Source: Bradyrhizobium tropiciagri
Lineage (GTDB): Bacteria > Pseudomonadota > Alphaproteobacteria > Rhizobiales > Xanthobacteraceae
Assembly: GCF_001189845.1 (NCBI RefSeq)
Contig: NZ_LFLZ01000001.1
Span: 310,001 to 374,000, forward strand
DNA length: 64,000 bases
Direction: 5' to 3'
Part shown: piece after piece, positions 1-64,000 of the stretch
Numbering within the stretch: position 1 is the first letter of the stretch
How the letters are laid out: every line of letters begins with the position of its first letter
Translations under genes and position numbers: made by a program
Notes under the pieces: generated by a model
The model's input: the letters and a program-made list of their open reading frames with translations, nothing else
Told to the model about the DNA's origin: nothing
The model's database searches: none

Positions 1-1283
1 GGGTTCGCGATATCCGATCTCAACCAATACTGAGGTCCGATCCGGATCACGGACATGGCGTCGTAATTGCACGTACGACAGTTCGCGAGCCAAATTCCGA
101 TTGCCGTGCGCAGGGATCGGAGGAGCAGAGTCGAGCCTTCCGCGCCTAAATCGTCGGGCAGGTCAATTGCCAACCCTGTGGCGATCGCAAACACGACCGA
201 AGTGGACGATTGCTGTGCGACCGGTGCGCGAGCGGCTCCTCGATTCCAGGCTCTGCATTGATAGCAGTCGCTTGCTACTTGCCAGGCTAAGGAGTCGGGA
301 TCCAGACGCACCGGACCTGAGGCTTGCGGTTCGGAACCGGTCTCACGAAAGGCCGTCGCGTGGATTGAACTAAATGTCGGCTTACCATCTTCACCGATTG
401 GCTCGATCTCGACTCGCCAGAGCGGGTGTATAACCCGATCCCAATCCGCCATAGCGGTGAGATATTCCTGATCCGAGACGGGCGGTAGTTCGAGGATGGA
501 CTCGCAGATACCCCGGAAGGCCAGGCCGCTTGGTTCTTTTGCGTAGATCCGTGCTCGGACTTTGACAGGGTGATCGGCCGCGACCTTTAGATACAGATAT
601 CGCCCAGCCGTTACGAACCAGAGCCACGGCGTGCCGGATCTGATGTTTTGATTGCTTGTTGCTCTTGCGATTTCGAGTGTGCTGCGTTCACGAATCGAGG
701 TTGCGCTTGTTCCGCAGGGGTGAGAAGGCTCGCTGCCGTCGCCCGCAAACGGCCTGTCGGGCGGAAATGGGAGAACGGCCGTCAACCTCGGACCGCCGGG
801 CACGAGGGGGGCTCGAATGTTGACGTCGATGACGTACGGAAATTCGCCCGTCGGTCCTCCCTCGGCACTGTCGTAGATCCGGACTCGCCAGATTGAAACG
901 CCGCTTGCGGCGGCGGAACTTCGAACCGCAATCGGCTTGTCGGTGCTGATCCACTCGGTTCGACATCCATCCTGAAATTCGCCTGCACCGTCCCTCCGAT
1001 CGATCTCTACGCGAGCTTGTCCCTTAAACTGCGCTAACGTTCTGTGCATCGTGACGTATAGCGGACCCGGGCCCTGAACTTGCACCTCTTGCGGCACGTT
1101 GGATCGCGCGGACTTCGCGACGAATGAGAGCATCGAACTTTTTGGAATGCCTCCAGCGATCTCGCATTGCGTTTCCGAGGCGGGTTCACCGAGTGCAGGT
1201 GCGTAGTCTGCGAATGTTGCTAGAACGATGAGCGCTATGGCAAGCGTAGATTGGCGTGATTGGGAAGATGTCTGGCGAAGCAT
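1..1283 (-). CDS. Secreted hypothetical protein, incomplete at window edge
   Basis: I read an uninterrupted minus-strand frame from the ATG at 1281-1283 to the window edge, 427 codons, with the C-terminus missing. The first 32 residues form a signal peptide (hydrophobic core STLAIALIVLATF, small residues before the likely cut near ALGEP), so the protein should be exported. The rest has scattered cysteines (for example QCEI, DGCRTEW, GICES, CRTC) and alternating beta-type stretches without a motif I recognise. Codon use is less GC-biased than the genes after 8.5 kb, as in its right-hand neighbours. I cannot assign a function. The open frame over 1.28 kb plus the signal peptide make it likely to be real. 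Confidence 0.7.
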   Translation of the reverse strand, partial: MLRQTSSQSRQSTLAIALIVLATFADYAPALGEPASETQCEIAGGIPKSSMLSFVAKSARSNVPQEVQVQGPGPLYVTMHRTLAQFKGQARVEIDRRDGAGEFQDGCRTEWISTDKPIAVRSSAAASGVSIWRVRIYDSAEGGPTGEFPYVIDVNIRAPLVPGGPRLTAVLPFPPDRPFAGDGSEPSHPCGTSATSIRERSTLEIARATSNQNIRSGTPWLWFVTAGRYLYLKVAADHPVKVRARIYAKEPSGLAFRGICESILELPPVSDQEYLTAMADWDRVIHPLWRVEIEPIGEDGKPTFSSIHATAFRETGSEPQASGPVRLDPDSLAWQVASDCYQCRAWNRGAARAPVAQQSSTSVVFAIATGLAIDLPDDLGAEGSTLLLRSLRTAIGIWLANCRTCNYDAMSVIRIGPQYWLRSDIAN

Positions 1284-1991
1284 GTCCTAACCCCAGAGGA
1301 TACCCGGCCTTCATACCGCAAAAGATGCTCGTCAGGGAGCCATGGCTACGAACGATCGCTGGAATAGGTTGTTCTGCGGAGCAGATACTAGCTGACCGCT
1401 GGGCCTCGTGACGTGATGCGCGTAAATCAGACGTTGGCCGGAGACGAATGTTGCAGAATGGCCAATAGGCATTCTATCTCGATGGTCTCCGAAGCAACCG
1501 CATCTCCAATCTGCAAAGAGTTTTCTTTGAATCCAGGAACTGGTGAGTGGGGGTATACCGTCGAAAATTTGCCGTGCGCCGTGAGGAGTTGTTCTGACAA
1601 ATCAATCGGAAACGGCGTCCTTAGGTGGGAGCGAATGCGCTCTGGCTCGACTGGTGACGAGCGATAGCCATATTGACAAAATCTCGTTTTGGTTGTCGAA
1701 TGGGGAGCTACAATCAAAGATGGGGGGCGGCCGGACCGTCGCTGTCTTAGCATTCCGTCTATTGCCAATTCTTGTCGCGTTTAGTGACTGTGTTTTGCGA
1801 ACTTGGATCGCGAAATCCAAAGTTTACGACGAGCCCAAATGTAGCAGCCATTTCGCTGCACTGGATGCCACCAGGATCGATGTAAAAAGACGGCTCCTGT
1901 TTGTTGGCCAATCGCGGTTGTCTTATTCCAGATGCTGCTCCGATCAGGCCGGGGAGCTTTTCGCAGATTACGCGCTCATTTTTGAGGGAAA
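1284..1991. other. Intergenic region, no gene recognised
   Basis: About 700 bases between the divergent secreted-protein gene and the prolyl oligopeptidase gene. Several frames of 60-120 codons overlap one another on both strands. None has a good ribosome site, a recognisable domain or the codon bias of its neighbours. Base composition is low in GC for this window. Promoters for both flanking genes must lie here, but I could not single one out. Confidence 0.5.
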
Positions 1992-4163
1992 ATGTTGCAA
2001 CGTGTCAGCTTCATACTGATCGGGGTCGCCTTCTTTGGATTCACGGGAATCGAGACGTCTGCCTCAGACAAATTCTCTTACCCGGAAACCAAGCGAGAGA
2101 CGGTGACCGAAACGTATCATGGGGAGCTCGTTAGCGATCCTTATCGCTGGTTAGAGTGTTCATGCTCACAAGAACTGACGGACTGGCTCGATCGGCAGAA
2201 TGCACTTACCGACGCGTATCTGGACCAGACGCCGCAATGGCGAGCAATCGCTGAGCAGCTCAAGGAGCTGACCAAAGTACGCTCCAAGGAATACGGTGCG
2301 CTCCGCCATGTAAGCGGACGGAGCTTTGTTCTTTACAAGGATCCTGCCGTGCACCAGGTCTCGGTTCTGGCCTACTTGCAAGGCGTCGACGTCGATACGA
2401 TGAATGTGCTTGTGGATCCGCGCTGTGTGGGTGATGCAGACTGTGGGCGCAGCCAAACGATCGACTGGTTTGTCCCCTCACCGGATGGCAGAGAGGTTGC
2501 CGTCAGTATCTCAAGCAATGGCTCCGAGGATGGGACCTTGCACGTGTTCGACGTCGCGACTAGGGCTGAAGTCGATCGGCCTGTCGGACGTGTACAGTTT
2601 CCGACGGGAGGCGGGAGTCTCGCCTGGCAGAGAGACGGACGCGGATTCTGGTACACCCGGTATCCGGAAAACTCGCCATTTGGGATGCAGATATTTTATC
2701 ACGCTCGAGGTACTGACCCGAAGGACGATGCTGTCGTACTTGGCCGTGATTTTCCCAGAATTGCTGAGATCAGGCTCGACAACGGTGACGGTGTTGCACC
2801 ACTGGTCGTATCCGTGGCGAACGGCGATGGCGGTGAGCTCGAGCACTTTGTAATTCCTGAAGGTGGCACTCCAGTCCAAGTCACTCGCTTTGAAGATGAG
2901 GTCGGAGCGGTTGTTGGTTCACCAGATGGGGCGCTTCTCGCCATATCCTTTAAGGATGCACCACACGGCAAGCTCTTGCTCCTCGAAAGGGGCAAGCATT
3001 CGTTGGCTGATGCGCAGACGCTCGTTCCCGCAGGAGACCGGATCTTCCGTCGGCAGGATGAACGTGAGCCGCGCCCGCTGGTCATTACGGCCGAACGTAT
3101 CTATGCCCAGGTCGTCAACGGCGGGCCGGTTGACGTCGCGGTGTTCGACCGCGCAGGTGAGTTCAAGCGTACATTGCCGGGACCAACGATTGCGGCGCTG
3201 GGCCCGGTCGTGTCGGTCGGAATCGGAAAGGTGGTCTATGGCGCCAGTACATTTCTCGATCCGTTTCGGTACATGCTTTTTGATGAAGCCACCGGTACCG
3301 CGTTGGAAACCGGACTAGCGTTGACTCGCGGATTCGATTTCTCCGACGCAGTGATCACGCGTGAGTTCGCTGTTGCATCCGATGGAACTCGCATACCGAT
3401 GACCATCATCCGCCGTAACGATGTGAAACAGGACGGTACTGCGCCCCTGCTGGTGTGGGGTTATGGAGGCTATGGAAACATCCAGTCGCCGGTTGGTCTT
3501 GCGCCCGCCACTCGCATCTGGCTCGATGCCGGAGGGGTTTATGCTCTCGCCAATCTGCGTGGAGGAGGAGAATATGGTCCGCAATGGCACAAGGCCGGCT
3601 ATCTGACACAAAAGCAGACGGTGTTCGACGATTTTACTGCGGTGGTGCGGCATTTGGTCGACTCGAAGTGGGGAGCGCCCAGTCGTGTCGCGCTACGCGG
3701 GGGAAGCAATGGAGGGCTGCTGATGGGGGCGATGATCGTCCAGCATCCAGAGCTCGCCCGTGCGGTCCTGTCAGAAGTTGGGGTATACGACACGCTGCGT
3801 GAGGAGGATTTCCCCAACGGAGCTTTCAACGTCACCGAGTTCGGAACGGTCAAAGATCCCGAGCAATTTCGGGCTCTATACGCCTACTCTCCCTACCATC
3901 ACGTCGAGAGGGGCAAGGAATATCCAGCTGCCTTTTTGACAACCGACGCCGATGATAATCGGGTCAATCCCATGCAATCGCGCAAGATGGCCGCAGCTTT
4001 GCAGTGGGCGACCAATGGGACGAGACCCATCCTGCTGCACACCACTGCCGGAGTGGGGCATGGTATTGATATTCCCGTCGACGCCGGAATCGCGACCAAA
4101 GCGGCCACATATGCCTTCCTGTTCCGCGAACTCGGGATGTCGGTAGTTGTGCGGCCACACTAA
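1992..4163 (+). CDS. Prolyl oligopeptidase family serine peptidase (S9A), exported
   Basis: 723 residues, the usual size for prolyl endopeptidases, which cut short peptides after proline. A signal peptide covers about the first 24 residues (VSFILIGVAFFGF core, cut near SASDK), so a periplasmic location is expected. Residues about 30-430 match the N-terminal cap and beta-propeller (YHGELVSDPYRWLE opening is typical). The C-terminal alpha/beta-hydrolase domain carries the nucleophile Ser at about 572 in GGSNGG, the acid in TTDADDNRV near 652, and His at about 690 in GVGHG. It stands alone: the upstream gene diverges and the next gene starts over 300 bases later. The family call is secure; the natural substrate is unknown. 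Confidence 0.9.
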   Translation: MLQRVSFILIGVAFFGFTGIETSASDKFSYPETKRETVTETYHGELVSDPYRWLECSCSQELTDWLDRQNALTDAYLDQTPQWRAIAEQLKELTKVRSKEYGALRHVSGRSFVLYKDPAVHQVSVLAYLQGVDVDTMNVLVDPRCVGDADCGRSQTIDWFVPSPDGREVAVSISSNGSEDGTLHVFDVATRAEVDRPVGRVQFPTGGGSLAWQRDGRGFWYTRYPENSPFGMQIFYHARGTDPKDDAVVLGRDFPRIAEIRLDNGDGVAPLVVSVANGDGGELEHFVIPEGGTPVQVTRFEDEVGAVVGSPDGALLAISFKDAPHGKLLLLERGKHSLADAQTLVPAGDRIFRRQDEREPRPLVITAERIYAQVVNGGPVDVAVFDRAGEFKRTLPGPTIAALGPVVSVGIGKVVYGASTFLDPFRYMLFDEATGTALETGLALTRGFDFSDAVITREFAVASDGTRIPMTIIRRNDVKQDGTAPLLVWGYGGYGNIQSPVGLAPATRIWLDAGGVYALANLRGGGEYGPQWHKAGYLTQKQTVFDDFTAVVRHLVDSKWGAPSRVALRGGSNGGLLMGAMIVQHPELARAVLSEVGVYDTLREEDFPNGAFNVTEFGTVKDPEQFRALYAYSPYHHVERGKEYPAAFLTTDADDNRVNPMQSRKMAAALQWATNGTRPILLHTTAGVGHGIDIPVDAGIATKAATYAFLFRELGMSVVVRPH

Positions 4164-4177
4164 CCGATCAAATGATA

Positions 4178-4198
4178 GCAGGGCCGATATAGCCCTGC
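4178..4198. repeat. Inverted repeat downstream of prolyl oligopeptidase gene
   Basis: GCAGGGC (4178-4184) and GCCCTGC (4192-4198) form a perfect 7-bp stem with a 7-base loop, 15 bases after the stop codon. No T-run follows on the plus strand; an A-run follows instead. It could be a Rho-independent-like or mRNA-stabilising hairpin, but not a canonical terminator. Confidence 0.4.
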
Positions 4199-4269
4199 GC
4201 GGAAAAAAGGAATCGTCTGGCTCGGTAAAGCGATGATCAGTTCCCCCGACAAGCAGCCAGCCGGAGGAC

Positions 4270-4500
4270 ATGGAAGGTTACTCGGGCGACTTCTGCGAAG
4301 CGGTTATCGGTTGCGGGAGTGCGGGGTTGAAGCGTCTTTCTGATTTGCCGGCGCATCTGCAGACGTTGCTCGGGCAGGAAGTACGCAAGAGTGCACAGAC
4401 TCCGCGAGGTACAGTTTCTCAATCAGTGGTTTCGATTGCAGCTTTCAAAATGCCACCAAGGGTGGCAAAGGACGACTTCACCCGTTACCGGAAGTCATGA
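4270..4500 (+). CDS. Possible small hypothetical protein
   Basis: A 76-codon frame that stops 6 bases before the ATG of the alpha/beta-hydrolase gene, so translational coupling is conceivable. A GGAGG lies only two bases before the ATG, which is too close for a good ribosome site. The product has no motif I recognise. It is listed because it fills most of the 343-base gap between 4163 and 4507; otherwise I see nothing there except the hairpin at 4178-4198. Confidence 0.22.
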   Translation: MEGYSGDFCEAVIGCGSAGLKRLSDLPAHLQTLLGQEVRKSAQTPRGTVSQSVVSIAAFKMPPRVAKDDFTRYRKS

Positions 4501-4506
4501 ACGCTG

Positions 4507-5310
4507 ATGGTTATGACCCGAAATGTCGGTGATCGTCAGGACGAAAAGCGAATGTTCGTCGAACGCATCGATCGAGCGAACAGGCGGCTGGCAATTTTTG
4601 TCCATGGCTGGCGCGGCGGGCATCTGAGCACTTGGGGCGATCTGGCAAAGTACCTGGAACGGCATGCCGATGAGAAGCTTGTGCTTGAGGATTGGGACTA
4701 CTTGTTTCTGGGTTATGAAACTTACTCTCTCGGAAGCCTGCTCGACATAGCGCGGATTGTCGCCGGCGAATGGATGCATGCCGCTGGAGGTCGGCCGCCC
4801 TTCAATCACGCGTACCAGACCCTAGCGCTGGTCGGCCATTCGCTGGGCACGCTCGGCATCCGACAACTGTTGTGCGCGGTTTCAGAACATCCCGAAGGCA
4901 TGCTGCGCGCGCTGCGTTGCGCGCTTCTCTTCGGAAGTCCACTGAACGGAAGCCCGTTGGCCAGCTACGCGGCCGCGGCGCGGATTGCCGATGCGATCAA
5001 AGGACGCTGGGGCGCGCTGCTGCCGGGCAGCTACCAGATCAACGATGCGCTGCAGCCTGATGGTCAGATCCTTCGGATGCTTCAGGTTTGGAATGAGACT
5101 TTCCGGCTCAGCGCTTCTCACCGCGACCTGCGGGTCAAGGTCATTCTGGGCGCCGATGATCAGGTCGTGCACCAAGGGGGGCTCGCCCGATGGAGCGGAG
5201 ACGTCCGGAGGGAAACCAGCCTTGATCACACGCGTCTCTGCAAGGTGAAGTACAATGGTACGAAGACGGTAGGCTTGATCCTCGACGAACTCGTGGGAGA
5301 ATTGCGATGA
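4507..5310 (+). CDS. Alpha/beta-hydrolase (lipase/esterase-like), first gene of a two-gene cassette
   Basis: 267 residues with an alpha/beta-hydrolase core. The oxyanion-type segment FVHGWRGGH lies near residue 35 and the nucleophile elbow GHSLGT near residue 116. A likely acid is in LGADDQVV and a likely His in LDHTRL near residue 240. There is no signal peptide or membrane segment, so it is cytosolic. The family resembles DUF676/PGAP1-like serine esterases; the substrate is unknown. Starts at 4513 or 4552 are possible, because no strong ribosome site precedes 4507. The stop overlaps the next start (ATGA at 5307), indicating co-translation. It lies in the lower-GC left end near an HNH nuclease, so an accessory or defence role is possible but unproven. 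Confidence 0.75.
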   Translation: MVMTRNVGDRQDEKRMFVERIDRANRRLAIFVHGWRGGHLSTWGDLAKYLERHADEKLVLEDWDYLFLGYETYSLGSLLDIARIVAGEWMHAAGGRPPFNHAYQTLALVGHSLGTLGIRQLLCAVSEHPEGMLRALRCALLFGSPLNGSPLASYAAAARIADAIKGRWGALLPGSYQINDALQPDGQILRMLQVWNETFRLSASHRDLRVKVILGADDQVVHQGGLARWSGDVRRETSLDHTRLCKVKYNGTKTVGLILDELVGELR

Positions 5311-6377
5311 GGCGGGGCGGGCGCGATGAGACTGCGCGGCGGGTTGCGTATTTAAAAGGTGGTCCTTGGGGGAGCCGTGGAGAAACAGCATGGAAGGAGA
5401 TCGCGTGGAAGAGGGCGAACCCAACGATGGTCCCCTCCGACCGCGGTCTGAGCGTTGCCGCGACGTACAAAGGCAAGGACGCGGCCAAGCAGAGACGGTT
5501 GCGCCAGCTGCTTCGCGGGCACTGGGACCGGGAGACGACTGATCAGGAAGATATAGTCCGCGACTCCTTTGATGAAGCCCTGACCCGGTATCAGTTATAT
5601 GAACTCGCTGTCGAAAACGGTTACATCCCGCTGACCGCGATCGAAAGGGAAGGACGCGAGGATCTAGCACGGCTGTTGTGGTCTGAGGCTGCGCGCCGCT
5701 ATCTTCGCCTTTATCACTATGTCACGGTGGCGTTTCTGGCTAGCCGGCTTGAGCTCGACATCGGCTTTCCGTGCAGGCCGCCACCAGTGCGGGAAGGCAA
5801 CCAGGCGCAGTTCGCTTTCTTTCTGTCGCAGCACCAGACTTGGTACCAGGACGTGCTGCTTGAGGGGTGGCTTGGCTTTCTTGACGACTACCAAGTGTTC
5901 AGTGGAAGGCGATCGGACAAAGAGATTTTTCAAGACTTCCTCAAGTCTGACACCGAGACGTTCGAAGACCAGTTTGTGCTGTGGCAATTGGTGGCTGGTG
6001 CTGAGCGTTTTCTGCTCGTTCTCTCTGATCTGTATACGACCTTGTCCCCATCGGAGCGACCTTCTTACGGTTCGTTCTATTTCTATTGGATGGCGCGATT
6101 TTACGGTTATCGCTCCACCGCGCGTGGTTTCAAGCGTGATAGACGCGAACCTGACTGGTCGCAAGTCCTGCTGGCAAGCAAGCGAATCAGAGCCCTCGCG
6201 CGGTCTACGCTGCCAACGCAGCGGGCCGAGAGGCGGTATTGGATGCTTCTGGCCAAACGGAATGCCGATTGCGAGAAATTCTGGGAAGCGACGCGGCAAT
6301 TTCTCGACGAGCATCAGCCGCCTGTCGCGTCAACGACGCCATCGAGACGCAATCCGTCGAGTAGAGCGCGCCGCTGA
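5307..6377 (+). CDS. Hypothetical protein co-translated with the alpha/beta-hydrolase
   Basis: 356 residues; its ATG overlaps the hydrolase stop by 4 bases, and GGGAGA sits 8 bases upstream. The N-terminal 80 residues are basic. Residues about 85-250 are rich in aromatics and predicted helix (YQLYEL, YLRLYHYVTVAF, FYFYWMARFYGY). The C-terminus is a basic tail (SRRNPSSRARR). There is no signal peptide. I do not recognise a family. The tight coupling suggests the two proteins work together, perhaps as an enzyme with a partner or sensor. Codon use is less GC-rich than that of genes after 8.5 kb, consistent with transfer. Confidence 0.6.
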   Translation: MRRGGRDETARRVAYLKGGPWGSRGETAWKEIAWKRANPTMVPSDRGLSVAATYKGKDAAKQRRLRQLLRGHWDRETTDQEDIVRDSFDEALTRYQLYELAVENGYIPLTAIEREGREDLARLLWSEAARRYLRLYHYVTVAFLASRLELDIGFPCRPPPVREGNQAQFAFFLSQHQTWYQDVLLEGWLGFLDDYQVFSGRRSDKEIFQDFLKSDTETFEDQFVLWQLVAGAERFLLVLSDLYTTLSPSERPSYGSFYFYWMARFYGYRSTARGFKRDRREPDWSQVLLASKRIRALARSTLPTQRAERRYWMLLAKRNADCEKFWEATRQFLDEHQPPVASTTPSRRNPSSRARR

Positions 6378-6538
6378 CACTACTCGTTTGGCGCTGGCTA
6401 GGAGCGGTCTGTGAGGGAGCTAACCGCCTATTGATGTGAGAATTTCTGATAGAACGGAATATGGGCGAAGAGCCCAGTAGATTTTGCTCGCAGGTGCCTG
6501 TTCAATCTCTAGGATCAACCATTGGACGAACTCTTCCC

Positions 6539-7123
6539 ATGACGATGTATGGTCCCGGGGGGCCTGACCCCGAGATGCTGGAAATGCGTGCTCAGAGCCA
6601 CGCCCAGCGCGCGGCAAGAAAGAAGCACGAGTTCGAGAAGCGAATTAGGGAGAACCCGAACAGGTTTTTCCTTGGTGACCTCCGAGCACTTTGGGTTCCG
6701 TTCCTTGCGGTTATCGTTTTGGCATCAGGCCTGTTGGCCGCGTCGATTTTATTGCCACCATATTTGATGGACTGGCTCGCGAATGCGCCCAACAAAACCA
6801 GATGGATTATCGTCGCCGCAATCTTTGTAGGTGGGTCGGCCTGGTACGTCCGCGAGCGGATCAAACTCAAAATTTATCCTGTGGCGGAGATCGCTTTTGG
6901 TATCACTCTATCGGTGCAAGGGGTTGTCCAGCAGAACCCGTCTGACAGCCATTTCACGCTGTTTGCCGCGCTGATCGCCTTTGTTGCGGGAGTTAGAATT
7001 ATCATCGACGGATTTAAGCGCTTCGATGAGTTCAGGACCGGCTGGCTCTTCACTCCGAGTGGCCTAAGGTATCAATGGCGATCTGCCACACGATTTCTGC
7101 GGCAAATGCGCTATGACCAGTAG
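6539..7123 (+). CDS. Small multi-pass membrane protein, unknown function
   Basis: From the ATG at 6539, preceded by GGACGAAC, the product is about 194 residues; an upstream in-frame ATG at 6461 would add 26 residues without obvious benefit. The N-terminus is charged and likely cytosolic (SHAQRAARKKHEFEKRI). Four hydrophobic stretches follow: WVPFLAVIVLASGLLAAS, RWIIVAAIFVGGSAW, VAEIAFGITLSVQGVV and LFAALIAFVAGVRIII. The protein ends with a basic tail. No family is recognised. It lies 160 bases after the hydrolase cassette in the same direction, but linkage is uncertain. Confidence 0.6.
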   Translation: MTMYGPGGPDPEMLEMRAQSHAQRAARKKHEFEKRIRENPNRFFLGDLRALWVPFLAVIVLASGLLAASILLPPYLMDWLANAPNKTRWIIVAAIFVGGSAWYVRERIKLKIYPVAEIAFGITLSVQGVVQQNPSDSHFTLFAALIAFVAGVRIIIDGFKRFDEFRTGWLFTPSGLRYQWRSATRFLRQMRYDQ

Positions 7124-7619
7124 GCTTTTGCCTCGTTACACGTGGGCATCGCGCGCTTTGGCAGTGTTTCTGTTCATCCAGGAATTCTAAGCCATCGCCA
7201 CGGAGGACGACTATGGCAAGGAGGTTAGCTCTTGCGGGTGGCGTCCCATCAACCTCACGCGGACATCGATAAATCCCCAGCGTAGCTTTCCCAAGCCAAA
7301 ATCCATGTTGTTTCCGCGTTGGCAAAGGACAGGCATACGCACCGACTCGAGCGATTGCCCCCGATAGTTGCCGAACTCTCAAATTGTCAGAGCTGACGAA
7401 ATTTTCCTGTGAATTCAAAAGCGTAAAATTTTGACGGGTCTACGATCGGGAGTTGACCGTCAGCGCTGATAATTTGTTTTTGTAGAACAACGCGGTAGGA
7501 TCACGGGAGATGATTGAGTGGGAGTGACGTCGCCCTAGCGAAACGCAAATCGCACGATGAATTCTTGGAGCGTTGTCACGAAGACCAACTAGATCCGGAG
7601 AGGTCGGGCCGACGAAGCT
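7124..7619. other. Intergenic region, no gene recognised
   Basis: About 500 bases of lower-GC DNA with scattered stops in all frames. A minus-strand frame at 7440-7961 is a shadow running into the nuclease gene. I see no RNA gene or clear repeat. Confidence 0.45.
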
Positions 7620-8522
7620 ATGGCATTTGGCGTATTTATTCATCGGTCGGACTCGATCTACGACGATAGTCCTGCGGAAAAGTATCAATTCCCCAGCCAG
7701 TATTTGCGCCGCGTTGAGGCCTGTGTCGGTGACTGGATTGTCTACTACGAACCAAGCAAAGTGGCCGAGACAAAGGGCTATTTTGCGATAGCCAAAGTTC
7801 GTCAAGTTATCCCCGATCCCAATATTTCCGGGATGTACCTCGCGCTGATCAAGCCAGGAACCTATCTCGACTTCGCAAACCCGGTTCCGTTCAACGGTGC
7901 AACGGGACCGGTGGAGCGAGGTGTCCTCAATGACCAGGGACGCATTTCCGGACGAGCACAATCGGCGGTTCGTCCACTCTCACCTGAAGACTTCGCCAGA
8001 ATAGTCGAGTTGGGCTTCGAGGAAGATGTGCCTCTGTTGCCGCGTTCCGACAATGACGTGTCGTCGCTCGATATTGGAGAAGGCGAACAAGCGCCGTTCA
8101 CGTATGACCAGCAACGGGACCGCGTAAGCGTTACAATGTCGAGGATTATGCGCGACCGGGTCTTTCGTCGCGTAGTTTTGCGCGCTTATGACGAACGGTG
8201 TGCGATCACCGGACTGAGACTGATCAATGGAAGAGGGCGCGCGGAAGTCGCTGCCGCACACATTCGGCCAGTGGAGGCAAGTGGGCCGGATATTGTTAGC
8301 AACGGGCTCGCGCTTTCAGGGACGGCGCATTGGATGTTTGATCGCGGCTTGATCAGCTTGGCTGACAATTTGGAGATATTGATCTCGCGGCAGACAAATG
8401 ATCCGGAAGGGATACGATCGATAATCAACAAGTCCGGCCAAGCGCTGGCGCCCCAACGTGTGTCAGACCGTCCGCATCCGCATTTTCTAAGATGGCATCG
8501 CGAGCACTGCTTTAAGCAATGA
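7620..8522 (+). CDS. HNH endonuclease with N-terminal PUA/EVE-like domain
   Basis: 300 residues. The C-terminal half (about 175-270) is an HNH_2-type nuclease: CAITG, AAHIRP, then NGLALSGTAHWMFDRGLISL, the conserved block of COG3440-like predicted restriction endonucleases. The N-terminal 110 residues (KYQFPSQYLRRVEACVGDWIVYYEP, then KGYFAIAKV) look like the PUA/EVE/ASCH-like fold that reads modified bases in modification-dependent nucleases; this part is inference. No methyltransferase is adjacent, which fits a type IV-like stand-alone nuclease. GGAGAGG lies about 20 bases upstream. The position in the lower-GC accessory segment supports a defence role. Confidence 0.8.
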   Translation: MAFGVFIHRSDSIYDDSPAEKYQFPSQYLRRVEACVGDWIVYYEPSKVAETKGYFAIAKVRQVIPDPNISGMYLALIKPGTYLDFANPVPFNGATGPVERGVLNDQGRISGRAQSAVRPLSPEDFARIVELGFEEDVPLLPRSDNDVSSLDIGEGEQAPFTYDQQRDRVSVTMSRIMRDRVFRRVVLRAYDERCAITGLRLINGRGRAEVAAAHIRPVEASGPDIVSNGLALSGTAHWMFDRGLISLADNLEILISRQTNDPEGIRSIINKSGQALAPQRVSDRPHPHFLRWHREHCFKQ

Positions 8523-8556
8523 GCTCGTGAAAACTTATCGGTAGTGCAGCAAGCGT

Positions 8557-8588
8557 AGCCCCGGATGAGCGCAGCGATATCCGGGGCT
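8557..8588. repeat. Palindromic intergenic repeat / possible terminator
   Basis: AGCCCCGGAT (8557-8566) and ATCCGGGGCT (8579-8588) form a perfect 10-bp stem with a 12-base loop, just downstream of the nuclease gene. A short T-rich stretch follows. Similar units built around 'ccggatgagcgcagcgatatccgg' themes are, from memory, common between genes in Bradyrhizobium. Confidence 0.6.
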
Positions 8589-8631
8589 CTTCTCTCCGCA
8601 CGTAGTGTGGTGTCCTGTATGTCGCTCATGC

Positions 8632-8687
8632 GAGGGTGAAACCAAGAGCAAAGCTCGGACGGCTCAGTCGCGAGAATGCGGTTTCAT
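8632..8687. repeat. Partial copy of the repeat found at 10663-10719
   Basis: This segment aligns over about 57 bases with 10663-10719 (shared GAGGGTGAA, AGCAAAGCTCGGACG, GTCGCGAGAA and the final TCAT) with scattered differences. It carries no gene and appears to be a truncated member of a dispersed intergenic family. Confidence 0.5.
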
Positions 8688-8768
8688 GCCCGCGCGCCGC
8701 TGAAGCGGGCAGGGCGGATCGGCCGAGGAGGCGTGATGCACCACATCGATCATCGAGCCATGGATGAG

Positions 8769-9331
8769 CTACGCCGGCAGCAGACCGGCGGCGCGATAGC
8801 TGTCGATCAAGGAGTCGTAGAGCGAAATATTCGAGCGGCTTCTGGCCATCAACTGCGCGCCGGCGACGGCAGCGAAGATGGCGCGGGCGCGCTGTTCGCT
8901 CTTTTTTGCACTGACCAGGCGCGCCGCCACCAGCAGCTTGCTCAGCCACGCCACGTTGACGTCGGCAAAGGTCTGGACCTCCTGCTTCACCGCGTCCGGC
9001 AGGTCGTCGACCTCAGCGGACATGAAGCTGCACAGGCACATGCGATTGTTGTTCTCGAGCGCCTTGCGAAACACCTCGGGATATCGACGCAGGCAGCGGA
9101 CAGGATCCGCCGTTTCCGCCAGCATCGCCTCGAGCTGGGCGGCGGTGTCCACCCAGTAGCGCCGCGCGACGCTGCGCCGAGGTCGGCCTTGCTCGGGAAA
9201 TGGTGATAGATGCTGGCGGCCTTGATCCCGACCTCGGCGGCGAGATCGCGGAAATTCAAGCCGCCATAACCGCGCGCCTGCGCGGTCCGCCTTGCTGCGG
9301 CCAAGATGGCCTCCCGAGCGCTTGAACTCAC
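8769..9331 (-). pseudogene. TetR family regulator, single-base frameshift
   Basis: The N-terminal half (frame ending at 9331) is a TetR DNA-binding domain: REAILAAARRTAQARGYGGLNFRDLAAEVGIKAASIYHHFPSKADL in short. The remainder of the regulator (VDTAAQLEAML through YRAAGLLPA) continues in another minus frame. One missing base near 9170-9176, just after SKADLGA, explains the switch; restoring it gives about 187 residues, normal for the family. The gene diverges from the glutathione transferase gene, and two identical operator-like sites lie between them, so it probably represses that gene and itself. The break may be a sequencing error, since the operators and partner are intact. Confidence 0.75.
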
Positions 9332-9355
9332 GTCGTCCTCTCACTGCTTCGTTAT

Positions 9356-9373
9356 CTACCAAGTGACAGGTAG
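9356..9373. promoter_or_regulatory. Putative TetR operator, site 1
   Basis: CTACCAAGTGACAGGTAG, an imperfect palindrome with CTACC/GGTAG ends, 25 bases before the regulator ATG. An identical 18-base copy lies at 9411-9428. The CTACC...GGTAG form is typical of TetR-family operators. Confidence 0.7.
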
Positions 9374-9410
9374 GGCTTGACCGGCCAGATGTGAAGTATT
9401 CATATCGGAC

Positions 9411-9428
9411 CTACCAAGTGACAGGTAG
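9411..9428. promoter_or_regulatory. Putative TetR operator, site 2
   Basis: Identical to the site at 9356-9373 and 15 bases before the glutathione transferase start at 9443. The 55-base spacing places one site on each divergent promoter, so the regulator could control both genes. Confidence 0.7.
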
Positions 9429-9442
9429 ACAGAATTGGAGTT

Positions 9443-10099
9443 ATGATGAAGATCTACGATTGGCCGACCGGCCCATATCCGGCCCGCGTTCGCATCGCCC
9501 TGGCGGAGAAGAACCTGCGGTCGCAGGTGCAGTTCGTCCTGGTCGATCTCTACAAGGGCGAGCACAAGAAGCCCGAATTCCTGGCGAAGAACTACTCGGG
9601 CACGCTGCCGGTGCTCGAACTCGACGACGGCACCTTCATTGGCGAATGCACGGCCATTACCGAGTACCTTGATGGGCTCGATGGCGCGCCGACGTTGACC
9701 GGGAGGACGCCGCGCGAAAAGGGCGTGATCCACATGATGAGCAAGCGCGCCGAACTGGAACTGCTCGACCCCATCAGCGTCTATTTCCACCACGCCACCC
9801 CGGGTCTTGGGCCTCATGTCGAGATCTATCAGAATCCCGAATGGGGGCTCCGTCAGCGCGACAAGGCGCTGAAGGGGATGCACTACTTTGACGGCATTCT
9901 GAAAGGCCAGCCGTTCATCGCCGGCGAGGCGTTCACGATGGCCGATATCACCATCATCGGCGGCTTGATCTTCGCGGGACTTGTGAAGGTGCCGATGCCT
10001 GAGGACTGCGAAGCTCTTTCTGCATGGTACGCGAGGATGCAGGAGCGTCCCAGCGTCGAGAACCGGATCACGATGTCCGAACCGGCCGAGGCGTCTTGA
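9443..10099 (+). CDS. Glutathione S-transferase family protein
   Basis: 218 residues. The N-terminal thioredoxin-like domain (residues 1-80) has YDWPTGPYPARVRIALAEK, where many GSTs carry the catalytic Ser/Cys, then GTLPVLELDDGTFIGECTAITEYL, the glutathione-binding cis-Pro and acidic motif. The C-terminal helical domain has the conserved FIAGEAFTMADITI. It acts in the cytosol, probably detoxifying electrophiles. It is transcribed away from the TetR gene, with two matching operators upstream, so induction by a TetR ligand is likely. An ATG two codons pair also exists at 9446. Confidence 0.88.
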   Translation: MMKIYDWPTGPYPARVRIALAEKNLRSQVQFVLVDLYKGEHKKPEFLAKNYSGTLPVLELDDGTFIGECTAITEYLDGLDGAPTLTGRTPREKGVIHMMSKRAELELLDPISVYFHHATPGLGPHVEIYQNPEWGLRQRDKALKGMHYFDGILKGQPFIAGEAFTMADITIIGGLIFAGLVKVPMPEDCEALSAWYARMQERPSVENRITMSEPAEAS

Positions 10100-10293
10100 T
10101 CGAAATCGTCGTCTGCGAACAGTCGCTCTCGCGGGTCCACCGCGAGGGCGGATATGTATGCGGCGCGCCTGAGTTGCCCCCTGCGCAAATCAAATCCTGC
10201 TGCACGGCCTGCGACAAATCACCCCGACGGGCAACACAGCAAAACCTGTCAATCCAGCGATAAGAAAATATTCCGCTTGGTATCTGACCCAAC

Positions 10294-10724
10294 TCAGATG
10301 TTCAATATGCGCGTCTCACCCGACACGAGGGGCGCTTCGCGGTCGTCACGAACGCGGGTCGAGATGCGGTGGACGCTGAGTGCGCGACTGACGAGTGCAC
10401 GTGAGGCGGACGGCGAAGTCGTGTGGTCCTGACGCCCTAACGGCAGGTGTCTCTTCCGATTGCGCAGGTCGCGCGTTGCGAAGACGGTGACAAGCAAGCC
10501 AAGTCTCGCCGGGGAGAGCACGAAGTAAGCCGTAGCCCATCGCGCAGGGAAGGCCGGGTTGTTCCCGGTTACGCCTGTGGTCCTACCCCCCGAGCTCTCT
10601 ACCCATTGCTCGGGGCCCATGGGTGCGATCGGCACCCGGTCTTCCCTGCGCCCTCCGTTAGAGAGGGTGAAGCCAACAGCAAAGCTCGGACGATGTTCGT
10701 CGCGAGAACGCCGTGTCATATCTG
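10294..10724. repeat. Dispersed Bradyrhizobium-type intergenic repeat
   Basis: The 700-base gap 10100-10816 has no convincing gene. Its right part encodes, in conflicting minus frames, peptides such as SVHRISTRVRDDREAPL and ASGPHDFAVRL, which I remember as fragments of many spurious hypothetical proteins in Bradyrhizobium and Rhodopseudomonas. That points to a multicopy non-coding repeat. A 141-codon minus frame across it is therefore rejected as a gene. A short related segment is at 8632-8687. The left part (10100-10293) holds nothing I recognise. Confidence 0.5.
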
Positions 10725-10816
10725 ACGCTGTTTGAAACCGTTGAACCGAACTGCGCGCTGTTCATCCGGCGCGGGCAGGGCGTCTCGCCACTCTTCGAAT
10801 GGCGCCCATACGCCGA

Positions 10817-11419
10817 TCACTGCTCCTTCTTGAACAAGTCCTGGAAGATGAGGGGGCCCCAAACGCGGCCGCGTGCGTGCACCAGCGCGCCACCCTCGTT
10901 GAGCTTTCCGAGCTTGACGGGGGCGAACCCGAGTTGCTTGGCCAGGGCTGCCACGGGAGCGATCCCGTCCTCGTCGTCAGCAGACAGAAAGACGACCCTG
11001 TGGCCGCCTTCGACGATCGGATCGACAGCGAGCTTAGCCGCAATCAGGTGATTGAAGCCTTTCACGTAGCTGGCGCCGGCGAACGCCTTCGCGGCGAAGG
11101 CGGAGGACGGAAGACCGTCCAGCTCCTCAGGGGGAAGCAACGCGTTCATCGTGTCGATGACCGTCTTGCCTTGCCAGCTCGGCAGGGCCTTCGCAACCTC
11201 GCGATGCTCCTCGAACGGCACCGCCAGGATGATCGTGTCGGCCGCGAGTGCATCCCGCAGCGGCTTGGCGACGACATTGGGTCCGATCGCCCGGGCCTGC
11301 GGCGCCAGCGCCTCGGGTGGCCGGCGGCTTGCGACGGTCACGTCGATGTTCTTGCGGGCGAAGGCGTGGGCGAGGGCTTGGCCCACCTTGCCGAATCCTA
11401 CAATCGCGTAGCTCATCAT
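10817..11419 (-). CDS. NADPH-dependent F420 reductase-like dinucleotide-binding protein
   Basis: 200 residues. The Rossmann motif at the N-terminus (YAIVGFGKVGQALAHAFA) is followed by an NADP-preferring ASRRPPEAL segment. Then come ILAVPFEEHREVAKAL and VIDTMNAL, the pattern of the F420-dependent NADP oxidoreductase domain (PF03807) used broadly for NADP-binding reductases. The C-terminal half (VKGFNHLIAAKL, VVFLSADDED) is conserved in these stand-alone proteins. An ATG at 11416 is an alternative start. It lies 36 bases downstream of the SDR gene in the same direction, so the two probably form an operon of cytosolic oxidoreductases. Confidence 0.8.
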   Translation of the reverse strand: MMSYAIVGFGKVGQALAHAFARKNIDVTVASRRPPEALAPQARAIGPNVVAKPLRDALAADTIILAVPFEEHREVAKALPSWQGKTVIDTMNALLPPEELDGLPSSAFAAKAFAGASYVKGFNHLIAAKLAVDPIVEGGHRVVFLSADDEDGIAPVAALAKQLGFAPVKLGKLNEGGALVHARGRVWGPLIFQDLFKKEQ

Positions 11420-11455
11420 GCTTCTCCGATCCGTGTTGATCTTGACTGCCCACCT

Positions 11456-12190
11456 TCAGATGGCCGAGAAGCCGCCGTCGACAGACAGCTCCACGCCATT
11501 CACGAAGCTGGACTCGTCGGAAGCGAGAAACACCGCGGCCGCCGCAATTTCCTCAGGCTGACCCATCTTTCCCCGTGGGATCAGGGATTCGAACATCCGC
11601 TTCGCCTCCTCGGTGAGGACCTGGTCCTGCATTGGCGTCGCGATCGGCCCCGGGCTCAGCACGTTCACCCGGATATTCCTGCCCTTCAGCTCGTTGAGCC
11701 AGGTGCGTGCGAAGGAGCGCAACGCCGCCTTGCTCGCCGAATACACGCCGTAACCAGGAAAACCTTTCACCGAGGCGACGGACCCGGTCATGAAGATCGA
11801 TCCGCCGTCGTTGAACAGCGGCAACGCCTTCTGGACCGTGAACAGCGTGCCGCGCGTATTCAGGCCGAAGGCCGCATCGAAATGCTGCTCGGTGATCTCG
11901 CCGAGTGGAACGGATTCGCCGATGCCGGCGCTCGCGTACAGGACGTCGATCTTGCCCTTGTCCCGCTTCACCGTATCGAACAGGCGGTCGAGGTCGTCGA
12001 GATTGGCCGCGTCGCCGCGCACGCCGGTCACGTTCCGGCCGATCAGCCTGACGGCCGCGTCGAGCGCCTGCTGCCTTCGGCCCGTGATGAAGACATGGGC
12101 ACCTTCTTCAACGAACCGCTTGGCGCTCGCCAGCGCCATGCCGCTCGATCCACCCGTAATGACTGCAACCTTACCTTCAAGCTTTCCCAT
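11456..12190 (-). CDS. SDR family NAD(P)-dependent oxidoreductase
   Basis: 244 residues from the ATG at 12190, which has AGGAGA seven bases upstream; a longer upstream reading is rejected for that reason. Classical SDR features in order: cofactor loop ITGGSSGM (residues 11-18), ITGRR giving NADP preference, SAGIG in place of NNAG, active-site Ser in TGSVAS, and the YSASK catalytic pair near residue 155. The C-terminus has SPGPIATPM and VNGVELSVDGGF. The substrate is unknown. The LysR gene at 12464 diverges and probably controls this gene and the downstream reductase. Confidence 0.88.
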   Translation of the reverse strand: MGKLEGKVAVITGGSSGMALASAKRFVEEGAHVFITGRRQQALDAAVRLIGRNVTGVRGDAANLDDLDRLFDTVKRDKGKIDVLYASAGIGESVPLGEITEQHFDAAFGLNTRGTLFTVQKALPLFNDGGSIFMTGSVASVKGFPGYGVYSASKAALRSFARTWLNELKGRNIRVNVLSPGPIATPMQDQVLTEEAKRMFESLIPRGKMGQPEEIAAAAVFLASDESSFVNGVELSVDGGFSAI

Positions 12191-12463
12191 GATTTCTCCT
12201 TCAGGCTCTGCCTTCGTTCGGGGAGGGCCCCCGAGAACGCCAACATGGGTCCGCCGGAGTCGGGCGTTGAGTGCGAAAGCGCGCACAGCGGCGGTGCGAA
12301 ATCGATCCGGCCGGACGACTGACGGCCTGCCGCCACGGATTCGTATCCGCCGCTCGGAATTGGGCTACGCGCGTCGGCATGGGCTATGATGGCCGCCCGT
12401 ATTGCTGTTCGATGTGTTAGATGCGGGCTTCGGAAGGCGCACCATGCGGTGCCGGATTGCACC

Positions 12464-13360
12464 ATGATCGACTGGGATGACGTTCGCTACTTTCTTGCCG
12501 TTGCGCGCCGAGGCTCGGTGCGGGCCGCCGCCGAGCGTCTCGGGGTCAATCACTCGACCGTGCTCCGGCGTATCGCCCAGCTCGAGGAACGCCTCGGAGC
12601 GCACATGTTCGAAAAGCTGCCTTCGGGCTACCGCCTGACGGCTGCGGGTGAGGAGGTCCTCGAACTCGCGGACCAGATGGAAGCGTCGTCGCACCAGCTG
12701 GAGACGCGCGTCTTCGGCCGCGACCAGGGCGTGCGCGGACTTCTGCGGGTGACGCTGGCACCGACCCTCGCGACCCACCTGCTGATGCCGGACTTCGCCG
12801 ATTTCGCGCGTCTGCATCCGGACATCGAGATGGAAATCCTGTCGTCCGGCGAGCTGGCAAATCTGACCAATCGAGAGGCCGACGTTGCGATCCGTGTCGT
12901 CTACGACCGCAAGACGCTGCCGCTCAATCTTCACGGCCTGAAGGGGCCGGAGCTGTTCGGCGGCGTCTACATATCCCGCGATCGGCTGGCCGCGTGGCGT
13001 GCGGGCGCGCCCGATCCCGTCAGGTGGATCGTCATCAGCATGCATGGCGTCCCGGACTGGGCCAGCGACGGCGAGGTTCGCACCACCGGGGTTCCGTTCA
13101 GGACCACGGACGGCGAGGCGCAGATCGCTGCCGTCCGGCAAGGGCTCGGGATGACGACACTGCCATGCTTTGTCGGAGATGCCGACCCCCTATTGGTGAG
13201 GGTGCCGGGCGGCGACCTGCACATGCATGGAACGCTGTGGCTGCTCACGCAGGGGGAGACGCGCAAGACCAAGCGCGTGCGGCTCTTCACCGAGTTCGTA
13301 TCGCGCAGGCTCGCCGCCTACGCGCCGCTTCTCGCGGGATTGTCCGCATCGCGCGACTGA
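12464..13360 (+). CDS. LysR family transcriptional regulator
   Basis: 298 residues starting MIDWDDVRYFLAVARRGSVRAAAERL; the helix-turn-helix continues through NHSTVLRRIAQLEERLG (residues 1-60). The substrate-binding domain follows (residues about 90-290, with LMPDFADFARLHPDIEMEI and READVAIRV). The RRGSVRAAAERLGVNHSTVLRRI form places it in the group that often regulates a divergent SDR. Here it diverges from the SDR-reductase pair with a 273-base intergenic region. An upstream in-frame ATG at 12386 would extend past the normal N-terminus and is rejected. Confidence 0.9.
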   Translation: MIDWDDVRYFLAVARRGSVRAAAERLGVNHSTVLRRIAQLEERLGAHMFEKLPSGYRLTAAGEEVLELADQMEASSHQLETRVFGRDQGVRGLLRVTLAPTLATHLLMPDFADFARLHPDIEMEILSSGELANLTNREADVAIRVVYDRKTLPLNLHGLKGPELFGGVYISRDRLAAWRAGAPDPVRWIVISMHGVPDWASDGEVRTTGVPFRTTDGEAQIAAVRQGLGMTTLPCFVGDADPLLVRVPGGDLHMHGTLWLLTQGETRKTKRVRLFTEFVSRRLAAYAPLLAGLSASRD

Positions 13361-13393
13361 GTTGCCTCGACGCTAATCGTAGAGCAAAGCATC

Positions 13394-13524
13394 GTCGTCC
13401 TGGCGGAAGCCAGGACCCATTACCCTAATGGACCCTAATGGCAATTGGGTATGCGACGCTGGGGCCATGATCCCATTCATCATCAAATTCGGTGGTTATG
13501 GGTCCTGGCTTTCGCCAGGACGAC
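13394..13524. repeat. Long inverted repeat element (compound palindrome)
   Basis: A 27-base arm at 13394-13420 and its reverse complement at 13498-13524 match at 26 positions. Each arm is itself a hairpin built on GTCGTCCTGGC/GCCAGGAC. The element lies between the LysR gene and the PhnB-like gene and carries no gene. A single hairpin unit of the same family is at 51116-51141. I remember such units as common between genes in Bradyrhizobium. Confidence 0.75.
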
Positions 13525-13639
13525 AGTGGCGTGCGTGGAGGCCGTGTTGCGACAAACCCAGTTCCCGCGAATTATTTTCGTCGGCCTGTCGGTTGCCGTC
13601 TTCGCCGCTCGTCCTCCGCGCAAACAAAGGAGACTGCAC

Positions 13640-14113
13640 ATGACCGATCTCGTCACATGCCTGTGGTTCGATCAGGGCCGCGCGCGCGAAGCGGCGGAGT
13701 TTTACGCCGCGACCTTTCCCGACAGCCATGTCGACGCGGGGCATGCATCGCCGATCCCGGGCATCGGCCAGGGCGACGAATTGACGGTCGAGTTCACCGT
13801 GCTCGGCCGCCGCTTCGTCGGGCTGAACGGCGGTTCCAACTACGTGCCGAACGAGGCGGTCAGTTTCATGGTGCTGACCGACAGCCAGGAGGAGACTGAC
13901 CGCTACTGGAACGCGGTGACGTCCAACGGCGGCGCGGAACTGCCGTGCGGCTGGTGCCGGGATCGCTGGGGCTTCACCTGGCAGATCACGCCGCGGCGGC
14001 TGCTCGAGCTCGTCAACGCAACCGATCGCGCGACCGGCAGGCGCGCGATGGAGGCGATGATGACGATGAAGAAGATCGACATCGCCACGATCGAGCGGGC
14101 GGCCGCGGGGTAA
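13640..14113 (+). CDS. VOC-superfamily protein, PhnB / 3-demethylubiquinone methyltransferase-like
   Basis: 157 residues from the ATG at 13640, with AAAGGAGA ten bases upstream. It shows the PhnB-like fold signature: [43 protein letters not shown], then a second half with [19 protein letters not shown]. Despite the old '3-demethylubiquinone methyltransferase' domain name, members are glyoxalase-fold proteins of mostly unknown function. It is cytosolic. No operon partner is obvious, since a repeat lies upstream and 120 bases separate it from the next gene. Confidence 0.82.
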
Positions 14114-14196
14114 TCCGCGCACCGGAAATTGGCGCCGGCAGCGCTCGCGGCGACCATCACCCCGGCGCAAACGCGGGATGTGCGCCTTGCCGCCGC

Positions 14197-14217
14197 GTGA
14201 TACGAAACTCGTATCAC
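14197..14217. promoter_or_regulatory. Perfect palindromic operator upstream of serine hydrolase gene
   Basis: GTGATACGA (14197-14205), spacer AAC, TCGTATCAC (14209-14217): a perfect 9-bp inverted repeat ending 19 bases before the ATG at 14237. The form suits a TetR-type dimer. No TetR gene adjoins, so the regulator is elsewhere. Confidence 0.65.
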
Positions 14218-14236
14218 AGCCCTGGAGCTAATCTTG

Positions 14237-15499
14237 ATGTCCGTCGCGACCGCCGCCAATCAACAACAAACTCCCTCCGCCGCCGAGAGCGATCCCGAGA
14301 CGCTCGGCTGGATGCAGGGCTTTCCGCCGCCGCAGGACAAGACCATCACGTTCCAGGACGGCTCGTTCCGCAGCTTCCCCGAGCTGCGCTGGGCCTGGAG
14401 CAACATCCGCCAGCTGGTGCCGACGGTGAATGTCTGGCGCGGGGCAGGGCCGGCGTCGGTGCTGCCGCGCGAGGATCACGATATCGGCGCGTCCGCGTCG
14501 GTGACGATGGACGGCCGGCCGCAGACCTTCGCGCGCATGCTCGAGGACAGCTATGCCGATGGGATCGCCGTGCTGCACCGGGGCAAATTGATCTACGAGC
14601 GCTATTTCGGCGCACTCAAGCCGCACAAGCCGCATATCGCGATGTCGGTGACGAAATCGTTCACCGGCACGCTCGCCGGCATTCTGATCGCCGAGGGCAA
14701 GATCGATCCGCAGGCGCCGATCACGGACTATGTGCCGGAGCTGAAGCAAAGCGCATTCGGCGATGCCCGCGTGCACGAGGCGATGGATATGACCACCGGC
14801 CTCAAATACACCGAGGTCTACACCGACAGGAATTCCGATGTCTGGGGGCTGCGGCGCGCCAACGGCATGGCGCCGATCCCTCCGGGCTATGAAGGCGCCA
14901 CCAACATCTTCGATTTCCTCTGCGCACAACAGAAACAGGGCGAGCACGGCAAGGCCTTCGCCTACAAGACCGTCAATTCGGACGTGCTGGCTTTCATCTG
15001 CCGGCGCGCCAGCGGCATGACGTTGTCGGATCTGCTCTCCGAGAAGATCTGGGCGCCGATGGGCGCGGAGGAGGACGCGCATTATCACGTCGACCGCATC
15101 GGCACCGAAAGCGGCGGCGGCGGGCTGTCGACGACGCTGCGCGATCTCGCCCGCTTCGGCGAGACCATCCGCAATCACGGCCGCTTCAACGGCCGCCAGA
15201 TCGTGCCGTCGCAAGTGGTCGAGGACATCGCGCGCGGCGGCGATCCCGAAAAGTTCAAGCCGGCCGGCTACATCACGCTGCTAGGGGCATCCTACCGCAA
15301 TCAGTGGTGGGTGACGCACAATGCGCACGGCGCCTTCATGGCGCGCGGCGTGCATGGCCAGGGCATCTACATCGATCCGAAGGCCGAGATGGTGATCGCG
15401 CGCTACGCCTCGCACCACGCCGCCGGTAATGCCGCCAACGATCCGGTGACGCTGCCGGCGTATATGGCGCTGGCCAAGGATTTGATGGCGGGAGGATAG
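14237..15499 (+). CDS. Serine hydrolase, beta-lactamase / 6-aminohexanoate-dimer hydrolase family
   Basis: About 420 residues. The class C beta-lactamase-like active site is visible: SVTK (Ser-x-x-Lys) near residue 138 in IAMSVTKSFTGTL, a YxN-like element in AYKTVNSDV near 243, and a late HG segment in ARGVHGQGIYID. No clear signal peptide is present, so it is probably cytosolic. Related enzymes hydrolyse amides or esters such as nylon oligomers; the real substrate is unknown. The 21-base palindrome just upstream suggests repression control. The TTG immediately before the ATG is a possible but less likely start. Confidence 0.85.
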   Translation: MSVATAANQQQTPSAAESDPETLGWMQGFPPPQDKTITFQDGSFRSFPELRWAWSNIRQLVPTVNVWRGAGPASVLPREDHDIGASASVTMDGRPQTFARMLEDSYADGIAVLHRGKLIYERYFGALKPHKPHIAMSVTKSFTGTLAGILIAEGKIDPQAPITDYVPELKQSAFGDARVHEAMDMTTGLKYTEVYTDRNSDVWGLRRANGMAPIPPGYEGATNIFDFLCAQQKQGEHGKAFAYKTVNSDVLAFICRRASGMTLSDLLSEKIWAPMGAEEDAHYHVDRIGTESGGGGLSTTLRDLARFGETIRNHGRFNGRQIVPSQVVEDIARGGDPEKFKPAGYITLLGASYRNQWWVTHNAHGAFMARGVHGQGIYIDPKAEMVIARYASHHAAGNAANDPVTLPAYMALAKDLMAGG

Positions 15500-15513
15500 C
15501 GACGTTCACTCGT

Positions 15514-15603
15514 GTAGGGTGGATTAGCCGGAGGCGTAGTCCACCGACTCATCTCGCCATTGATGATAGTTGCGGCGGGTTACGCTTCGCTAACCCGCCC
15601 TAC
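15514..15603. repeat. Palindromic intergenic repeat (GTAGGGTGG... family)
   Basis: The ends GTAGGG (15514-15519) and CCCTAC (15598-15603) are inverted. An inner hairpin spans 15574-15599 (GGCGGGTTA, CGCTTCGC, TAACCCGCC). It lies between two convergent genes and may also act as a terminator. Similar GTAGGGTGGATTAGC units are, from memory, frequent in Bradyrhizobium. Confidence 0.65.
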
Positions 15604-15606
15604 AAA

Positions 15607-16101
15607 CTACCGCGAGATCTTCTCGTATCGCTTGATCAGGCGCTCCCGCTTGAGGCGGGACAGCCGCCTGATCCAGAACACGCCGTCGAGCTGATCGATC
15701 TCGTGCTGATGGCATACGGCGCGCAGCCCGTCGGACTCTTCGGTCTGCATGTTGCCGTCGAGATCCTGGTAGCGGATGCGGACCCGCGCATGGCGCTCGA
15801 CCTCGTCATTGACGCCCGGCATCGAGACGCTGCCCTCCTTGTGCAGGATCATGTCGTCCGAGGCGTAGATGATTTCCGGATTGACATAGGTCCGCGGCCC
15901 CTCGCGCGCGTCGAGCTCGAGCACCACGACGCGCAAGGAGACGCCGATATGCGGCGCGGTGATGCCGATGCCGGGCGCCGCATGCATGGTCTCGAGCAAG
16001 TCCGTTGCCAGCTCGCGCAGCGCGTCGTCGAACATGGTCACCGGCTCGGCCGGCAGCGCCAGCCGCGGATCGGGATAGCGGACGATGGGGCGAATGGTCA
16101 T
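15607..16101 (-). CDS. Peptide deformylase-like protein lacking two metal ligands
   Basis: 164 residues, the length of bacterial peptide deformylase, and alignable throughout: motif I GIGITAPHIG (44-53), motif II EGSVSMPG (89-96), motif III CHQHEIDQLDG (130-140). In active enzymes motif II is EGCLS and motif III is HExxH. Here the Cys ligand is Ser91 and the second His is Gln137, so two of three metal ligands are gone while Glu134 stays. It is probably not a standard N-formyl-Met deformylase. A decayed paralogue with the same HEIDQ is at 60850-61002. The gene has no operon partner. Confidence 0.85.
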   Translation of the reverse strand: MTIRPIVRYPDPRLALPAEPVTMFDDALRELATDLLETMHAAPGIGITAPHIGVSLRVVVLELDAREGPRTYVNPEIIYASDDMILHKEGSVSMPGVNDEVERHARVRIRYQDLDGNMQTEESDGLRAVCHQHEIDQLDGVFWIRRLSRLKRERLIKRYEKISR

Positions 16102-16155
16102 ACGAGCGTCTTAGGCCAGCGTCGGACGTTGGACAACCCGCGCGCGGCGCGCCGC

Positions 16156-17028
16156 TCAGAGCCGCTTCTCGAAGAACAGATCAGGGTAGGGGTCGTCGTT
16201 GAAGCGCGGGATCTCGGTCCAGCCGCTTCTTCGGTAGAGCTGTCCGGCTTCCGCCAGCGCGCTGTTGGTGTCGAGCCGCAGCAGTGCGATGCCGAGGTCG
16301 CGCGCGGCGTGCTCGGCGGTGTCCATCAGGCGCCTGCCGAGACCGAGGCCGCGCGCGGCGGGTGCGACCCAGAGCCGCTTGATCTCCGCGAACTCGCGGC
16401 CGCCGCCCTTCAGCCCGACGCAGCCGAGCGGCAGTCCGTCCGACATCGCCACGATGAAGCTGCCGCGTGGACGAACCATGTCCTTGGCGTCGGGATCGCG
16501 CGACAGCTTGACGTCAAACCCCTGTTTGAAGCGCCGCGCCAGTTCGGCGTAATATTCGCCGAGGCAGTAGTGTGCCTCGTCGCTGCGCGGGTCGACCTCA
16601 TGCAGCGCAGTGGCGTCACGTCCGAGCGCCGAGGCGATCAAGTCCATCGCCGCCAGCAGAGCCTCGCCTTGGCTGTGGTGGCTCAGAAAATCCTTCGCCT
16701 GGCGGTTGGAGATCGCCTCATAGGCGTTGAACTCACGTTTGCCTGCCGATGTCAGCTTTGCGATGCGGCGACGGGCGTCGTTCTCATGCGCGGTGGTCTC
16801 GATCAGTTCCTCGTCCTCGAGGCTGCGCAGCAGGCGGCTCATCAGGCCGGAATCGAGCCCGAGATAATCCCTGATCTCGCCGACGTCGGCGCGTCCGTGT
16901 CCGATCGCGTTCAACACGCGCGCCGCCCCGAGCGGCCGGCCGCGGCCGAGGAACGAGGTGTCGAGCGCGCCGACGGCGGAGGTCACGGCACGGTTGAAGC
17001 GGCGAACGCGGGAAACAGGGTCGAGCAT
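16156..17028 (-). CDS. MarR-GNAT fusion regulator/acetyltransferase
   Basis: 290 residues from the ATG at 17028. Residues 1-140 are a MarR winged helix (ARVLNAIGHGRADVGEIRDYLGLDSGLMSRLLRSLEDEELI). Residues about 145-290 are a GNAT acetyltransferase with the acetyl-CoA loop RLWVAPAARGLGLGRRLMDTAE and the end YRRSGWTEI. Such fusions are known in proteobacteria, where the same protein binds DNA and acetylates a small molecule. A perfect 10-2-10 palindrome starts right before the ATG (17029-17050), implying autorepression. The downstream palindromic repeat separates it from the deformylase-like gene. Confidence 0.87.
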   Translation of the reverse strand: MLDPVSRVRRFNRAVTSAVGALDTSFLGRGRPLGAARVLNAIGHGRADVGEIRDYLGLDSGLMSRLLRSLEDEELIETTAHENDARRRIAKLTSAGKREFNAYEAISNRQAKDFLSHHSQGEALLAAMDLIASALGRDATALHEVDPRSDEAHYCLGEYYAELARRFKQGFDVKLSRDPDAKDMVRPRGSFIVAMSDGLPLGCVGLKGGGREFAEIKRLWVAPAARGLGLGRRLMDTAEHAARDLGIALLRLDTNSALAEAGQLYRRSGWTEIPRFNDDPYPDLFFEKRL

Positions 17029-17050
17029 ATATCTGACTTTAGTCAGATAT
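17029..17050. promoter_or_regulatory. 22-base palindromic operator of the MarR-GNAT gene
   Basis: ATATCTGACT (17029-17038), TT, AGTCAGATAT (17041-17050): perfect 10-bp arms adjacent to the start codon of the MarR-GNAT gene. A dimer bound here would block translation initiation or transcription, fitting MarR autoregulation. Confidence 0.75.
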
Positions 17051-17092
17051 CGTTGCGGCGTCAATTGGTGCGCGAACGCAGGCGCACTCAAT

Positions 17093-17953
17093 CTACGCCC
17101 GCGCCAGCACCAGCACATTGCCGGCCAGGATCGCGGCGACGCCGGCGAGCACCGGCCAGCCCAGCGCAAGGTGCTCGAACAGCGCCGACAGCACGAGGGC
17201 GACCAGCGGCACCAGTGCGAGCGTGTAGGCGGCGCGGCCGGGGCCGAGCCGGCGCACCAGCTCGAAATAGAGCATGAAGGTGATGCAGGACGCGGCGACC
17301 GCGAGGTAGAGGAAGCTCGCTGCGTAGGAGAGCGAGACGTCGGCCGCAAATGGCGTGCCCGTCGCGATCGCCCACAGCGCGCTCGCCGCGGCGCCGACAA
17401 AGGCTCCCCACGCCAGCACGGAGACCACCGGCAGTCCGGCGCGCTGGTTGCGCGCACCGACGGTCGTCCCGGCACCGGTCGCAATCGCCGCGATGAGCGC
17501 CCAGGCGAAACCCGCCAGCGACGCAGCGCCGTGCGCGCTGGAGCCTGGCAGGAAGATGATCGCGAGTCCGAGGATGCCGCACAGCGCGCCCCACACGAAG
17601 CTGGAGGAGATCGGGACGCCGAGCGCGGCGCGCGCGATCACGGCTGCGAACAGCGACGAGGTCGAGAGCACCAGTGCCGCAAGCCCGCTCGGCATCCGCG
17701 CGGTCGCTTCATAGAAGGCGATGAAGGCGATGGCGAAGAACAGCAGGCCCTGCAATGCGACGGCCGGCCGGTCCTTGTGTGGGATCGCGAGCGGCACGCC
17801 GCGCAGCCGGCCGTAGCCGAGCAGGATGAGGCCTGCCAGCACCATGCGCAGGGCCACCGACCACGGCGCCGGTGTGACACCCGCCTGCATCGCCGTTGCC
17901 AGCGCGCCGCCGCCCCACAGCAGTGCGGTCAGCGCGAACAATGCGGCGGTCAT
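17093..17953 (-). CDS. DMT/EamA family membrane exporter
   Basis: 286 residues from the ATG at 17953. Ten hydrophobic helices in two EamA repeats can be followed, from ALFALTALLWGGGAL at the N-terminus to WPVLAGVAAILAGNVLVLA at the end. Members are inner-membrane exporters of amino acids, metabolites or drugs. The start overlaps the stop of the upstream MarR gene (ATGA), so the two are co-translated and the MarR protein likely controls the exporter. A longer minus frame that begins upstream is a shadow of the MarR gene. Confidence 0.87.
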   Translation of the reverse strand: MTAALFALTALLWGGGALATAMQAGVTPAPWSVALRMVLAGLILLGYGRLRGVPLAIPHKDRPAVALQGLLFFAIAFIAFYEATARMPSGLAALVLSTSSLFAAVIARAALGVPISSSFVWGALCGILGLAIIFLPGSSAHGAASLAGFAWALIAAIATGAGTTVGARNQRAGLPVVSVLAWGAFVGAAASALWAIATGTPFAADVSLSYAASFLYLAVAASCITFMLYFELVRRLGPGRAAYTLALVPLVALVLSALFEHLALGWPVLAGVAAILAGNVLVLARA

Positions 17954-18456
17954 GGCGCGCCGGCATCCTCGAGCAGCGCGCGCCAGCCGCCGGTGTCGAT
18001 CCGTGCGCTTTCTCCCTCGAGCCGGGTGAGGGCGGAATCGAGCGTCGTTCGCTCGCTCTCCGAGAGGCGGGCGAGCAGCCGCGTTTCGATCGCGCTGCCG
18101 AGTGCGGCGATCCGGCTGAAGGCGGTCCGGCCGCTGCGGGTGATGCTGACCGCGGCGAAGCGGCGATCGGATTTGCTGGCACGTCGCACGGCGAAGCCGA
18201 GCTCCGTGAGCTGGCCGATGCCGCGGCTGGTCGCGAACGGATCGAGTGCGCAGGCGCGGCCGATCTCGGAAGCATTGGCCGCGTCCCGTTCGGCGATGAC
18301 GGCGAGGATGCGCCAGCCGGCCTGGCTCAGTCCGAATGTCTCGCCGTAGAAGCTCTCGAGCGGGCGGGCGACCTGGGCTGCGACCAGGAACAGGCGATAG
18401 GGCAGCCAGGCGCTCAGCTTCAGGCCATCGTCGGCAGCACGGGCGGTCTGTTTCAT
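17950..18456 (-). CDS. MarR family transcriptional regulator
   Basis: 168 residues. The winged-helix core runs from about residue 40 to 120 (FGLSQAGWRILAVIAERDAANASEIGRACALDPFATSRGIGQLTELGFAVRR, with the basic wing ASKSDRRFAAVSIT). It is the first gene of an operon with the EamA exporter (4-base overlap). A perfect 9-6-9 palindrome at 18479-18502 lies 22 bases before the ATG and also faces the DUF899 gene on the other strand, so both directions may be regulated. Confidence 0.87.
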   Translation of the reverse strand: MKQTARAADDGLKLSAWLPYRLFLVAAQVARPLESFYGETFGLSQAGWRILAVIAERDAANASEIGRACALDPFATSRGIGQLTELGFAVRRASKSDRRFAAVSITRSGRTAFSRIAALGSAIETRLLARLSESERTTLDSALTRLEGESARIDTGGWRALLEDAGAP

Positions 18457-18478
18457 GGCACGAGGCTCGCACAGATAA

Positions 18479-18502
18479 TTGCATAGTGCAAGTACTATGC
18501 AA
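18479..18502. promoter_or_regulatory. MarR-type palindromic operator
   Basis: TTGCATAGT (18479-18487), six-base spacer, ACTATGCAA (18494-18502), perfect 9-bp arms. It is located between the MarR/exporter operon and the divergent DUF899 gene. Confidence 0.72.
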
Positions 18503-18535
18503 AGAGATCGAACCCGTCACGGCGCATGCGCGAAA

Positions 18536-18556
18536 ATCCCGACACACTTGTCACTC
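18536..18556. repeat. 21-base direct repeat, copy A
   Basis: This 21-base stretch (core CCCGACACACTTGTCACTC) is identical to 38241-38261. Both copies lie in gaps between a minus-strand regulator and a plus-strand gene, with the same orientation. It may be a shared regulatory site or a small dispersed repeat. Confidence 0.55.
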
Positions 18557-18670
18557 CCACCGGCCGTCGCCGCCGCGCCAGATTGCGGCATGGCCAATGA
18601 CGAACGGCCGCCAGCAATGGAACTGCGCAGTGGTGCCGGAGTTCGTCCAATTCGAGAGATGGAGATCATC

Positions 18671-19468
18671 ATGACCAAATCGGCTGAAAACGATCGCGGC
18701 GGACTGGCGGCAATGCAGACACCGCCTGTCGTGTCGCGGGAGGCGTGGGAGGCGGCGCGCCTAGAGATGCTAGTGAAGGAAAAGGCGCATGTGCGGGCGC
18801 GCGACGCGCTTGCGGCGGAGCGGCGGCGGATGCCCTGGATGGCGGTCGAGAAGCCGTATGTCTTCGAGGGACCGAACGGCAAGGTGAGCATGCTCGATCT
18901 GTTCGAAGGCCGCCGGCAACTGATCATCTACCGCGCGTTCTTCGAGCCAGGCGTGTTCGGCTGGCCGGACCACGGCTGCCGCGGCTGTTCGCTCGGCGCC
19001 GACCAGGTCAGCCATCTCTCGCATCTCAACCAGCGCGATACCACGCTGGCCTACGCCTCACGCGCGCCGCAGGCCGACATCGCGCGGCTGAAGGCGCGGA
19101 TGGAATGGGAGATGCCGTGGTACACGATAACAGACAGTTTCGATGCAGACTTCGGCGTTGCCGAGTGGCACGGCCACAACGTCTTCATCCGTGACGGCGA
19201 ACGGATCTTCCGCACCTATCTCGTCAACAGCCGCGGCGACGAATCGATGGGTACGGTGTGGAGCTATCTCGACATCACGCCGTTCGGCCGCCAGGAGCTC
19301 TGGGAGGATTCGCCGAAGGGCTATCCGCAGGGCCCGACCTACAAATGGTGGAATTGGCACGACAATTACGAGGTCGAGACCGCGCCGAACGCGAAGTGGG
19401 CAGCCGTGACCGATGCCGGCGAGGCTGCGTTCCGCAAGATCGCCGAGCAGGAACGCAAGGCGACTTGA
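18671..19468 (+). CDS. DUF899 family thioredoxin-like protein
   Basis: 265 residues from the ATG at 18671 (GGAGATCATC upstream). The family signature is clear: RRRMPWMAVEKPYVFEGPNG, LFEGRRQLIIYRAFFEP, then GWPDHGCRGCSLGADQVSHL, where a CxxC-like pair sits in the DUF899 thioredoxin fold. The C-terminus has YLDITPFGRQELWEDSP and PYKWWNWHDNY-like aromatic blocks. The function is unknown; the fold suggests redox or oxidase-like chemistry in the cytosol. It is divergent from the MarR/exporter operon. Upstream in-frame starts (18479, 18590) lack the conserved N-terminus. Confidence 0.85.
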   Translation: MTKSAENDRGGLAAMQTPPVVSREAWEAARLEMLVKEKAHVRARDALAAERRRMPWMAVEKPYVFEGPNGKVSMLDLFEGRRQLIIYRAFFEPGVFGWPDHGCRGCSLGADQVSHLSHLNQRDTTLAYASRAPQADIARLKARMEWEMPWYTITDSFDADFGVAEWHGHNVFIRDGERIFRTYLVNSRGDESMGTVWSYLDITPFGRQELWEDSPKGYPQGPTYKWWNWHDNYEVETAPNAKWAAVTDAGEAAFRKIAEQERKAT

Positions 19469-19501
19469 GGGGTGGAGCAGGGAGGACGCATGGCGTCCTC
19501 C

Positions 19502-20404
19502 CTAGCGGCCATCGTTCTTTGCGGCAGAGAGCGCCTTCAGTGCAGACAAGGTCTGCCGCAGGCCGCGGTCGAGGCGCTTGTCGCGGCGGATCACGACCGC
19601 GAGGCGGCGATGCAGCTTTGGCGACAACGACCGGACAGCCAGGTCATGCTGCTTGGCCCTGGCCGGCACTGCCATGCCGGGCAGGATCGCGCAGCCGAGG
19701 CCGGCGCGCACCATCTCCTTGATCGCCTCGACGCTGCCGAGCGACATCAACGGCTTCAGCGACACGCCGCCGCGCGCCAGCCACTCGTCGGCGGTGCGCC
19801 TCGTGTTGCCGCCGGGCTCGAACAGCAGAACCGGCCTGGTCGCCAGCACCTCCGGCGTGATCCGCGCCGGCAGCTTCATCTCGCGCGGCGCGATCAGCAC
19901 GAACTCGTCGTTCATGACCGGGGTGATCTCAAAGCTTCGTCCCGACACCGGCAGCGTGACCAGCGCGATGTCGATCGTGTTGTCCTCGACAGCTCGCGCG
20001 ATCTCCGCCGTGTTGCCGGTCGTGACCGTGATCTCGAGCGAAGGCAGTGCGGCCCGCAACTCCCTCAGGATCGGCGGCAGCAGGAAGATGCAGGCGGTCG
20101 CCCCGGTGCCGAGCCGCACGCGGCCTGCCGTTCCCGTGGTCTGCTGCGCAACGGCGTCGACCGCCGACGTCACCGCCGCGTTGATCTGCTGCGCGTGCGA
20201 GAGCAAGGCGACGCCGGCGGCCGTCGGCCTCGCCCGTCGTCCGACCCGCTCGATCAAGGTCGCATTCAGGCTCTTTTCGAGCTGGCGCACCTGCAGGCTC
20301 ACCGCTGGCTGCGTGAGCTGCAATCGCTCGGCCGCGGCGGAGAAGCTGCCGCTATCGATCACGGCGGCAAAGCTTTCGAGATAGTCGAGGTTGAGGTTCT
20401 TCAT
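19502..20404 (-). CDS. LysR family transcriptional regulator
   Basis: 300 residues from the ATG at 20404 (MKNLNLDYLESFAAVIDSG). The HTH is SFSAAAERLQLTQPAVSLQVRQLEKSL. The effector domain has VRLGTGATACIFLLPPILREL, IDIALVTLPV and the late GLGCAILPGMAV. An ideal LysR T-N11-A palindrome lies 10 bases upstream (20415-20431), and the divergent DUF1127-GNAT/MFS operon starts next to it, so that operon is the probable target. Confidence 0.88.
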   Translation of the reverse strand: MKNLNLDYLESFAAVIDSGSFSAAAERLQLTQPAVSLQVRQLEKSLNATLIERVGRRARPTAAGVALLSHAQQINAAVTSAVDAVAQQTTGTAGRVRLGTGATACIFLLPPILRELRAALPSLEITVTTGNTAEIARAVEDNTIDIALVTLPVSGRSFEITPVMNDEFVLIAPREMKLPARITPEVLATRPVLLFEPGGNTRRTADEWLARGGVSLKPLMSLGSVEAIKEMVRAGLGCAILPGMAVPARAKQHDLAVRSLSPKLHRRLAVVIRRDKRLDRGLRQTLSALKALSAAKNDGR

Positions 20405-20414
20405 CAAAGTACCT

Positions 20415-20431
20415 CTTATGCTGCGCATAAG
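20415..20431. promoter_or_regulatory. LysR box (T-N11-A palindrome)
   Basis: CTTATGCTGCGCATAAG: perfect 6-bp arms around CTGCG, containing TTATG-N5-CATAA, the classical T-N11-A recognition site. It sits between the LysR gene (start 20404) and the divergent operon. Confidence 0.72.
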
Positions 20432-20507
20432 TTATCAAAGCTTCACTTATATAAGGCCGGAGCGCATAGTCCGGCAAGCGACGGCTTCGGCAGATCGGGA
20501 GCAGGCA

Positions 20508-21293
20508 TTGTCTGGCCTCAAGCGCATTGGCGGCGTTATCGTCGAGCTGGGGCGTTATCTTGCGGTCTCGCCGCATTCGCGCATCCGCCGCTGGCAGGCG
20601 CTACGCGAGCTCGACGATCGTCTGCTGGCGGATGTCGGACTGTCGCGCAGCGATGTCGAGATGAGCCCATGGTGCGTGCAGAATGCGCCGATGCGCCGCC
20701 GAAGCACAGGCATGATGCCGCAGGACGAGAGTGGAAGGATGAGAGACAGCGAAGCCACAGTGATCCGCGACGCCACAGAGGTCGACATGGCGGAGGTGCA
20801 GCACATCTACGCCCATCACGTGCTCAACGGGCTGGCGACCTTCGAGGAGGTGCCGCCGACCGTGGACGAGATGCGCGGCCGCCGGAGCGCCGTGCTGGCG
20901 GCGGGGCTGCCGTATCTCGTGGCCGTGGTCGACGGACGGGTGGCCGGCTACTCCTATGCGACGGCGTACCGGCCGCGGCCGGCCTATCGCAACACCATTG
21001 AAGACTCGGTCTACGTGTCGGAAGCCCTGCGCGGCCGCCGCGTCGGGGCTGCGCTGCTGCAGGCGCTGATCGAACGATCGGAGACGGGGCCCTGGCGGCA
21101 AATGATCGCCGTGATCGGCAACAGCGGCAATGTCGGATCGATCGCACTGCACCGTCGCATGGGTTTCGAGATGGTCGGAACGCTGAGATCGGTCGGCTTC
21201 AAGCTCGGGCAATGGGTCGACACCGTGCTGATGCAGCGGCCGCTTGGGCCGGGCGCCTCCACGCTTCCCGCGGAGCGGGAATTGCTGCGGTGA
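20508..21293 (+). CDS. DUF1127-GNAT fusion, phosphinothricin acetyltransferase-like
   Basis: I chose the TTG at 20508 (GGGAGC six bases upstream), giving 261 residues; an in-frame ATG at 20418 lies inside the LysR box and is less likely. Residues about 25-50 form a DUF1127 motif (RIRRWQALRELDDRLLADVGLSRSDVE), normally a stand-alone protein of 50-80 residues. From about residue 80 a GNAT domain of the phosphinothricin/methionine-sulfoximine type follows (VIRDATEVDMAEVQHIYAHHV, YRNTIEDSVYVSEALRGRRVGAALL, LHRRMGFEMVG). The stop overlaps the MFS start by 4 bases. The frame is open throughout, so the fusion seems real. It probably acetylates a toxic amino-acid analogue, with the MFS protein as exporter. 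Confidence 0.75.
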   Translation: MSGLKRIGGVIVELGRYLAVSPHSRIRRWQALRELDDRLLADVGLSRSDVEMSPWCVQNAPMRRRSTGMMPQDESGRMRDSEATVIRDATEVDMAEVQHIYAHHVLNGLATFEEVPPTVDEMRGRRSAVLAAGLPYLVAVVDGRVAGYSYATAYRPRPAYRNTIEDSVYVSEALRGRRVGAALLQALIERSETGPWRQMIAVIGNSGNVGSIALHRRMGFEMVGTLRSVGFKLGQWVDTVLMQRPLGPGASTLPAERELLR

Positions 21294-22468
21294 TCGCTCG
21301 ACGCGTCGTGGCCGCCCTCGGGCTGGCTCAACTGATCTCGTGGGGCGCGACCTATTATCTGATCGGCGGCTTCGGCGAGCAGATATCAGCGGATCTCGGC
21401 TGGGGGCGCGACATCGTCTACGGCGGATTCGCCGCTGCGCTACTGGTAATGGGCGTGACGTCGCCCCTTGCGGGGAGGTGGGTGGACAGAAGCGGCGGCC
21501 GGCAGGTCATGGTCGCGGGCGCCGTGATCAACGCGCTCGGCTGCGCCGGTCTCGCGGTCTCGCATCAGATCGGTACGTACTTCGCATCGTGGATCGTTCT
21601 CGGGCTCGGCATGCGGTTGACGCTGTACGATGCGGCATTCGCCGCGCTGGCCCGGATCGGCGGACCGGAGGCGCGCCGCGCGATGTCCGGGATCACCCTG
21701 CTCGGCGGCCTGGCGGCAACCGTGTTCTGGCCGCTCGGCCATACGCTCTCGGAACAGTTCGGCTGGCGCATCGCGGTGCTGGTCTACGCCGGTCTCGCAT
21801 TGCTGACGATCCCGCTGCACGTGCTGATCCCGACCAAGCGGTTTGCCGGCGTATCGAGCTCCGCGGCGCCGGCACATAAGCAACCACGCGCCGCCAGCCG
21901 CCGGCAGCTTGCGGCGGCGGGCGGGCTCTATGCCGTGATCATGACCGGCGCCAATTTCCTGAATGCCGGCATGTCCGCGCACATGATCGCGGTGCTCTCG
22001 GGCCTCGGGCTCACCGTCACGGTGGCCGTCTGGATCGCAACGCTCCGGGGCATTGGGCAATCCGCTGCGCGCCTTTGCGAAATCCTGTTCGGTGCACGGC
22101 TCGATCCGCTGGCGCTCAATCTGACGGCTTGCCTGATCATGCCGCTCTCCTTCATCGCCGGATTGTTCAGCGGGTCGTCGAAGGAGATGGCGATCGCCTT
22201 CGCGCTGCTCTACGGCGCCTGCAACGGCATTCTGACCATCACGAGGGGAACGCTGCCGCTGATCCTGTTCGATCATCGCAGCTACGGCACGCTGGTCGGC
22301 CGGCTCATCGTTCCGAGCTTCATCCTGCCGGCGGCAGCGCCCCTGGTCTATGCGATCGTGATCGACCGGTTCGGCGATGCGAGCGCGCTCTATCTCTCCA
22401 CCGGCCTCGCCATCACGACGTTGCTCGCAGCCGCCATGCTGAAGGTGATGTTTCCCAGAACTTCTTGA
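21290..22468 (+). CDS. MFS transporter
   Basis: 392 residues from a GTG at 21290 that overlaps the upstream TGA (GTGA). Twelve hydrophobic segments can be followed, beginning VVAALGLAQLISWGATYYLIGGF and ending ALYLSTGLAITTLLAAAML. The loop between helices 2 and 3 is GRWVDRSGGRQVM, the MFS signature. Co-translated with the GNAT gene, it probably exports the same compound or its acetylated form. An earlier in-frame ATG at 21212 would overlap the acetyltransferase by 80 bases and lacks support. Confidence 0.85.
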   Translation: MIARRVVAALGLAQLISWGATYYLIGGFGEQISADLGWGRDIVYGGFAAALLVMGVTSPLAGRWVDRSGGRQVMVAGAVINALGCAGLAVSHQIGTYFASWIVLGLGMRLTLYDAAFAALARIGGPEARRAMSGITLLGGLAATVFWPLGHTLSEQFGWRIAVLVYAGLALLTIPLHVLIPTKRFAGVSSSAAPAHKQPRAASRRQLAAAGGLYAVIMTGANFLNAGMSAHMIAVLSGLGLTVTVAVWIATLRGIGQSAARLCEILFGARLDPLALNLTACLIMPLSFIAGLFSGSSKEMAIAFALLYGACNGILTITRGTLPLILFDHRSYGTLVGRLIVPSFILPAAAPLVYAIVIDRFGDASALYLSTGLAITTLLAAAMLKVMFPRTS

Positions 22469-22539
22469 GTTCGAGGACTCCCTGGGGCGAGCGGCACAGA
22501 TTATCCTGTTTCAAAACCACATAAGGGAGGAAGAAGAAC

Positions 22540-24003
22540 ATGATGCCGTCGACCAAGACCCGCCTTGCTGCGTTGGCCCTTGCCGCGTTGCTGTCCTGTG
22601 CCGGAGCGGGACATGCGCGCGCCGAGCGGCCGGGCGACCGCACGGTTGCGCTGCTCAAGAAGCTGATCTCGTTCGATACTTCGAACGGCCCGGGCGATAC
22701 GCGCGCGCTCGCCGAGTACCTGAAGTCGCAGTTCGCGCCGCTGGGCGCCGAGGTGGACATCTTCGTTGCCCCGAACGGCAAGGCCGCGCATTTCATCGCG
22801 CGGCTGCGCGGTGACGGCTCGAAGAAGCCGGTGCTGCTCGCCGCGCATGCCGACGTCGTTCCGGTCGAACGCGAGAAGTGGACCGTGGAGCCGTTCGCCG
22901 GCGTCGAGAAGGACGGTTTCGTCTACGGGCGGGGCGCGATGGATTTCAAGGGCGGGCTTGCCGTCTTCGCGAGCGCCGTGATGCGGCTGGCGGAAGAGAA
23001 GACGCCGCTGGCGCGCGATGTGATCTTCCTGGCCGAGGCCGACGAGGAGCAGGGGCAGTACAGCACGGTGTGGCTGGCGAAGGACCATTGGGACAAGATC
23101 GACGCGGAATTCGCGCTGAACGAAGGCGGCTACGTCCTGCAGGAACGCGACGGCAGGGTGCGCCAGATCAATGTCACGACGGCGGAAAAGCTCTCGGCGA
23201 CCTTTGCCTTGAAGGCGACCGGTCCCTCCGGCCATTCCTCGCGGCCGTTCCCGGCGGGCGCGATGGCCAACGACCGCCTGATCGCGGCGCTGGCCAAGCT
23301 CGCGGCGCACGATCCGGCCGTCAAGCTGGTGCCGGCGACGGAGGCCTATTTCAAGGCGCTGCTGCCGATCAGTTCGGAGCAGACGGCAGCCGATATCAAG
23401 CAGCTGTTGGCCGCAAAGGAGCAGGGCGATCTCGAAGCAGCCGGAAAGAAGCTGGTTGCCGACAATCCCAAGGACAGCCTGCTGCTGCATGCTCTGCTGC
23501 GCGACACCATGGTGATCACGATGATCGACGCCGGCATCAAGCCCAACGTCATCCCCGGCGACGCCAAGGCGGTCGTGAACACGCGGCTGCTTCCGGGAAC
23601 GACGACGGACCAGATGATCGCCGAGATCAAGCGCGTGGTCGGCGATCCCGGCATTGAAGTCAGCATCGTGACCTCGCTAACGCAGCAGGCGGCGCGGGAC
23701 GCCTATCTGATGCGGAGCAAGATCCCGGCATCGCCGGTCGATACCGAGCTTTATGCCGCGCTGGATCGTAATGCCAAGCGGGTCTGGAAGGACGCGGTCC
23801 TGGTGCCGACCATGTTCGAGGCGGGGACCGACGCCACCGCCTGGCGCGAGCGCAATGTGCCCGTCTACGGCATCTATCCGTATCCGCTCGACGACGACAT
23901 CCTGAGCCGGATGCATGGCAACGACGAAAGGATCGGCGTCGAGGCCGTCAAGCAGGGCGCGGAGTGGGTCTACAACACGCTTCGCGAGGTCGCCAAGAAG
24001 TAG
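22540..24003 (+). CDS. M20 family metallopeptidase, exported
   Basis: 487 residues with a signal peptide (TRLAALALAALLSCAGAGHARA, cut near residue 29), so periplasmic. The M20 metal and catalytic residues are present: LLAAHADVVPVE near 105, YGRGAMDFKGGLA near 135, and LAEADEEQG near 165, where the paired Glu is the general base. The dimerisation domain lies about 215-370 (KATGPSGHSSRPFPAGAMAN), and the late FEAGTDATAWRE and a His near the end complete the site. Family members cleave peptides or N-acyl amino acids. GGGAGGAAGAA precedes the ATG. The gene is convergent with DUF1993. Confidence 0.9.
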   Translation: MMPSTKTRLAALALAALLSCAGAGHARAERPGDRTVALLKKLISFDTSNGPGDTRALAEYLKSQFAPLGAEVDIFVAPNGKAAHFIARLRGDGSKKPVLLAAHADVVPVEREKWTVEPFAGVEKDGFVYGRGAMDFKGGLAVFASAVMRLAEEKTPLARDVIFLAEADEEQGQYSTVWLAKDHWDKIDAEFALNEGGYVLQERDGRVRQINVTTAEKLSATFALKATGPSGHSSRPFPAGAMANDRLIAALAKLAAHDPAVKLVPATEAYFKALLPISSEQTAADIKQLLAAKEQGDLEAAGKKLVADNPKDSLLLHALLRDTMVITMIDAGIKPNVIPGDAKAVVNTRLLPGTTTDQMIAEIKRVVGDPGIEVSIVTSLTQQAARDAYLMRSKIPASPVDTELYAALDRNAKRVWKDAVLVPTMFEAGTDATAWRERNVPVYGIYPYPLDDDILSRMHGNDERIGVEAVKQGAEWVYNTLREVAKK

Positions 24004-24006
24004 CGA

Positions 24007-24516
24007 TCAATTCGAGAGGTAGTTGCCGAGGAAGTCACGCTTGCCGAGCGGCACGCCGCGATGGCGCAGGATGGCGTAGGCGGTGGCGACGTGGAAGAAC
24101 AGGCTCGGCAGCGCGAAGCCGTGGAGGTAGCGCGCTGCCGGCATTGGCGGGACACCGAAGGGCAGAGTGATGAGACGTTCCGCTGCCTGGTCGAATGCCC
24201 GAACCGGGACCGTGCCGATGTAGTCGAGCGTCCGCGAGATCCGGGCGTGGGCCTCGGCGAGACTTCGTTCATCGTCGGCAAAGGGCGGTGGCTCGAGACC
24301 GGCTAGCCGCCCGGCGGCGCCCTTGGCGTGATCGCTGGCCCGTTGCACCTGGCCGACCAGCGTCAGCATATCGGGCGCCAACCGCGCCGCGAGCATGGCG
24401 TCGGGATCGAGACCGCGTTCGCGAGCGTCGGCCTCGCCCTTGCGCAGGAGATCGGCGAGTGCGTCGAGCATCTGGCGAAATACCGGGACGGATGCATCGT
24501 AGAGCGGTGCGGTCAT
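24007..24516 (-). CDS. DUF1993 family protein
   Basis: 169 residues, the usual size. The family pattern is clear: YDASVPVFRQMLDALADLLRKGEA at the N-terminus, LAPDMLTLVGQVQRASDHAKGAAGRLAG in the middle, and PSLFFHVATAYAILRHRGVPLGKRDFLG at the end. The predicted structure is a DinB-like four-helix bundle; the function is unknown. It sits 15 bases downstream of an MFS gene in the same direction, so probably one transcript. Confidence 0.88.
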   Translation of the reverse strand: MTAPLYDASVPVFRQMLDALADLLRKGEADARERGLDPDAMLAARLAPDMLTLVGQVQRASDHAKGAAGRLAGLEPPPFADDERSLAEAHARISRTLDYIGTVPVRAFDQAAERLITLPFGVPPMPAARYLHGFALPSLFFHVATAYAILRHRGVPLGKRDFLGNYLSN

Positions 24517-24531
24517 GGCATTCTCCTGATT

Positions 24532-25986
24532 TCAAGCAGCCGGCTCGCGCGGCAGCCACAGCGACAGCCAGCCGCCGAGCGCCAGCAGCGCGACGTTGCA
24601 GCCGAGCGCGATCGTGAAGGCGTGGGCGTAGTCGCCGGCCTGCGGATGCGTCCCGAGCAGGCTGTAGAAGACGCCGCCGATCACGGCGACGCCGAGTGCG
24701 GCGCCGATCTGGAAGGTCGAGATCATCATGCCCGACGCCAGCCCGGCATGGCGCGGATCGATGCTGCCGATCACGGCCTTGATGACCGACGGCATCACGG
24801 TGCCGAAGCCGAGCCCGCCGCAGATCAGGCCGAACTCCACACTCTGCGGAAGCACTCCGTCGACCGACAGCATCACGATGCCGAAGCCGATGACCTGGAG
24901 CGCGAAGCCAAGCGTCAGCGTGCGCGCGCCGAGCCATTGCATCACCAGCGACGACACCAGCGAACTCACGAAGAACCCCGTCGCAAAGGGCAGGGTGGCG
25001 AGGCCGGCCGCTAGCGGTGAAAAATGCAGCCCGCTTTGCAGGTAGACCGCAAAGGTCAGATAGAACGACGACAGCATGTAGAAGGCGAGCGCCATCACCA
25101 GCCCGATCACGAAGTCGCTGTTGCGCAGCAGATGCAGGGCAACCAGCGGATTGCCGCCACGTGCGGACAGCCGCGCCTCGAAGCGGACGAAGGCGGCGAG
25201 CATCAGCGGAGACGCCAGCAGCATCGCGATGATCCAGACCGGCCAGCCGGATTCGCGTCCTTCGATCAGCGGATAGACCAGAAAGCCGAGCGTGAGCGAC
25301 AGCAGGACGACGCCACCGACATCGAGCCGTTGGGCATGCTCGGCACGCGAGTCGGTCAGGAACAGCAGACCGCCGATGAACGCGGCGAGGCCGATCGGCA
25401 CGTTGATCAGGAAGATCGCCTGCCAGGCCAGTCCGAAGGGATGCGCCGAAACCAGCACGCCGCCCAACACCTGGCCGCAGATGTTGGCAAGACCGAACGT
25501 CGCGCCGTAGAAGCCGAGCGCGCGGCCCTGTTCGGCCGCGGGGAACAGCACGCGGATCGAGGCGAGCACCTGCGGCGCCATCACGGTGGCGGTGAGGCCT
25601 TGCAGGATCCGCCCGGCGACCAGCACGGTGGGCGACCATGCAATGCCGCACAGCATCGATGCGATCGTGAAGCCGGCAACGCCGGTCAGGAACATGCGCC
25701 GCCGGCCGAGCAGGTCGCCGAGCCGGCCGCCGGTGATCAGGAAGACCGCGTAGGTCGCGGCATAGGCCGAGATCACGAACTGCACCTCGCTCGCCGTCGC
25801 GCCGAGATCGTCGCGAATGGCGGGCAGCGCGAGGTTGACGACGTTGAAGTCGAGGATCGGCAGGAAGGCGCCCGTCAGCAGCACGGGCAGGGCCAGCCAG
25901 CGCCGCGGGTCGACCATTGCCGGCCGCGTGTCGTGCAATTGCAACGTCTCGGTGGTCTCGCTTGTCACCTTCCAACTCCTCTGCAT
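24532..25986 (-). CDS. MFS transporter, DHA2 (EmrB/QacA) family
   Basis: 484 residues from the ATG at 25986 (AGGAGTT upstream). Fourteen hydrophobic helices and the DHA2 signatures are visible: LDFNVVNLALPAIRDDLG in helix 1, GRLGDLLGRRRMF after helix 2, and GRILQGLTATVMAPQVLA in helix 4. It is an inner-membrane drug/proton antiporter type; the compound is unknown. It is divergent from a LysR gene at 26074, the likely regulator, and followed by DUF1993. Long open frames on the opposite strand are GC-driven shadows. Confidence 0.9.
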   Translation of the reverse strand: MQRSWKVTSETTETLQLHDTRPAMVDPRRWLALPVLLTGAFLPILDFNVVNLALPAIRDDLGATASEVQFVISAYAATYAVFLITGGRLGDLLGRRRMFLTGVAGFTIASMLCGIAWSPTVLVAGRILQGLTATVMAPQVLASIRVLFPAAEQGRALGFYGATFGLANICGQVLGGVLVSAHPFGLAWQAIFLINVPIGLAAFIGGLLFLTDSRAEHAQRLDVGGVVLLSLTLGFLVYPLIEGRESGWPVWIIAMLLASPLMLAAFVRFEARLSARGGNPLVALHLLRNSDFVIGLVMALAFYMLSSFYLTFAVYLQSGLHFSPLAAGLATLPFATGFFVSSLVSSLVMQWLGARTLTLGFALQVIGFGIVMLSVDGVLPQSVEFGLICGGLGFGTVMPSVIKAVIGSIDPRHAGLASGMMISTFQIGAALGVAVIGGVFYSLLGTHPQAGDYAHAFTIALGCNVALLALGGWLSLWLPREPAA

Positions 25987-26033
25987 CGTCGGCGCGACGC
26001 ACCAACGTCCCGGAAGATGGCCTGTCTGTTTGT

Positions 26034-26047
26034 GATAAGGTATTATC
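26034..26047. promoter_or_regulatory. Putative LysR-type site between divergent LysR and MFS genes
   Basis: GATAA-GGTA-TTATC, a perfect 5-4-5 palindrome 26 bases before the LysR ATG and 47 bases from the MFS start. It is the only clear dyad in the 87-base gap, so it is a likely operator. Confidence 0.5.
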
Positions 26048-26073
26048 CAGAGTCGCCAAGCGAGTTTGCAAAA

Positions 26074-26985
26074 ATGCACAGCCCCCTCGACTGGAATGAT
26101 CTCCGGCTCGTCCTCGCTGTCGCGCGAGAGGGCAGCCTCTCAGGCGCGGCGCGCAGGCTGGGCGTCACGCATTCGACGGTGTTTCGCCGTCTCGGCACGA
26201 TCGAAACGGCGATCGGTACGCGGCTGTTCGAGCGCTTCCGCGACGGCTATGCGCAGACACCGGCCGGCGAGACCGCGGCCGCGTCGGCGGCCCGGCTCGA
26301 GGACGAGGTGCTCGCGCTCGAGCGCAAGCTGGCGGGACAGGATCTCAGGCCGTCGGGCCCGGTCCGGATCACGACCACGGACACGCTCGGCTCGGTGCTG
26401 GTGCGGCATCTGCCGGCGATGCGCGCTGCGCATCCGGAGATCCGGCCCGAGATCATCGTCTCGAATGCGATGGCCAACCTGACGCGCCGCGAGGCCGACA
26501 TCGCGATTCGGCCGACGCCGGCGCCATCCGAACTGCTGGTCGGACGGCGCATCGCCGAGATTGCCCATGCGGTCTACGGATCGCGTGCCTATCTCGCCCG
26601 GCATGACGACAAGGATCTGTCCGCACACGACTGGATCGGGCTCGACGACGCGCTGGCGGGTACCGTGATCGCCGACTGGATGCGGAAGAACCTGCGTTCG
26701 GCGCGCGTTGCCTGCCGCGTCGATGCGCTTCCGGCGCTGCGCGACGCAGCGGCGGCTGGAATGGGTCTGGCTCTGCTTCCTTGCTATGTCGGTGATCTCG
26801 CACCCGCGCTGCGCCGCCTGACGCCGAAGCCGCTCGCTGAGCCGCGATCGTCGCTATGGCTATTGACGCATGACGATCTGAGGCGCACCGCGCGCATCCG
26901 CGCCACGCTGGATTTTCTGGCCGAGGTGCTTGGGTCGGAACGCGCGCTGTTCGAGGGAAGGCGCACCGACCGGGCGCGGCGTTAG
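26074..26985 (+). CDS. LysR family transcriptional regulator
   Basis: 303 residues starting MHSPLDWNDLRLVLAVAREGSLSGAARRLGVTHSTVFRRL, an N-terminal HTH. The effector domain (90-290) has VLVRHLPAMRAAHPEIRPEI and READIAIRPTP, with a late GMGLALLPCYVGDLAP. It belongs to the same subgroup as the protein at 12464 (RLG-HSTV-RRL). It diverges from the DHA2 exporter and is its likely regulator. A much longer in-frame extension to 25024 is an antisense shadow of the exporter gene. Confidence 0.9.
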   Translation: MHSPLDWNDLRLVLAVAREGSLSGAARRLGVTHSTVFRRLGTIETAIGTRLFERFRDGYAQTPAGETAAASAARLEDEVLALERKLAGQDLRPSGPVRITTTDTLGSVLVRHLPAMRAAHPEIRPEIIVSNAMANLTRREADIAIRPTPAPSELLVGRRIAEIAHAVYGSRAYLARHDDKDLSAHDWIGLDDALAGTVIADWMRKNLRSARVACRVDALPALRDAAAAGMGLALLPCYVGDLAPALRRLTPKPLAEPRSSLWLLTHDDLRRTARIRATLDFLAEVLGSERALFEGRRTDRARR

Positions 26986-27018
26986 CCGGTAGGCGATCTC
27001 GCGCGCGCCACTGATTGT

Positions 27019-27939
27019 TCAGGACCCGGCAGCGACAGCGATGGTTCGCGTGTTCCCCGCTGCGCCGCCTGCGCTCGTGGGCGGACGATGGTGCTCGCGA
27101 AAGGCGTTTGCCAACGTCTTCAACGCCGCGCGCGACCTCGCGTCTGACAACGTCGACAGCAGCATGATCTCGGATGGAGGCAGGGCGGGGAGGCCGAACT
27201 TCTCGGTCACCTCGATCGTGCCGGGCGGCGCCACCCGGCGTGAGAACACCGAGATCGCCAGGCCCGCCGAGACCGCATCGGCGACGGCAAAGGCGCCGCA
27301 ACCGAGGAAGGTTTCCGTCCACGGCAGTGCTGCTGCGTCGAGCGCACGCGTCGCGGTGTTGAGGATGCCGCAGGCGGGTGACGATGCCGCCAATCGGAAC
27401 GGCTCTCCGGGGCGATGGAGAAAGTCCGGCGTGGCAAACCAGCCGAAATGATCGGGGCCGAGAACGACGCCGTCGCGGCGATCGTCGTCCCGAAAAATAA
27501 TCACGGTGTCGATCATCCCGCGATCGAAGGTGTCGAGCAGATCACGGGCATCGTCGAGCCGAACCTCGATCGTGAGCATGGGATCATGTGCATTGAGCCG
27601 GGCGAGCAGGGTGGGAAGTTCGGGGGCGCCGACGTGAGTGGCGATCCCGAGTGAAAAGCGGCGACGGGCTGACGACAGTCCGGCGACGGCGCGGTCATGC
27701 GCGGCGAGCAGTTCGCGCGCGGGAGCGAGGAACTCGGCACCCTGGGCCGACAGGCGCACCAGCCGCGGGGTTCGCTCGATCAGTCTGTGGCCGACCTGGC
27801 GCTCCAGCCGCTTCAGCTTGACGCTGATCGCGCCCTGCGTCGTGCCGAGCGCTTCGGCAGCGCGCGTAAAACTGCTGAGCTCGGCGATGGTCACGAAGGT
27901 CTTGACGGCGTCGATGTCGAGCGTGGTCATGTCAATCAT
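27019..27939 (-). CDS. LysR family transcriptional regulator
   Basis: 306 residues from 27939 (a second ATG at 27930 is equally plausible). The HTH is VKTFVTIAELSSFTRAAEALGTTQGAISVKLKRLERQVG. The effector-binding half includes VGAPELPTLLARLNAHDP, GMIDTVIIFRDDD and AVADAVSAGLAISVFSRRV. It is divergent from a 505-residue DHA2 exporter at 28145 and is its probable regulator. Its stop is 33 bases from the previous LysR stop (convergent). Confidence 0.88.
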   Translation of the reverse strand: MIDMTTLDIDAVKTFVTIAELSSFTRAAEALGTTQGAISVKLKRLERQVGHRLIERTPRLVRLSAQGAEFLAPARELLAAHDRAVAGLSSARRRFSLGIATHVGAPELPTLLARLNAHDPMLTIEVRLDDARDLLDTFDRGMIDTVIIFRDDDRRDGVVLGPDHFGWFATPDFLHRPGEPFRLAASSPACGILNTATRALDAAALPWTETFLGCGAFAVADAVSAGLAISVFSRRVAPPGTIEVTEKFGLPALPPSEIMLLSTLSDARSRAALKTLANAFREHHRPPTSAGGAAGNTRTIAVAAGS

Positions 27940-28144
27940 CCGGAATTGTTGTCTCTGAAATATCTAGTCATCCAATTCACCAATGCTCAAGGCGTCACTA
28001 GCTTTACATGGTGAAGCGCCGCGGCCACCCGATTCCTGCCGCTGCTGCGTCAATACATCGTGAGTCGATCGACCGACGCTGCTGCCAGCACCCTGGCAAC
28101 AGCGTGCGGTATGCCGTTGGCTTGCCACAACAAAAGGCCTGATC

Positions 28145-29662
28145 ATGTCTACTGAACTGAGCCGCCGCGGCGCTGTCGTGCTGTCTGCCGTATGCCTTGC
28201 CTGCCTGATGTTCGGATTGGAGATCTCCAGCATCCCCTCGATTCTGCCGACGCTGGAGCGGGTGCTGCATGCCGACTTCAAGGCGCTGCAATGGATCATG
28301 AATGCCTACACCATCGCGGTGACCACGGTGCTGATGGCGATCGGGACGGTGGCGGACCGCTATGGGCGCAAGCGCATCTTCCTGGTCGCGATCGCAGCGT
28401 TCGGAATCACCTCGCTGATCTGCGGTGTCGCCTCGAGCGTCGAAATGCTGATCGTCGCCCGCTTCCTGCAGGGGCTCAGCGGTGGCGCGCTGCTGATCTG
28501 CCAGATCGCCGTGCTCTCGCACGAATTCCAGGGCGGCCGTGTACGCGCCGTCGCCTGGGGCTGGTGGGGTGTCATCTTCGGCATCGGTCTCGGCTTCGGG
28601 CCGATCATCGGTGGTGCCGTGGTCGCGGTGCTGAGCTGGCAATGGGTATTCCTCGTCCACGTGCTGTTCGCAGCCGTGGCGTTCGTGCTCACGATCGGCG
28701 GCGTGCATGAGTCGAAGGACCCGAAGGCCAGCAGCCTCGACATCGCCGGCATCGTGACGATGTCGCTCGCGGTGTTCTGCCTTGCGTTCTACATCACGCA
28801 GGGACCGGATCTCGGCTTCGCCAGCCCGAAGGCGCTCGCGATTCTCGGCGTCTCGGCGGTGAGCTTCGCAGCGTTCCTCGTCGCCGAGAGAATCAGCCGG
28901 CGGCCGATGTTCGACTTCTCTGTATTTCGGATCCCGGCGTTCTCCGGTTCGATCGTCGGCTCGGCGGCGATGAATCTCAGCTACTGGCCGTTCATGATCT
29001 ATCTGCCGATCTGGTTTCACGCCGGCCTCGGCTATGACAGCGTGTCCGCTGGCCTTGCGCTGCTGGCCTACACGCTGCCGACGCTGGTGATGCCGCCGTT
29101 CGCCGAGCGGCTGTCGCTGCGCTACCAGCCGGGCCTGATCATCCCGGCGGGGCTGTTCACCATCGGCACCGGATTCATGCTGATGAAGTTCGGCAGCGCT
29201 GCCGCGCAGCCCGACTGGCTGACGATGCTGCCGGGCTGCCTGCTTGCCGGGATCGGCCTCGGCATCACCAATACGCCGGTCACCAACACGACGACCGGCT
29301 CGGTCTCGAGCGATCGCGCCGGCATGGCCTCCGGCGTCGACATGAGCGCGCGGATGGTCTCGCTGTCGGTCAACATCGCGCTGATGGGCTTCATCCTGGC
29401 GAGCGGTGTGCTCGCGCATCTGAAGGCGGTGCTGCCCGCGCTCGACGGCGCGCAACTCCTTGTCCTCGCCGAGCGGATCGCGTCCGGCGATGCCGCGTCC
29501 GCACCTGAGCTGACCGGCCCGGTCGTGCACCAGGCGCTCGCGAGCGGTTTTGGCTGGGTGATGCTTTATGGCGGTATCGGCGTCTGGATCATGGCCGCAA
29601 TCAGCTTCCTGATCTTCAACGCACGAGCGGTGCGGCAGGCCGAAGCTCAGGGCACCAAGTGA
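28145..29662 (+). CDS. MFS transporter, DHA2 (EmrB/QacA) family
   Basis: 505 residues with 14 hydrophobic helices. Signatures: CLMFGLEISSIPSILPTLE in helix 1 (the usual LD is shifted to GLE), ADRYGRKRIFLVAIAAFG after helix 2, ARFLQGLSGGALLICQIA, and a conserved GLGITNTPVTNTTTGSV in the second half. An inner-membrane proton-driven exporter is likely. The LysR gene at 27939 diverges. A stem-loop at 29666-29721 separates it from the convergent cupin gene. Confidence 0.9.
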   Translation: MSTELSRRGAVVLSAVCLACLMFGLEISSIPSILPTLERVLHADFKALQWIMNAYTIAVTTVLMAIGTVADRYGRKRIFLVAIAAFGITSLICGVASSVEMLIVARFLQGLSGGALLICQIAVLSHEFQGGRVRAVAWGWWGVIFGIGLGFGPIIGGAVVAVLSWQWVFLVHVLFAAVAFVLTIGGVHESKDPKASSLDIAGIVTMSLAVFCLAFYITQGPDLGFASPKALAILGVSAVSFAAFLVAERISRRPMFDFSVFRIPAFSGSIVGSAAMNLSYWPFMIYLPIWFHAGLGYDSVSAGLALLAYTLPTLVMPPFAERLSLRYQPGLIIPAGLFTIGTGFMLMKFGSAAAQPDWLTMLPGCLLAGIGLGITNTPVTNTTTGSVSSDRAGMASGVDMSARMVSLSVNIALMGFILASGVLAHLKAVLPALDGAQLLVLAERIASGDAASAPELTGPVVHQALASGFGWVMLYGGIGVWIMAAISFLIFNARAVRQAEAQGTK

Positions 29663-29665
29663 ATT

Positions 29666-29721
29666 GATGCCGCCGCGCTCGCCCCAGGATGAGAAGTGCG
29701 CAGGGGCGGGCGGGCGGCATC
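29666..29721. terminator. Bidirectional terminator-like hairpin
   Basis: GATGCCGCC (29666-29674) pairs with GGCGGCATC (29713-29721), with a further GCCCC/GGGGC pairing inside. It lies exactly between the convergent MFS and cupin genes. There is no T-run, so termination is inferred from position and stem strength only. Confidence 0.5.
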
Positions 29722-29723
29722 GG

Positions 29724-30143
29724 TCACTTCACGAGGGTCAGCAGCGGCTTGTCCTTCTCGACGATATAGGCCGCAAGCTCGCTGGCGGTGACGTTGCCGA
29801 CATTCTTCGCCGCATGGATGGTGCCTGCGGGGATGAACAGCACATCGCCGGCTTTCAGCGTTGCCGGCGGTCTGCCCTCGACGTCGTATTCGAGCGTGCC
29901 TGATAGCACATATAAGATCTCTTCGCCGGGATGGGTGTGCTGGCCGAAGGCCTTGCCCGGTGCGATGTCGACACGCACCTGGACGGCTTCACGGCCGGGT
30001 GCGCTGAGGTCGTGGCGCTGCAGATCGGTTCGAGCGATGCCGGCCGGCTGCTGCGCCTGCGCGCTCGGGATCGTCAGGAGACTTGCAGCGAACAGGGCCG
30101 TCCTTGCGAGGAGACGCGTCGCCGTCATCAGCTTGCTGGTCAT
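29724..30143 (-). CDS. Cupin domain protein, exported
   Basis: 139 residues from the ATG at 30143, with AGGAGTTC upstream. A signal peptide covers about 30 residues (LLARTALFAASLLTIPSAQA). The cupin core has motif 1 GKAFGQHTHPGEEILYVLSG, with two His and a Glu for a metal, and motif 2 LKAGDVLFIPAGTIHAAKNVG with the third His. It is thus probably a periplasmic metal-binding cupin of unknown substrate. It lies 80 bases after ohr in the same direction, and may belong to the same peroxide-responsive transcript. Confidence 0.85.
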   Translation of the reverse strand: MTSKLMTATRLLARTALFAASLLTIPSAQAQQPAGIARTDLQRHDLSAPGREAVQVRVDIAPGKAFGQHTHPGEEILYVLSGTLEYDVEGRPPATLKAGDVLFIPAGTIHAAKNVGNVTASELAAYIVEKDKPLLTLVK

Positions 30144-30222
30144 CTTGAACTCCTGGAGTTGTGCTGTCCGACCGCGAGCCGGCAAGCGGCCGGCCCGCGT
30201 CGGAGGTCATCATGTGATCGTC

Positions 30223-30624
30223 TCAGACCAGCGTGGTCGTGACGTCGATGTTGCCGTGAACCGCCTTGGAGTAGGGGCAGATGCCGTGCGCGGCTTCGAT
30301 CAGCTCCTGCGCAACCTCGCGCTCGACGCCGGGAACGTGGACGTTGAGGCGCGCGCTCAGGAAGTAGGCGCTGCCGGCCTGGTTCAGGTCGATCTCGGCA
30401 TCGACCTCGGGCTCGCTTGCGAGCTTGACCTTGCGCTGTCCGGCGGCGAGCTGGATTGCGCCGATGTAGCAGGCCGACCAGGCGGCGGCGAACAGGTTTT
30501 CGGCGGCCGGGTGCGGCTGCGGCAGCTTGACGTCGAGGAAGCCGTCGCGCGAGCGGGCGGCGCCGTTCGGGCCGGCGGTGACGTGGGTCTTTCCGGTGAC
30601 GAGAACCTTTGCATTGGCGGTCAT
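30223..30624 (-). CDS. ohr: Organic hydroperoxide resistance protein Ohr (OsmC family)
   Basis: 133 residues from the ATG at 30624, with AAAGGAG upstream; the extended upstream reading is rejected. The Ohr pattern is complete: TAGPNGAARSRDG, LPQPHPAAENLFAAAWSACYIGAI with the peroxidatic Cys (about 48), and AHGICPYSKAVHGNIDV with the resolving Cys (about 113). It reduces organic hydroperoxides with lipoylated proteins as reductant. It is divergent from ohrR, with paired operators between them, the standard arrangement. Confidence 0.93.
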   Translation of the reverse strand: MTANAKVLVTGKTHVTAGPNGAARSRDGFLDVKLPQPHPAAENLFAAAWSACYIGAIQLAAGQRKVKLASEPEVDAEIDLNQAGSAYFLSARLNVHVPGVEREVAQELIEAAHGICPYSKAVHGNIDVTTTLV

Positions 30625-30644
30625 GGCGAACTCCTTTGGGTTGG

Positions 30645-30670
30645 ATATAAATCGTGTCCGATATAATCGG
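30645..30670. promoter_or_regulatory. OhrR operator, ohr side
   Basis: Core CCGATATAATCGG (30658-30670), a near-perfect palindrome, preceded by ATATAAATCGTGT. The full 26-base stretch is an inverted copy of 30715-30740 with three differences. It lies 21 bases before the ohr ATG. Confidence 0.75.
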
Positions 30671-30714
30671 ATGCGAGTTGAAATAGATCTCGGGTTTGGC
30701 GATGTCAAGCACTT

Positions 30715-30740
30715 CCGATTTAATCGGATACGATTTATAT
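30715..30740. promoter_or_regulatory. OhrR operator, ohrR side
   Basis: Core CCGATTTAATCGG (30715-30727), a perfect palindrome around one base, followed by ATACGATTTATAT. It is the inverted partner of 30645-30670, 33 bases before the ohrR start, so each divergent promoter has its own site. Confidence 0.75.
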
Positions 30741-30772
30741 TGGCCGAGACTTCACGAACTCCGGAGACGCCC

Positions 30773-31240
30773 GTGACCCGCACTCCCAAGGCCGACGCAA
30801 AGGGCCGAAAACTCTCGAATTTTCTGTGCTTTGCGGTCTATTCGGCCAATCTGGCCTTCGGCCGCGCCTACAAGCCGATCCTGGACGCGGTTGGCCTGAC
30901 CTACACCCAGTACATTGCCATGATCGCGCTGTCGGAGGCCGACGATCAGACGGTCAGCGCGCTCGGCGAAAAGCTGTTCCTGGAATCCAACACGCTGACG
31001 CCGATCCTCAAGAAACTGGAGCAGAGCGGCTACATCAGCCGTACCCGCGATCCCGCCGACGAGCGGCAGGTGCGGGTGAGCCTGACTGCGGCCGGCCGGC
31101 GCCTGCTCGACAAGGAAATCAATGCGTCGCTGGTCGAAGCCACCGGGCTCGGCGACGAGTTTCCGATCGTGCAGAAAAGCGTGGTCAGGCTGCGTGACAA
31201 TCTGCTGCATCACACGCGCGGCGATTCGAAGAAGGGCTGA
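30773..31240 (+). CDS. ohrR: MarR-family organic-peroxide sensor OhrR
   Basis: 155 residues from a GTG at 30773 (GGAG six bases upstream). The OhrR signature is NFLCFAVYSANLAFGRAYKPILDAVGLTYTQYIAMIAL, with the reactive N-terminal Cys near residue 19 that is oxidised by organic peroxides. The winged helix follows (LGEKLFLESNTLTPILKKLEQSGYI, then RTRDPADERQVRVSLT). It represses ohr and itself; oxidation releases it. The divergent ohr gene and paired operators confirm the assignment. Confidence 0.93.
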   Translation: MTRTPKADAKGRKLSNFLCFAVYSANLAFGRAYKPILDAVGLTYTQYIAMIALSEADDQTVSALGEKLFLESNTLTPILKKLEQSGYISRTRDPADERQVRVSLTAAGRRLLDKEINASLVEATGLGDEFPIVQKSVVRLRDNLLHHTRGDSKKG

Positions 31241-31389
31241 TCGTTCGGCAGCAGATTGTAACGCGCTGCATCCGCATGGCGGCCTTCCGCATTTTCGCCA
31301 CCGCGCGACCGGCAACTCTCCTCCGCCTCGGATGACGCGGAGGAGAGTTCGAGTTGCGCAGGACGTTGCTACCCATCTGCGGGATGATC

Positions 31390-31539
31390 GCCACGATGAG
31401 CCACGCAGCGATCTTCGGCGTCGGCTTGATCTGGGCGTCGCCATTCGGGCCGCTGCGCTTCGACTACGCCGTGCCGATCACGAAGGGCAAATACGACATC
31501 GTGCAGGAATTCCGGTTCGGCGGCGGGACGTCGTTCTAG
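31390..31539 (+). pseudogene. C-terminal remnant of a BamA/Omp85 outer-membrane protein
   Basis: The last 45 codons before the TAG at 31537 read GVGLIWASPFGPLRFDYAVP, then ITKGKYDIVQEFRFGGGTSF. This is the C-terminal beta-strand region of BamA, including the terminal aromatic. No upstream Omp85 sequence is present: before about 31390 the frame gives unrelated sequence and the region back to 31240 is short. It is therefore a detached fragment, probably left by duplication and deletion of bamA. A 61-codon reading from 31354 is possible but would give only a tail. Confidence 0.75.
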
Positions 31540-31560
31540 GAGGGCGACGGCGTCGCGTGA

Positions 31561-32097
31561 TCAGGCCGTCGATGCGACCTCGCCGCCGAGCGTCGCCAGC
31601 ACGAAATCGGCGCGCGCGGACGGCGAGCTCTTCGGCAGGATAGCGACGTCGTAGCCGAGCATGGGAAACGTCTGCATCAACCGGTGATATTCCGTCGTCG
31701 CTGCCTCGAAGCCGTGCCGGCGCTCGGAATCGGTGACGTAGATCTCAGGCCATGGCGGCGTCATGAAGACGCGTTTGTGGTAGCGATGCACGGAGCAGAT
31801 CGCGCGCAGCACCGGCTCGCCCGTCAACGCCTCCAGTGCCGTCGCCGCGTCGACGAGGCCACGATCGAAGAACACCCATCCGGAATGGGTCTTTGCCAAC
31901 GCCATATCCTTCAGCGCGACGTCGATGGCGCGCCGAAGGAAGGCCGCGGCATCGACCCAGGGCAGGGCCTTCCCACCGGATGTGATCTCATCGGCGATGA
32001 TGCGGCGGCCGGGCTCTTCGACGACCGGATAGCCGCGTGCGTGCAGCTCGGCCAGCAGCGTCGATTTGCCGCCACCCGAACAGCCGGAGATCGGCAC
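31561..32097 (-). CDS. AAA/P-loop ATPase (AAA_28-type kinase-like)
   Basis: 178 residues from a GTG at 32097. Walker A is at the very N-terminus (ISGCSGGGKSTLL). It is followed by EEPGRRIIADE, GWVFFDRGLVDAATALE (a DRG-type Walker B-like segment) and YVTDSERRHGFEAA. The pattern resembles small NTPases/kinases of the AAA_28 group. The start is doubtful: the frame is open only eight codons further upstream (KEHLLENRF), and an ATG at 32133 is out of frame, so a small indel near the 5' end may hide the true start. It is divergent from the binding-protein gene. Confidence 0.75.
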   Translation of the reverse strand: MPISGCSGGGKSTLLAELHARGYPVVEEPGRRIIADEITSGGKALPWVDAAAFLRRAIDVALKDMALAKTHSGWVFFDRGLVDAATALEALTGEPVLRAICSVHRYHKRVFMTPPWPEIYVTDSERRHGFEAATTEYHRLMQTFPMLGYDVAILPKSSPSARADFVLATLGGEVASTA

Positions 32098-32337
32098 GAA
32101 GCGATTTTCCAGGAGATGTTCCTTTCACCATAATAGGACGTGAACCGGCATTCCATGGATGCGGGTGGCCGGAGAGGCGGGAAATGTCGGGGAAGGTGCC
32201 GCGGAGATGTCTCGACGCGCGAGGCGAGCATAGCCTCGAATGTGACACAAGCGCGGCGTGCTTGACGAATTGTTCAGCGCCGCGTCGATAATGTCCATTC
32301 ACGCAGGCCTGCATCCTGCTTGAAGGGGACGACGCAC

Positions 32338-33504
32338 ATGGCCTTACGCTCGATCATCTGCATGACGCTCGCGCTGCTGTTCGGCGGCGCAGTGCTTCAG
32401 CCGTCGCGCGCGGCAGACGCCGGGGGACCTATTCGTATCGGCGCGGTGCTGCCGTTTTCCGGTGGCGTCGAGCTCTACGGCCGGCAGGCCAGGCTCGGGC
32501 TCGATCTCGCCGCGAAGGATATCAACGCGGCGGGCGGTATTCTCGGACGGCCTGTCGAGGTGATCTATGCCGATGACAAGACGCGGCCGGAGCCGGCCGC
32601 CGACGCGATGCGTTCGCTGGTCGAAAAGGATGGTGTGCTGGCCGTGGTCGGTCCGATCACCTCGCGCAACCTGAATGCACTGGTGCCGCTTGCCGAGAGC
32701 TCGAAGACGCCGCTGCTCTACGCCACCAATTACGAGGGCGGCAAATGCAGCCGCTATCTGTTTTCGTTCGGCGCGGTGCCGAACCAGGAGCTTGGCCAGC
32801 TGCTGCCCTACATGACGCAGAGCTTCGGCAACACTTATTTCCTGCTCGGCGCCGACCGGGTCTGGCCGCACCAGATGTTCGACATCGCGCAGCCCTTGAT
32901 CGAGAAGCTTGGCGGCAGGGTGGTCGGGACGAAATACACGCTGGGGACGGAGACCGACTTCTCACCGCTGATCAAGGAGGTCGCGGCGAGCAAAGCCAAG
33001 GTGCTGCTGTTCGCGCTGAAGGGCGACGGGATGGACTTCATCCGCCAGGCCGACGATGCCGGTTTGCTGAAGGACATCACCGTCGCGTTCCTTGGATTGT
33101 CGGAGGTCGATCTCGGCATCTTCCGCGGCAAGGGCCAGAACATGGTGACGGTGGTGCCGGCGGTCGCGGCGAGCGACGACCCCTCGGTCAAGGCATTCGT
33201 CGCAAAGGCTCGCGCCGCCGCGGAGCCGGGCGTTGCCGTGTCGAACTATGTGATGACTCACTACAACACGTTGATCGCGCTGAAAGCCGCGGCCGAGAAG
33301 GCCGGCAAGCTCGACAAGGAGGCCATCATCGACGCAATGGCGGGCCTCACCATTCCGTCGCCGACCGGCCCAGTGACGCTCGGCCAGAATCATCACACGG
33401 CGATGAACATGTTCATCGCCGTGACGCAGGGGACGGAACTCGTCCAGGTCCGTGCGCTCGGCCAGATCACACCGCAGCCCGGATGCAGTCTGGCGGGCCG
33501 TTGA
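32338..33504 (+). CDS. ABC transporter substrate-binding protein, branched-chain amino acid/amide type
   Basis: 388 residues from the ATG at 32338 (AAGGGG upstream). The signal peptide is SIICMTLALLFGGAVLQPSRA, so periplasmic. The Peripla_BP type I fold is clear: IRIGAVLPFSGGVELYGRQARLGLDLAAKDINAAGGILGRPVEVIYADDK in pieces, VVGPITSRNLNALVPLAE, and LLYATNYEGGKCSRYLFSFGAVPNQELG, which resembles urea/amide-binding members. No permease or ATPase gene adjoins, so it must share a transporter encoded elsewhere or act in sensing. Confidence 0.88.
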   Translation: MALRSIICMTLALLFGGAVLQPSRAADAGGPIRIGAVLPFSGGVELYGRQARLGLDLAAKDINAAGGILGRPVEVIYADDKTRPEPAADAMRSLVEKDGVLAVVGPITSRNLNALVPLAESSKTPLLYATNYEGGKCSRYLFSFGAVPNQELGQLLPYMTQSFGNTYFLLGADRVWPHQMFDIAQPLIEKLGGRVVGTKYTLGTETDFSPLIKEVAASKAKVLLFALKGDGMDFIRQADDAGLLKDITVAFLGLSEVDLGIFRGKGQNMVTVVPAVAASDDPSVKAFVAKARAAAEPGVAVSNYVMTHYNTLIALKAAAEKAGKLDKEAIIDAMAGLTIPSPTGPVTLGQNHHTAMNMFIAVTQGTELVQVRALGQITPQPGCSLAGR

Positions 33505-33628
33505 CTGGAGGCCGGGGCGCGTACTGATAACCGCACGACCTGACGTTGGGGATATCGCCTCGTCACCCAAAATCGACACTGGCGGCTCGCTTCGATAGGC
33601 CACTCCGGCTCGCGCGCGACCAAACAAT

Positions 33629-34438
33629 TCAGCCTTCCGCGCGCAGGGCCGCCTCGACGCGCTGGATCAGCCGCTCCCGCATCTCAGGCTTGGCCCCGCC
33701 GAGCAGAAGGAATACGCGGACGATCGGCAAATAGGGCTGCATCGACGTCGTCAGCGCCGCAGGGGTTGTGCCGGTCAGCCGCGCATACTCTGCCTGCAGA
33801 ACCGAATTGACCGTGGCCCGCCCCGGATCGTCGGCGTGTTCCGGGTCAAGCTCGGCAATCAGGACATGGCACTGCGCAATCTCGTAGGCGGCGGGTGCAC
33901 GAGCCGCGCCGATCCAGTCGATCAATCTCGGGCCCTGCGCCGTCATGATCACGTTGCCGGGGTGAAGATCGGAATGGCACAGCACGTCATCGGGTGCGAG
34001 GTGCTCGATCAGCGCGAGGACGCCGGTGGTGATGCGCTCCGGCAGCACGCTGCCGCCGAACCGCAACCTGGCGGCCATCGCCTCGCGCAGCGAAAGTGCG
34101 TCCGGCGGCGGTCGCGTCTTGTGAACGGCATGGCAGAGCGTCGCAAGAATTGCGCCCGCTTGTTCACGGGTGACGGCGCCAGTGCGCGTAGCCTGCAGCA
34201 GGGTCGGTCCATCGAACCGGGGCAGCACGATGCCGAAGCGCCCGTCCAGGGCGACTTCGCCGAGCACCTCCGGCGCCGGGCCGCCGGCGGCGAAGACCGC
34301 GCGAGTCATTCGCGTCTCGTGCTGGACCACCCATTGCGGGATACCTGGCTTGGACAGCTTGACGACCTGACCGGGCGCCCAGGCGTAGACGTCAGCGAAA
34401 AGCCCATCGCCGATCTTCTCTCCCAGCGATCCCTGCAT
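33629..34438 (-). CDS. Aminoglycoside phosphotransferase (APH) family protein
   Basis: 269 residues from the ATG at 34438; a longer frame to 34621 adds a low-complexity stretch and overlaps the divergent MFS gene. The kinase-like fold shows a nucleotide-binding GDGLFADVYAWAPGQVVKL, the catalytic HSDLHPGNVI (Brenner motif, residue about 180), and LIDWIGA in place of DFG. The family phosphorylates small molecules such as aminoglycosides, choline or sugars; here the substrate is unknown. Cytosolic. Confidence 0.82.
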   Translation of the reverse strand: MQGSLGEKIGDGLFADVYAWAPGQVVKLSKPGIPQWVVQHETRMTRAVFAAGGPAPEVLGEVALDGRFGIVLPRFDGPTLLQATRTGAVTREQAGAILATLCHAVHKTRPPPDALSLREAMAARLRFGGSVLPERITTGVLALIEHLAPDDVLCHSDLHPGNVIMTAQGPRLIDWIGAARAPAAYEIAQCHVLIAELDPEHADDPGRATVNSVLQAEYARLTGTTPAALTTSMQPYLPIVRVFLLLGGAKPEMRERLIQRVEAALRAEG

Positions 34439-34613
34439 CCCTGTTCTCCCGCGATAGAGGAAACACGGCGGCGAGCAAAAAGGAACCCCTCCCGTCGCGT
34501 GGGCGCCGGACACTGCCAGGCTCAAAAAAGTGTGAGCTTGAACGGCCTTCGGTGTCGGTTCCAGTCCGGTCCGTTCGTCTTCCATCCAGAACGAGCTGCA
34601 TGGGAGTTCCGGA

Positions 34614-35987
34614 ATGAGCAATTCGACCTATCGCTGGGTGATCGTCGCGGCCGGTGGCCTGCTCGGCTGCGTCGCGATTGGCGGCATGTTCTCGCTGCCG
34701 GTGTTCCTGCAGCCGATGGCGCGGGAGACCGGCTGGTCGGTGACCGGCATCTCCAGCGCCATGACGATCGGCTTCCTGGCGATGGCCTTCACCAGCATGA
34801 TCTGGGGCACGTTGTCCGACCGCTTCGGGCCGCTCCCGGTGGTGCTGACCGGATCGATCGTGCTGGCGGCGAGCCTTGCGCTGGCAAGCCAGGCCCCATC
34901 GTTGCTGGCATTTCAGTTCATGTTCGGCGTGCTGGTCGGCGCCGCGACGGCTGCGATCTTCGCCCCGATGATGGCCTGCGTCACCGGCTGGTTCGATACC
35001 CATCGCAGCATCGCCGTCTCGCTGGTGTCGGCCGGCATGGGCATGGCGCCGATGACGATGTCGCCGCTGGCGGCCTGGCTGATTTCCCACCATGACTGGC
35101 GGACCGCGATGCTGATCGTCTCAAGCGTCGTCGGCGCGATCATGATCCCGGTCTCGTTCCTGGTGCGCCGCCCGCCTGCGCTAAGGGGTGACCACGCTGC
35201 AGCGGCGACCGCGAACGGGGAGCCGGCGATGTCGCTGGGGCAGGCGCTGCGCTCGCCGCAATTCATTATCCTGATCGCGACCAATTTCTTCTGCTGCGCC
35301 ACCCATTCGGGCCCGATCATCCACACGGTGAGCTACGCCGTTACCTGCGGCATTCCGATGGTCGCTGCGGTGACGATTTACAGCGTGGAAGGGCTCGCCG
35401 GCATGGGCGGCCGCATCGCTTTCGGGCTGCTCGGCGACCGCTTCGGCGCCAAGCGCGTGCTGGTGCTGGGCCTGTTGGCGCAGGCATTCGGCGCGCTCGG
35501 CTACGTCTTCGTGCGTGAGCTTGCTGCATTCTACGCGGTCGCGGCGGTCTTCGGCTTCATCTATGCCGGCACCATGCCGCTGTATTCCGTGCTGATCCGC
35601 GAGAATTTCCCGTTGCGGATGATGGGCACCGTGATAGGTGGCACCGCCATGGCCGGCAGCCTCGGCATGGCGACCGGACCTCTGGCCGGCGGCCTGATCT
35701 ACGATACCTTCGCGAGCTACACGTGGCTCTATGTCGGCTCCTGGGCCACAGGCCTCGGCGCGTTCCTGATCATGATGACGTTCCGGCCGATGGCGACGGC
35801 GCGGCCCACCGCGGTGCCGGCGCGGCGTGAGATTCGCAACCTGTCTCCTGATCCGACATATTATTCTTGTCGGATGCCGGCCGAAGGCGATCACGTTGTG
35901 GCATCATGGACAGTCATCGCAGTGCCCCTCCATGAGAGCCGACTATGCACTATGATCTGCAATGGTCTCCAGCCGAGAAGAAGATAG
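34614..35987 (+). CDS. MFS transporter with unusual C-terminal extension
   Basis: 457 residues. Twelve hydrophobic segments run from WVIVAAGGLLGCVAIGGMFSL to YVGSWATGLGAFLIMMTF (about residue 395). The MFS loop GTLSDRFGPLPVVLTG and the second-half GLLGDRFGAKRVLVLG are present. The pattern fits the monocarboxylate/oxalate-type carriers. After residue about 395 a tail of 60 polar, cysteine-containing residues follows and overlaps the next gene by 43 bases, which is not usual. A lost stop or indel near 35830 is likely. Substrate unknown. Confidence 0.82.
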   Translation: MSNSTYRWVIVAAGGLLGCVAIGGMFSLPVFLQPMARETGWSVTGISSAMTIGFLAMAFTSMIWGTLSDRFGPLPVVLTGSIVLAASLALASQAPSLLAFQFMFGVLVGAATAAIFAPMMACVTGWFDTHRSIAVSLVSAGMGMAPMTMSPLAAWLISHHDWRTAMLIVSSVVGAIMIPVSFLVRRPPALRGDHAAAATANGEPAMSLGQALRSPQFIILIATNFFCCATHSGPIIHTVSYAVTCGIPMVAAVTIYSVEGLAGMGGRIAFGLLGDRFGAKRVLVLGLLAQAFGALGYVFVRELAAFYAVAAVFGFIYAGTMPLYSVLIRENFPLRMMGTVIGGTAMAGSLGMATGPLAGGLIYDTFASYTWLYVGSWATGLGAFLIMMTFRPMATARPTAVPARREIRNLSPDPTYYSCRMPAEGDHVVASWTVIAVPLHESRLCTMICNGLQPRRR

Positions 35988-36277
35988 CGCGTGCGGCCTA
36001 TGATTCAGCGGTGCAGTGCGCCCTGGCCAGGCTAATGGTCGAATTCAAGCGGCGGGCCAGCGCGGCGGCGACACCGTCGGACATGTGGGACGTTGGCGAC
36101 TATCTGAGCCAACGAAAGCGGGACCTCGATCAGATGTTCGACTATCGGTACTCGCAGCTGCCTTTTGTTTTTGCGCGCTTCATTCGAGAAGGGTATCTCG
36201 ACGAGACACAGCTCGCCGAGTTGTCGGACGAAAAGCGCCAGATCATTCGCTCTATTCTATCCCTTGCCAGCAAGTAG
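35945..36277 (+). CDS. FRP-like protein (fluorescence recovery protein family)
   Basis: 110 residues, all helical. The block DMWDVGDYLSQRKRDLDQM followed by FDYRYSQLPFVFARFIREG matches, from memory, the conserved core of cyanobacterial fluorescence recovery protein (DLWKLHDFLSAKR.EID, KYDxR.S..IFVFAQLLKEG). Trp48, Asp52, Asp62 and Arg68 align with conserved positions; the His beside the Asp is Gly51 here. FRP binds the orange carotenoid protein in cyanobacteria. Homologues in heterotrophs exist but have no established partner. No OCP or carotenoid gene is in this window. The start overlaps the end of the MFS frame. Confidence 0.7.
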   Translation: MHYDLQWSPAEKKIARAAYDSAVQCALARLMVEFKRRASAAATPSDMWDVGDYLSQRKRDLDQMFDYRYSQLPFVFARFIREGYLDETQLAELSDEKRQIIRSILSLASK

Positions 36278-36283
36278 TCGCCA

Positions 36284-36928
36284 TCACGCGCGGCTGCGCT
36301 TCGGCCGCCGGATGGCGCGCACCTTGTTGTTGGTCGAGCCGCTGCCGCAGAAGAACCGGTCCTTGCCGTCGGACTCGAGCCCGGAGACGAACGTGCCCTT
36401 CGGCATCTCCAACCGTTCCATGACTTCGCCGGTCTGCGGATCGATGCGCCTGACGTCGCTCTGGTCCTCTTCCCAGGTGCCGTGCCAGAGTTCGCCATCG
36501 ACCCAGGAGACGCCGGTGACGAACCGGTTGCTTTCGATGGTACGAATGACCTTGCCGGTTTCCGGATCGACCTGCACGATGGTGCGATCGCGATACTGGC
36601 CGACCCACAGCGAGCCTTCCGCCCAGGCGAGGCCGGAGTCGCGGCCGCCGCCGGGCGAGGGGATCGTCGACACCACGCGTCCGCTGTTCGGCTCGATCTT
36701 CAGGATGCGGTCCTCGGCGATCTGGTAGAGGTGCTTGCCGTCGAAGGCGGTGCCGGCATGGGCCGCGATGTCGAGGGTGCGGGTGGTGATGCCGCTGTCG
36801 GGATCGAAGGCGACCAGCTGGCCGCCGGCCGCGAACCAGACCTGCTCGCCGTCGAAGCTGACGCCGCCGACGCTCTCGACGCCTTCGAAGGCATATTCCC
36901 GGATGATCTCGGCTTCGGACTTCTTCAT
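36284..36928 (-). CDS. Beta-propeller (SMP-30/YncE-like) protein
   Basis: 214 residues from the ATG at 36928, with GGAG six bases upstream. It consists of repeated WD-like strands of 40-45 residues: GGVSFDGEQVWFAAGGQLVAFDPDSG, GTAFDGKHLYQIAEDRILKIEPNSG, GLAWAEGSLWVGQYRDRTIVQVDPETG, GVSWVDGELWHGTW. This is a partial beta-propeller of the quinoprotein/glutamine-cyclotransferase-like type. No signal peptide, so cytosolic. Catalysis cannot be claimed. It is convergent with the FRP-like gene. Confidence 0.78.
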   Translation of the reverse strand: MKKSEAEIIREYAFEGVESVGGVSFDGEQVWFAAGGQLVAFDPDSGITTRTLDIAAHAGTAFDGKHLYQIAEDRILKIEPNSGRVVSTIPSPGGGRDSGLAWAEGSLWVGQYRDRTIVQVDPETGKVIRTIESNRFVTGVSWVDGELWHGTWEEDQSDVRRIDPQTGEVMERLEMPKGTFVSGLESDGKDRFFCGSGSTNNKVRAIRRPKRSRA

Positions 36929-37015
36929 GCAGCGCTCCAGGTTCCTGTTTGACGCGCTTTCTTCACGCGAACCGGTATCCACTTCGCTCGAAAACGCTCT
37001 GATTGCCGCCCGATG

Positions 37016-38236
37016 CTAGCCGTTCGGCAGCGGGGCAGGGAGTAACAACGTCGTCGTGAATCCCGGCACCGGAGGCGTCATCCAGCGCCGCGCCCGGGCG
37101 CGGCCGACCGATTGCACCTTGCCGGTGGCCGCCAGCGCATCGAGCGCGCGCTGCACGGTGCGCTGGCTTGCGCCGAGCGCGACCGACAGCGCCGAGCTCG
37201 ACCAGGCCTCGCCGTCGGCGAGGAAGGCCAGCACCGCCGCGTGTTCTTCCTCGACCGGCAGCGCCAGCACGGTGACCTCGCGGCGGCCATGCGGCTCCAG
37301 CACGAAGCCGTCAGGCGTCGCGTTGAGATCGGCGAGCGGCTGCAAGGCCCGGCGCAGCCGCCCGATCTCGACCCGCAGCCGCGCGCGGTGCGATTCATCG
37401 GCGTGCTTGCCGCGAAAGGCGCGTGCGATCAGCGTGCCCCGCGACACGTCCTGCGGCCAGGCTTCCCCCAGCGCCCGGGCGAGCGCGAACAGCACCGGCC
37501 GCCGCGTCAGTGACACCGTGGTACGGGCGTCGCGCACGACATAGCGGCAGGCATCGACGACAAGTGCCTTCGACGCCATCAGCGCCTCGACCTCCTCGAG
37601 CAGCAGCGGCCGCTCGCTGCCGCGTGCGATTAGGCGTGCCGCGGGCGTCGCGAGCAGGTGAGCGGTACTCTCGACCTCGGCCGCAAGCGCGGCGATGCGG
37701 GCGCGCCGTGCTGCATCCCTTGCCCGTGCCAGCGCTTCGCGTGCCGGCTGCGTTCGCAGTCGCCGCATCGCGATCCCGGCGACGACCAGTTCATGGCCGA
37801 CGCGCAGTGCCGGCGGAAAGGGCGCCGGATCGAGGCCATCCAGCATGCGCTCGGCCGCATCGAGGCTCCCGATCAAGAGCAGGCGGCGGATCTCGAGATA
37901 ACCGGCGTGCGCGGCGTTGAGCGCATCGCCGCGCGCCGCGAGCGTTGCGCGCGCCGCGGCAAGGCTCTTGCTGGGAAAGGACAGGTCGCGCGACACCAGC
38001 GCGATCTCGGCCTCGGCCACCACGCAGCGCGCCCGCGCGATGGCTTCTCGCGGACCGAAGGCTCGGCCCGCGCGCCGCAATAGCTCCTTGGCCCGGGCGA
38101 AATCGCCGAGCCGGGCCATCGCGATGCCGCGCAGCGCCAGCGCCGGCGCATCGTCGCGCAGGGCCACCCGTTTCAGTGCGCCGAGGGGATCACCCGCCGC
38201 GAGCGCGCGCGCCGCAGCCGTAATCAGCGAGTCCAT
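37016..38236 (-). CDS. Helix-turn-helix regulator with TPR-like N-terminal half
   Basis: 406 residues. The N-terminal 200 residues are alanine-rich helical repeats (ALALRGIAMARLGDFARAKELLRRAG type), like TPR scaffolds. Residues about 255-320 form a winged-helix segment similar to OmpR/SARP-type effectors (RGTLIARAFRGKHADESHRARLRVEIGRLRRAL). A second HTH lies near the C-terminus (SSALSVALGASQRTVQRALDALAATGKVQSVG). It is likely a transcriptional regulator. The beta-propeller gene lies 88 bases downstream in the same direction and a small membrane protein gene diverges. The effector is unknown. Confidence 0.72.
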   Translation of the reverse strand: MDSLITAAARALAAGDPLGALKRVALRDDAPALALRGIAMARLGDFARAKELLRRAGRAFGPREAIARARCVVAEAEIALVSRDLSFPSKSLAAARATLAARGDALNAAHAGYLEIRRLLLIGSLDAAERMLDGLDPAPFPPALRVGHELVVAGIAMRRLRTQPAREALARARDAARRARIAALAAEVESTAHLLATPAARLIARGSERPLLLEEVEALMASKALVVDACRYVVRDARTTVSLTRRPVLFALARALGEAWPQDVSRGTLIARAFRGKHADESHRARLRVEIGRLRRALQPLADLNATPDGFVLEPHGRREVTVLALPVEEEHAAVLAFLADGEAWSSSALSVALGASQRTVQRALDALAATGKVQSVGRARARRWMTPPVPGFTTTLLLPAPLPNG

Positions 38237-38240
38237 TCGA

Positions 38241-38261
38241 ATCCCGACACACTTGTCACTC
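38241..38261. repeat. 21-base direct repeat, copy B
   Basis: Identical to 18536-18556 and, like it, placed between a minus-strand regulator gene (starting at 38236) and a plus-strand gene (38326), in the same orientation. Confidence 0.55.
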
Positions 38262-38325
38262 TCGCCCTCCGAGGCCCGGTCCTAACCTAGCACATGACGA
38301 CATGGATCATCTCCAGTGAGATCGA

Positions 38326-38577
38326 ATGATGACCGGAATCGAAACACAAGAGGATTGGTTGAAGGGCCGGTTTGGCGGCCGTGGTGCCATCGCCGCGCGC
38401 TGGCTGTCGCTGGCGGCGGCGCCGACCTTCGCTGTGATGGCGCTGGTGGCTGCGCTGGCGCCCGCCGACATGATCTGCGGCGCCATGCAGGGACCGTTGT
38501 CATTGCAGGGGATGGTCCCGATGTACGCGCTGATGAGCGCATTTCATTTGGCGCCGTGGTTGCGCCTGTTCCGATGA
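38326..38577 (+). CDS. Small membrane protein, unknown function
   Basis: 83 residues from 38326 (second ATG at 38329). The N-terminus is polar (TGIETQEDWLKGRFGG), followed by two hydrophobic stretches (WLSLAAAPTFAVMALVAAL and VPMYALMSAFHLAPWL) joined by a short ICGAMQGP loop. It would span the inner membrane twice. I do not know the family. It is divergent from the HTH regulator and convergent with the cyclase gene, 5 bases from its stop. Confidence 0.65.
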   Translation: MMTGIETQEDWLKGRFGGRGAIAARWLSLAAAPTFAVMALVAALAPADMICGAMQGPLSLQGMVPMYALMSAFHLAPWLRLFR

Positions 38578-38582
38578 CCGGC

Positions 38583-39674
38583 TCATGGCTCCGGCAGGGT
38601 AAAGACCGCGCAGGGCCGCACGATGCCGCGCAGCTCATGGGTGCCGAGCGCGACCAGCGGCGTCTCGGTCTCGGCGGCGAGCGCGCCCGAAACCAGAATG
38701 GTCTGCTCCAGCGGCTTGCACAAGCCTTCGAGCCGGCTGACCAGATTGACCGCGGCGCCGATCGCGGTGAAGTCGAGGCGATCGGCGGCGCCGATATTGC
38801 CCCAATGCACCTCGCCGAGATGCAGCGCCGCGCCGAACGCCAGCGGCGGCAAACCGCGGCTGCGCCGCTCGGCATCAAGATGCGCCATGCCGACGCGCGC
38901 CGCCGACACCGCGCGCAAGGCCGCCTCGCATGCGTTGCGCGCGTTCGTCGTGACCGGAAAGATCGCGAGCAGGCCGTCACCGATGAACTTCAGCACCTCG
39001 CCACCGAAAGCGTGGATCGCACCGGCGATGCGGTCGAACCAGGCATCGAGTGCTGCGATCACCTCGGCGGGCGGATGGCTTTCGGAGAGCGCGGTGAAGC
39101 CGCGCAGGTCGGCAAACAGCAGCGCCGCGCGGATGGTTTCGCCGGTGTTGCGCCGCAACGGCGCTGACAGGACGCGCGCTGCGCTGCGCCGGCCGAGATA
39201 GGCCTCCAGCGCAGCGGTCAATGTCGCGCGCGCGGCAAGTGTGGCAAGCGGCGCGGCCATGAAGCGCGCCGCCTCGCGCAATCGAACCGCCTCGGCAGGT
39301 GTGAAGGTGCGCGTCCCGATCCAGCCAAGGGTCGGGCCGTCCGGCCGCGTTCCAATCGTGTCCTCGTGGATCGGGCCGGGCGCGAGCGCGCCGAGCCAGC
39401 GCCGGCCGGCATCGCTGGACCCGACCAGTTCGGGCATTGCAAAGGGTTGTTCCGGCGCGAAGCCGAGCGCTTCGATGACCTCGCCATTCTCGGCACGCCA
39501 CAGCCAGGTGCGCCTTGCGATCAGCGGGTGCGGAACTTCCAGCGTCAGGGCGCCACCGGCAAGCGGCAGGCCATCTGTGATAAGGTAGCTTCCGAGGTCC
39601 GCCAGCAACCGGTTGGCGCCCGCGGTCTCGGCCGCGGCGTCGACCAGCCAGCTCAGTGTCGAGGACAATTGCAT
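38583..39674 (-). CDS. Class III adenylate cyclase
   Basis: 363 residues from the ATG at 39674. The catalytic domain occupies about 180-360. Metal-binding Asp189 is in LLFADLRGF, second Asp233 in KFIGDGLLAIFP, and transition-state Asn310 and Arg314 in AAVNLVSRLEGL. Lys229 and Asp301 at the purine-specifying positions favour ATP over GTP. The N-terminal 170 residues are a soluble regulatory region without membrane segments. It makes cAMP in the cytosol. It is divergent from the SRPBCC gene. Confidence 0.9.
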   Translation of the reverse strand: MQLSSTLSWLVDAAAETAGANRLLADLGSYLITDGLPLAGGALTLEVPHPLIARRTWLWRAENGEVIEALGFAPEQPFAMPELVGSSDAGRRWLGALAPGPIHEDTIGTRPDGPTLGWIGTRTFTPAEAVRLREAARFMAAPLATLAARATLTAALEAYLGRRSAARVLSAPLRRNTGETIRAALLFADLRGFTALSESHPPAEVIAALDAWFDRIAGAIHAFGGEVLKFIGDGLLAIFPVTTNARNACEAALRAVSAARVGMAHLDAERRSRGLPPLAFGAALHLGEVHWGNIGAADRLDFTAIGAAVNLVSRLEGLCKPLEQTILVSGALAAETETPLVALGTHELRGIVRPCAVFTLPEP

Positions 39675-39751
39675 CACTCCATCATGGGGTTGATGCGCCA
39701 CCCTTGTCACGAATTATCCCCGAACACCCACCGGCAATGGAGAATGGATCG

Positions 39752-40210
39752 ATGACTGAAGCCTTCATCGTTCAACGCGAGATCCAGATCGCAGCCCCGC
39801 CCGCCACCGTGTTTGCATTCCTGACCGATCCACAGAAGATCGTGAGCTGGATGGGGCTCGAGGCCGAAACCGAGCTGCATCCCGGCGGGCTCTATCTGCT
39901 CAAGGGCCTCGGTGATGATCGCGGCCGCGCCGCGCGCGGTGCGTTCCGCGAGGTCGTGCCGGTGCATCGTCTTGCCTACAGCTTCGGCTGGGAAGGTGGC
40001 GCCGAAGTGCCGCCGGGATCGAGCCTGATCGAGATCGACCTGATCGGCAAGGACAGCGGCACGCTGCTGCGAATGATCCACAGTGGCCTGCCGAATGCCG
40101 AGCAGTGCGCCAGCCATGCCAGGGGGTGGGCGCACTATATGGACCGGCTCTCGCTCGCGGCGGCCGGCCGCGATCCCGGGCCGGACCACGGTCCGGCCAA
40201 CCGCAAGTGA
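39752..40210 (+). CDS. SRPBCC (AHSA1-type) domain protein
   Basis: 152 residues from the ATG at 39752 (GGAG upstream at 39739). The AHSA1/START-like pattern is clear: VQREIQIAAPPATVFAFLTDPQKIVSWMG, GGLYLLKGLGDDRGRAARGAFREVVPVHRLAYSFGWEG, and the C-terminal HARGWAHYMDRLSLAA. These are cytosolic ligand-binding proteins with a hydrophobic cavity. No ArsR gene, the frequent partner, adjoins. Function unknown. Confidence 0.85.
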   Translation: MTEAFIVQREIQIAAPPATVFAFLTDPQKIVSWMGLEAETELHPGGLYLLKGLGDDRGRAARGAFREVVPVHRLAYSFGWEGGAEVPPGSSLIEIDLIGKDSGTLLRMIHSGLPNAEQCASHARGWAHYMDRLSLAAAGRDPGPDHGPANRK

Positions 40211-40217
40211 CATCGCG

Positions 40218-40859
40218 TCAGGTCGGCCATTTCGACCCGAGGATGATCGAGCAGAAATTTGTGCGCGTGTAGTTCATGTCCTTCAGCGCCAGCACGTCGG
40301 CCTTGACGTTGCCGAAGGTGGTCAGCGGCTTCTTGATGGTGCCGCTGGCGAAGTGATCGATGATGTTCTCCTTGAAGTTCGCTTCGCGCGGATGGTGCGC
40401 GCAGACATGGTCGCGGTGCTCGTGCGAGAAATCGTCATAGGCGATGCCGAGCACGTCCATCTCGACGCCGGCGGTGACCAGCGCGATGGTCGGACGCATG
40501 TGCTCGGGAATGCCGGGCGTGGTGTGCAGCGCGATTGACGCCCAGACGTCCTCGATGTCGCGCTCCGGCACGCCATAGCCTTTGAGGAAGTCGCGCGCGG
40601 CGTTGGCGCCGTCGACCTCGAAACGCAAATCGGGGCTCGCATGATCAGCGGTGAGGCCCATGTCGTGGAACATGGCGCCGATATAGAGCAGCTCGGGATC
40701 GAATTGCAGCTTGCGGCGGTTGCCGGTCAGCGCGCCCCAGAAGAACACGCGACGGCTGTGATTGTAGAGCAAATCGTCCTCGGTATCGCGCACCAGCTGG
40801 GTCGCGGCGCGCGCCATGGCGCTGTCGGGTACGCGGATGCCGGCGATGATCTCGGTCAT
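40218..40859 (-). CDS. HD domain metal-dependent phosphohydrolase (cyanamide hydratase-like)
   Basis: 213 residues from the ATG at 40859. The HD site is visible: NHSRRVFFWG (first His), GAMFHDMGLT (His-Asp) and SIALHTTPG (last His); an EMDVLGIAYDDF segment follows. The pattern fits the HD subfamily containing cyanamide hydratase. The reaction in this organism is unknown. It diverges from a GlxA-type regulator whose frame is broken; this pairing suggests control by that regulator. Confidence 0.82.
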   Translation of the reverse strand: MTEIIAGIRVPDSAMARAATQLVRDTEDDLLYNHSRRVFFWGALTGNRRKLQFDPELLYIGAMFHDMGLTADHASPDLRFEVDGANAARDFLKGYGVPERDIEDVWASIALHTTPGIPEHMRPTIALVTAGVEMDVLGIAYDDFSHEHRDHVCAHHPREANFKENIIDHFASGTIKKPLTTFGNVKADVLALKDMNYTRTNFCSIILGSKWPT

Positions 40860-40942
40860 TTCAAGACGCTCCTCGATATGGCAAGACGATGCCGTGGCGT
40901 GCGGACACGCGCGGCGCCGGCGCTCATCTCTGCGATGTGTTT

Positions 40943-40966
40943 CGGATCGCATGATCGTGTGATCCG
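40943..40966. promoter_or_regulatory. Possible operator dyad between HD and GlxA-type genes
   Basis: CGGATC (40943-40948) and GATCCG (40961-40966), with a 12-base spacer that itself is GC/AT symmetric around ATGATCGT. It is the only clear dyad in the 209-base gap between the divergent genes. Confidence 0.35.
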
Positions 40967-41068
40967 TAGCGTCGTTGTCGCCCGGTTCGGTCCGATCCCG
41001 CAACGATCGCGCGCCGCCGGATCGGGCCAACAAGGCGTCGTTTCGCGCCAGCGGGGCGGGGAGAAGCT

Positions 41069-42032
41069 ATGGCGGTTCAGAAGGTCGCGATCGCGATTCA
41101 CGAAGGGGTTCAGGCGCTCGACGTCGCAGGCCCGGTCGACGTGTTCGCGGAGACCAACGGCTTTGTCGCTGGTGGCGATGGCTATGAGACCGTGCTGGTC
41201 GGCGCCAGCCGCGAACCGCTGCGCGCGTCAAACGGCATGAGGATCTCCGCCGACCTTAGTTTCGAAGAAGCAACGGAGAAGTTCGACATTCTGCTCGTCG
41301 CCGGTGGGCCCGAATTGCCCGACGCCGCGCCTGATCCTGATCTCACGCGTTGGCTGCGCGGAGCCCGAGCGCGCCGAACTCTATGGTTCGATCTGCACCG
41401 GCGCGTTTGCACTCGGCCACGCCGGGTTGCTCGACGGCCACAAGGTGACGACGCATTGGCAGAACGCGCAGCTTCTGGCGGCGTGCTTTCCGGCTGCCGA
41501 GGTGATCTTCGACCGGATCTATATTCGGGACGGCAGACTGATGACCTCCGCCGGCGTGACCGCGGGCATCGATCTCGGGCTCGCGCTGGTCGCCGAGCGT
41601 CATGGGCCGCAGGTCGCGGTCGCGGTGGCCAAGCGGCTGGTCGTGGTGGCGCAACGCCAGGGCGGGCAGTCGCAGTTCAGCCCCTATCTCACCGCGCCGG
41701 TCGACGAGGACTCGCCGATTGCGCGCGCCCAGGCGCATGTCATGCAGCATGTCGGCGAGCGCCACACGCTGCAATCGCTGGCCGATGCGATCGGCATGAG
41801 CGTGCGCAATTTCGGCCGTGCCTTCGCGCAGGAGACCGGCATCACGCCGCACGAATTCGTCGAGCGGGCGCGGGTCGACGCCGCACGCCGGCTGCTCGAG
41901 GGCTCGGACCGGGCGCTGAAGGCGGTTGCCTTCGACTGCGGCTTCGGTTCGGCGGACCGGATGCGCATCGTGTTCACCGAGCGGCTCGGCGTATCGCCTG
42001 CGCAGTACCGGTCGAGTTTTCGCAAATTGTGA
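41069..42032 (+). pseudogene. GlxA family regulator (DJ-1/PfpI plus AraC), single-base frameshift
   Basis: The first frame encodes the DJ-1/PfpI-like domain (VAIAIHEGVQALDVAGPVDVFAE, FDILLVAGGPELPDA). The second frame continues with ELYGSICTGAFALGHAGLLDGHKVTTHW, where the Cys is in the nucleophile-elbow position. It ends in an AraC HTH (HTLQSLADAIGMSVRNFGRAFAQETG, AFDCGFGSADRMRIVFTERLG). An extra G near 41360-41361 breaks the frame: removing it gives WLREPERAELYGS, a natural join. About 320 residues when repaired. It is divergent from the HD gene, the likely target. Confidence 0.8.
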
Positions 42033-42120
42033 CGCCGTTCATGAAGCAGACGCGTGATCGGGGATAGGATCAACCTGCCCGAATTGTGCTCCAATCATGC
42101 AACGTTTCAGCGAGGCTGCC

Positions 42121-42687
42121 ATGGACGCGCTCACGCTCTTCATCATCCGTCATGCCGAGAAACCAGGCGAGTCCTGGCCGGGACCCGGCTTCACCGTGGA
42201 CGGTGTGTCCGATACCGAGTCGCTCGTGCTGCGCGGCTGGCAGCGCGCCGGCGCGTGGACCGCATTATTTGGCACCGATCTCACCGTCGGCGACTATGCC
42301 AAGCCCGATGCGATCTATGCCGCGACGCCAGGCACCACGCCTAATCAGCCGCCGTCGAGCCGTCCGGCCGAGACGATCTCGGCGCTGGCCGCGCGCCGCG
42401 AGCTGACACCCAACCAAAGCTTCGGCAAGGGTGACGAGCCGGCGTTGATGAAGGCCGTGCTGGCGCTGAAGGGCGTCGTGCTGCTGTGCTGGGAGCACAA
42501 GGCGATCATCTCCGATATCCTGCCGCTGATCCCGGTCAGCAAGGGCAAGCCGCCCACCAAATGGGAGGGCGACCGGTTCGACGTCGTGCTGCGCTTCGAG
42601 CGCGCCAAGGGCGACGACAAGTTCGCCTTCAAGGAGCTGTTTCCGAAATTGCTGTCCGGCGATTCCGACAAGCCGCTGGGCGGCTGA
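42121..42687 (+). CDS. Histidine phosphatase superfamily protein
   Basis: 188 residues from the ATG at 42121 (GAGG five bases upstream); an in-frame ATG at 42097 is an alternative. The N-terminal FIIRHAEKPGE is the phosphoglycerate-mutase-like RHG/RHA catalytic motif, with a late WEHKAIISDILPL supplying the second His. The middle (IYAATPGTTPNQPPSSRPAETI) resembles the substrate loop of these proteins. Substrate unknown; probably cytosolic because no signal peptide is seen. Confidence 0.8.
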   Translation: MDALTLFIIRHAEKPGESWPGPGFTVDGVSDTESLVLRGWQRAGAWTALFGTDLTVGDYAKPDAIYAATPGTTPNQPPSSRPAETISALAARRELTPNQSFGKGDEPALMKAVLALKGVVLLCWEHKAIISDILPLIPVSKGKPPTKWEGDRFDVVLRFERAKGDDKFAFKELFPKLLSGDSDKPLGG

Positions 42688-42710
42688 GAGCCTCTAAATC
42701 TATTCAGCCC

Positions 42711-42795
42711 GTCATTGCGAGGAGCGATAGCGACGAAGCAATCCATGCTTCCGCGTGTGCCGCGCGATGGATTGCTTCGCTTCGCTCGCAATGAC
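42711..42795. repeat. Palindromic intergenic repeat (GTCATTGCGAG... family)
   Basis: GTCATTGCGAGGAGCG at the left and CGCTCGCAATGAC at the right form the outer stem, with GAAGCAATCCA and TGGATTGCTTC inside. It stands between the convergent phosphatase and YjbR genes. Such units are, from memory, frequent in Bradyrhizobium and relatives. Confidence 0.75.
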
Positions 42796-42839
42796 GAGCA
42801 TAAATCCGTCACCCCTCAGCCGCGCTGCGGCTCTGCCTG

Positions 42840-43193
42840 TCAATCGAGCCCGAGCGCCTTGCGCGATTTGCGCGCCAGTTTCGCGGCGATCAGTGCATGC
42901 GCCTGATCGAGATAGGCCTTGAGCTCGGCGTCGGGCAGGGCGTCGTTGTCAACCAGCTGCACCCATGTGGCGCGCGCCAGATAGGGTGCGGGCCGCGCCA
43001 GGCCCTGCTCGATCAAGAGCTGATAGGCCATATTCGAGGTCTTGAACATGAAGCCGCCGGTGCTCTCGATGTAGCCGCCGGCCAGCGCGAACATCTTGCC
43101 GCCGACCTTGAACACCGACGTGCCCTCCCATTGCACCACCTTGGTGGCGGCGGGCAGACGCAGGCAATGGGCTTCGAAGGATTTGGGGCGCAT
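42840..43193 (-). CDS. MmcQ/YjbR family protein
   Basis: 117 residues from the ATG at 43193. Family features: FEAHCLRLPAATKVVQWEGTSVFKVGGKMFAL at the start, FMFKTSNMAYQLLIEQGLARPAPYLARATWVQL in the middle and LIAAKLARK at the end. The fold is CyaY-like with DNA-binding proposed for some members; function is unclear. An upstream in-frame GTG/ATG set (to 43250) lacks conservation. Confidence 0.87.
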   Translation of the reverse strand: MRPKSFEAHCLRLPAATKVVQWEGTSVFKVGGKMFALAGGYIESTGGFMFKTSNMAYQLLIEQGLARPAPYLARATWVQLVDNDALPDAELKAYLDQAHALIAAKLARKSRKALGLD

Positions 43194-43333
43194 GTGTCGG
43201 AAGGGCTGTGAGGGCTCAAAGCCATAAGCCAGCCGCGCGACGGTCGACAAGCCCGGTGAGGGCGGCGGTGCCGGGCTGGCTCCGGTCCCGCTGCCTCACG
43301 AAAACGTGGGTTGCCGCTGTTTCATCTGTAGAT

Positions 43334-43347
43334 ATATCGTAAGATAT
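43334..43347. promoter_or_regulatory. PadR-type palindrome at the start of the YqjI-like gene
   Basis: ATATC-GTAA-GATAT, a perfect 5-4-5 palindrome just before the possible start at 43346 and 22 bases before the ATG at 43370. AT-rich dyads of this kind are typical PadR autoregulatory sites. Confidence 0.6.
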
Positions 43348-43999
43348 GTTTTCAGTAAGGAATCAGAAAATGAGACGATCGATGTTTCGCGACCGGGACC
43401 ACGAGGGCTTCGGATTTGGCTTCTTCATGTCCCGACACGGCAGGGGCGGCCATCGCTTCGGCCGCGGCGGCCATGGCTTCTTCGGGCGAGGTGGCGGCGG
43501 CGACTTTCCGGGATCGCGGCGGCTGTCGTCGCAGGACCTGCAACTCGTGATCCTGGCGCTGCTCGGCGAGCAGCCGGCGCACGGCTACGAGTTGATCAAG
43601 AAGATCGAGGAGCGGTCGGACGGCTTCTACAGCCCGAGCCCGGGCGTGATCTATCCGGCGCTGACCTTCCTCGAGGACACCGGGCACGCCAGCGTCACCC
43701 AGGACGCGGCGCGCAAGCTCTACAGCATCACCGAGCAGGGCAAGGCGCATCTCGCCGAGAACCGCGCCACCGCCGACACCATTCTCGAAGCGCTGTCGCG
43801 GATCGGCCGCCGCATGGAGGATGTGCGCGAAGCCTTCGCCGGCGTCAGCGATCTCGATGGCGGAGCGTCCGACGATGTGCACCGCGCCCGTCACGCGCTG
43901 AAGAGCGCGCTGCGCCAGAAGCGCGGCTGCGATGCCGCCGAGGCGCGCCGCATCGCGAAAATCCTCGACCGCGCTGCCGCTGAAATCCTGCAGCAATGA
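43346..43999 (+). CDS. PadR family regulator, YqjI-like
   Basis: 217 residues from 43346; the ATG at 43370 (MRRSMF) may be the true start. The N-terminal 50 residues are glycine- and histidine-rich (RHGRGGHRFGRGGHGFFGRGGGG), as in YqjI, where this region binds nickel or iron. The PadR winged helix follows (LQLVILALLGEQPAHGYELIKKIEERSDGFYSPSPGVIYPALTFLED). YqjI represses the siderophore-reductase gene yqjH in E. coli; no such gene is adjacent here. It probably regulates metal uptake from a distance and itself. Confidence 0.82.
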   Translation: MFSVRNQKMRRSMFRDRDHEGFGFGFFMSRHGRGGHRFGRGGHGFFGRGGGGDFPGSRRLSSQDLQLVILALLGEQPAHGYELIKKIEERSDGFYSPSPGVIYPALTFLEDTGHASVTQDAARKLYSITEQGKAHLAENRATADTILEALSRIGRRMEDVREAFAGVSDLDGGASDDVHRARHALKSALRQKRGCDAAEARRIAKILDRAAAEILQQ

Positions 44000-44195
44000 C
44001 GATAGTCGCAGGCAAGGAGTAACGCTGCCGCTCAAGGGCGGCAGCGAGCTCTGCCTGAAAGTGGCGCGAGGTTCGGTTCCGCACGCAGATATCACCTCGC
44101 GCTGGCGTGATTGTCAGCCGCAACGACCTCACGGCCTGCTGGATTTTGCCGGCGCTTCTTGCTCTGCTCTCAGAAAACAGGGAGCGAAGCGCCGC

Positions 44196-44891
44196 ATGTC
44201 TGAAGTCCCGCCTATTCATCCACTCGATCGCCCGATCTGGAGCGCGCTGACCACACGACAGCGCGACCTTGCCGAAGTCAGCACCAATGCCCGGCGCTTT
44301 CCGGTCGCGATCGCACCCTTCGCGGACATGGCCGACATGTCGCCAGAGAGCTTTGCTGCGCTCGGCGCGCTGCTGTCGGGCCCGGAGATTGCGGTGCTGT
44401 TCACGCCTGATCCGGTCGCCGTGCCGCCGGAGTTCAAGGTGCTGCTGGCCGAGACCGGCGAGCAGATGATCGGCACGCCGGCGGACTTTTCTCTGCCCGA
44501 CGTCGAGATCGCCAGGCTCGGCGTAGCCGACGTTCCGGCGATGATGGCGCTGACGGAACTGACCAAGCCTGGACCGTTCAGCGCGCGGACCCATGAGCTC
44601 GGCAACTTCTTCGGCATTCGCGTTGGCGGCGAGCTGGTCGCGATGACCGGGGAGCGGATGAAGCCGGGGAATTATACCGAGATGACCGCCGTCTGCGTGC
44701 ATCCGGATCACCGCGGCCGCGGCTACGCGCAGGCGCTGCTATCGGCGGTCGGCCGCCAGATCGTGGCGCGCGGCGAAATTCCGTTCCTGCACGTCTTCAC
44801 CGGCAACGTCTCGGCGATCGCGCTCTATCGCCGCCAGGGCATGGAAATCCGCCGCCGTCTGCACATCACGGTGGTGCAGAAGCAGGGGTAG
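44196..44891 (+). CDS. GNAT family N-acetyltransferase
   Basis: 231 residues from the ATG at 44196 (GGGAGCGAAG upstream). The C-terminal half is a GNAT domain with MTAVCVHPDHRGRGYAQALLSAVGRQI for acetyl-CoA binding and HVFTGNVSAIALYRRQGMEIRRRL. The N-terminal half (IHPLDRPIWSALTTRQRDLAE) is typical of the FR47-like subgroup. Substrate unknown. The upstream in-frame extension to 43932 overlaps the PadR gene and is rejected. Confidence 0.85.
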   Translation: MSEVPPIHPLDRPIWSALTTRQRDLAEVSTNARRFPVAIAPFADMADMSPESFAALGALLSGPEIAVLFTPDPVAVPPEFKVLLAETGEQMIGTPADFSLPDVEIARLGVADVPAMMALTELTKPGPFSARTHELGNFFGIRVGGELVAMTGERMKPGNYTEMTAVCVHPDHRGRGYAQALLSAVGRQIVARGEIPFLHVFTGNVSAIALYRRQGMEIRRRLHITVVQKQG

Positions 44892-45044
44892 GCCGCGGCT
44901 GAAGGGGAATACAGAGATAGATGGGACTGGCGTTGCGCTCGTTGAGAGCACTCTGTTGCCGGTGAGATGCACCAAGCGCCTCTCACATTGCACTCGTCCC
45001 GGAGTTAGGCAATTCTTGGAGCGAGCCTTACGGAGGGACAAGCG

Positions 45045-45553
45045 ATGCGATCGCGCTGGTTGGAGCTTATCGCATTCCTGCTGGTGATTTTCGTCGAGGA
45101 GCCGGCCATGGCCGAAAATCTAACCGTTAGCGAAGAAACGGGATCTGAGATCGCCACCCTTGTGGCCGCTCAGGCTGCCGCTTGGGATAAGGGCAATGCG
45201 GAGGCGTTCTGTGATCGCGCGCTGCCCGATATTTCATTCACCAACATCTTTGGTATGTTCTCAGTCGGCAAAGCGCCATTTGTCGCCAACATGAGCGAAT
45301 ATTCTCGACCATTTACAAGGGTAGTAGCAATCGTCTGCAGATCGAGCACATCGCGTTGGTCAAGCCAGACGTTGCAATCGTCGATATCTTGACGGTCGTG
45401 ACGGGCGTTCAGCGTCCGCCCCCCGGCGTTACGTTTATCGACGGTGCGTTACACTCGCGGCTGCAACAAGTTTTGGTGCGGCGGGCGGACGGCTGGTGGG
45501 TCGCGTCCTTTCACAATGTCGCCGTGAACCCGGCTTACCCACCCAAACCGTGA
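45045..45553 (+). pseudogene. SgcJ/EcaC-type (DUF4440) protein, single-base frameshift
   Basis: A signal peptide opens the protein (LELIAFLLVIFVEEPAMA). The first frame gives LVAAQAAAWDKGNAEAFCDRALPDISFTNIFGMFSVGKAPFVA in pieces, a SnoaL/NTF2-like start. The next frame gives HERIFSTIYKGSSNRLQIEHIALVKPDVAIVDILT and ends VRRADGWWVASFHNVAVNP. One base missing near 45289-45290 joins them into about 170 residues. The domain is a small NTF2-like pocket of unknown function, exported. Confidence 0.75.
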
Positions 45554-45663
45554 CGAGGGTGCGTTCACCCAGATCGGCGAGCGCGCAGTGTCGCTCATTA
45601 GCCCTTCGCGACCTCTCGCGTCGCCGCACGAATCTGGTCGCTGCAAGCGTACAGCGTACGTAG

Positions 45664-45810
45664 GCTTCGTTGCCCGATGCCGCGGCATCGCTCGGGCTGT
45701 CGGAGCGGACGGTCGAGAACCATTTGCGGCGTGCGCGGCTCAGGCTCGGCGTCGCGACGACGGCGCAAGCCATCAGGCTCGCGATCCGCAGCGGCGGGAT
45801 CGAGGATTGA
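45664..45810 (+). pseudogene. LuxR-type HTH remnant
   Basis: Codons from 45664 to the TGA at 45808 read LPDAAASLGLSERTVENHLRRARLRLGVATTAQ and end LAIRSGGIED. This is the C-terminal HTH of LuxR quorum-type regulators (RTVENHLRRARLRLGV). A stop codon at 45661 closes the frame upstream, and no autoinducer-binding domain is found in the preceding bases. It is a decayed fragment. Confidence 0.72.
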
Positions 45811-45847
45811 AGAGTGGGCGGACGATCGCTCGCTCGTCCGTCGCACC

Positions 45848-45884
45848 AAAAAAGAAAGGCCCGGGCGCATGCGCGTCCGGGCCC
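45848..45884 (-). terminator. Rho-independent terminator after the TROVE gene
   Basis: Read on the minus strand: GGCCCGGACGC, a short loop, GCGCCCGGGCC, then TTTCTTTTTT. A strong GC stem followed by a T-run 19 bases after the TROVE stop, the expected place for transcript end. Confidence 0.82.
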
Positions 45885-45902
45885 ATTGTTGTCGAGCAGG
45901 CG

Positions 45903-47227
45903 TCAGTGCATCGTCTGTTCCGACGCTGCGATCCAGGCGATGACGGCCTCGGAGAAGCCGTCGACCCGGGTCCACGGGCCGTGTCCGACGCCGTGCTGGT
46001 AGGACGCCACGTTGACCATGTAGCCACGTCCCTTCGGGGCGGGCACCTGGTCGTGGCTCTGCTCGTCGGTTAAGACGATCAGGCGATCGCCCTTGCGGTC
46101 GATCTGCGTCACCGCCTTGCCGAGATACGTCCCGCCATGCGGCTGCGCGCCGATGATCGCATCGCGCAGCGCGAAGCCGCGGCGCGGCGGCAGCTTCACG
46201 ACCTCATTGCTGAACGTGAAGATCTCCACCTCGTCGCAGACTCGCGGGCGAGAATCGCAAGCCCGCAGGCCGCCTCCGCCCGCGTCATCTCGGATTGGGC
46301 CGAGAGCGGCGAGAACATCGATCCCGACACGTCGATCAGGAGCCGCGTGCGGCCGTCGAGCCGCGCGTAGTCCTTGACCGACTTCAGCATCGCTGCCTCG
46401 AGCTCCGGCTCGAAGTCCGGCGCATAGCGCGCCGCCGTGATGAAGCGGTAGGGCAGGATGCGGTCGGTCCGCATCGCGTCGATCGCCTCCGCGATGGTCC
46501 GGCGCGGCACCTCCGCCTTCTGCATCAGGCGCAGGTTGCGGAGCAGCGCCAGCCCGCCGAGCCGGTTCTCGGCGATCAGCCGCTCGAAGGTCTCACGCTT
46601 GTCCTTGCCGGACGACAGCGAAACCTCCCAGGTGTCGGGCGAGGCCAGCTCGCCGTCGACGAGCTGCTTCCACACCTTCTCCTGCGCGGTGTCCTTCGGC
46701 TTGGCGTGGACCAGGAACAGCACGTCCTTGATCCGCACCGCGCCGTCGCGATCGTACTTCGCGAGCTGGTAGGCGTCGAACTTGGTCAGCGCCCGCGCCA
46801 GGCCCTTCTTGATCTGCGCCGAGACGGGCTGACGCTTGCGCTGCTGCTGAGGGCCGAGCGCATCCGCCCAATAGATCGCAAGCAGCTCGGTCATCTCGTC
46901 CGGCCGCTGGATCACCCGCGCCAGCGTATCGGCGACGAGGGCGCGATGGGCCGGATGCCGCGCCATCTCGCGAACCACGAGCAGCGGCGCGTGCCGCAGC
47001 TTCATGGTCTCGCGCGCAGCGATGGCGAGTTCGGCCGTGCGCTCGGGCGCGACCAGCGGCACCAGCGCCTTGATGCGATCGGCGATCGCAACCCCGTCCT
47101 CGTAGAACTGGCTCTCCCACAGGAGGCAGTTCAGCAGCGCGCGCCGCAATTCCATCTCGGGCGTGAAGCGCTTGCCGCGCGCACCCTCACGGGTGAAGGC
47201 GCGCATGATCTTGTTGATCGTGGCCAT
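45903..47227 (-). pseudogene. rsr: TROVE (Ro60/Rsr) protein with vWA domain, single-base frameshift
   Basis: From the ATG at 47227 (AAAGGAGG upstream) the N-terminal 260 residues form the TROVE HEAT-repeat ring: FTREGARGKRFTPEMELRRALLNCLLWE, LLVVREMARHPAHRALVADTLARVIQRPDEMTELLAIYW. The vWA domain has the MIDAS DVSGSMFSPLSAQSEM near residue 300. It continues in another frame as EIFTFSNEVVKLPPRRGFAL and VLTDEQSHDQVP. One missing base near 46240 (AREVCDEVEIFTF when restored) separates the frames; repaired length is about 440. Rsr binds Y RNAs and misfolded RNA. Four Y-like RNAs lie directly upstream in the same direction. Confidence 0.85.
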
Positions 47228-47266
47228 GATGGCCTCCTTTCTGGGTGAGTATGGATTGGAAGGTGG

Positions 47267-47394
47267 TGCCGGGGAACTCGCGAGGCTGGACCGCCCACCG
47301 AAGGGCTTACGTGCTCTACCACTGAGCTACGAACTTTCGTTCGGGAGGATTCGAACCTCCGACACCGAAGTAACAGCGCTCTTCACCACCGGCA
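47267..47394 (-). ncRNA. yrlA: Y RNA (YrlA-like), unit 4, nearest the TROVE gene
   Basis: On the minus strand: closing stem TGCCGG/CCGGCA (47389-47394, 47267-47272), 5' element TGGTGAAGA, 3' element GTTCC. The inner pairing is GAG-GCTG with CAGC-CTC. The tRNA-like module follows: T-arm GGAGG-TTCGAAT-CCTCC (47344-47360), acceptor CGAAC-GAAA-GTTCG closed by a GNRA tetraloop (47330-47343), TA, and D-arm GCTC-AGTGGTA-GAGC (47313-47327). The order T-acceptor-D is a circular permutation of tRNA, as in YrlA RNAs. It ends 39 bases before the TROVE ATG. No anticodon arm is present, so it is not a tRNA gene. Confidence 0.82.
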
Positions 47395-47402
47395 TTGACG
47401 GA

Positions 47403-47566
47403 CCACGACCCGGGAACAGGCGATTGCTGAGACCACGGCCAGCCAAGGCCGGCCGGGTAGCGCTCTATCCGCTGAGCTACCGGTGCACATGACACCGGGC
47501 GGGATTCGAACCCGCGACCTCTCGTTTCAGAGACGATGTAACAGCGATCTTCACCACGGGGCGTGG
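47403..47566 (-). ncRNA. yrlA: Y RNA (YrlA-like), unit 3
   Basis: Closing stem: CCACG-C-CCCG pairs with CGGG-T-CGTGG (nine pairs, one mismatch). TGGTGAAGA and GTTCC elements are present. Inner helix: GATCGCTG with CAGCAATC, seven of eight pairs. tRNA-like module: a CTCT/AGAG hairpin, T-arm GCGGG-TTCGAAT-CCCGC (47499-47515), seven-pair acceptor CCGGTGT/GCACCGG joined by CATGT (47480-47498), TA, D-arm GCTC-AGCGGATA-GAGC (47462-47477). It is the most tRNA-like unit: the acceptor keeps the normal seven pairs, but its two ends are joined by a loop. Confidence 0.82.
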
Positions 47567-47570
47567 AAGG

Positions 47571-47701
47571 GGTCGGCGGGGAACAAGCGATGCTGTTGCT
47601 GCCCTTGCGGGCGAACCGCCTTTCGGCGTGCGGGCCTCGAACCCGCTCGGCGCCGTAGCGCCTTACCACGAAGTAACAGACATCTTCACCACCGCCTGAC
47701 C
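47571..47701 (-). ncRNA. yrlA: Y RNA (YrlA-like), unit 2
   Basis: Closing stem: GGTC-A-GGCGG pairs with CCGCC-GACC (nine pairs, one bulged A). TGGTGAAGA and GTTCC elements are present. Inner helix GATG-t-CTGTT with AACAG-CATC, nine pairs. T-arm GCGGG-TTCGAGG-CCCGC (47630-47646). Acceptor-like hairpin CGCC-GAAA-GGCG (47617-47628). A D-arm substitute hairpin GCCC-GCAA-GGGC follows. The D-loop sequence has diverged from tRNA, but the three-helix order is kept. Confidence 0.78.
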
Positions 47702-47729
47702 GACGCAACTGCGCCGGCCGTTGATAGGT

Positions 47730-47914
47730 ACGCTGGGGAACTGGCGATATCGGTGTCAGTGACGACAACACAGCCGCTCGCCTTGCGGACGAGAGACTGC
47801 GCCGGGCCGCACGCGGACCTTTGCCAAGCCACATCCCGGTGCGTGTGTCACAGGCGGGATTCGAACCCGCTCTTTCCGGTGGAGCGAAGTATCCGACATC
47901 TTCACCACCAGCGT
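47730..47914 (-). ncRNA. yrlA: Y RNA (YrlA-like), unit 1, most distal
   Basis: Closing stem ACGCTGG/CCAGCGT (47908-47914, 47730-47736), seven perfect pairs. TGGTGAAGA and GTTCC elements are present. Inner helix GATGTCGG with CCGATATC, eight pairs including one G-U. T-arm GCGGG-TTCGAAT-CCCGC (47854-47870). The acceptor and D parts are less regular (CTGTGACACACG, GGCTTGGCAAAGG), and an extra hairpin CTCG-t-CC-GCAA-GG-CGAG is inserted. At 185 bases it is the longest unit. Confidence 0.75.
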
Positions 47915-47987
47915 CGGTTGAGCCGCGGTGATGCGGCAAACCGTTTTGAAAAAGTTTCGTCGCGGCACAGTCGACGCGCCGCATATT

Positions 47988-48007
47988 GCGAACTCCTCGG
48001 AGTTCGC
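47988..48007. promoter_or_regulatory. Perfect 8-4-8 dyad upstream of the Y RNA array
   Basis: GCGAACTC-CTCG-GAGTTCGC on the plus strand, about 75 bases upstream (minus direction) of unit 1. There is no T-run on either side. It may be an operator or the end of an upstream transcript. I saw no convincing sigma-70 or sigma-54 promoter between it and unit 1. Confidence 0.45.
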
Positions 48008-48153
48008 TCTGCCATCGGTATCCGGCTCATCGCCTCGTTCCCTCCGGCAGGCCCCGCGCGCTTGGGCACGCGCGTCTCCGCGCGAGCCCCGGGATCCGGG
48101 TCTCCCGTTCCGGCTTGCGCCGGGCAGTTCAGGTGAGCCTTGCTGCGGACAAC

Positions 48154-48188
48154 AAAAAACCCTCCGGAGCAGCTGGCTCGGGAGGGTC
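48154..48188 (-). terminator. Rho-independent terminator
   Basis: On the minus strand: ACCCTCC, loop containing CGAGCCAGCTGCTCC, GGAGGGT, TTTTTT. It ends the candidate small RNA or the LysR transcript from 48416. Confidence 0.8.
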
Positions 48189-48285
48189 CACATTGATTGC
48201 GGACTGTCGACCTCGCGCTATGCGAGGTCGCTCCCATGAGCCGGGCACACGCTGTCGATCGGCCGCAGGCCGTTCGACAGTTGGC
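48154..48285 (-). ncRNA. Candidate small RNA upstream of the Y RNA array
   Basis: A compact structured segment read on the minus strand: stem CTGTCGA/TCGACAG with inner CGGCC-TGC-GGCCG (48252-48280), stem CGACCTCGC/GCGAGGTCG (48208-48230), a TCCGC/GTGGA pairing, then a Rho-independent terminator. No coding frame with good codon use covers it and the next minus-strand gene stops 130 bases away. I do not recognise a family. The 475-base gap 47941-48415 otherwise holds only the dyad at 47988-48007. Confidence 0.5.
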
Positions 48286-48415
48286 GGAATCTTTCAAATC
48301 CGTAGTGCATCATCTGGCTCATGTTTGATCGCGAGCGATGGTGCTCGCGAAGGTTGCGGGACATACGCCTCGTCGATGTCGATGTCAACAATCGAAATGA
48401 TAGCGACAGAAGAAT

Positions 48416-49356
48416 TCAGCGCCGCTTGTGCGTCTTCGTCTTGCTCGCCGGCTTGCTGCCGTGCGCAGCGATCCGCGTCAGCGCATCTGCGAACGCGTGT
48501 GCAGCGGGGCCGAGCGGCTCGTCGAGCCGGTGCGCGAGATAGGCCTCCATCGCAAGCGCGGCGTTGCGACCAAGTGCGCCGGTCTCGATCCGCACCAGGC
48601 GGCGTTCGTTCAAGTCGCGCGCCACTTGCCACAGCGGCAGCCGGCCCCAGCCGAGCCCGGCCAGGATCATGGCGTGCTTGGTGTCCTGATTGCTGACCCG
48701 GCAGATTTGCGGCGAGAGCACGCCGAAGTTGCGGCCTTCCGACAGCGGCGTCGGGTCCGACAGCACGATCTGCAGATGATCGGCGAGGTCGGCGACGCTC
48801 TTGCGGCCACGGCGCGCGAGCGGATGGCTTGCGGAGGCGACGGCGATGATCTGCACGGAGCAGATCGCGTCGAGCGCGAGGCGGGGGTCGCGGAAATCTT
48901 CGCCGACGGTGACGGCGAGCGCGCTGCGCCGCTCGGTGAGGGCTGCGATCGGACCGCCCATCGGTTCGACCGCGAGCCGCACGCTGACGGATGGATAGGC
49001 CGTGCGCATCTCCGTCAGCGCTGCGCCGACGGCGGCGATTGGAAACAGCGTGTCGACGACGAGTGCGAGTTCCGACTCCACCCCGTCGCCAAGGCCGTGG
49101 GCCCGCGCCCGCATCGCATCGACGCGGAGCAGGAGGTCGCGCGCATTGCCGAGCAGCGCCTTGCCTTCGGCCGTCAGCGCCGGGCGATGGCTGGAGCGGT
49201 CGAACAGCGCGAGGCGAGCTCGGCCTCGAGGTTGGCGATGGCGTGGCTGACCGCGGACTGCACCCGCGCCAGCCTGGTCGCGGCGGCGCGAAAGCTGCCG
49301 CTGTCGGCGATGGCGACGAAGACGCGGATCTGATCGAGCGTGAGGTTATCGAGCAT
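48416..49356 (-). pseudogene. LysR family regulator, single-base frameshift
   Basis: The HTH half begins MLDNLTLDQIRVFVAIADSGSFRAAATRLARVQSAVSHAIANLEAEL. After a missing base near 49212-49215 the reading continues as LALFDRSSHRPALTAEGKALL and then through the effector domain (ELALVVDTLFPIAAVGAALTEM, LILAGLGWGRLPLWQVA). Repaired length is about 313 residues. It is divergent from the MFS gene at 49456, its probable target. Confidence 0.8.
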
Positions 49357-49455
49357 GATCTATGAGATCGATCGACTGGATGCAAAACATATCACTCCTT
49401 TCGATGGCCTGGAAACGCTATTTGTGATGACTTGAGCCTGGGACGGAGTGCACGC

Positions 49456-50679
49456 ATGACGATCGAGACGGCCGTGGCGCCGCAGAGCGATGCCAAGCGA
49501 TGGGCGACGGTCGCCATCGTGATGGGCTGCGGGATCGGTGCCGCATTGCAGGTCGGCAAGGTGCCGATCGCCGCGGCGATGCTGCAGCAAAACCTCGGCA
49601 TCGACCTCGCCGCGGTCGGAACGGTCGCCGGCATCTTCGCGGTGCTGGGGCTCGTCGGCAGCGTGCCGGCCGGCGTCGTGATCGCCGCGGTCGGCGCGCG
49701 CAGGGTGTTGCTGTGCGGCCTTGCGGCCATCACGCTCGGCGCGGCGTCGGGCGCGCTCGCGCCGTCACTTGCGGTGTTGCTGGCATCGCGGCTGCTGGAA
49801 GGGCTCGGCTTCCTGCTGGTGATGGTGGCCGCGCCCGCATTGCTCGATCGTGTCGTGGATGTCAGCGCGCGCAACGTCACCATGGCGGTGTGGAGCTGCG
49901 TGATGCCGTTCGGGATCGCGCTGGCGCTGCTGGCCGGCCCGATGTTCGACGGCTGGCGCGCGATCTGGTGGGCCAGCGCCGGCTTTGCCGCCGTGCTGTT
50001 CGTCCTCGCCGGCATCACCGTGCCTGAGGTGGCATCGCGGACTGGCGCGGCGCGCAGCGGGCTGATGCAGGAAGCCATTGCGCTGGCGCAGCGGCGCACT
50101 CCGGCGCTTCTCATGGTGCTGTTTGCGCTATACAGCCTGATGTTCTTTGCGCTGTTCAGCTTCCTGCCGATCCTGTTGACCGAGCGGCTCGGCGTCTCCG
50201 GTCAAGCCGCAGGCGGTCTCAGTTCTCTGGCGGCGGCGGCCAACGTGGTCGGCAATCTTGCTGCCGGCAATCTGCTGGCGCGCGGCGTCAACCGCAATGT
50301 GCTGATCGCCGTGGCGGCATTGGTCATGGGCGTCTCTGCACTCGGGATCTTCCTGCCGTTGCTCGGCGGGTGGGGCTCATTTTGGCTGTGCCTGCTGTTC
50401 TCGGCTGTCGGCGGCCTGATCCCGGCGACGCTGCTCGCAACCGCACCGGCGGCGGCGCGTTCGGCGGCGATGGTGCCGGTCATGATGGGGCTGTTGATGA
50501 CCGGCAGCAATTTCGGCCAGGTCTGCGGACCGATCGCGGTCGGCGCCGTCGTCTCGGCCTGGGGCTGGGGCGCGGCCAGCGTCATGGTGGCTGCTGCGGC
50601 GATCCTTGCCGGTCTCGCGGCATGGCTGCTCGCGCGCGGCGATCACAGCGCCGTAAGCGAGGCTACGGACCCGGCTTGA
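49456..50679 (+). CDS. MFS transporter, CynX/NimT-like
   Basis: 407 residues from the ATG at 49456 (GGACGGAG upstream). Twelve hydrophobic segments run from WATVAIVMGCGIGAALQVG to VMVAAAAILAGLAAWLLA. VPAGVVIAAVGARRVLLCG is the loop 2-3 signature. The general layout resembles the cyanate/nitroimidazole transporter group; the substrate is not known. It is divergent from the LysR gene; the Lin0512 gene follows 64 bases later in the same direction. Confidence 0.85.
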   Translation: MTIETAVAPQSDAKRWATVAIVMGCGIGAALQVGKVPIAAAMLQQNLGIDLAAVGTVAGIFAVLGLVGSVPAGVVIAAVGARRVLLCGLAAITLGAASGALAPSLAVLLASRLLEGLGFLLVMVAAPALLDRVVDVSARNVTMAVWSCVMPFGIALALLAGPMFDGWRAIWWASAGFAAVLFVLAGITVPEVASRTGAARSGLMQEAIALAQRRTPALLMVLFALYSLMFFALFSFLPILLTERLGVSGQAAGGLSSLAAAANVVGNLAAGNLLARGVNRNVLIAVAALVMGVSALGIFLPLLGGWGSFWLCLLFSAVGGLIPATLLATAPAAARSAAMVPVMMGLLMTGSNFGQVCGPIAVGAVVSAWGWGAASVMVAAAAILAGLAAWLLARGDHSAVSEATDPA

Positions 50680-50743
50680 CGGCGCGGACGCAGAGGGCGA
50701 AGGAGTGATCAGTCTCTCACGCCAACGACAACAGGAAAGTTTC

Positions 50744-51088
50744 ATGACACGCGTGCGCTGTATCACCGAAATGGGCATGGGCGTCGACGTGCACGGCCGC
50801 GACGCCACCAAGGCCGCCAAGCGGGCAGTGTCGGATGCGATCCGTCATTCCAGCCTCGGCTTCTTCCGCATGCTCGGCAAGACCGCCAACGACATGTTCG
50901 TCGACGTCACGATCGCCGTGCCTAATCCCGAAGATGTCGATACCGAAGCCGTCGCCAAGGAACTGCCCTATGGCACCAAGACCGTGAAGGCGATCGCGGG
51001 CGGGCTCGAGATTCCGTCCGATCTCGGCAACGATCCGATCCTGATCGCGAACGCCGCCGTCATCGTCAGCTTCGACGACGGGAGATGA
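50744..51088 (+). CDS. Lin0512 family protein
   Basis: 114 residues from the ATG at 50744 (CAGGAAAG upstream). The family pattern is conserved: CITEMGMGVDVHGRDATKAAKRAVSDAIRHSSLGF, MFVDVTIAVPNPEDVD, and NDPILIANAAVIVSFDDG. The fold is probably a small ferredoxin-like domain of unknown function. It lies after the MFS gene and before a palindromic repeat. Confidence 0.88.
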   Translation: MTRVRCITEMGMGVDVHGRDATKAAKRAVSDAIRHSSLGFFRMLGKTANDMFVDVTIAVPNPEDVDTEAVAKELPYGTKTVKAIAGGLEIPSDLGNDPILIANAAVIVSFDDGR

Positions 51089-51115
51089 TCATGGTCGAGC
51101 GGACCATTGCCCCGC

Positions 51116-51141
51116 GTCGTCCTGGCTTTCGCTGGGACGAC
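51116..51141. repeat. Single hairpin unit of the 13394 repeat family
   Basis: GTCGTCC, then TGGCTTTCGCT, then GGGACGAC. This closely matches one arm of the element at 13394-13524. It lies between the convergent Lin0512 and SDR genes and may serve as a terminator. Confidence 0.6.
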
Positions 51142-51149
51142 CGAGGTGG

Positions 51150-52031
51150 TCAATCGCCGCCTTTGAAATAGTCCGGCTTGCCGGTGGTCCAGGTCTCGCC
51201 CCAATGCTGGCCACCGCCGTCGACGGTCAGCGTCTCGCCGGTGATGAACTTGCCCGAGGGCGCGGCGAGATAGACGGCGGCTTCCGCGATGTCCCAGGGC
51301 GTGCCAGGGCGCATCATCGGGTTCGAGCGCGGATAGGCGGCGCGCGCCGCCTCGCTGTAGACGTTCCAGCCCTCGGTCTCGATCGCGCCGGGGGCGATGC
51401 AATTGATGCGGATGTTCAGCGGCGCCCATTCGACCGCGAGCGCGCGCGACAGGCCGATCACACCGGAGCGCGCCGCGATCGTGTGCGCGATGCCATAGAG
51501 GCCGTGGGTCGTGACCACGACGACATTGACGATGCTGCCTTGATGTTTGCGGTCGCGCCAGCGTTGTGCCGCGGCCTGCATCATGTACCAGGTGCCGTTG
51601 AGGTTGGTGTTGATGACCGCGTTCCAGCCCTTGATCGAGAAATTGATGGCGGCCTGCGGGAACTGGCCGCCGGCGCTGTTGACGAGATGATCGACGCGGC
51701 CATGGGCAGCCCACAATGCATCGAACATCGCATTGACCGCGTCGGCATCCTTGATGTCGGCGACGTGCGCGGATGCCTGAAGCCCGCGATGGCCGAGATG
51801 ATCGACCAGCGCATCGAGCTTGTCGGCATTGCGGCCGACCACGACGACGTGGGCGCCGAGCCGGGCGAACAGCCATGCGATAGCGCGGCCGATGCCGCCG
51901 GCGCCGCCGGACACCACGACCACCTGACCGGCCAGCGCATCGGCCGCGAACACGGTCGGATGTGTCGCGAGTTCGTCGTCGGAAAGGCCGAGCGTTGCAC
52001 TCGTCTGTTGATCGTGCTGTTGATCGTCCAT
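51150..52031 (-). CDS. SDR family oxidoreductase, dienoyl/enoyl-CoA reductase-like
   Basis: 293 residues. The cofactor loop is VSGGAGGIGRAIAWLFA near residue 40, then VVVGRNADKLDAL and NSAGGQFPQAA. The usual YxxxK is replaced: the segment reads GIAHTIAARSGVIGL, with His in the Tyr region and Arg in the Lys region. This is seen in 2,4-dienoyl-CoA reductase-type SDRs, so an acyl-CoA reductase role is likely. The C-terminus has APGAIETEGW and ITGETLTVDGGG. It is divergent from the GST gene at 52110. Confidence 0.83.
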   Translation of the reverse strand: MDDQQHDQQTSATLGLSDDELATHPTVFAADALAGQVVVVSGGAGGIGRAIAWLFARLGAHVVVVGRNADKLDALVDHLGHRGLQASAHVADIKDADAVNAMFDALWAAHGRVDHLVNSAGGQFPQAAINFSIKGWNAVINTNLNGTWYMMQAAAQRWRDRKHQGSIVNVVVVTTHGLYGIAHTIAARSGVIGLSRALAVEWAPLNIRINCIAPGAIETEGWNVYSEAARAAYPRSNPMMRPGTPWDIAEAAVYLAAPSGKFITGETLTVDGGGQHWGETWTTGKPDYFKGGD

Positions 52032-52109
52032 GGCCGGTTGCAGACCTTGCGGCTTTCAATGAGCTCCGTACATTAGCCGTCCAACAATAACCATGCAAAG
52101 AATGCCGAC

Positions 52110-52814
52110 ATGACCGACCTCACAGCCTTTCCCATCACGAAGCGCTGGCCCGCCCAGCATCCGGATCGCCTGCAACTCTATTCGCTGCCGACGCCGAACG
52201 GCGTGAAGGTCTCGATCATGCTCGAGGAGATCGAACTGCCCTACGAGGTGCATCTCGTCGACTTCAACAAGGACGACCAGAAGACACCGGAGTTCCTGTC
52301 GCTGAACCCGAACGGCAAGATCCCGGCGATCCTCGATCCGAACGGCCCCGGCGGCAAGCCGCTGCCGCTGTTCGAGTCCGGCGCCATCCTGCAATATCTC
52401 GCCGAGAAGACCGGCAAGCTGCTGCCGGCGGACGCCGCACGCCGCTATCAGGCGATCCAGTGGGTGCATTTCCAGATCGGCGGCATCGGGCCGATGTTCG
52501 GCCAGGTCGGCTTCTTCCACAAATTCGCCGGCAAGGACTATGAGGACAAGCGGCCGTTGCAGCGCTACGTCGCGGAGTCCGCGCGCCTGCTTGGCGTAAT
52601 GGAGACGCATCTCGCCGGGCGGCAGTGGTTCATGGACGATGAGTACACCATCGCCGACATCTCGATGCTCGGCTGGGTGCGCAATCTGATCGGCTTCTAT
52701 GGCGCGCGCGAGCTCATCGAATTCGACCGGTTCAAGAACGTCGCCGCCTGGCTCGAGCGCGGTCTGAAGCGGCCGGCTGTGGAACGCGGGTTGAATATTC
52801 CGAAGCGTCCCTGA
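52110..52814 (+). CDS. Glutathione S-transferase, YghU/Ure2-like
   Basis: 234 residues. The N-terminal extension and YSLPTPNGVKVSIMLEEIELPYEVHLVDFNKDDQKTPEFLSLNPNGKIPAI are typical of the nu-class/YghU group, which has a Thr/Asn-rich site in place of Tyr or Cys. Glutathione contact LPLFESGAILQYLAEKTG follows, and the helical domain carries FMDDEYTIADISMLGWV. Such enzymes reduce disulfides and peroxides with glutathione. Cytosolic. Confidence 0.88.
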   Translation: MTDLTAFPITKRWPAQHPDRLQLYSLPTPNGVKVSIMLEEIELPYEVHLVDFNKDDQKTPEFLSLNPNGKIPAILDPNGPGGKPLPLFESGAILQYLAEKTGKLLPADAARRYQAIQWVHFQIGGIGPMFGQVGFFHKFAGKDYEDKRPLQRYVAESARLLGVMETHLAGRQWFMDDEYTIADISMLGWVRNLIGFYGARELIEFDRFKNVAAWLERGLKRPAVERGLNIPKRP

Positions 52815-52819
52815 GCAGG

Positions 52820-53364
52820 CTACTTCAGCAACTCATAGAGGACGGGATTGTCGGCGCAGGCGGCAAGCCGCATTCGAGCAGGGGCGAGGCCACGTTCAGC
52901 GCCGTCAGCCCGATCACCAGCCACACCGCTCCTTGCGCGAACTTGCCGGGCGCAGTGACTTGTGCTGTGCGGTGGTCGAACTGGCGGTCGAACAGCAGCG
53001 TGGCCGCGAGCAGGACGATCGCCGCGATGAATCCGATCAGCGCCCACGTATAATAATGATAGCCGAGCAGCGCCGAGCCGTAGCCGGCATCGCCGGGGAG
53101 GATGTGCAGCAGCACCTGCCGGGTCGAGACCGAGGCGCCGAGAACAGCCGTCAGCAGCGACAGGGCATAATGGCTCGGACGCGGTCCGAAGCGGATGTTC
53201 AGGATCGGCCCGATCGCCAACAGGGCGAAAAGGATGCGCTGCAACAAACACAGCGGGCAGGGCAGCTCGTGCAGCAGCAGCTGCGCGGCAAAAGCTGCGG
53301 CCAGCAGCAGCGCGAGGCCATAAAGCGCGAGGGCATTCAGGGTCACGGCCTGGGTGTCGGTCAT
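52820..53364 (-). pseudogene. DsbB-family disulfide bond formation protein, frameshift near the C-terminus
   Basis: Four membrane helices with the CxxC of DsbB in HELPCPLCLLQRILFALLAIGP; periplasmic segments follow (GDAGYGSALLGYHYYTWALIG). The end of the main frame reads LLECGLPPAPTIP, whereas the neighbouring frame gives CADNPVLYELLK and the stop at 52820. One missing base near 52868 accounts for this (ECG-LAACADNPVLYELLK when repaired). It is encoded 8 bases after the DUF5993 gene, its usual partner. It would reoxidise DsbA-type proteins using quinone. Confidence 0.8.
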
Positions 53365-53372
53365 CGCTGGCC

Positions 53373-53531
53373 TCAGAACGACAAAGTGAGACGGTCGGTG
53401 GCGTGGTGCAGCAAGGTCGCGACGCAGGCGACCAGGATCACGGCGAACAAGCCGATCGCCAGGGGACGCGGACCACGCCAGGCCACCAGCATGGCGATGG
53501 TGATGGCGAGAAACAGTGCGGTGAATTCCAT
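53373..53531 (-). CDS. DUF5993 family small membrane protein
   Basis: 52 residues from the ATG at 53531. Two hydrophobic stretches (LFLAITIAMLVAW, LAIGLFAVILVACVATL) flank RGPRP, ending HHATDRLTLSF, the signature of DUF5993. It precedes the DsbB-type gene by 8 bases, the conserved pairing, and may assist it in the membrane. Function unknown. Confidence 0.8.
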   Translation of the reverse strand: MEFTALFLAITIAMLVAWRGPRPLAIGLFAVILVACVATLLHHATDRLTLSF

Positions 53532-53673
53532 CCTCAGCCTCCGGGTGCGGGCCGGCCGCAGTCTATGACAGATTCGTGTGTGCTCGCGGCGACGCGAATG
53601 GGCATTGTCGCTTGCGCGCGGCTCCGCCAAGATGGCATCACCAGTTGAGTTCACTTCCAGCCCGGGGCACCTC

Positions 53674-55001
53674 ATGACCACAGACGCGATCAAGCCCGCC
53701 GTCCATCACAAACATCAGCCCTGGTACAAGATCCTCTATATCCAGGTGCTGATCGCGATTGTCGCGGGCGTCTTGATCGGATACTTCTACCCCGGTCTGG
53801 GCAAGGAGTTGAAGCCGCTCGGCGACGGCTTCATCGCGCTGATCAAGATGATGATCGCGCCGGTGATCTTCTGCACCGTGGTGCACGGCATCTCCTCGAT
53901 GGGCGATCTCAAGCGCGTCGGCCGGGTCGGTCTGAAGGCGCTGATCTATTTCGAGGCGGTGTCGACGGTCGCGCTCGCGGTCGGCCTCTTGATCGGCGAG
54001 CTGCTGCAGCCCGGCCGCGGCTTCAACATCGATCCCGCCACGATCGATCCGAAGTCCGTGTCCACTTACGTCACCCAGGCGAAGGAGCAGGGCATCGTCG
54101 CGCATCTGATGGCGATCATCCCCGACTCGTTCTTCGGCGCGCTCGCGCGCGGCGACCTCTTGCAGGTGCTGCTGATCTCGATCCTGTCGGGCTTTGCCAT
54201 CGCCTTGATGGGCAAGCCCGGCGAGCCGATCGCCGAGGCGATCGACAAGGCGTCGAAGATGTTCTTCGGCATCATCCGCATGATCGTCCGCGTGGCGCCG
54301 CTCGGCGCGTTCGGCGCGATGGCCTTCACGGTCGGCGCCTACGGCCTCGGCTCGCTGGTCAACCTAGCGGCGCTGATCGCCACCTTCTACCTCACCAGCA
54401 TCCTGTTCGTGCTGATCGTGCTCGGCGCGATTGCGCGGCTGGCGGGTTTCTCGATCATCCGCTTCATCGCCTATATCAAGGACGAGCTCCTGATCGTGCT
54501 CGGCACCTCGTCGTCGGAAACGGTGCTGCCGCAGATGATCCAGAAGATGGAGCATCTCGGCGCCTCGCGCTCGGTGGTCGGCCTCGTGGTGCCGACCGGC
54601 TACAGCTTCAATCTCGACGGCACCAACATCTACATGACGCTGGCGACGTTGTTCCTGGCGCAGGCCACCAACACGCATCTGACGATCTGGCAGGAGCTCG
54701 GCATCCTCGGCATCGCATGATCACCTCGAAGGGCGCCTCCGGCGTCACCGGCGCCGGCTTCATCACGCTCGCCGCGACGCTGTCGATCGTGCCCGATATT
54801 CCGATCCAGTCGATCGCCATCCTGGTCGGCATCGACAAGTTCATGAGTGAGTGCCGCGCGCTGACCAACCTGATCGGCAACGGCGTCGCCTGCGTCGTGA
54901 TCAGCCTCTCCGAAGGCGAGCTCGACAAGGACGCGCTACACGAGACCATGGCGCATCCGCTCGAGCTCGGCGAGGCGCTGGAGCCGGGCGGGAGCGGCTA
55001 G
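53674..55001 (+). pseudogene. dctA: C4-dicarboxylate transporter DctA, single-base frameshift
   Basis: From the ATG at 53674: [63 protein letters not shown] (serine-rich hairpin 1) and [27 protein letters not shown]. At 54716 a missing base turns GIA-MITSKG into a stop. The next frame continues [20 protein letters not shown] (hairpin 2), then [21 protein letters not shown]. Repaired length is about 442 residues, normal for DctA. It imports succinate, fumarate and malate with sodium or protons. No DctB/DctD genes adjoin. Confidence 0.88.
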
Positions 55002-55105
55002 GGCAATATGAGGTAAGGGGGCCGTTGCAGGGCGGGCGCTGCCAAAATATCGAAAACAACCCCATGCAAAGCGGCCCGGCGGCGGCCCGCGTTCGACCAG
55101 GCAAC

Positions 55106-55135
55106 TTGACACGTCGGGCAATTCAGGGGTATTTT
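55106..55135 (+). promoter_or_regulatory. Likely sigma-70-type promoter for the membrane AraC gene
   Basis: TTGACA (55106-55111), 18-base spacer, TATTTT (55130-55135), followed by AT-rich DNA; 85 bases upstream of the ATG at 55220. It is among the best promoter matches in the window. Confidence 0.55.
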
Positions 55136-55219
55136 CTAATATTCCGAAATTGTGCGGTGTCCCTTCGCCCCGCCGCGCCCACATCGCTGGCGAGCCTGTC
55201 GACCAGTTTGGTGAAGAAG

Positions 55220-56236
55220 ATGCTCCTGGATATCGGTCTTCGCGGCGGGGCCCTCGCTTTGCTGGTGCTGCTCGCGCTCGACGCCCTCCTGCAGTTGCGC
55301 AACAGTCGGCTCGGTCGCATAACCCTTGTTTTCGACCTGTGCGGAATTGCGTTTCTCATTGAGACAGCTCCACAATTTCGCGACAGCCAGGCGGTGTGGA
55401 TCCTCTTCCTCCGGCTGGCGAGCAATATGGCGGCGGCCGTCTTTGTGCTCTGGAGCGAGGAGGTATTCGACGACACGGCGAGGCCGCCATGGATTGGTTG
55501 GACTGCGGTGGGTGTGATGGCGTTGCTTGCGATCTGGTCCGTGGTCACCGATTCTTCATGGGCCTGGCTCGCAACCCATGTCTGCGCTGTGTTGCTTGTG
55601 GTGATCGCGATCGGTCGCGTTCTGCTGGGCCGAGCCAACGACCTGGTCGAGCTGCGGCGCCGGGATCGGATCGTGTTCGCATGGGGTTTGGGCCTCGCGA
55701 TCGTGGGCTGCACGCTGATCGGGTCGAGCAATCTCGCGATGACGCCCGCGCTTCCCGGTGTGCTGGGCATCGCGCTTGCGGCTGCCTTGTTCCGCTTGCA
55801 TAGGGCAAGCCCGATCTCCGCGGTCGCCGCAGCGCCACCGGCATCGGGCCCGGCCTCATCAACATCCGAAATGACCGAGGCGGAAGCGGCCCTCTATCGG
55901 CGTTTGCAGACAGTGATGGAGGTGGAGCGGGCCTACCGCGACGGCAGCATGACCATCGCCAGCCTGGCCAAGCGGCTCGACACGCCGGAGTACCGCGTAC
56001 GCCAGCTCATCAATCAGCGGCTCGGCTATGGCAACTTCGCCCGCTTCGTCAACTCCTACCGGCTGGCGGAGGCGCGCTCGGCCCTGGCCGATGCCGGCCA
56101 GGCGCGTGTCCCGATCCTGACGATTGCACTGGATGCCGGTTTCGAGTCGATCGGCCCGTTCAATCGGGCGTTCAAAGCGGTGACCGGAGAAACGCCGAGC
56201 ACATTCCGCAAACGGACCCTGGCCGGGCCGGTGTGA
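55220..56236 (+). CDS. AraC family regulator with N-terminal membrane domain
   Basis: 338 residues from the ATG at 55220. The first 210 residues contain six or seven hydrophobic helices (ALALLVLLALDALLQL, ITLVFDLCGIAFLI, AVGVMALLAIWSVV, LATHVCAVLLVVIAIGRVLL, IVFAWGLGLAIVGCTLI, VLGIALAAALF). The C-terminal AraC HTH is MTIASLAKRLDTPEYRVRQLINQRLGYGNFARFVNSYRLAEARSAL, then ILTIALDAGFESIGPFNRAFKAVTGETPSTFRK. It is a membrane-anchored one-component sensor; the signal is unknown. The acyltransferase gene follows 117 bases later and may be its target. Confidence 0.83.
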   Translation: MLLDIGLRGGALALLVLLALDALLQLRNSRLGRITLVFDLCGIAFLIETAPQFRDSQAVWILFLRLASNMAAAVFVLWSEEVFDDTARPPWIGWTAVGVMALLAIWSVVTDSSWAWLATHVCAVLLVVIAIGRVLLGRANDLVELRRRDRIVFAWGLGLAIVGCTLIGSSNLAMTPALPGVLGIALAAALFRLHRASPISAVAAAPPASGPASSTSEMTEAEAALYRRLQTVMEVERAYRDGSMTIASLAKRLDTPEYRVRQLINQRLGYGNFARFVNSYRLAEARSALADAGQARVPILTIALDAGFESIGPFNRAFKAVTGETPSTFRKRTLAGPV

Positions 56237-56353
56237 CGCACCGATTGTCGCAAACGGCCAGGCTTTGCGGGTTTCGGCGACCCAAAGTGCGACTTTCGGC
56301 GCGACCGGCTCGGTCTTGGCCACCATGTTCGGCGTCCAGCATTGGAGACGCAC

Positions 56354-57508
56354 ATGGCACAGCCCGTTCGACCGACGACCCACAGGCTCCTCTATATCGA
56401 CAATCTGCGCTGGTCGGCGATCAGCATGGTGGTGGTCATGCATGCCGCCGTCACCTACTCGCCGTTTGGAAGCTGGTACTATCGCGAACATCCGCCGTTG
56501 GGCCTGGGCACCCGGGTGGCCTTTGCAGCCTATCAGGCGCTTCAGCACGCAGTCTCGATGGGGCTGCTGTTCGGCATCGCCGGATACTTTGCCGCCGGCA
56601 TGGTCGCCCGCCGCGGCGTCGCTGGCTTCTTGAAGGAACGGCTGTACCGGCTCGGCGTACCCCTGCTTCTTTATATCGGGCTGATCGGACCTCTGACGGA
56701 GTACTACGTGGCGGGATCATGGTGGTCGCAGCCGCGCCGGAGTTTCACCGAGGACTGGTTGCACCACGCCTCCAACGGCCAACTTCTTGATGGGTCCGGC
56801 CCGCTCTGGTTCTGCCTTGTGCTGTTGCTGTTTTCCGGCTGCTTTGCCTTGCTCTGTAGATTCCGGCCGATCGGCCAGCCCTCCGCCCGGCCGGTACCGA
56901 GCCCCGCCGCCGTGCTCGGCTTTGTCCTGGCGATGAGCGCCGTGACGTTCGCGGCGGGGCTGCTGGCGCCGGATGGCCGCACCATCCTCAACATCGCCAT
57001 TCACGACGCGCCGCAGTACCCCTTCATGTTCGCCGCCGGGGTCGCAGCGTGGCGTGGCGATTGGTTGCGACAGATTTCGAGCGGCGCGGGACGGCGCTGG
57101 CTGGTCTACGGGCTGGCGGGGAGCATCGCGCTGTGGGCAGCGATCGTCGTGTTCGGGGGAGCTCTCGAAGGTCGGCTGGCCGACTACGGCGGCGGTTGGC
57201 ACTGGCAGGCGGCAGGCATGGACTTTTGGCGGTCGGCAACGTGCGCCTCGCTCAGCCTGGGGTTGGTGGTGCTGAATCGTGACCTGTTCGACTGGCAGGG
57301 TCCGGTGACGAGGTTTCTCAGCCGGAATGCCTTCGGCGTTTACGTCCTGCACGCCCCCGTGCTCATCGCGGTGACCCGCGCAATGCATGATTGGTCCGTT
57401 GCCCCGCAATGGAAATTCCTGTTGGCAAGCCTCACCGGCGTGGTCGCCAGCTTTCTGGTCGTCGGATTGCTGGCTCGGCGCGTTCCAGGGCTGCGCGCAG
57501 TCCTGTGA
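56354..57508 (+). CDS. Acyltransferase family 3 membrane protein
   Basis: 384 residues from the ATG at 56354 (GGAG six bases upstream). The family opening RLLYIDNLRWSAISMVVVMHAAVTYS contains the conserved Arg and His. There are about ten hydrophobic segments, GPLWFCLVLLLFSGCFALL and YVLHAPVLIAVTRAM among them. Members transfer acyl groups to sugars, peptides or polysaccharides at the inner membrane. The membrane AraC gene lies just upstream in the same direction. Confidence 0.85.
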   Translation: MAQPVRPTTHRLLYIDNLRWSAISMVVVMHAAVTYSPFGSWYYREHPPLGLGTRVAFAAYQALQHAVSMGLLFGIAGYFAAGMVARRGVAGFLKERLYRLGVPLLLYIGLIGPLTEYYVAGSWWSQPRRSFTEDWLHHASNGQLLDGSGPLWFCLVLLLFSGCFALLCRFRPIGQPSARPVPSPAAVLGFVLAMSAVTFAAGLLAPDGRTILNIAIHDAPQYPFMFAAGVAAWRGDWLRQISSGAGRRWLVYGLAGSIALWAAIVVFGGALEGRLADYGGGWHWQAAGMDFWRSATCASLSLGLVVLNRDLFDWQGPVTRFLSRNAFGVYVLHAPVLIAVTRAMHDWSVAPQWKFLLASLTGVVASFLVVGLLARRVPGLRAVL

Positions 57509-57631
57509 ACGTGGGGTCTGTGGGGCAAACGGCTGCCGGCGACGCGCGACGTCGCGGAGTAAGGACTCTTATTCCCAAAGCGCTGTCAAAAAAGATTGAT
57601 GGGCGAAATCGCTCGCAGCCAAGCCGAATGC

Positions 57632-57646
57632 TAGACGATCGGTCTA
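57632..57646. promoter_or_regulatory. NemR/AcuR-type operator, distal copy
   Basis: TAGACGATCGGTCTA with arms TAGAC/GTCTA. It is identical to 60131-60145, and both copies share the longer TGCTAGACGATCGGTCTA. It lies 150 bases upstream of the secreted-protein gene at 57797. The form resembles the NemR box of E. coli (TAGACC..GGTCTA). The rest of 57509-57796 holds nothing else I recognise. Confidence 0.72.
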
Positions 57647-57796
57647 ATTCATGGCACCTCGGAAAAGCGCGGTGAAATCAGCTTTGGTTGGGGCTCGCTC
57701 GCTACCGAGCGGTGACCGGTTGATGAGGGAATCTTCAACAAACAACGTCCGCCCATACCTTGACGGTCGGGTGGATTCCAGCATGAGAGGTCACGC

Positions 57797-58315
57797 ATGT
57801 TTCGCAATATCGCGCTTGGAATGACGATCACTCTCGCAATGGCTCTAACCGCGCCGGTGGCCATTGCGCAGCAAAAGCACCACGTCAGCTATGATACGCC
57901 GGCAACTCAGACGGTATACACCCAACAACACGTCATCGACGTCGGCGACACTCCGGGACATCAAGCTCGGCTCTTCGAAATTCGGCGGACCTATGGTGAC
58001 GATGCCCCCCTCATCAACGGATCGAGGTTGAAGGAGCAGTGGACACGCGGCATGTCGGACTACATCGACAACAACGGTCCGGCTCTCATCTACAACGTTT
58101 GGATACTGGAGAGCGGGGAGAAGTTCTTTGTCAGGACATCTCTGGTCGCTCAAAGCAGTGGAGATGGGAAGCTTACGAACATGACATCGGGCGTCATTAC
58201 AGGTGGCACGGGTAGCCTCGCCAGAATGCGCGGCATCATCAGCAGTCATGGCCCGTCCGAGCCGAACGCCGGCGTCAATGCCAATCAGACGGACATCGAC
58301 TATTGGATGGAGTGA
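57797..58315 (+). CDS. Exported hypothetical protein
   Basis: 172 residues with a signal peptide (NIALGMTITLAMALTAPVAIA, cut near residue 25), GAGAGGTCACGC upstream. The mature part is rich in Thr, Ser and Asp, with a helical stretch SRLKEQWTRGMSDYIDNN followed by a strand-rich NVWILESGEKFFVRTSLVA. I recognise no family. A NemR/AcuR-type operator lies upstream, so it is probably induced together with the hydrolase gene that follows. Confidence 0.68.
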   Translation: MFRNIALGMTITLAMALTAPVAIAQQKHHVSYDTPATQTVYTQQHVIDVGDTPGHQARLFEIRRTYGDDAPLINGSRLKEQWTRGMSDYIDNNGPALIYNVWILESGEKFFVRTSLVAQSSGDGKLTNMTSGVITGGTGSLARMRGIISSHGPSEPNAGVNANQTDIDYWME

Positions 58316-58439
58316 GAAGGCCTTCGCGATAGGCGATGGACCGGTGAAAAAGTTGCCGGTCCATCATGTCCGTTCTGATACGGCGTGTCGTGATCAAAGA
58401 ATGCTCGAAACCAGCCGCTATCCCTTATGGAAAATTCCC

Positions 58440-60029
58440 ATGCCGCACCGTCGAAACGGGCGAATTGTGATGTCCTTGTTTTTCTTGTTCAGCCTGATCT
58501 CGACGGCGCGGCCGGTGAGCGCAGAAGTTACCCGGATCGAGTTCACGTCGAAGCAGCCTTACGGCACATTTCGCGCCGGCGACTATGTGATCTGGCAGGG
58601 CAAGATCCGCGGCGACCTATCGCCGCAAGAGGCCATCCCTGGGATCGACAAGGCGCCGCGCAATGAACGCGGGCGCGTCGATTACGCGGCGAAGATCATT
58701 CTCATGATGCCGGCGGCTCCGCGCGGGGAAAACGGCGCGTTGCTGGTGGACCTACCCAACCGCGGGCAAGTCTGGGCCGAGGCGATCTACAACTCGCCAC
58801 GCGACGTGCGGTTTCTCCCGGGCACGCTGGAGCAGGGCACCGGCTTTCTTCAGGACTATGGTTTCGCGGTTGCGGAGGTTTTTTGGGAGCTTGGACAGGG
58901 GGCGGAGCTGCCTTCGTTCGCTGACGCCGATGGCAAGACACGCTTCGTCGAGGGAGTGGGCTTTGCCATCGTCCGCGATGCCGCGGATTTCTTCGCGCAT
59001 GCAGCTTCTGACAAGGGTGGAACGCCCAACCCGCTCAAGGGAGCGATCAACCGCGTGCTCGCGAGCGGCAGGTCCCAGGATGGACGATTCCTGAAGACCT
59101 TTCTCCTGGACGGCTTCAACATGATGGGCAACCGGCGCGTCTTCGACGGAATGCATGTGTTCGTCTCGGCCGCTGGCCTTCTTCCGATCCTGCAGACGGG
59201 CCTTGGACCAATGTCGAGCGCCGAGGGGGCTCCCACATTCGACAACCCGGATTTTCCCGGCGTGAATGACGGACCGCTCACGATCGGGGAGATCACGGCC
59301 AAGGTCGAGGCGCGCGGCGAGGTGCCTCCGAGGATGATGCTCGTGAACTCCACCACGGACTACTATTCGCTGCGCGCTTCGCTTGGCCGCACGGGCGCGT
59401 CCGGAACCGCGGATCAGCCACTGCCCGCCAATGTGCGGATGTACGATATCGCGGGAGGCCCGCATGTACCCTCCCCCAGGGCACCGGCCTGCAAACTGAC
59501 GCCGGGCCGCCTCGATTGGTCGCCGCTGTCGCGGGCCCTGCTGCTGCACCTTGATGCCTGGGTAAGCCGCGGTACCATGCCGCCTGCCAGCGAACTGATG
59601 TCGCTTGAAGCCGCGGGCGGCGAGCCACCTGCGCTACGTGCCCCGACCAGGCTTTCCGCCGCAGTGATACAAGTGCCGAAGCGCGATCAGGACGGCAATG
59701 CGCTCGGCGGCGTGCGGCTGCCGGATGTCGCGGTGCCGACTGGCACCAATGGCGCCCAGAACCAGCCGCAGACATTCACCTGCATGCTGATCGGGTCCTT
59801 CTCGCCATTCGCAGCGACGAAAGCGGAACGAGAGCGTACCGGTGACGCCCGCCCGTCGATCGAAGAGCGCTATCACGGCCGCGACGATTACGTGAACCGG
59901 ATCCGGATCGCCGCCCAGGATCTGATAGCGCGTGGGTTTCTGCTGCCGGAAGACGCGGCAGTGATCGTTCAGGAAGCCGCGTCGACTAACCTGTTCGCGC
60001 CCGCACCAACGAATGCCGAGCCACGTTGA
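58440..60029 (+). CDS. Alpha/beta-hydrolase domain-containing protein (PF20091-like), exported
   Basis: 529 residues from the ATG at 58440; ATGs at 58401 and 58470 are alternatives. The signal peptide is RRNGRIVMSLFFLFSLISTARPVSA. The mature protein has a beta-rich start (GTFRAGDYVIWQGKIRGDLSP), then GALLVDLPNRGQVWAEA and FGFAVAEVFWELGQG-like segments, LLDGFNMMGNRRVFDGM at the nucleophile-elbow position, and MLVNSTTDYYSLRASLGRTG. The usual GxSxG is not preserved as such, which is common in this family. It is 125 bases after the secreted-protein gene and in the putative TetR regulon. Confidence 0.75.
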   Translation: MPHRRNGRIVMSLFFLFSLISTARPVSAEVTRIEFTSKQPYGTFRAGDYVIWQGKIRGDLSPQEAIPGIDKAPRNERGRVDYAAKIILMMPAAPRGENGALLVDLPNRGQVWAEAIYNSPRDVRFLPGTLEQGTGFLQDYGFAVAEVFWELGQGAELPSFADADGKTRFVEGVGFAIVRDAADFFAHAASDKGGTPNPLKGAINRVLASGRSQDGRFLKTFLLDGFNMMGNRRVFDGMHVFVSAAGLLPILQTGLGPMSSAEGAPTFDNPDFPGVNDGPLTIGEITAKVEARGEVPPRMMLVNSTTDYYSLRASLGRTGASGTADQPLPANVRMYDIAGGPHVPSPRAPACKLTPGRLDWSPLSRALLLHLDAWVSRGTMPPASELMSLEAAGGEPPALRAPTRLSAAVIQVPKRDQDGNALGGVRLPDVAVPTGTNGAQNQPQTFTCMLIGSFSPFAATKAERERTGDARPSIEERYHGRDDYVNRIRIAAQDLIARGFLLPEDAAVIVQEAASTNLFAPAPTNAEPR

Positions 60030-60130
60030 GTGAGCCAAGCCGGAGCCTGGGCCTGCCACCGAACTAGTGGATGGAGTGAGAGGGTCTCCGCCACTTGCAG
60101 AACGCCGCATCACGGGCAGTTTGCTTCTGC

Positions 60131-60145
60131 TAGACGATCGGTCTA
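60131..60145. promoter_or_regulatory. NemR/AcuR-type operator, proximal copy
   Basis: TAGACGATCGGTCTA, identical to 57632-57646, ending 11 bases before the TetR ATG at 60157. This position implies direct autoregulation. Confidence 0.75.
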
Positions 60146-60156
60146 TCACGATCTGC

Positions 60157-60789
60157 ATGAGCAGGACGCTGCCTCGCCGCCGTCGCGGGCGACCTCCCAA
60201 GGAGCTTGCCGGCACCAGCGCGACCCGTGACGCGCTGGTCCGTGCAGGTGTCGTTATGCTGACGGAGAAGGGCTATTCCGCGACGGGGATCGAGGAAGTC
60301 TTGCGGAGCGTCGACGTGCCAAAGGGGTCATTCTACCACTACTTTCCGAGCAAAGAGGCATTTGGAGCGGAGCTGATCGACAGCTACGCTGGCTACTTTT
60401 CGCGCAAGCTCGACAGCTTCTTCTTGAACGAGCAGCATCCCCCGCTCGAAAGGCTCAGAGGTTTTACCGACGATGCTACGTCCGCCATGAAGCGCTACCG
60501 TTATGCGCGAGGCTGTTTGGTGGGCAATCTTGGGCAGGAGATGAGCGTACTTCCACAATCATTTCGCCAGCAGCTGTTCGATGTGTTCATCGACTGGCAG
60601 CAGCGCACTGCCAAGTGCTTGAGAGCTGCCCAGGCTACTGGTGCGATCTCTTCCAACCAAGATTGCGACTGGCTTGCCGAGTTCTTCTGGATCGGTTGGG
60701 AGGGCGCGGTTCTTCGCGCCAAACTCGAACGCCGTTCCGAACCGCTTCATTCCTTCTCGAAGGGCTTTTTCAGGCTCCTCGGTGAATGA
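60157..60789 (+). CDS. TetR family regulator, NemR/AcuR-like
   Basis: 210 residues. N-terminal arm RRRRGRPPKE, HTH TEKGYSATGIEEVLRSVDVPKGSFYHYFPSKEAFG, and the C-terminal signature RYARGCLVGNLGQEMS then WIGWEGAVLRAKLERRSEPL, shared with the AcuR and NemR groups that sense electrophiles such as acrylate or reactive carbonyls. A Cys near residue 117 (GCLVGN) is in the position of a sensing Cys. Two identical operators, here and at 57632, define a likely regulon with the genes at 57797 and 58440. Confidence 0.88.
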   Translation: MSRTLPRRRRGRPPKELAGTSATRDALVRAGVVMLTEKGYSATGIEEVLRSVDVPKGSFYHYFPSKEAFGAELIDSYAGYFSRKLDSFFLNEQHPPLERLRGFTDDATSAMKRYRYARGCLVGNLGQEMSVLPQSFRQQLFDVFIDWQQRTAKCLRAAQATGAISSNQDCDWLAEFFWIGWEGAVLRAKLERRSEPLHSFSKGFFRLLGE

Positions 60790-60849
60790 GTCGTTTTTCG
60801 TGTAGATGGCCGCAGGCAAAATCCACCACACTATCTCCGTGCCATCATT

Positions 60850-61002
60850 TCAACCGGCTTTGATCAGCCGCGAGAGCCTGCCGATCTAGAACATCCCGTT
60901 GAGCTGATCGATCTCATGCTCGTGGCAAACGGCGCTCAGGTTGTCGAATTCTTGACTTTGCAAGCGCATCCCCGAGCTGATCGTCGCGTCCTCAAAGCGG
61001 CT
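60850..61002 (-). pseudogene. Peptide deformylase-like remnant
   Basis: Read on the minus strand it ends SAVCHEHEIDQLNGMF, a stop, then IGRLSRLIKAG and a second stop at 60850. This aligns with the end of the intact protein at 15607 (RAVCHQHEIDQLDGVFWIRRLSRL): the Trp codon TGG after VF is TAG here. The upstream part (RFEDATISSGMRLQSQEFDNL) covers only about 20 more residues before it abuts the regulator stop at 61003; the N-terminal three quarters are missing. It is a decayed paralogue with the same atypical HEIDQ motif. Confidence 0.8.
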
Positions 61003-62556
61003 TCAGTCCGGGACGCCGGCCGCCTTCAGGGTTTCACGATAAGTCGCGGACATCGATTCCACCGGGAACGGAATTCGCGAAAGGAATCCGGAGACCGTGA
61101 ACGCCGGGTCGACCTTGAGCAGCTCGCGCGCGATCTGGGTCGCGCGCTCGCGTTCGCCGGTCTTCACCAGCGCCACGATCAAGACGCGCAGGGCGACTGC
61201 GAAGCGGCGGTTCTGCGCCAGCGCCTTGTCGGCCCACATCACCGCCTCAGCAAAGTTCTGGTCAAGCACCGCGCAGATCGCCAGCGCCGCGGAGGCGAAC
61301 CAGCCGCGCGGGTCGCGCGGGTTGAGCCGCTGTGCGCGCTCGATCATGGCGCGGCCGGCCGTCTGGTTGCCGCGCATCGCCTCGATCCAGCCGCCGAGCA
61401 CCAGCGCCATCGCCGAGTTCGGGTTGATCGCAAGCGAGCGCTCGAACAATTCGCGCGCGGGCTCGATCTCGTCGGCCATGTTCCAGATCGCGAACGCCGC
61501 CATCCACAGCACCTGCGGATCACCGGGCGTAAGCTCCACCGCGCGCCAGGCCTGCGCGACTGCGCGCTCCCGGTAGGCGTCATCAGGCTTCAGCCAGCCC
61601 TGGACATGGCGCATCGCATGGCAATAGGCCGATGCAGCAAGCGCCGGCGCGTAATTGGGATCGAGCGCCAGCGCCTGGTCGAGACAATCGAGCGCGGCTT
61701 CCATGCTCTCGGGCGTGAACTCGTAGCGCAGACTGTAGGCGCGCAGCAGCAGATCGTAGGCGTCGAGCTTGTCGGGCGGCGCTGCACGCACCCGCTCGGC
61801 TTCGGCGACCAGCATCGTCGGCTCGATCGCGCCGACGACATTCTCGGTGATGCGGTCCTGCAGGTCGAACACGTCGGTCGCGGCGCCGTCGAAGCGGTCG
61901 GCCCACAGATGCGCGCCGGAGACGGCGTCGATCAACTGTCCTGTGATGCGTAGCCGGTCGCCGCCGCGGCGGACGCTGCCCTCGAGCACGTAGCCGACGC
62001 CGAGCTCGCGCCCGACCTGGCGGATATCCACCGCCTTGCCCTTGTAGGTGAAGGCCGAGTTGCGCGCGATCACGGTGAGGCGGCTGCAACGGGAGAGCGC
62101 GGTGGTGATGTCCTCGGCGATTCCGTCGGCGAAATAATCCTGCTCGGGGTCGCCGCTCATGTTGGTGAAGGGCAGCACCGCGATCGACGGGCCCTCGCTC
62201 GGCCGTGGCGGGGCGGCGTTATTGGCAACCGGACGAGCGGGCGCGGTGTCCTCCCTGACATCGCCGACAAAGCGGAGACCTTTGCGGGGCAGGGTGCGGA
62301 TCAGCCGCTGCTCCTCGCCATTGTCGCCGATTGCGGTCCGCGCGGCATTGACCCGGCTGCTCAGCGTCGCCTCCGAGACGATCCGCCCATGCCAGACCGC
62401 GGCCAGCACGTCGTCGCGGCTGACGACGCGGTCGCGGGCACGGATCAGGAATTCGAGGAGGTCGAAGACCTGCGGCTCGACGGCCACCAGGGCATCGCCA
62501 CGGCGCAGCTCCCGGCGCTCGGAATCGAGGGTCAAGTCGTTGAAATGGTAGGTCAA
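61003..62556 (-). CDS. CadC-like winged-helix regulator with TPR domain
   Basis: 517 residues. The N-terminal OmpR/PhoB-type DNA-binding domain covers residues 1-100 (YHFNDLTLDSERRELRRGDALVAVEPQVFDLLEFLIRARDRVVSRDDVL). A region common in adenylate-cyclase-like regulators follows (IAVLPFTNMSGDPEQDYFADGIAEDITTALSR, LGVGYVLEGSVRRGGDRLRITGQLID). The last 260 residues are TPR-like repeats (LDQALALDPNYAPALAASAYC, FERSLAINPNSAMALVLGGWIEA). No membrane helix is seen, so it is cytosolic. It is divergent from the hydrolase gene at 62718, a likely target. Confidence 0.85.
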   Translation of the reverse strand: MTYHFNDLTLDSERRELRRGDALVAVEPQVFDLLEFLIRARDRVVSRDDVLAAVWHGRIVSEATLSSRVNAARTAIGDNGEEQRLIRTLPRKGLRFVGDVREDTAPARPVANNAAPPRPSEGPSIAVLPFTNMSGDPEQDYFADGIAEDITTALSRCSRLTVIARNSAFTYKGKAVDIRQVGRELGVGYVLEGSVRRGGDRLRITGQLIDAVSGAHLWADRFDGAATDVFDLQDRITENVVGAIEPTMLVAEAERVRAAPPDKLDAYDLLLRAYSLRYEFTPESMEAALDCLDQALALDPNYAPALAASAYCHAMRHVQGWLKPDDAYRERAVAQAWRAVELTPGDPQVLWMAAFAIWNMADEIEPARELFERSLAINPNSAMALVLGGWIEAMRGNQTAGRAMIERAQRLNPRDPRGWFASAALAICAVLDQNFAEAVMWADKALAQNRRFAVALRVLIVALVKTGERERATQIARELLKVDPAFTVSGFLSRIPFPVESMSATYRETLKAAGVPD

Positions 62557-62717
62557 ATCGAAGAGTCCGGCGGCCGGCGGCTGAGTCCGCGGCGGAACCT
62601 AGCACAGGCGGGGCGGAGCCAAAATCAAGACAGCATGAAAGGAAAATCAATGCGATCTGAAAGCGTGCTGTCATGGACCTTGGCATAGTTGGCGGGAACC
62701 ACACGCAGGAGATCGCC

Positions 62718-63758
62718 ATGTCCCAATCCATCAATCCGCAACGCCGCCGTTTCCTTGGGATCGCAGGTGGGATCCTCGCCGCTTCCAGGCTCGGTTTCAT
62801 TGGATCTGCCAGCGCGCAGCCCAAGTCGGCAGCGCCCGCGGTCAAGGTCGGCGCGCGCACCTCGATCGGTCCGGTGAAGCAGATCAATGCCGGCGTGCTC
62901 GATACCGGCTATGTCGAGATGGGCCCGGCCTCAGGTCCTGCGGTGATCCTGCTGCACGGCTGGCCCTATGACATCCACAGCTATGCCGACGTCGCGCCGG
63001 CGCTGGCGGAAGCCGGTTACCGCGTGATCGTGCCGCATCTGCGCGGCTATGGCACCACGCGCTTCCTCTCCAGCGACACGATGCGCAGCGGCCAGCCGGT
63101 CGCGGTCGCCGCCGACATCATCGCGCTGATGGACGCCCTGAAGATCGAGAAGGCCGTGCTCGGCGGCTACGATTGGGGCGCGCGCACCGCCAACATCATG
63201 GCGGTGCTCTGGCCCGAACGCTGCAAGGCGATGGTGTCGGTCAGCGGTTACCTGATCGGCAGCCAGGCGGCCGGCAAGGTGCCGCTGCCGCCGAAGGCCG
63301 AGCTGCAATGGTGGTACCAGTTCTATTTCGCGACCGAGCGCGGCCGCGACGGCTATGCCAAGAACCGGCACGACTTCAACAAGCTGATCTGGCAGCTCGC
63401 CTCGCCGCAGTGGCAGTTCGACGACGCCACCTATGACCGCAGCGCTGTTGCCTTCGAGAACCCCGACCATGTCGATATCGTGATCCACAATTACCGCTGG
63501 CGGCTCGGCGTTGCCGAGGGCGAGGCGAAGTACGACGCGTTCGAGAAGACGCTGGCGCAGGCGCCCGTCATCGCGATCCCGACCATCACGATGGAGGGCG
63601 ACGCCAACGGCGCGCCGCATCCGGAGCCTGCAGCCTACGCCAAGAAGTTCTCCGGGCATTACGAGCATCGCCAGTTGCCCGGCGGCATTGGCCACAATTT
63701 GCCGCAGGAAGCGCCGCAGGCCTTCGTCCAGGCCATCATCGACGTCAGCAAGGCCTGA
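62718..63758 (+). CDS. Tat-exported alpha/beta-hydrolase, epoxide hydrolase / haloalkane dehalogenase type
   Basis: 346 residues from the ATG at 62718 (AGGAG six bases upstream). A Tat signal (QRRRFLGIAGGILAASRLGF) ends near SASAQ, so the folded enzyme is exported. The oxyanion motif LLHGWPY, the nucleophile Asp in GGYDWGAR (about residue 155) and the final His in GGIGHNLPQEAP complete the triad. An Asp nucleophile indicates epoxide hydrolase or dehalogenase chemistry rather than an esterase. It is divergent from the CadC-like gene and followed by a P460-like gene 20 bases away. Confidence 0.88.
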   Translation: MSQSINPQRRRFLGIAGGILAASRLGFIGSASAQPKSAAPAVKVGARTSIGPVKQINAGVLDTGYVEMGPASGPAVILLHGWPYDIHSYADVAPALAEAGYRVIVPHLRGYGTTRFLSSDTMRSGQPVAVAADIIALMDALKIEKAVLGGYDWGARTANIMAVLWPERCKAMVSVSGYLIGSQAAGKVPLPPKAELQWWYQFYFATERGRDGYAKNRHDFNKLIWQLASPQWQFDDATYDRSAVAFENPDHVDIVIHNYRWRLGVAEGEAKYDAFEKTLAQAPVIAIPTITMEGDANGAPHPEPAAYAKKFSGHYEHRQLPGGIGHNLPQEAPQAFVQAIIDVSKA

Positions 63759-63778
63759 GCGAGAGCGGACCGCAGACC

Positions 63779-64000
63779 ATGAGACAGGTTGTGAAATGGG
63801 CAGCTGCCGCGATTGCGGCAGCCTGCATCAGCGCGTCATTGCCGTTTGCCGTCGGGCATGCCGATGACAATGCACCGGCATCGCCGATCTTCGGCGTGAA
63901 GATTCCCGATGGTTATCGCGACTGGAAGCTGATCGCGGTCGGCGAGGAGACCGGGCTCGACGAGCTGCGCAGCGTGCTCGGTAACGCGACCGCCGTGAAG
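63779..64000 (+). CDS. Cytochrome P460-like protein, incomplete at window edge
   Basis: The frame runs from the ATG at 63779 off the right edge, 74 codons seen. The signal peptide is WAAAAIAAACISASLPFAVGHA. The mature start FGVKIPDGYRDWKLIAVGEETG, then LDELRSVLGNATAVK, matches the beginning of cytochrome P460-family periplasmic haem proteins; the haem motif would lie beyond the window. It is 20 bases after the hydrolase gene, so probably the same operon. Confidence 0.75.
   Translation, partial: MRQVVKWAAAAIAAACISASLPFAVGHADDNAPASPIFGVKIPDGYRDWKLIAVGEETGLDELRSVLGNATAVK

Follow-up and report, generated by a model that had tools for sequence, protein, structure and literature searches.

Permuted tRNA-like modules in a tandem array of probable Y RNAs upstream of rsr in Bradyrhizobium tropiciagri

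The closest described counterparts of the RNAs considered here are the bacterial Y RNAs of the YrlA kind. According to a review, this RNA is modified by DusA and TruB, its basal stem tethers Rsr, and its tRNA-like domain is the PNPase-binding part of the RYPER complex (PMC8394870). The structure of a bacterial Y RNA, 6CU1, superposes on tRNAs by circular permutation, as noted in the passage of PMC11472068 that deals with it. In the relevant section of another study, YrlA fragments were not detected when a RecA-dependent nuclease cut tRNAs, and the roles suggested there are tRNA decay or competitive inhibition (PMC7790460).

The current analysis deals with a stretch of 64,000 nucleotides from Bradyrhizobium tropiciagri (assembly GCF_001189845.1, contig NZ_LFLZ01000001.1, positions 310,001 to 374,000), referred to below as the window, and with the upstream regions of rsr in 80 named relatives, kept from 104 that were found. 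Two of four tandem units located directly upstream of rsr, units 3 and 4, are very probably Y RNAs of the YrlA kind. Two features of that kind are present, the rsr neighbor and the permuted order of T-arm, closed acceptor, and D-arm.

The rsr gene and the four-unit array

In the window, rsr is encoded on the minus strand and is split between two reading frames:

46196..47227, minus strand: N-terminal part of rsr, 343 codons, with a match to TROVE (PF05731) of 60.2 bits, E 2.8e-16
45903..46229, minus strand: C-terminal part of rsr in another frame, from the list of open reading frames, with a resemblance to the terminal part of the open 441-aa relative in locus L019

Searched alone, the C-terminal part (45903..46229) had no match in Pfam. 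The frameshift lies near residue 330 and leaves 343 codons here, compared with open genes of 422 to 448 aa in all 80 relatives. Either a recent mutation or an error in the assembly may account for it; if the sequence is right, the whole Rsr protein is possibly not made in the window's genome. Over residues 1 to 329, the nearest named Rsr proteins show 98% identity; they come from Bradyrhizobium macuxiense BR 10355 and Bradyrhizobium sp. CER78. The TROVE match is patchy (12 of 60 relatives). In a DNA search at E up to 0.001, the array stretch was matched in 84 of 265 genomes of the same genus, a count that includes weak matches of ∼25 to 50 bases, probably to tRNA arms. The genes for TruB, Dus, and PNPase were all matched in the window's genome. 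With no match to RtcB there, the genome lacks an RNA repair context of the Salmonella type.

The array occupies the minus strand directly upstream of rsr, which begins at window position 47227. Every unit is opened by a 5' box, GGTGGTGAAG or CGTGGTGAAG, and closed by a GTTCCCC-like 3' box, with the following starts:

47728..47917 (approximate bounds), minus strand: unit 1, with 5' box GGTGGTGAAG at 47909 and 3' box AGTTCCCC at 47742
47570..47712 (approximate bounds), minus strand: unit 2, with 5' box at 47693 and 3' box at 47585
47403..47562, minus strand: unit 3, with 5' box CGTGGTGAAG at 47558 and 3' box TGTTCCCG at 47418, carrying a full tRNA-like module
47265..47394, minus strand: unit 4, with 5' box GGTGGTGAAG at 47390 and 3' box AGTTCCCC at 47278, carrying a full tRNA-like module

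By sequence, each unit has a basal stem with conserved boxes, presumed to be the Ro60/Rsr-binding frame. Like the boxes, the stem pairing is conserved among relatives. Pairing of the frames was counted in the 48 loci (47 relatives and the window, from the total of 81) in which a script found exactly four frames. The numbers of loci with a paired basal position, listed from the outermost position inward, were

unit 1: 45, 46, 46, 46, 47, 48
unit 2: 34, 45, 48, 46, 46, 48
unit 3: 43, 43, 46, 47, 47, 48
unit 4: 12, 44, 47, 48, 48, 47

The five inner positions of the six are thus paired in 43 to 48 of the 48 loci. The outermost position is paired in only 12 of 48 loci in unit 4 and in 34 of 48 in unit 2, which counts against the Y RNA reading. 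A full tRNA-like module was found in the third frame of 45 of these loci, in the fourth frame of 43, in the second of 20, and in the first of only 2; in the loci from outside Bradyrhizobium, the units compared are possibly not orthologous. The pairing of the frames thus persists, while the inserts vary by unit and by species. The array with one frame and different inserts can be seen as a natural experiment on the purpose of the tRNA-like domain. Units with different inserts might, as a conjecture, provide Rsr with several partners or gate states. The largest sets of modules were observed in loci L084 and L085, each of which has five tRNA-mimic modules per rsr locus; those in L085 are arranged in tandem within ∼700 bases.

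The position of the array also agrees with a role mainly as a cis-acting 5' leader of rsr, in which Rsr bound to unit 4 beside the ribosome-binding site would repress its own translation. The 3' box of unit 4 starts ∼50 bases upstream of the rsr start codon, and simple scans of positions 47200-48420 revealed neither an upstream promoter of the sigma-70 consensus nor a minus-strand terminator, although the promoter scan was limited to that consensus. The lack of a promoter site, like the frameshift in rsr and the missing RtcB match, also speaks against the Y RNA reading. Against a leader, the number and place of the modules vary among the relatives, some being located at least 1.6 kb away (e.g., in L081), and leader activity would in any case be compatible with a role in trans. 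A mainly cis-acting array is considered unlikely, and the array is read here as several Y RNAs for one Rsr. A short open reading frame, MMHYGFERFRQL..., is located at 48157-48315 on the minus strand and is followed by the stem CCCTCC...GGAGGG and a T run; this pattern was seen in 6 of the 81 upstream regions, the window included.

Fold and conservation of the permuted modules

The preliminary description had proposed that units 3 and 4 contain tRNA parts in the order T-arm, acceptor 3' strand, loop, acceptor 5' strand, D-arm, so that the acceptor end is closed and the opening is at the anticodon side. Both modules are delimited by the minimum free energy (MFE) fold, the matches to the covariance model R1 (see below), and covariation:

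47457..47520, minus strand: module of unit 3
47515-47499, minus strand: unit 3 T-arm, T-stem GCGGG/CCCGC, loop TTCGAAT
47498-47492, minus strand: unit 3 acceptor 3' strand, CCGGTGT
47491-47487, minus strand: unit 3 acceptor loop, CATGT
47486-47480, minus strand: unit 3 acceptor 5' strand, GCACCGG
47477-47462, minus strand: unit 3 D-arm, GCTC/GAGC
47308..47365, minus strand: module of unit 4
47360-47344, minus strand: unit 4 T-arm, T-stem GGAGG/CCTCC, loop TTCGAAT
47343-47339, minus strand: unit 4 acceptor 3' strand, CGAAC
47338-47335, minus strand: unit 4 acceptor loop, GAAA
47334-47330, minus strand: unit 4 acceptor 5' strand, GTTCG
47327-47313, minus strand: unit 4 D-arm, GCTC/GAGC

The seven acceptor pairs ascribed to unit 3 are all there, one of them being U-G, and the two loop sequences read as described. 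The acceptor hairpin of unit 4 has five pairs, and in both modules UA precedes the D-arm. In each module, the MFE fold consists of precisely the three expected hairpins. Compared with shuffled sequences, the folding energy of unit 3 has a z score of -1.48 (16 of 200 shuffles were equally good) and that of unit 4 has a z score of -2.34 (3 of 200). Folding energy by itself is too weak a test for both modules; the strong evidence is the comparison across relatives.

The 81 upstream regions (those of rsr in the 80 relatives and in the window) were surveyed for a T-arm followed by TAGCTCA, leaving the acceptor free. This unselected survey yielded 138 modules in 77 of the 81 regions. All five outer acceptor pairs were present in 118 of them, four in 13, and fewer in 7, so that at least four of the five pairs are found in 131 of 138 modules. 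The 45 distinct strand pairs comprise 225 cells, of which 197 were paired; in 2,000 shuffles, the number of paired cells averaged 134.9 and never exceeded 156. Chance folding of the modules was ruled out by this acceptor pairing, which the survey did not demand.

A hand-picked set of 17 seed modules (alignment A1) gave a covariation score of 0.423 versus 0.114 after shuffling, with 97.7% of the cells paired (81.2% shuffled) and 40 cells changed on both sides (11.5 shuffled). Eight pairs showed a double change, a number reached by 23 of 500 shuffles, and sliding the acceptor partners abolished the covariation signal. The D-stem is invariant in these modules and contributes no covariation evidence. 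The survey of 138 modules is the fairer test, because acceptor pairing had been a requirement for the list from which most of the seeds were taken.

The covariance model R1, built from the 17 seeds, scored unit 3 at 70.4 bits and unit 4 at 68.0 bits in the window's genome; these were the only modules above 36 bits among the 65 matches listed there, the next one having 35.6 bits. Unit 2 scored at best 16.0 bits; besides a T-arm, it contains the short closed hairpin CGCC GAAA GGCG and, in the place of the D-arm, a different hairpin. The long insert of unit 1 includes a T-arm-like hairpin (GCGGG TTCGAAT CCCGC) and lacks the D-arm module; R1 did not match it as a whole module and gave a partial T-arm match of 18.6 bits. 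At E up to 0.01, R1 had 175 matches in the rsr loci. Two of them are in the window; the other 173 (one truncated) are spread over 79 of the 80 relatives' loci.

Searches at E up to 1e-5 found R1 matches in 110 of 385 genomes of the class and in 256 of 398 genomes of the phylum, counts that are uninformative on the frequency of Y RNAs because they are swamped by matches resembling tandem tRNAs. Such matches in other genomes reach ∼58 bits, and many are 80 to 115 bases long (the few inspected include L173 and L175). They bring up the reading in which the permuted order would be a mere junction of two tandem tRNA genes or fragments, as in tRNA arrays or att-site duplications, given that any tandem tRNA pair produces the order T, acceptor, acceptor, D. 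In the window's genome itself, the third and fifth R1 matches (35.6 and 28.7 bits) contain the CCA-bearing 3' end of a tRNA and have the appearance of att-site copies.

Units 3 and 4 differ from such junctions in several respects. Their loops consist of 4 to 5 nt, an anticodon arm and a loop CCA are missing from both modules, and every module is enclosed by its own paired frame. The pairing partners were compared in alignment A2, which consists of the best 150 of the 175 R1 matches (135 distinct), with the 25 weakest excluded. Acceptor strands paired within the module in 915 of 943 cells (97%) and across neighboring modules in 226 of 412 cells (55%); of 63 neighbor pairs, pairing was better within the module in 56, tied in 6, and reversed in 1. 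A2 also contained 335 doubly changed cells versus 78.7 in shuffled alignments, the alignment having been fitted to model R1. Pairing within units and not across them led to the rejection of the tandem-junction and att-site reading for units 3 and 4, for which it is extremely improbable. Around positions 1500-1540 of loci L142 and L144, there are two copies of the 3' end of a tRNA, CCA included, without an ARAGORN call; these resemble the att-site copies of integrated elements.

These comparisons confirm that the permuted tRNA-like modules of units 3 and 4 are real and conserved. The proposed order of parts was borne out by the fold, by covariation, and by the pairing in relatives, and the closed acceptor with the opening at the anticodon side holds on the evidence of the fold, covariation, and within-unit pairing. 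Judged from its sequence, the three-hairpin insert in the frame of units 3 and 4 is a tRNA opened at the anticodon side, with its acceptor end closed.

Another reading takes unit 3 for an ordinary tRNA gene. ARAGORN placed an ordinary tRNA-Gln with the anticodon ctg at 47491-47564, the Rfam tRNA model gave 21.3 bits on the unit 3 stretch, and ARAGORN reported at least one tRNA in 31 of the 81 upstream regions; in relative L073, a tRNA of ordinary order spanning two neighboring modules, at 44.9 bits, even passes the Rfam tRNA score. However, the gathering score of the tRNA model is 29 bits, above the 21.3 bits obtained for unit 3, and the tRNA matches of the window's genome, 46 in number, all lie elsewhere. 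The tRNA-Gln reading also takes the conserved 5' box for a D-arm. At the corresponding place in close relatives, the call is His(gtg) or Gly(ccc), with none in L022, so the "anticodon" of unit 3 is not kept. A tRNA-Gln(CTG) gene was accordingly rejected as having next to no likelihood, and the ARAGORN call on unit 3 is most likely spurious. Annotators should be warned that calls of tRNA finders in such arrays are most likely false tRNAs. At least one of the ARAGORN calls, in the upstream region of L084, falls on a real-looking tRNA of 56.5 bits.

The Rfam model of YrlA (RF02553) matched unit 3 with 40.3 bits (E 4.6e-7) and unit 4 with 36.7 bits (E 4.9e-6), in both cases over model positions 24 to 84, which substantiates the likeness to the YrlA module that the preliminary description had suggested checking. 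Both scores are below the YrlA gathering score of 69 bits, presumably because the outer stem differs from that of the Rfam model. At the gathering score, YrlA had no match in the loci of 20 relatives, and Rfam as a whole reported nothing in the window. The gathering score is a curation threshold, not a biological feature, and it limits the YrlA claim to the module. With scores below gathering but with the rsr neighbor and the permuted module in place, units 3 and 4 are therefore best described as Y RNAs with a YrlA-type module and not as members of RF02553 by score.

CCA in the acceptor loops of relatives

In some relatives, the acceptor loop contains CCA at positions 2 to 4, that is, in the N73-C74-C75-A76 register of a tRNA 3' end (N-CCA). 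Among the loops that were long enough, taken from the best 150 of the 175 R1 matches, CCA in this register was found in 27 of 48 Bradyrhizobium modules (5 distinct sequences) and in 5 of 35 modules from other organisms (5 distinct). The shuffled means were 1.8 and 0.5, respectively, and none of 5,000 shuffles reached the observed number in either group, although these shuffles overstate the significance because the modules are related by descent. Other loop registers contained CCA in 0 to 2 modules per group.

Within Bradyrhizobium, N-CCA is found in the unit 3 loops of L026, L027, L033, L034, and L044. Outside the genus, it was detected in the rsr-anchored loci L069, L080, L082, and L083 and in L042, a Hyphomicrobiales metagenome-assembled genome whose unit 3 acceptor and loop are like those of Bradyrhizobium L026, so that it is not an independent case. 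N-CCA is also present in L177, where a TROVE match is located on the same contig, and in L153, L180, and L182, whose genomes had no TROVE match at E up to 0.001. Among the best 150 of the 175 matches, it was found in none of the 15 modules from Acidobacteria or the 12 from Hyphomonadaceae, as grouped by record titles.

One reading of this pattern is that alphaproteobacterial Y RNAs have retained the tRNA 3' end in their acceptor loop and that the window's loops would have lost the CCA. This idea is rather doubtful, and N-CCA is to be taken as a lead on origin, not as a result about this window. If true, it would mean that the mimic arose when a CCA-bearing tRNA end was joined to a 5' end, as could happen at the junction of two tandem tRNA genes, and an N-CCA remnant would thus show how a permuted tRNA mimic arose. 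Members with CCA might still be recognized by CCA-dependent enzymes, or their loop might be the site of a cut.

Such cutting is the core of a further alternative, in which tRNA-processing enzymes cut the acceptor loop and the functional molecule is a two-piece RNA with a free 3' end, as it is for permuted tRNA genes or the permuted alphaproteobacterial tmRNA. It draws on the fact that the loops of several relatives read N-CCA exactly at the position of the tRNA 3' end. However, the window's own loops, CATGT in unit 3 and GAAA in unit 4, have no CCA. Short loops dominate in general, with just 2 to 5 letters between the seven-column acceptor strands in 122 of the best 150 modules, which leaves little room for a leader. 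A two-piece RNA is accordingly very improbable for the window, where the acceptor is taken to be closed.

Proposed role and comparison with known systems

If the assignment to the YrlA kind holds for units 3 and 4, their mode of action can be tentatively sketched from the work on Deinococcus and Salmonella. By analogy, Rsr would bind the basal stem, TruB and a Dus enzyme could modify the tRNA-like domain, and the same domain may dock on PNPase, so that the Rsr ring would feed structured or damaged RNA to this exonuclease. The tRNA-like domain would stay uncharged, because it has no free acceptor end. Modification by enzymes such as TruB or Dus and an escape from aminoacylation had also been suggested in the preliminary description.

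The permuted tRNA mimic, the crystal structure 6CU1, and modification by TruB and DusA have already been published for YrlA. New here, unless the primary YrlA papers already mention them, would be the host, the arrangement of four units with exchanged inserts, and the N-CCA lead; a literature search combining Bradyrhizobium, Y RNA, and Rsr found no paper. These RNAs extend the tRNA-mimicking class to a well-sampled genus of plant symbionts.

YrlA of Salmonella Typhimurium (6CU1) and the window's units share the permuted arrangement of T-arm, short-loop acceptor hairpin, and D-arm, the long basal stem, and the location beside rsr. They differ in the outer stem, that of the Rfam YrlA model being unlike that of the window's units, and in the RtcB match, which is missing from the window's genome. 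Salmonella has yrlB and yrlA, according to the section of PMC7790460 on these RNAs, whereas the genome of the window has four tandem units. With the RYPER complex (Rsr-Y RNA-PNPase) of Deinococcus radiodurans, the window's genome shares the rsr and PNPase genes and a Y RNA module beside rsr. The permuted tmRNA and permuted tRNA genes of alphaproteobacteria are opened at the acceptor and carry or gain CCA. The order of tRNA parts in them is like that in the window's modules, in which, by contrast, the acceptor is a closed hairpin of 5 to 7 pairs without CCA.
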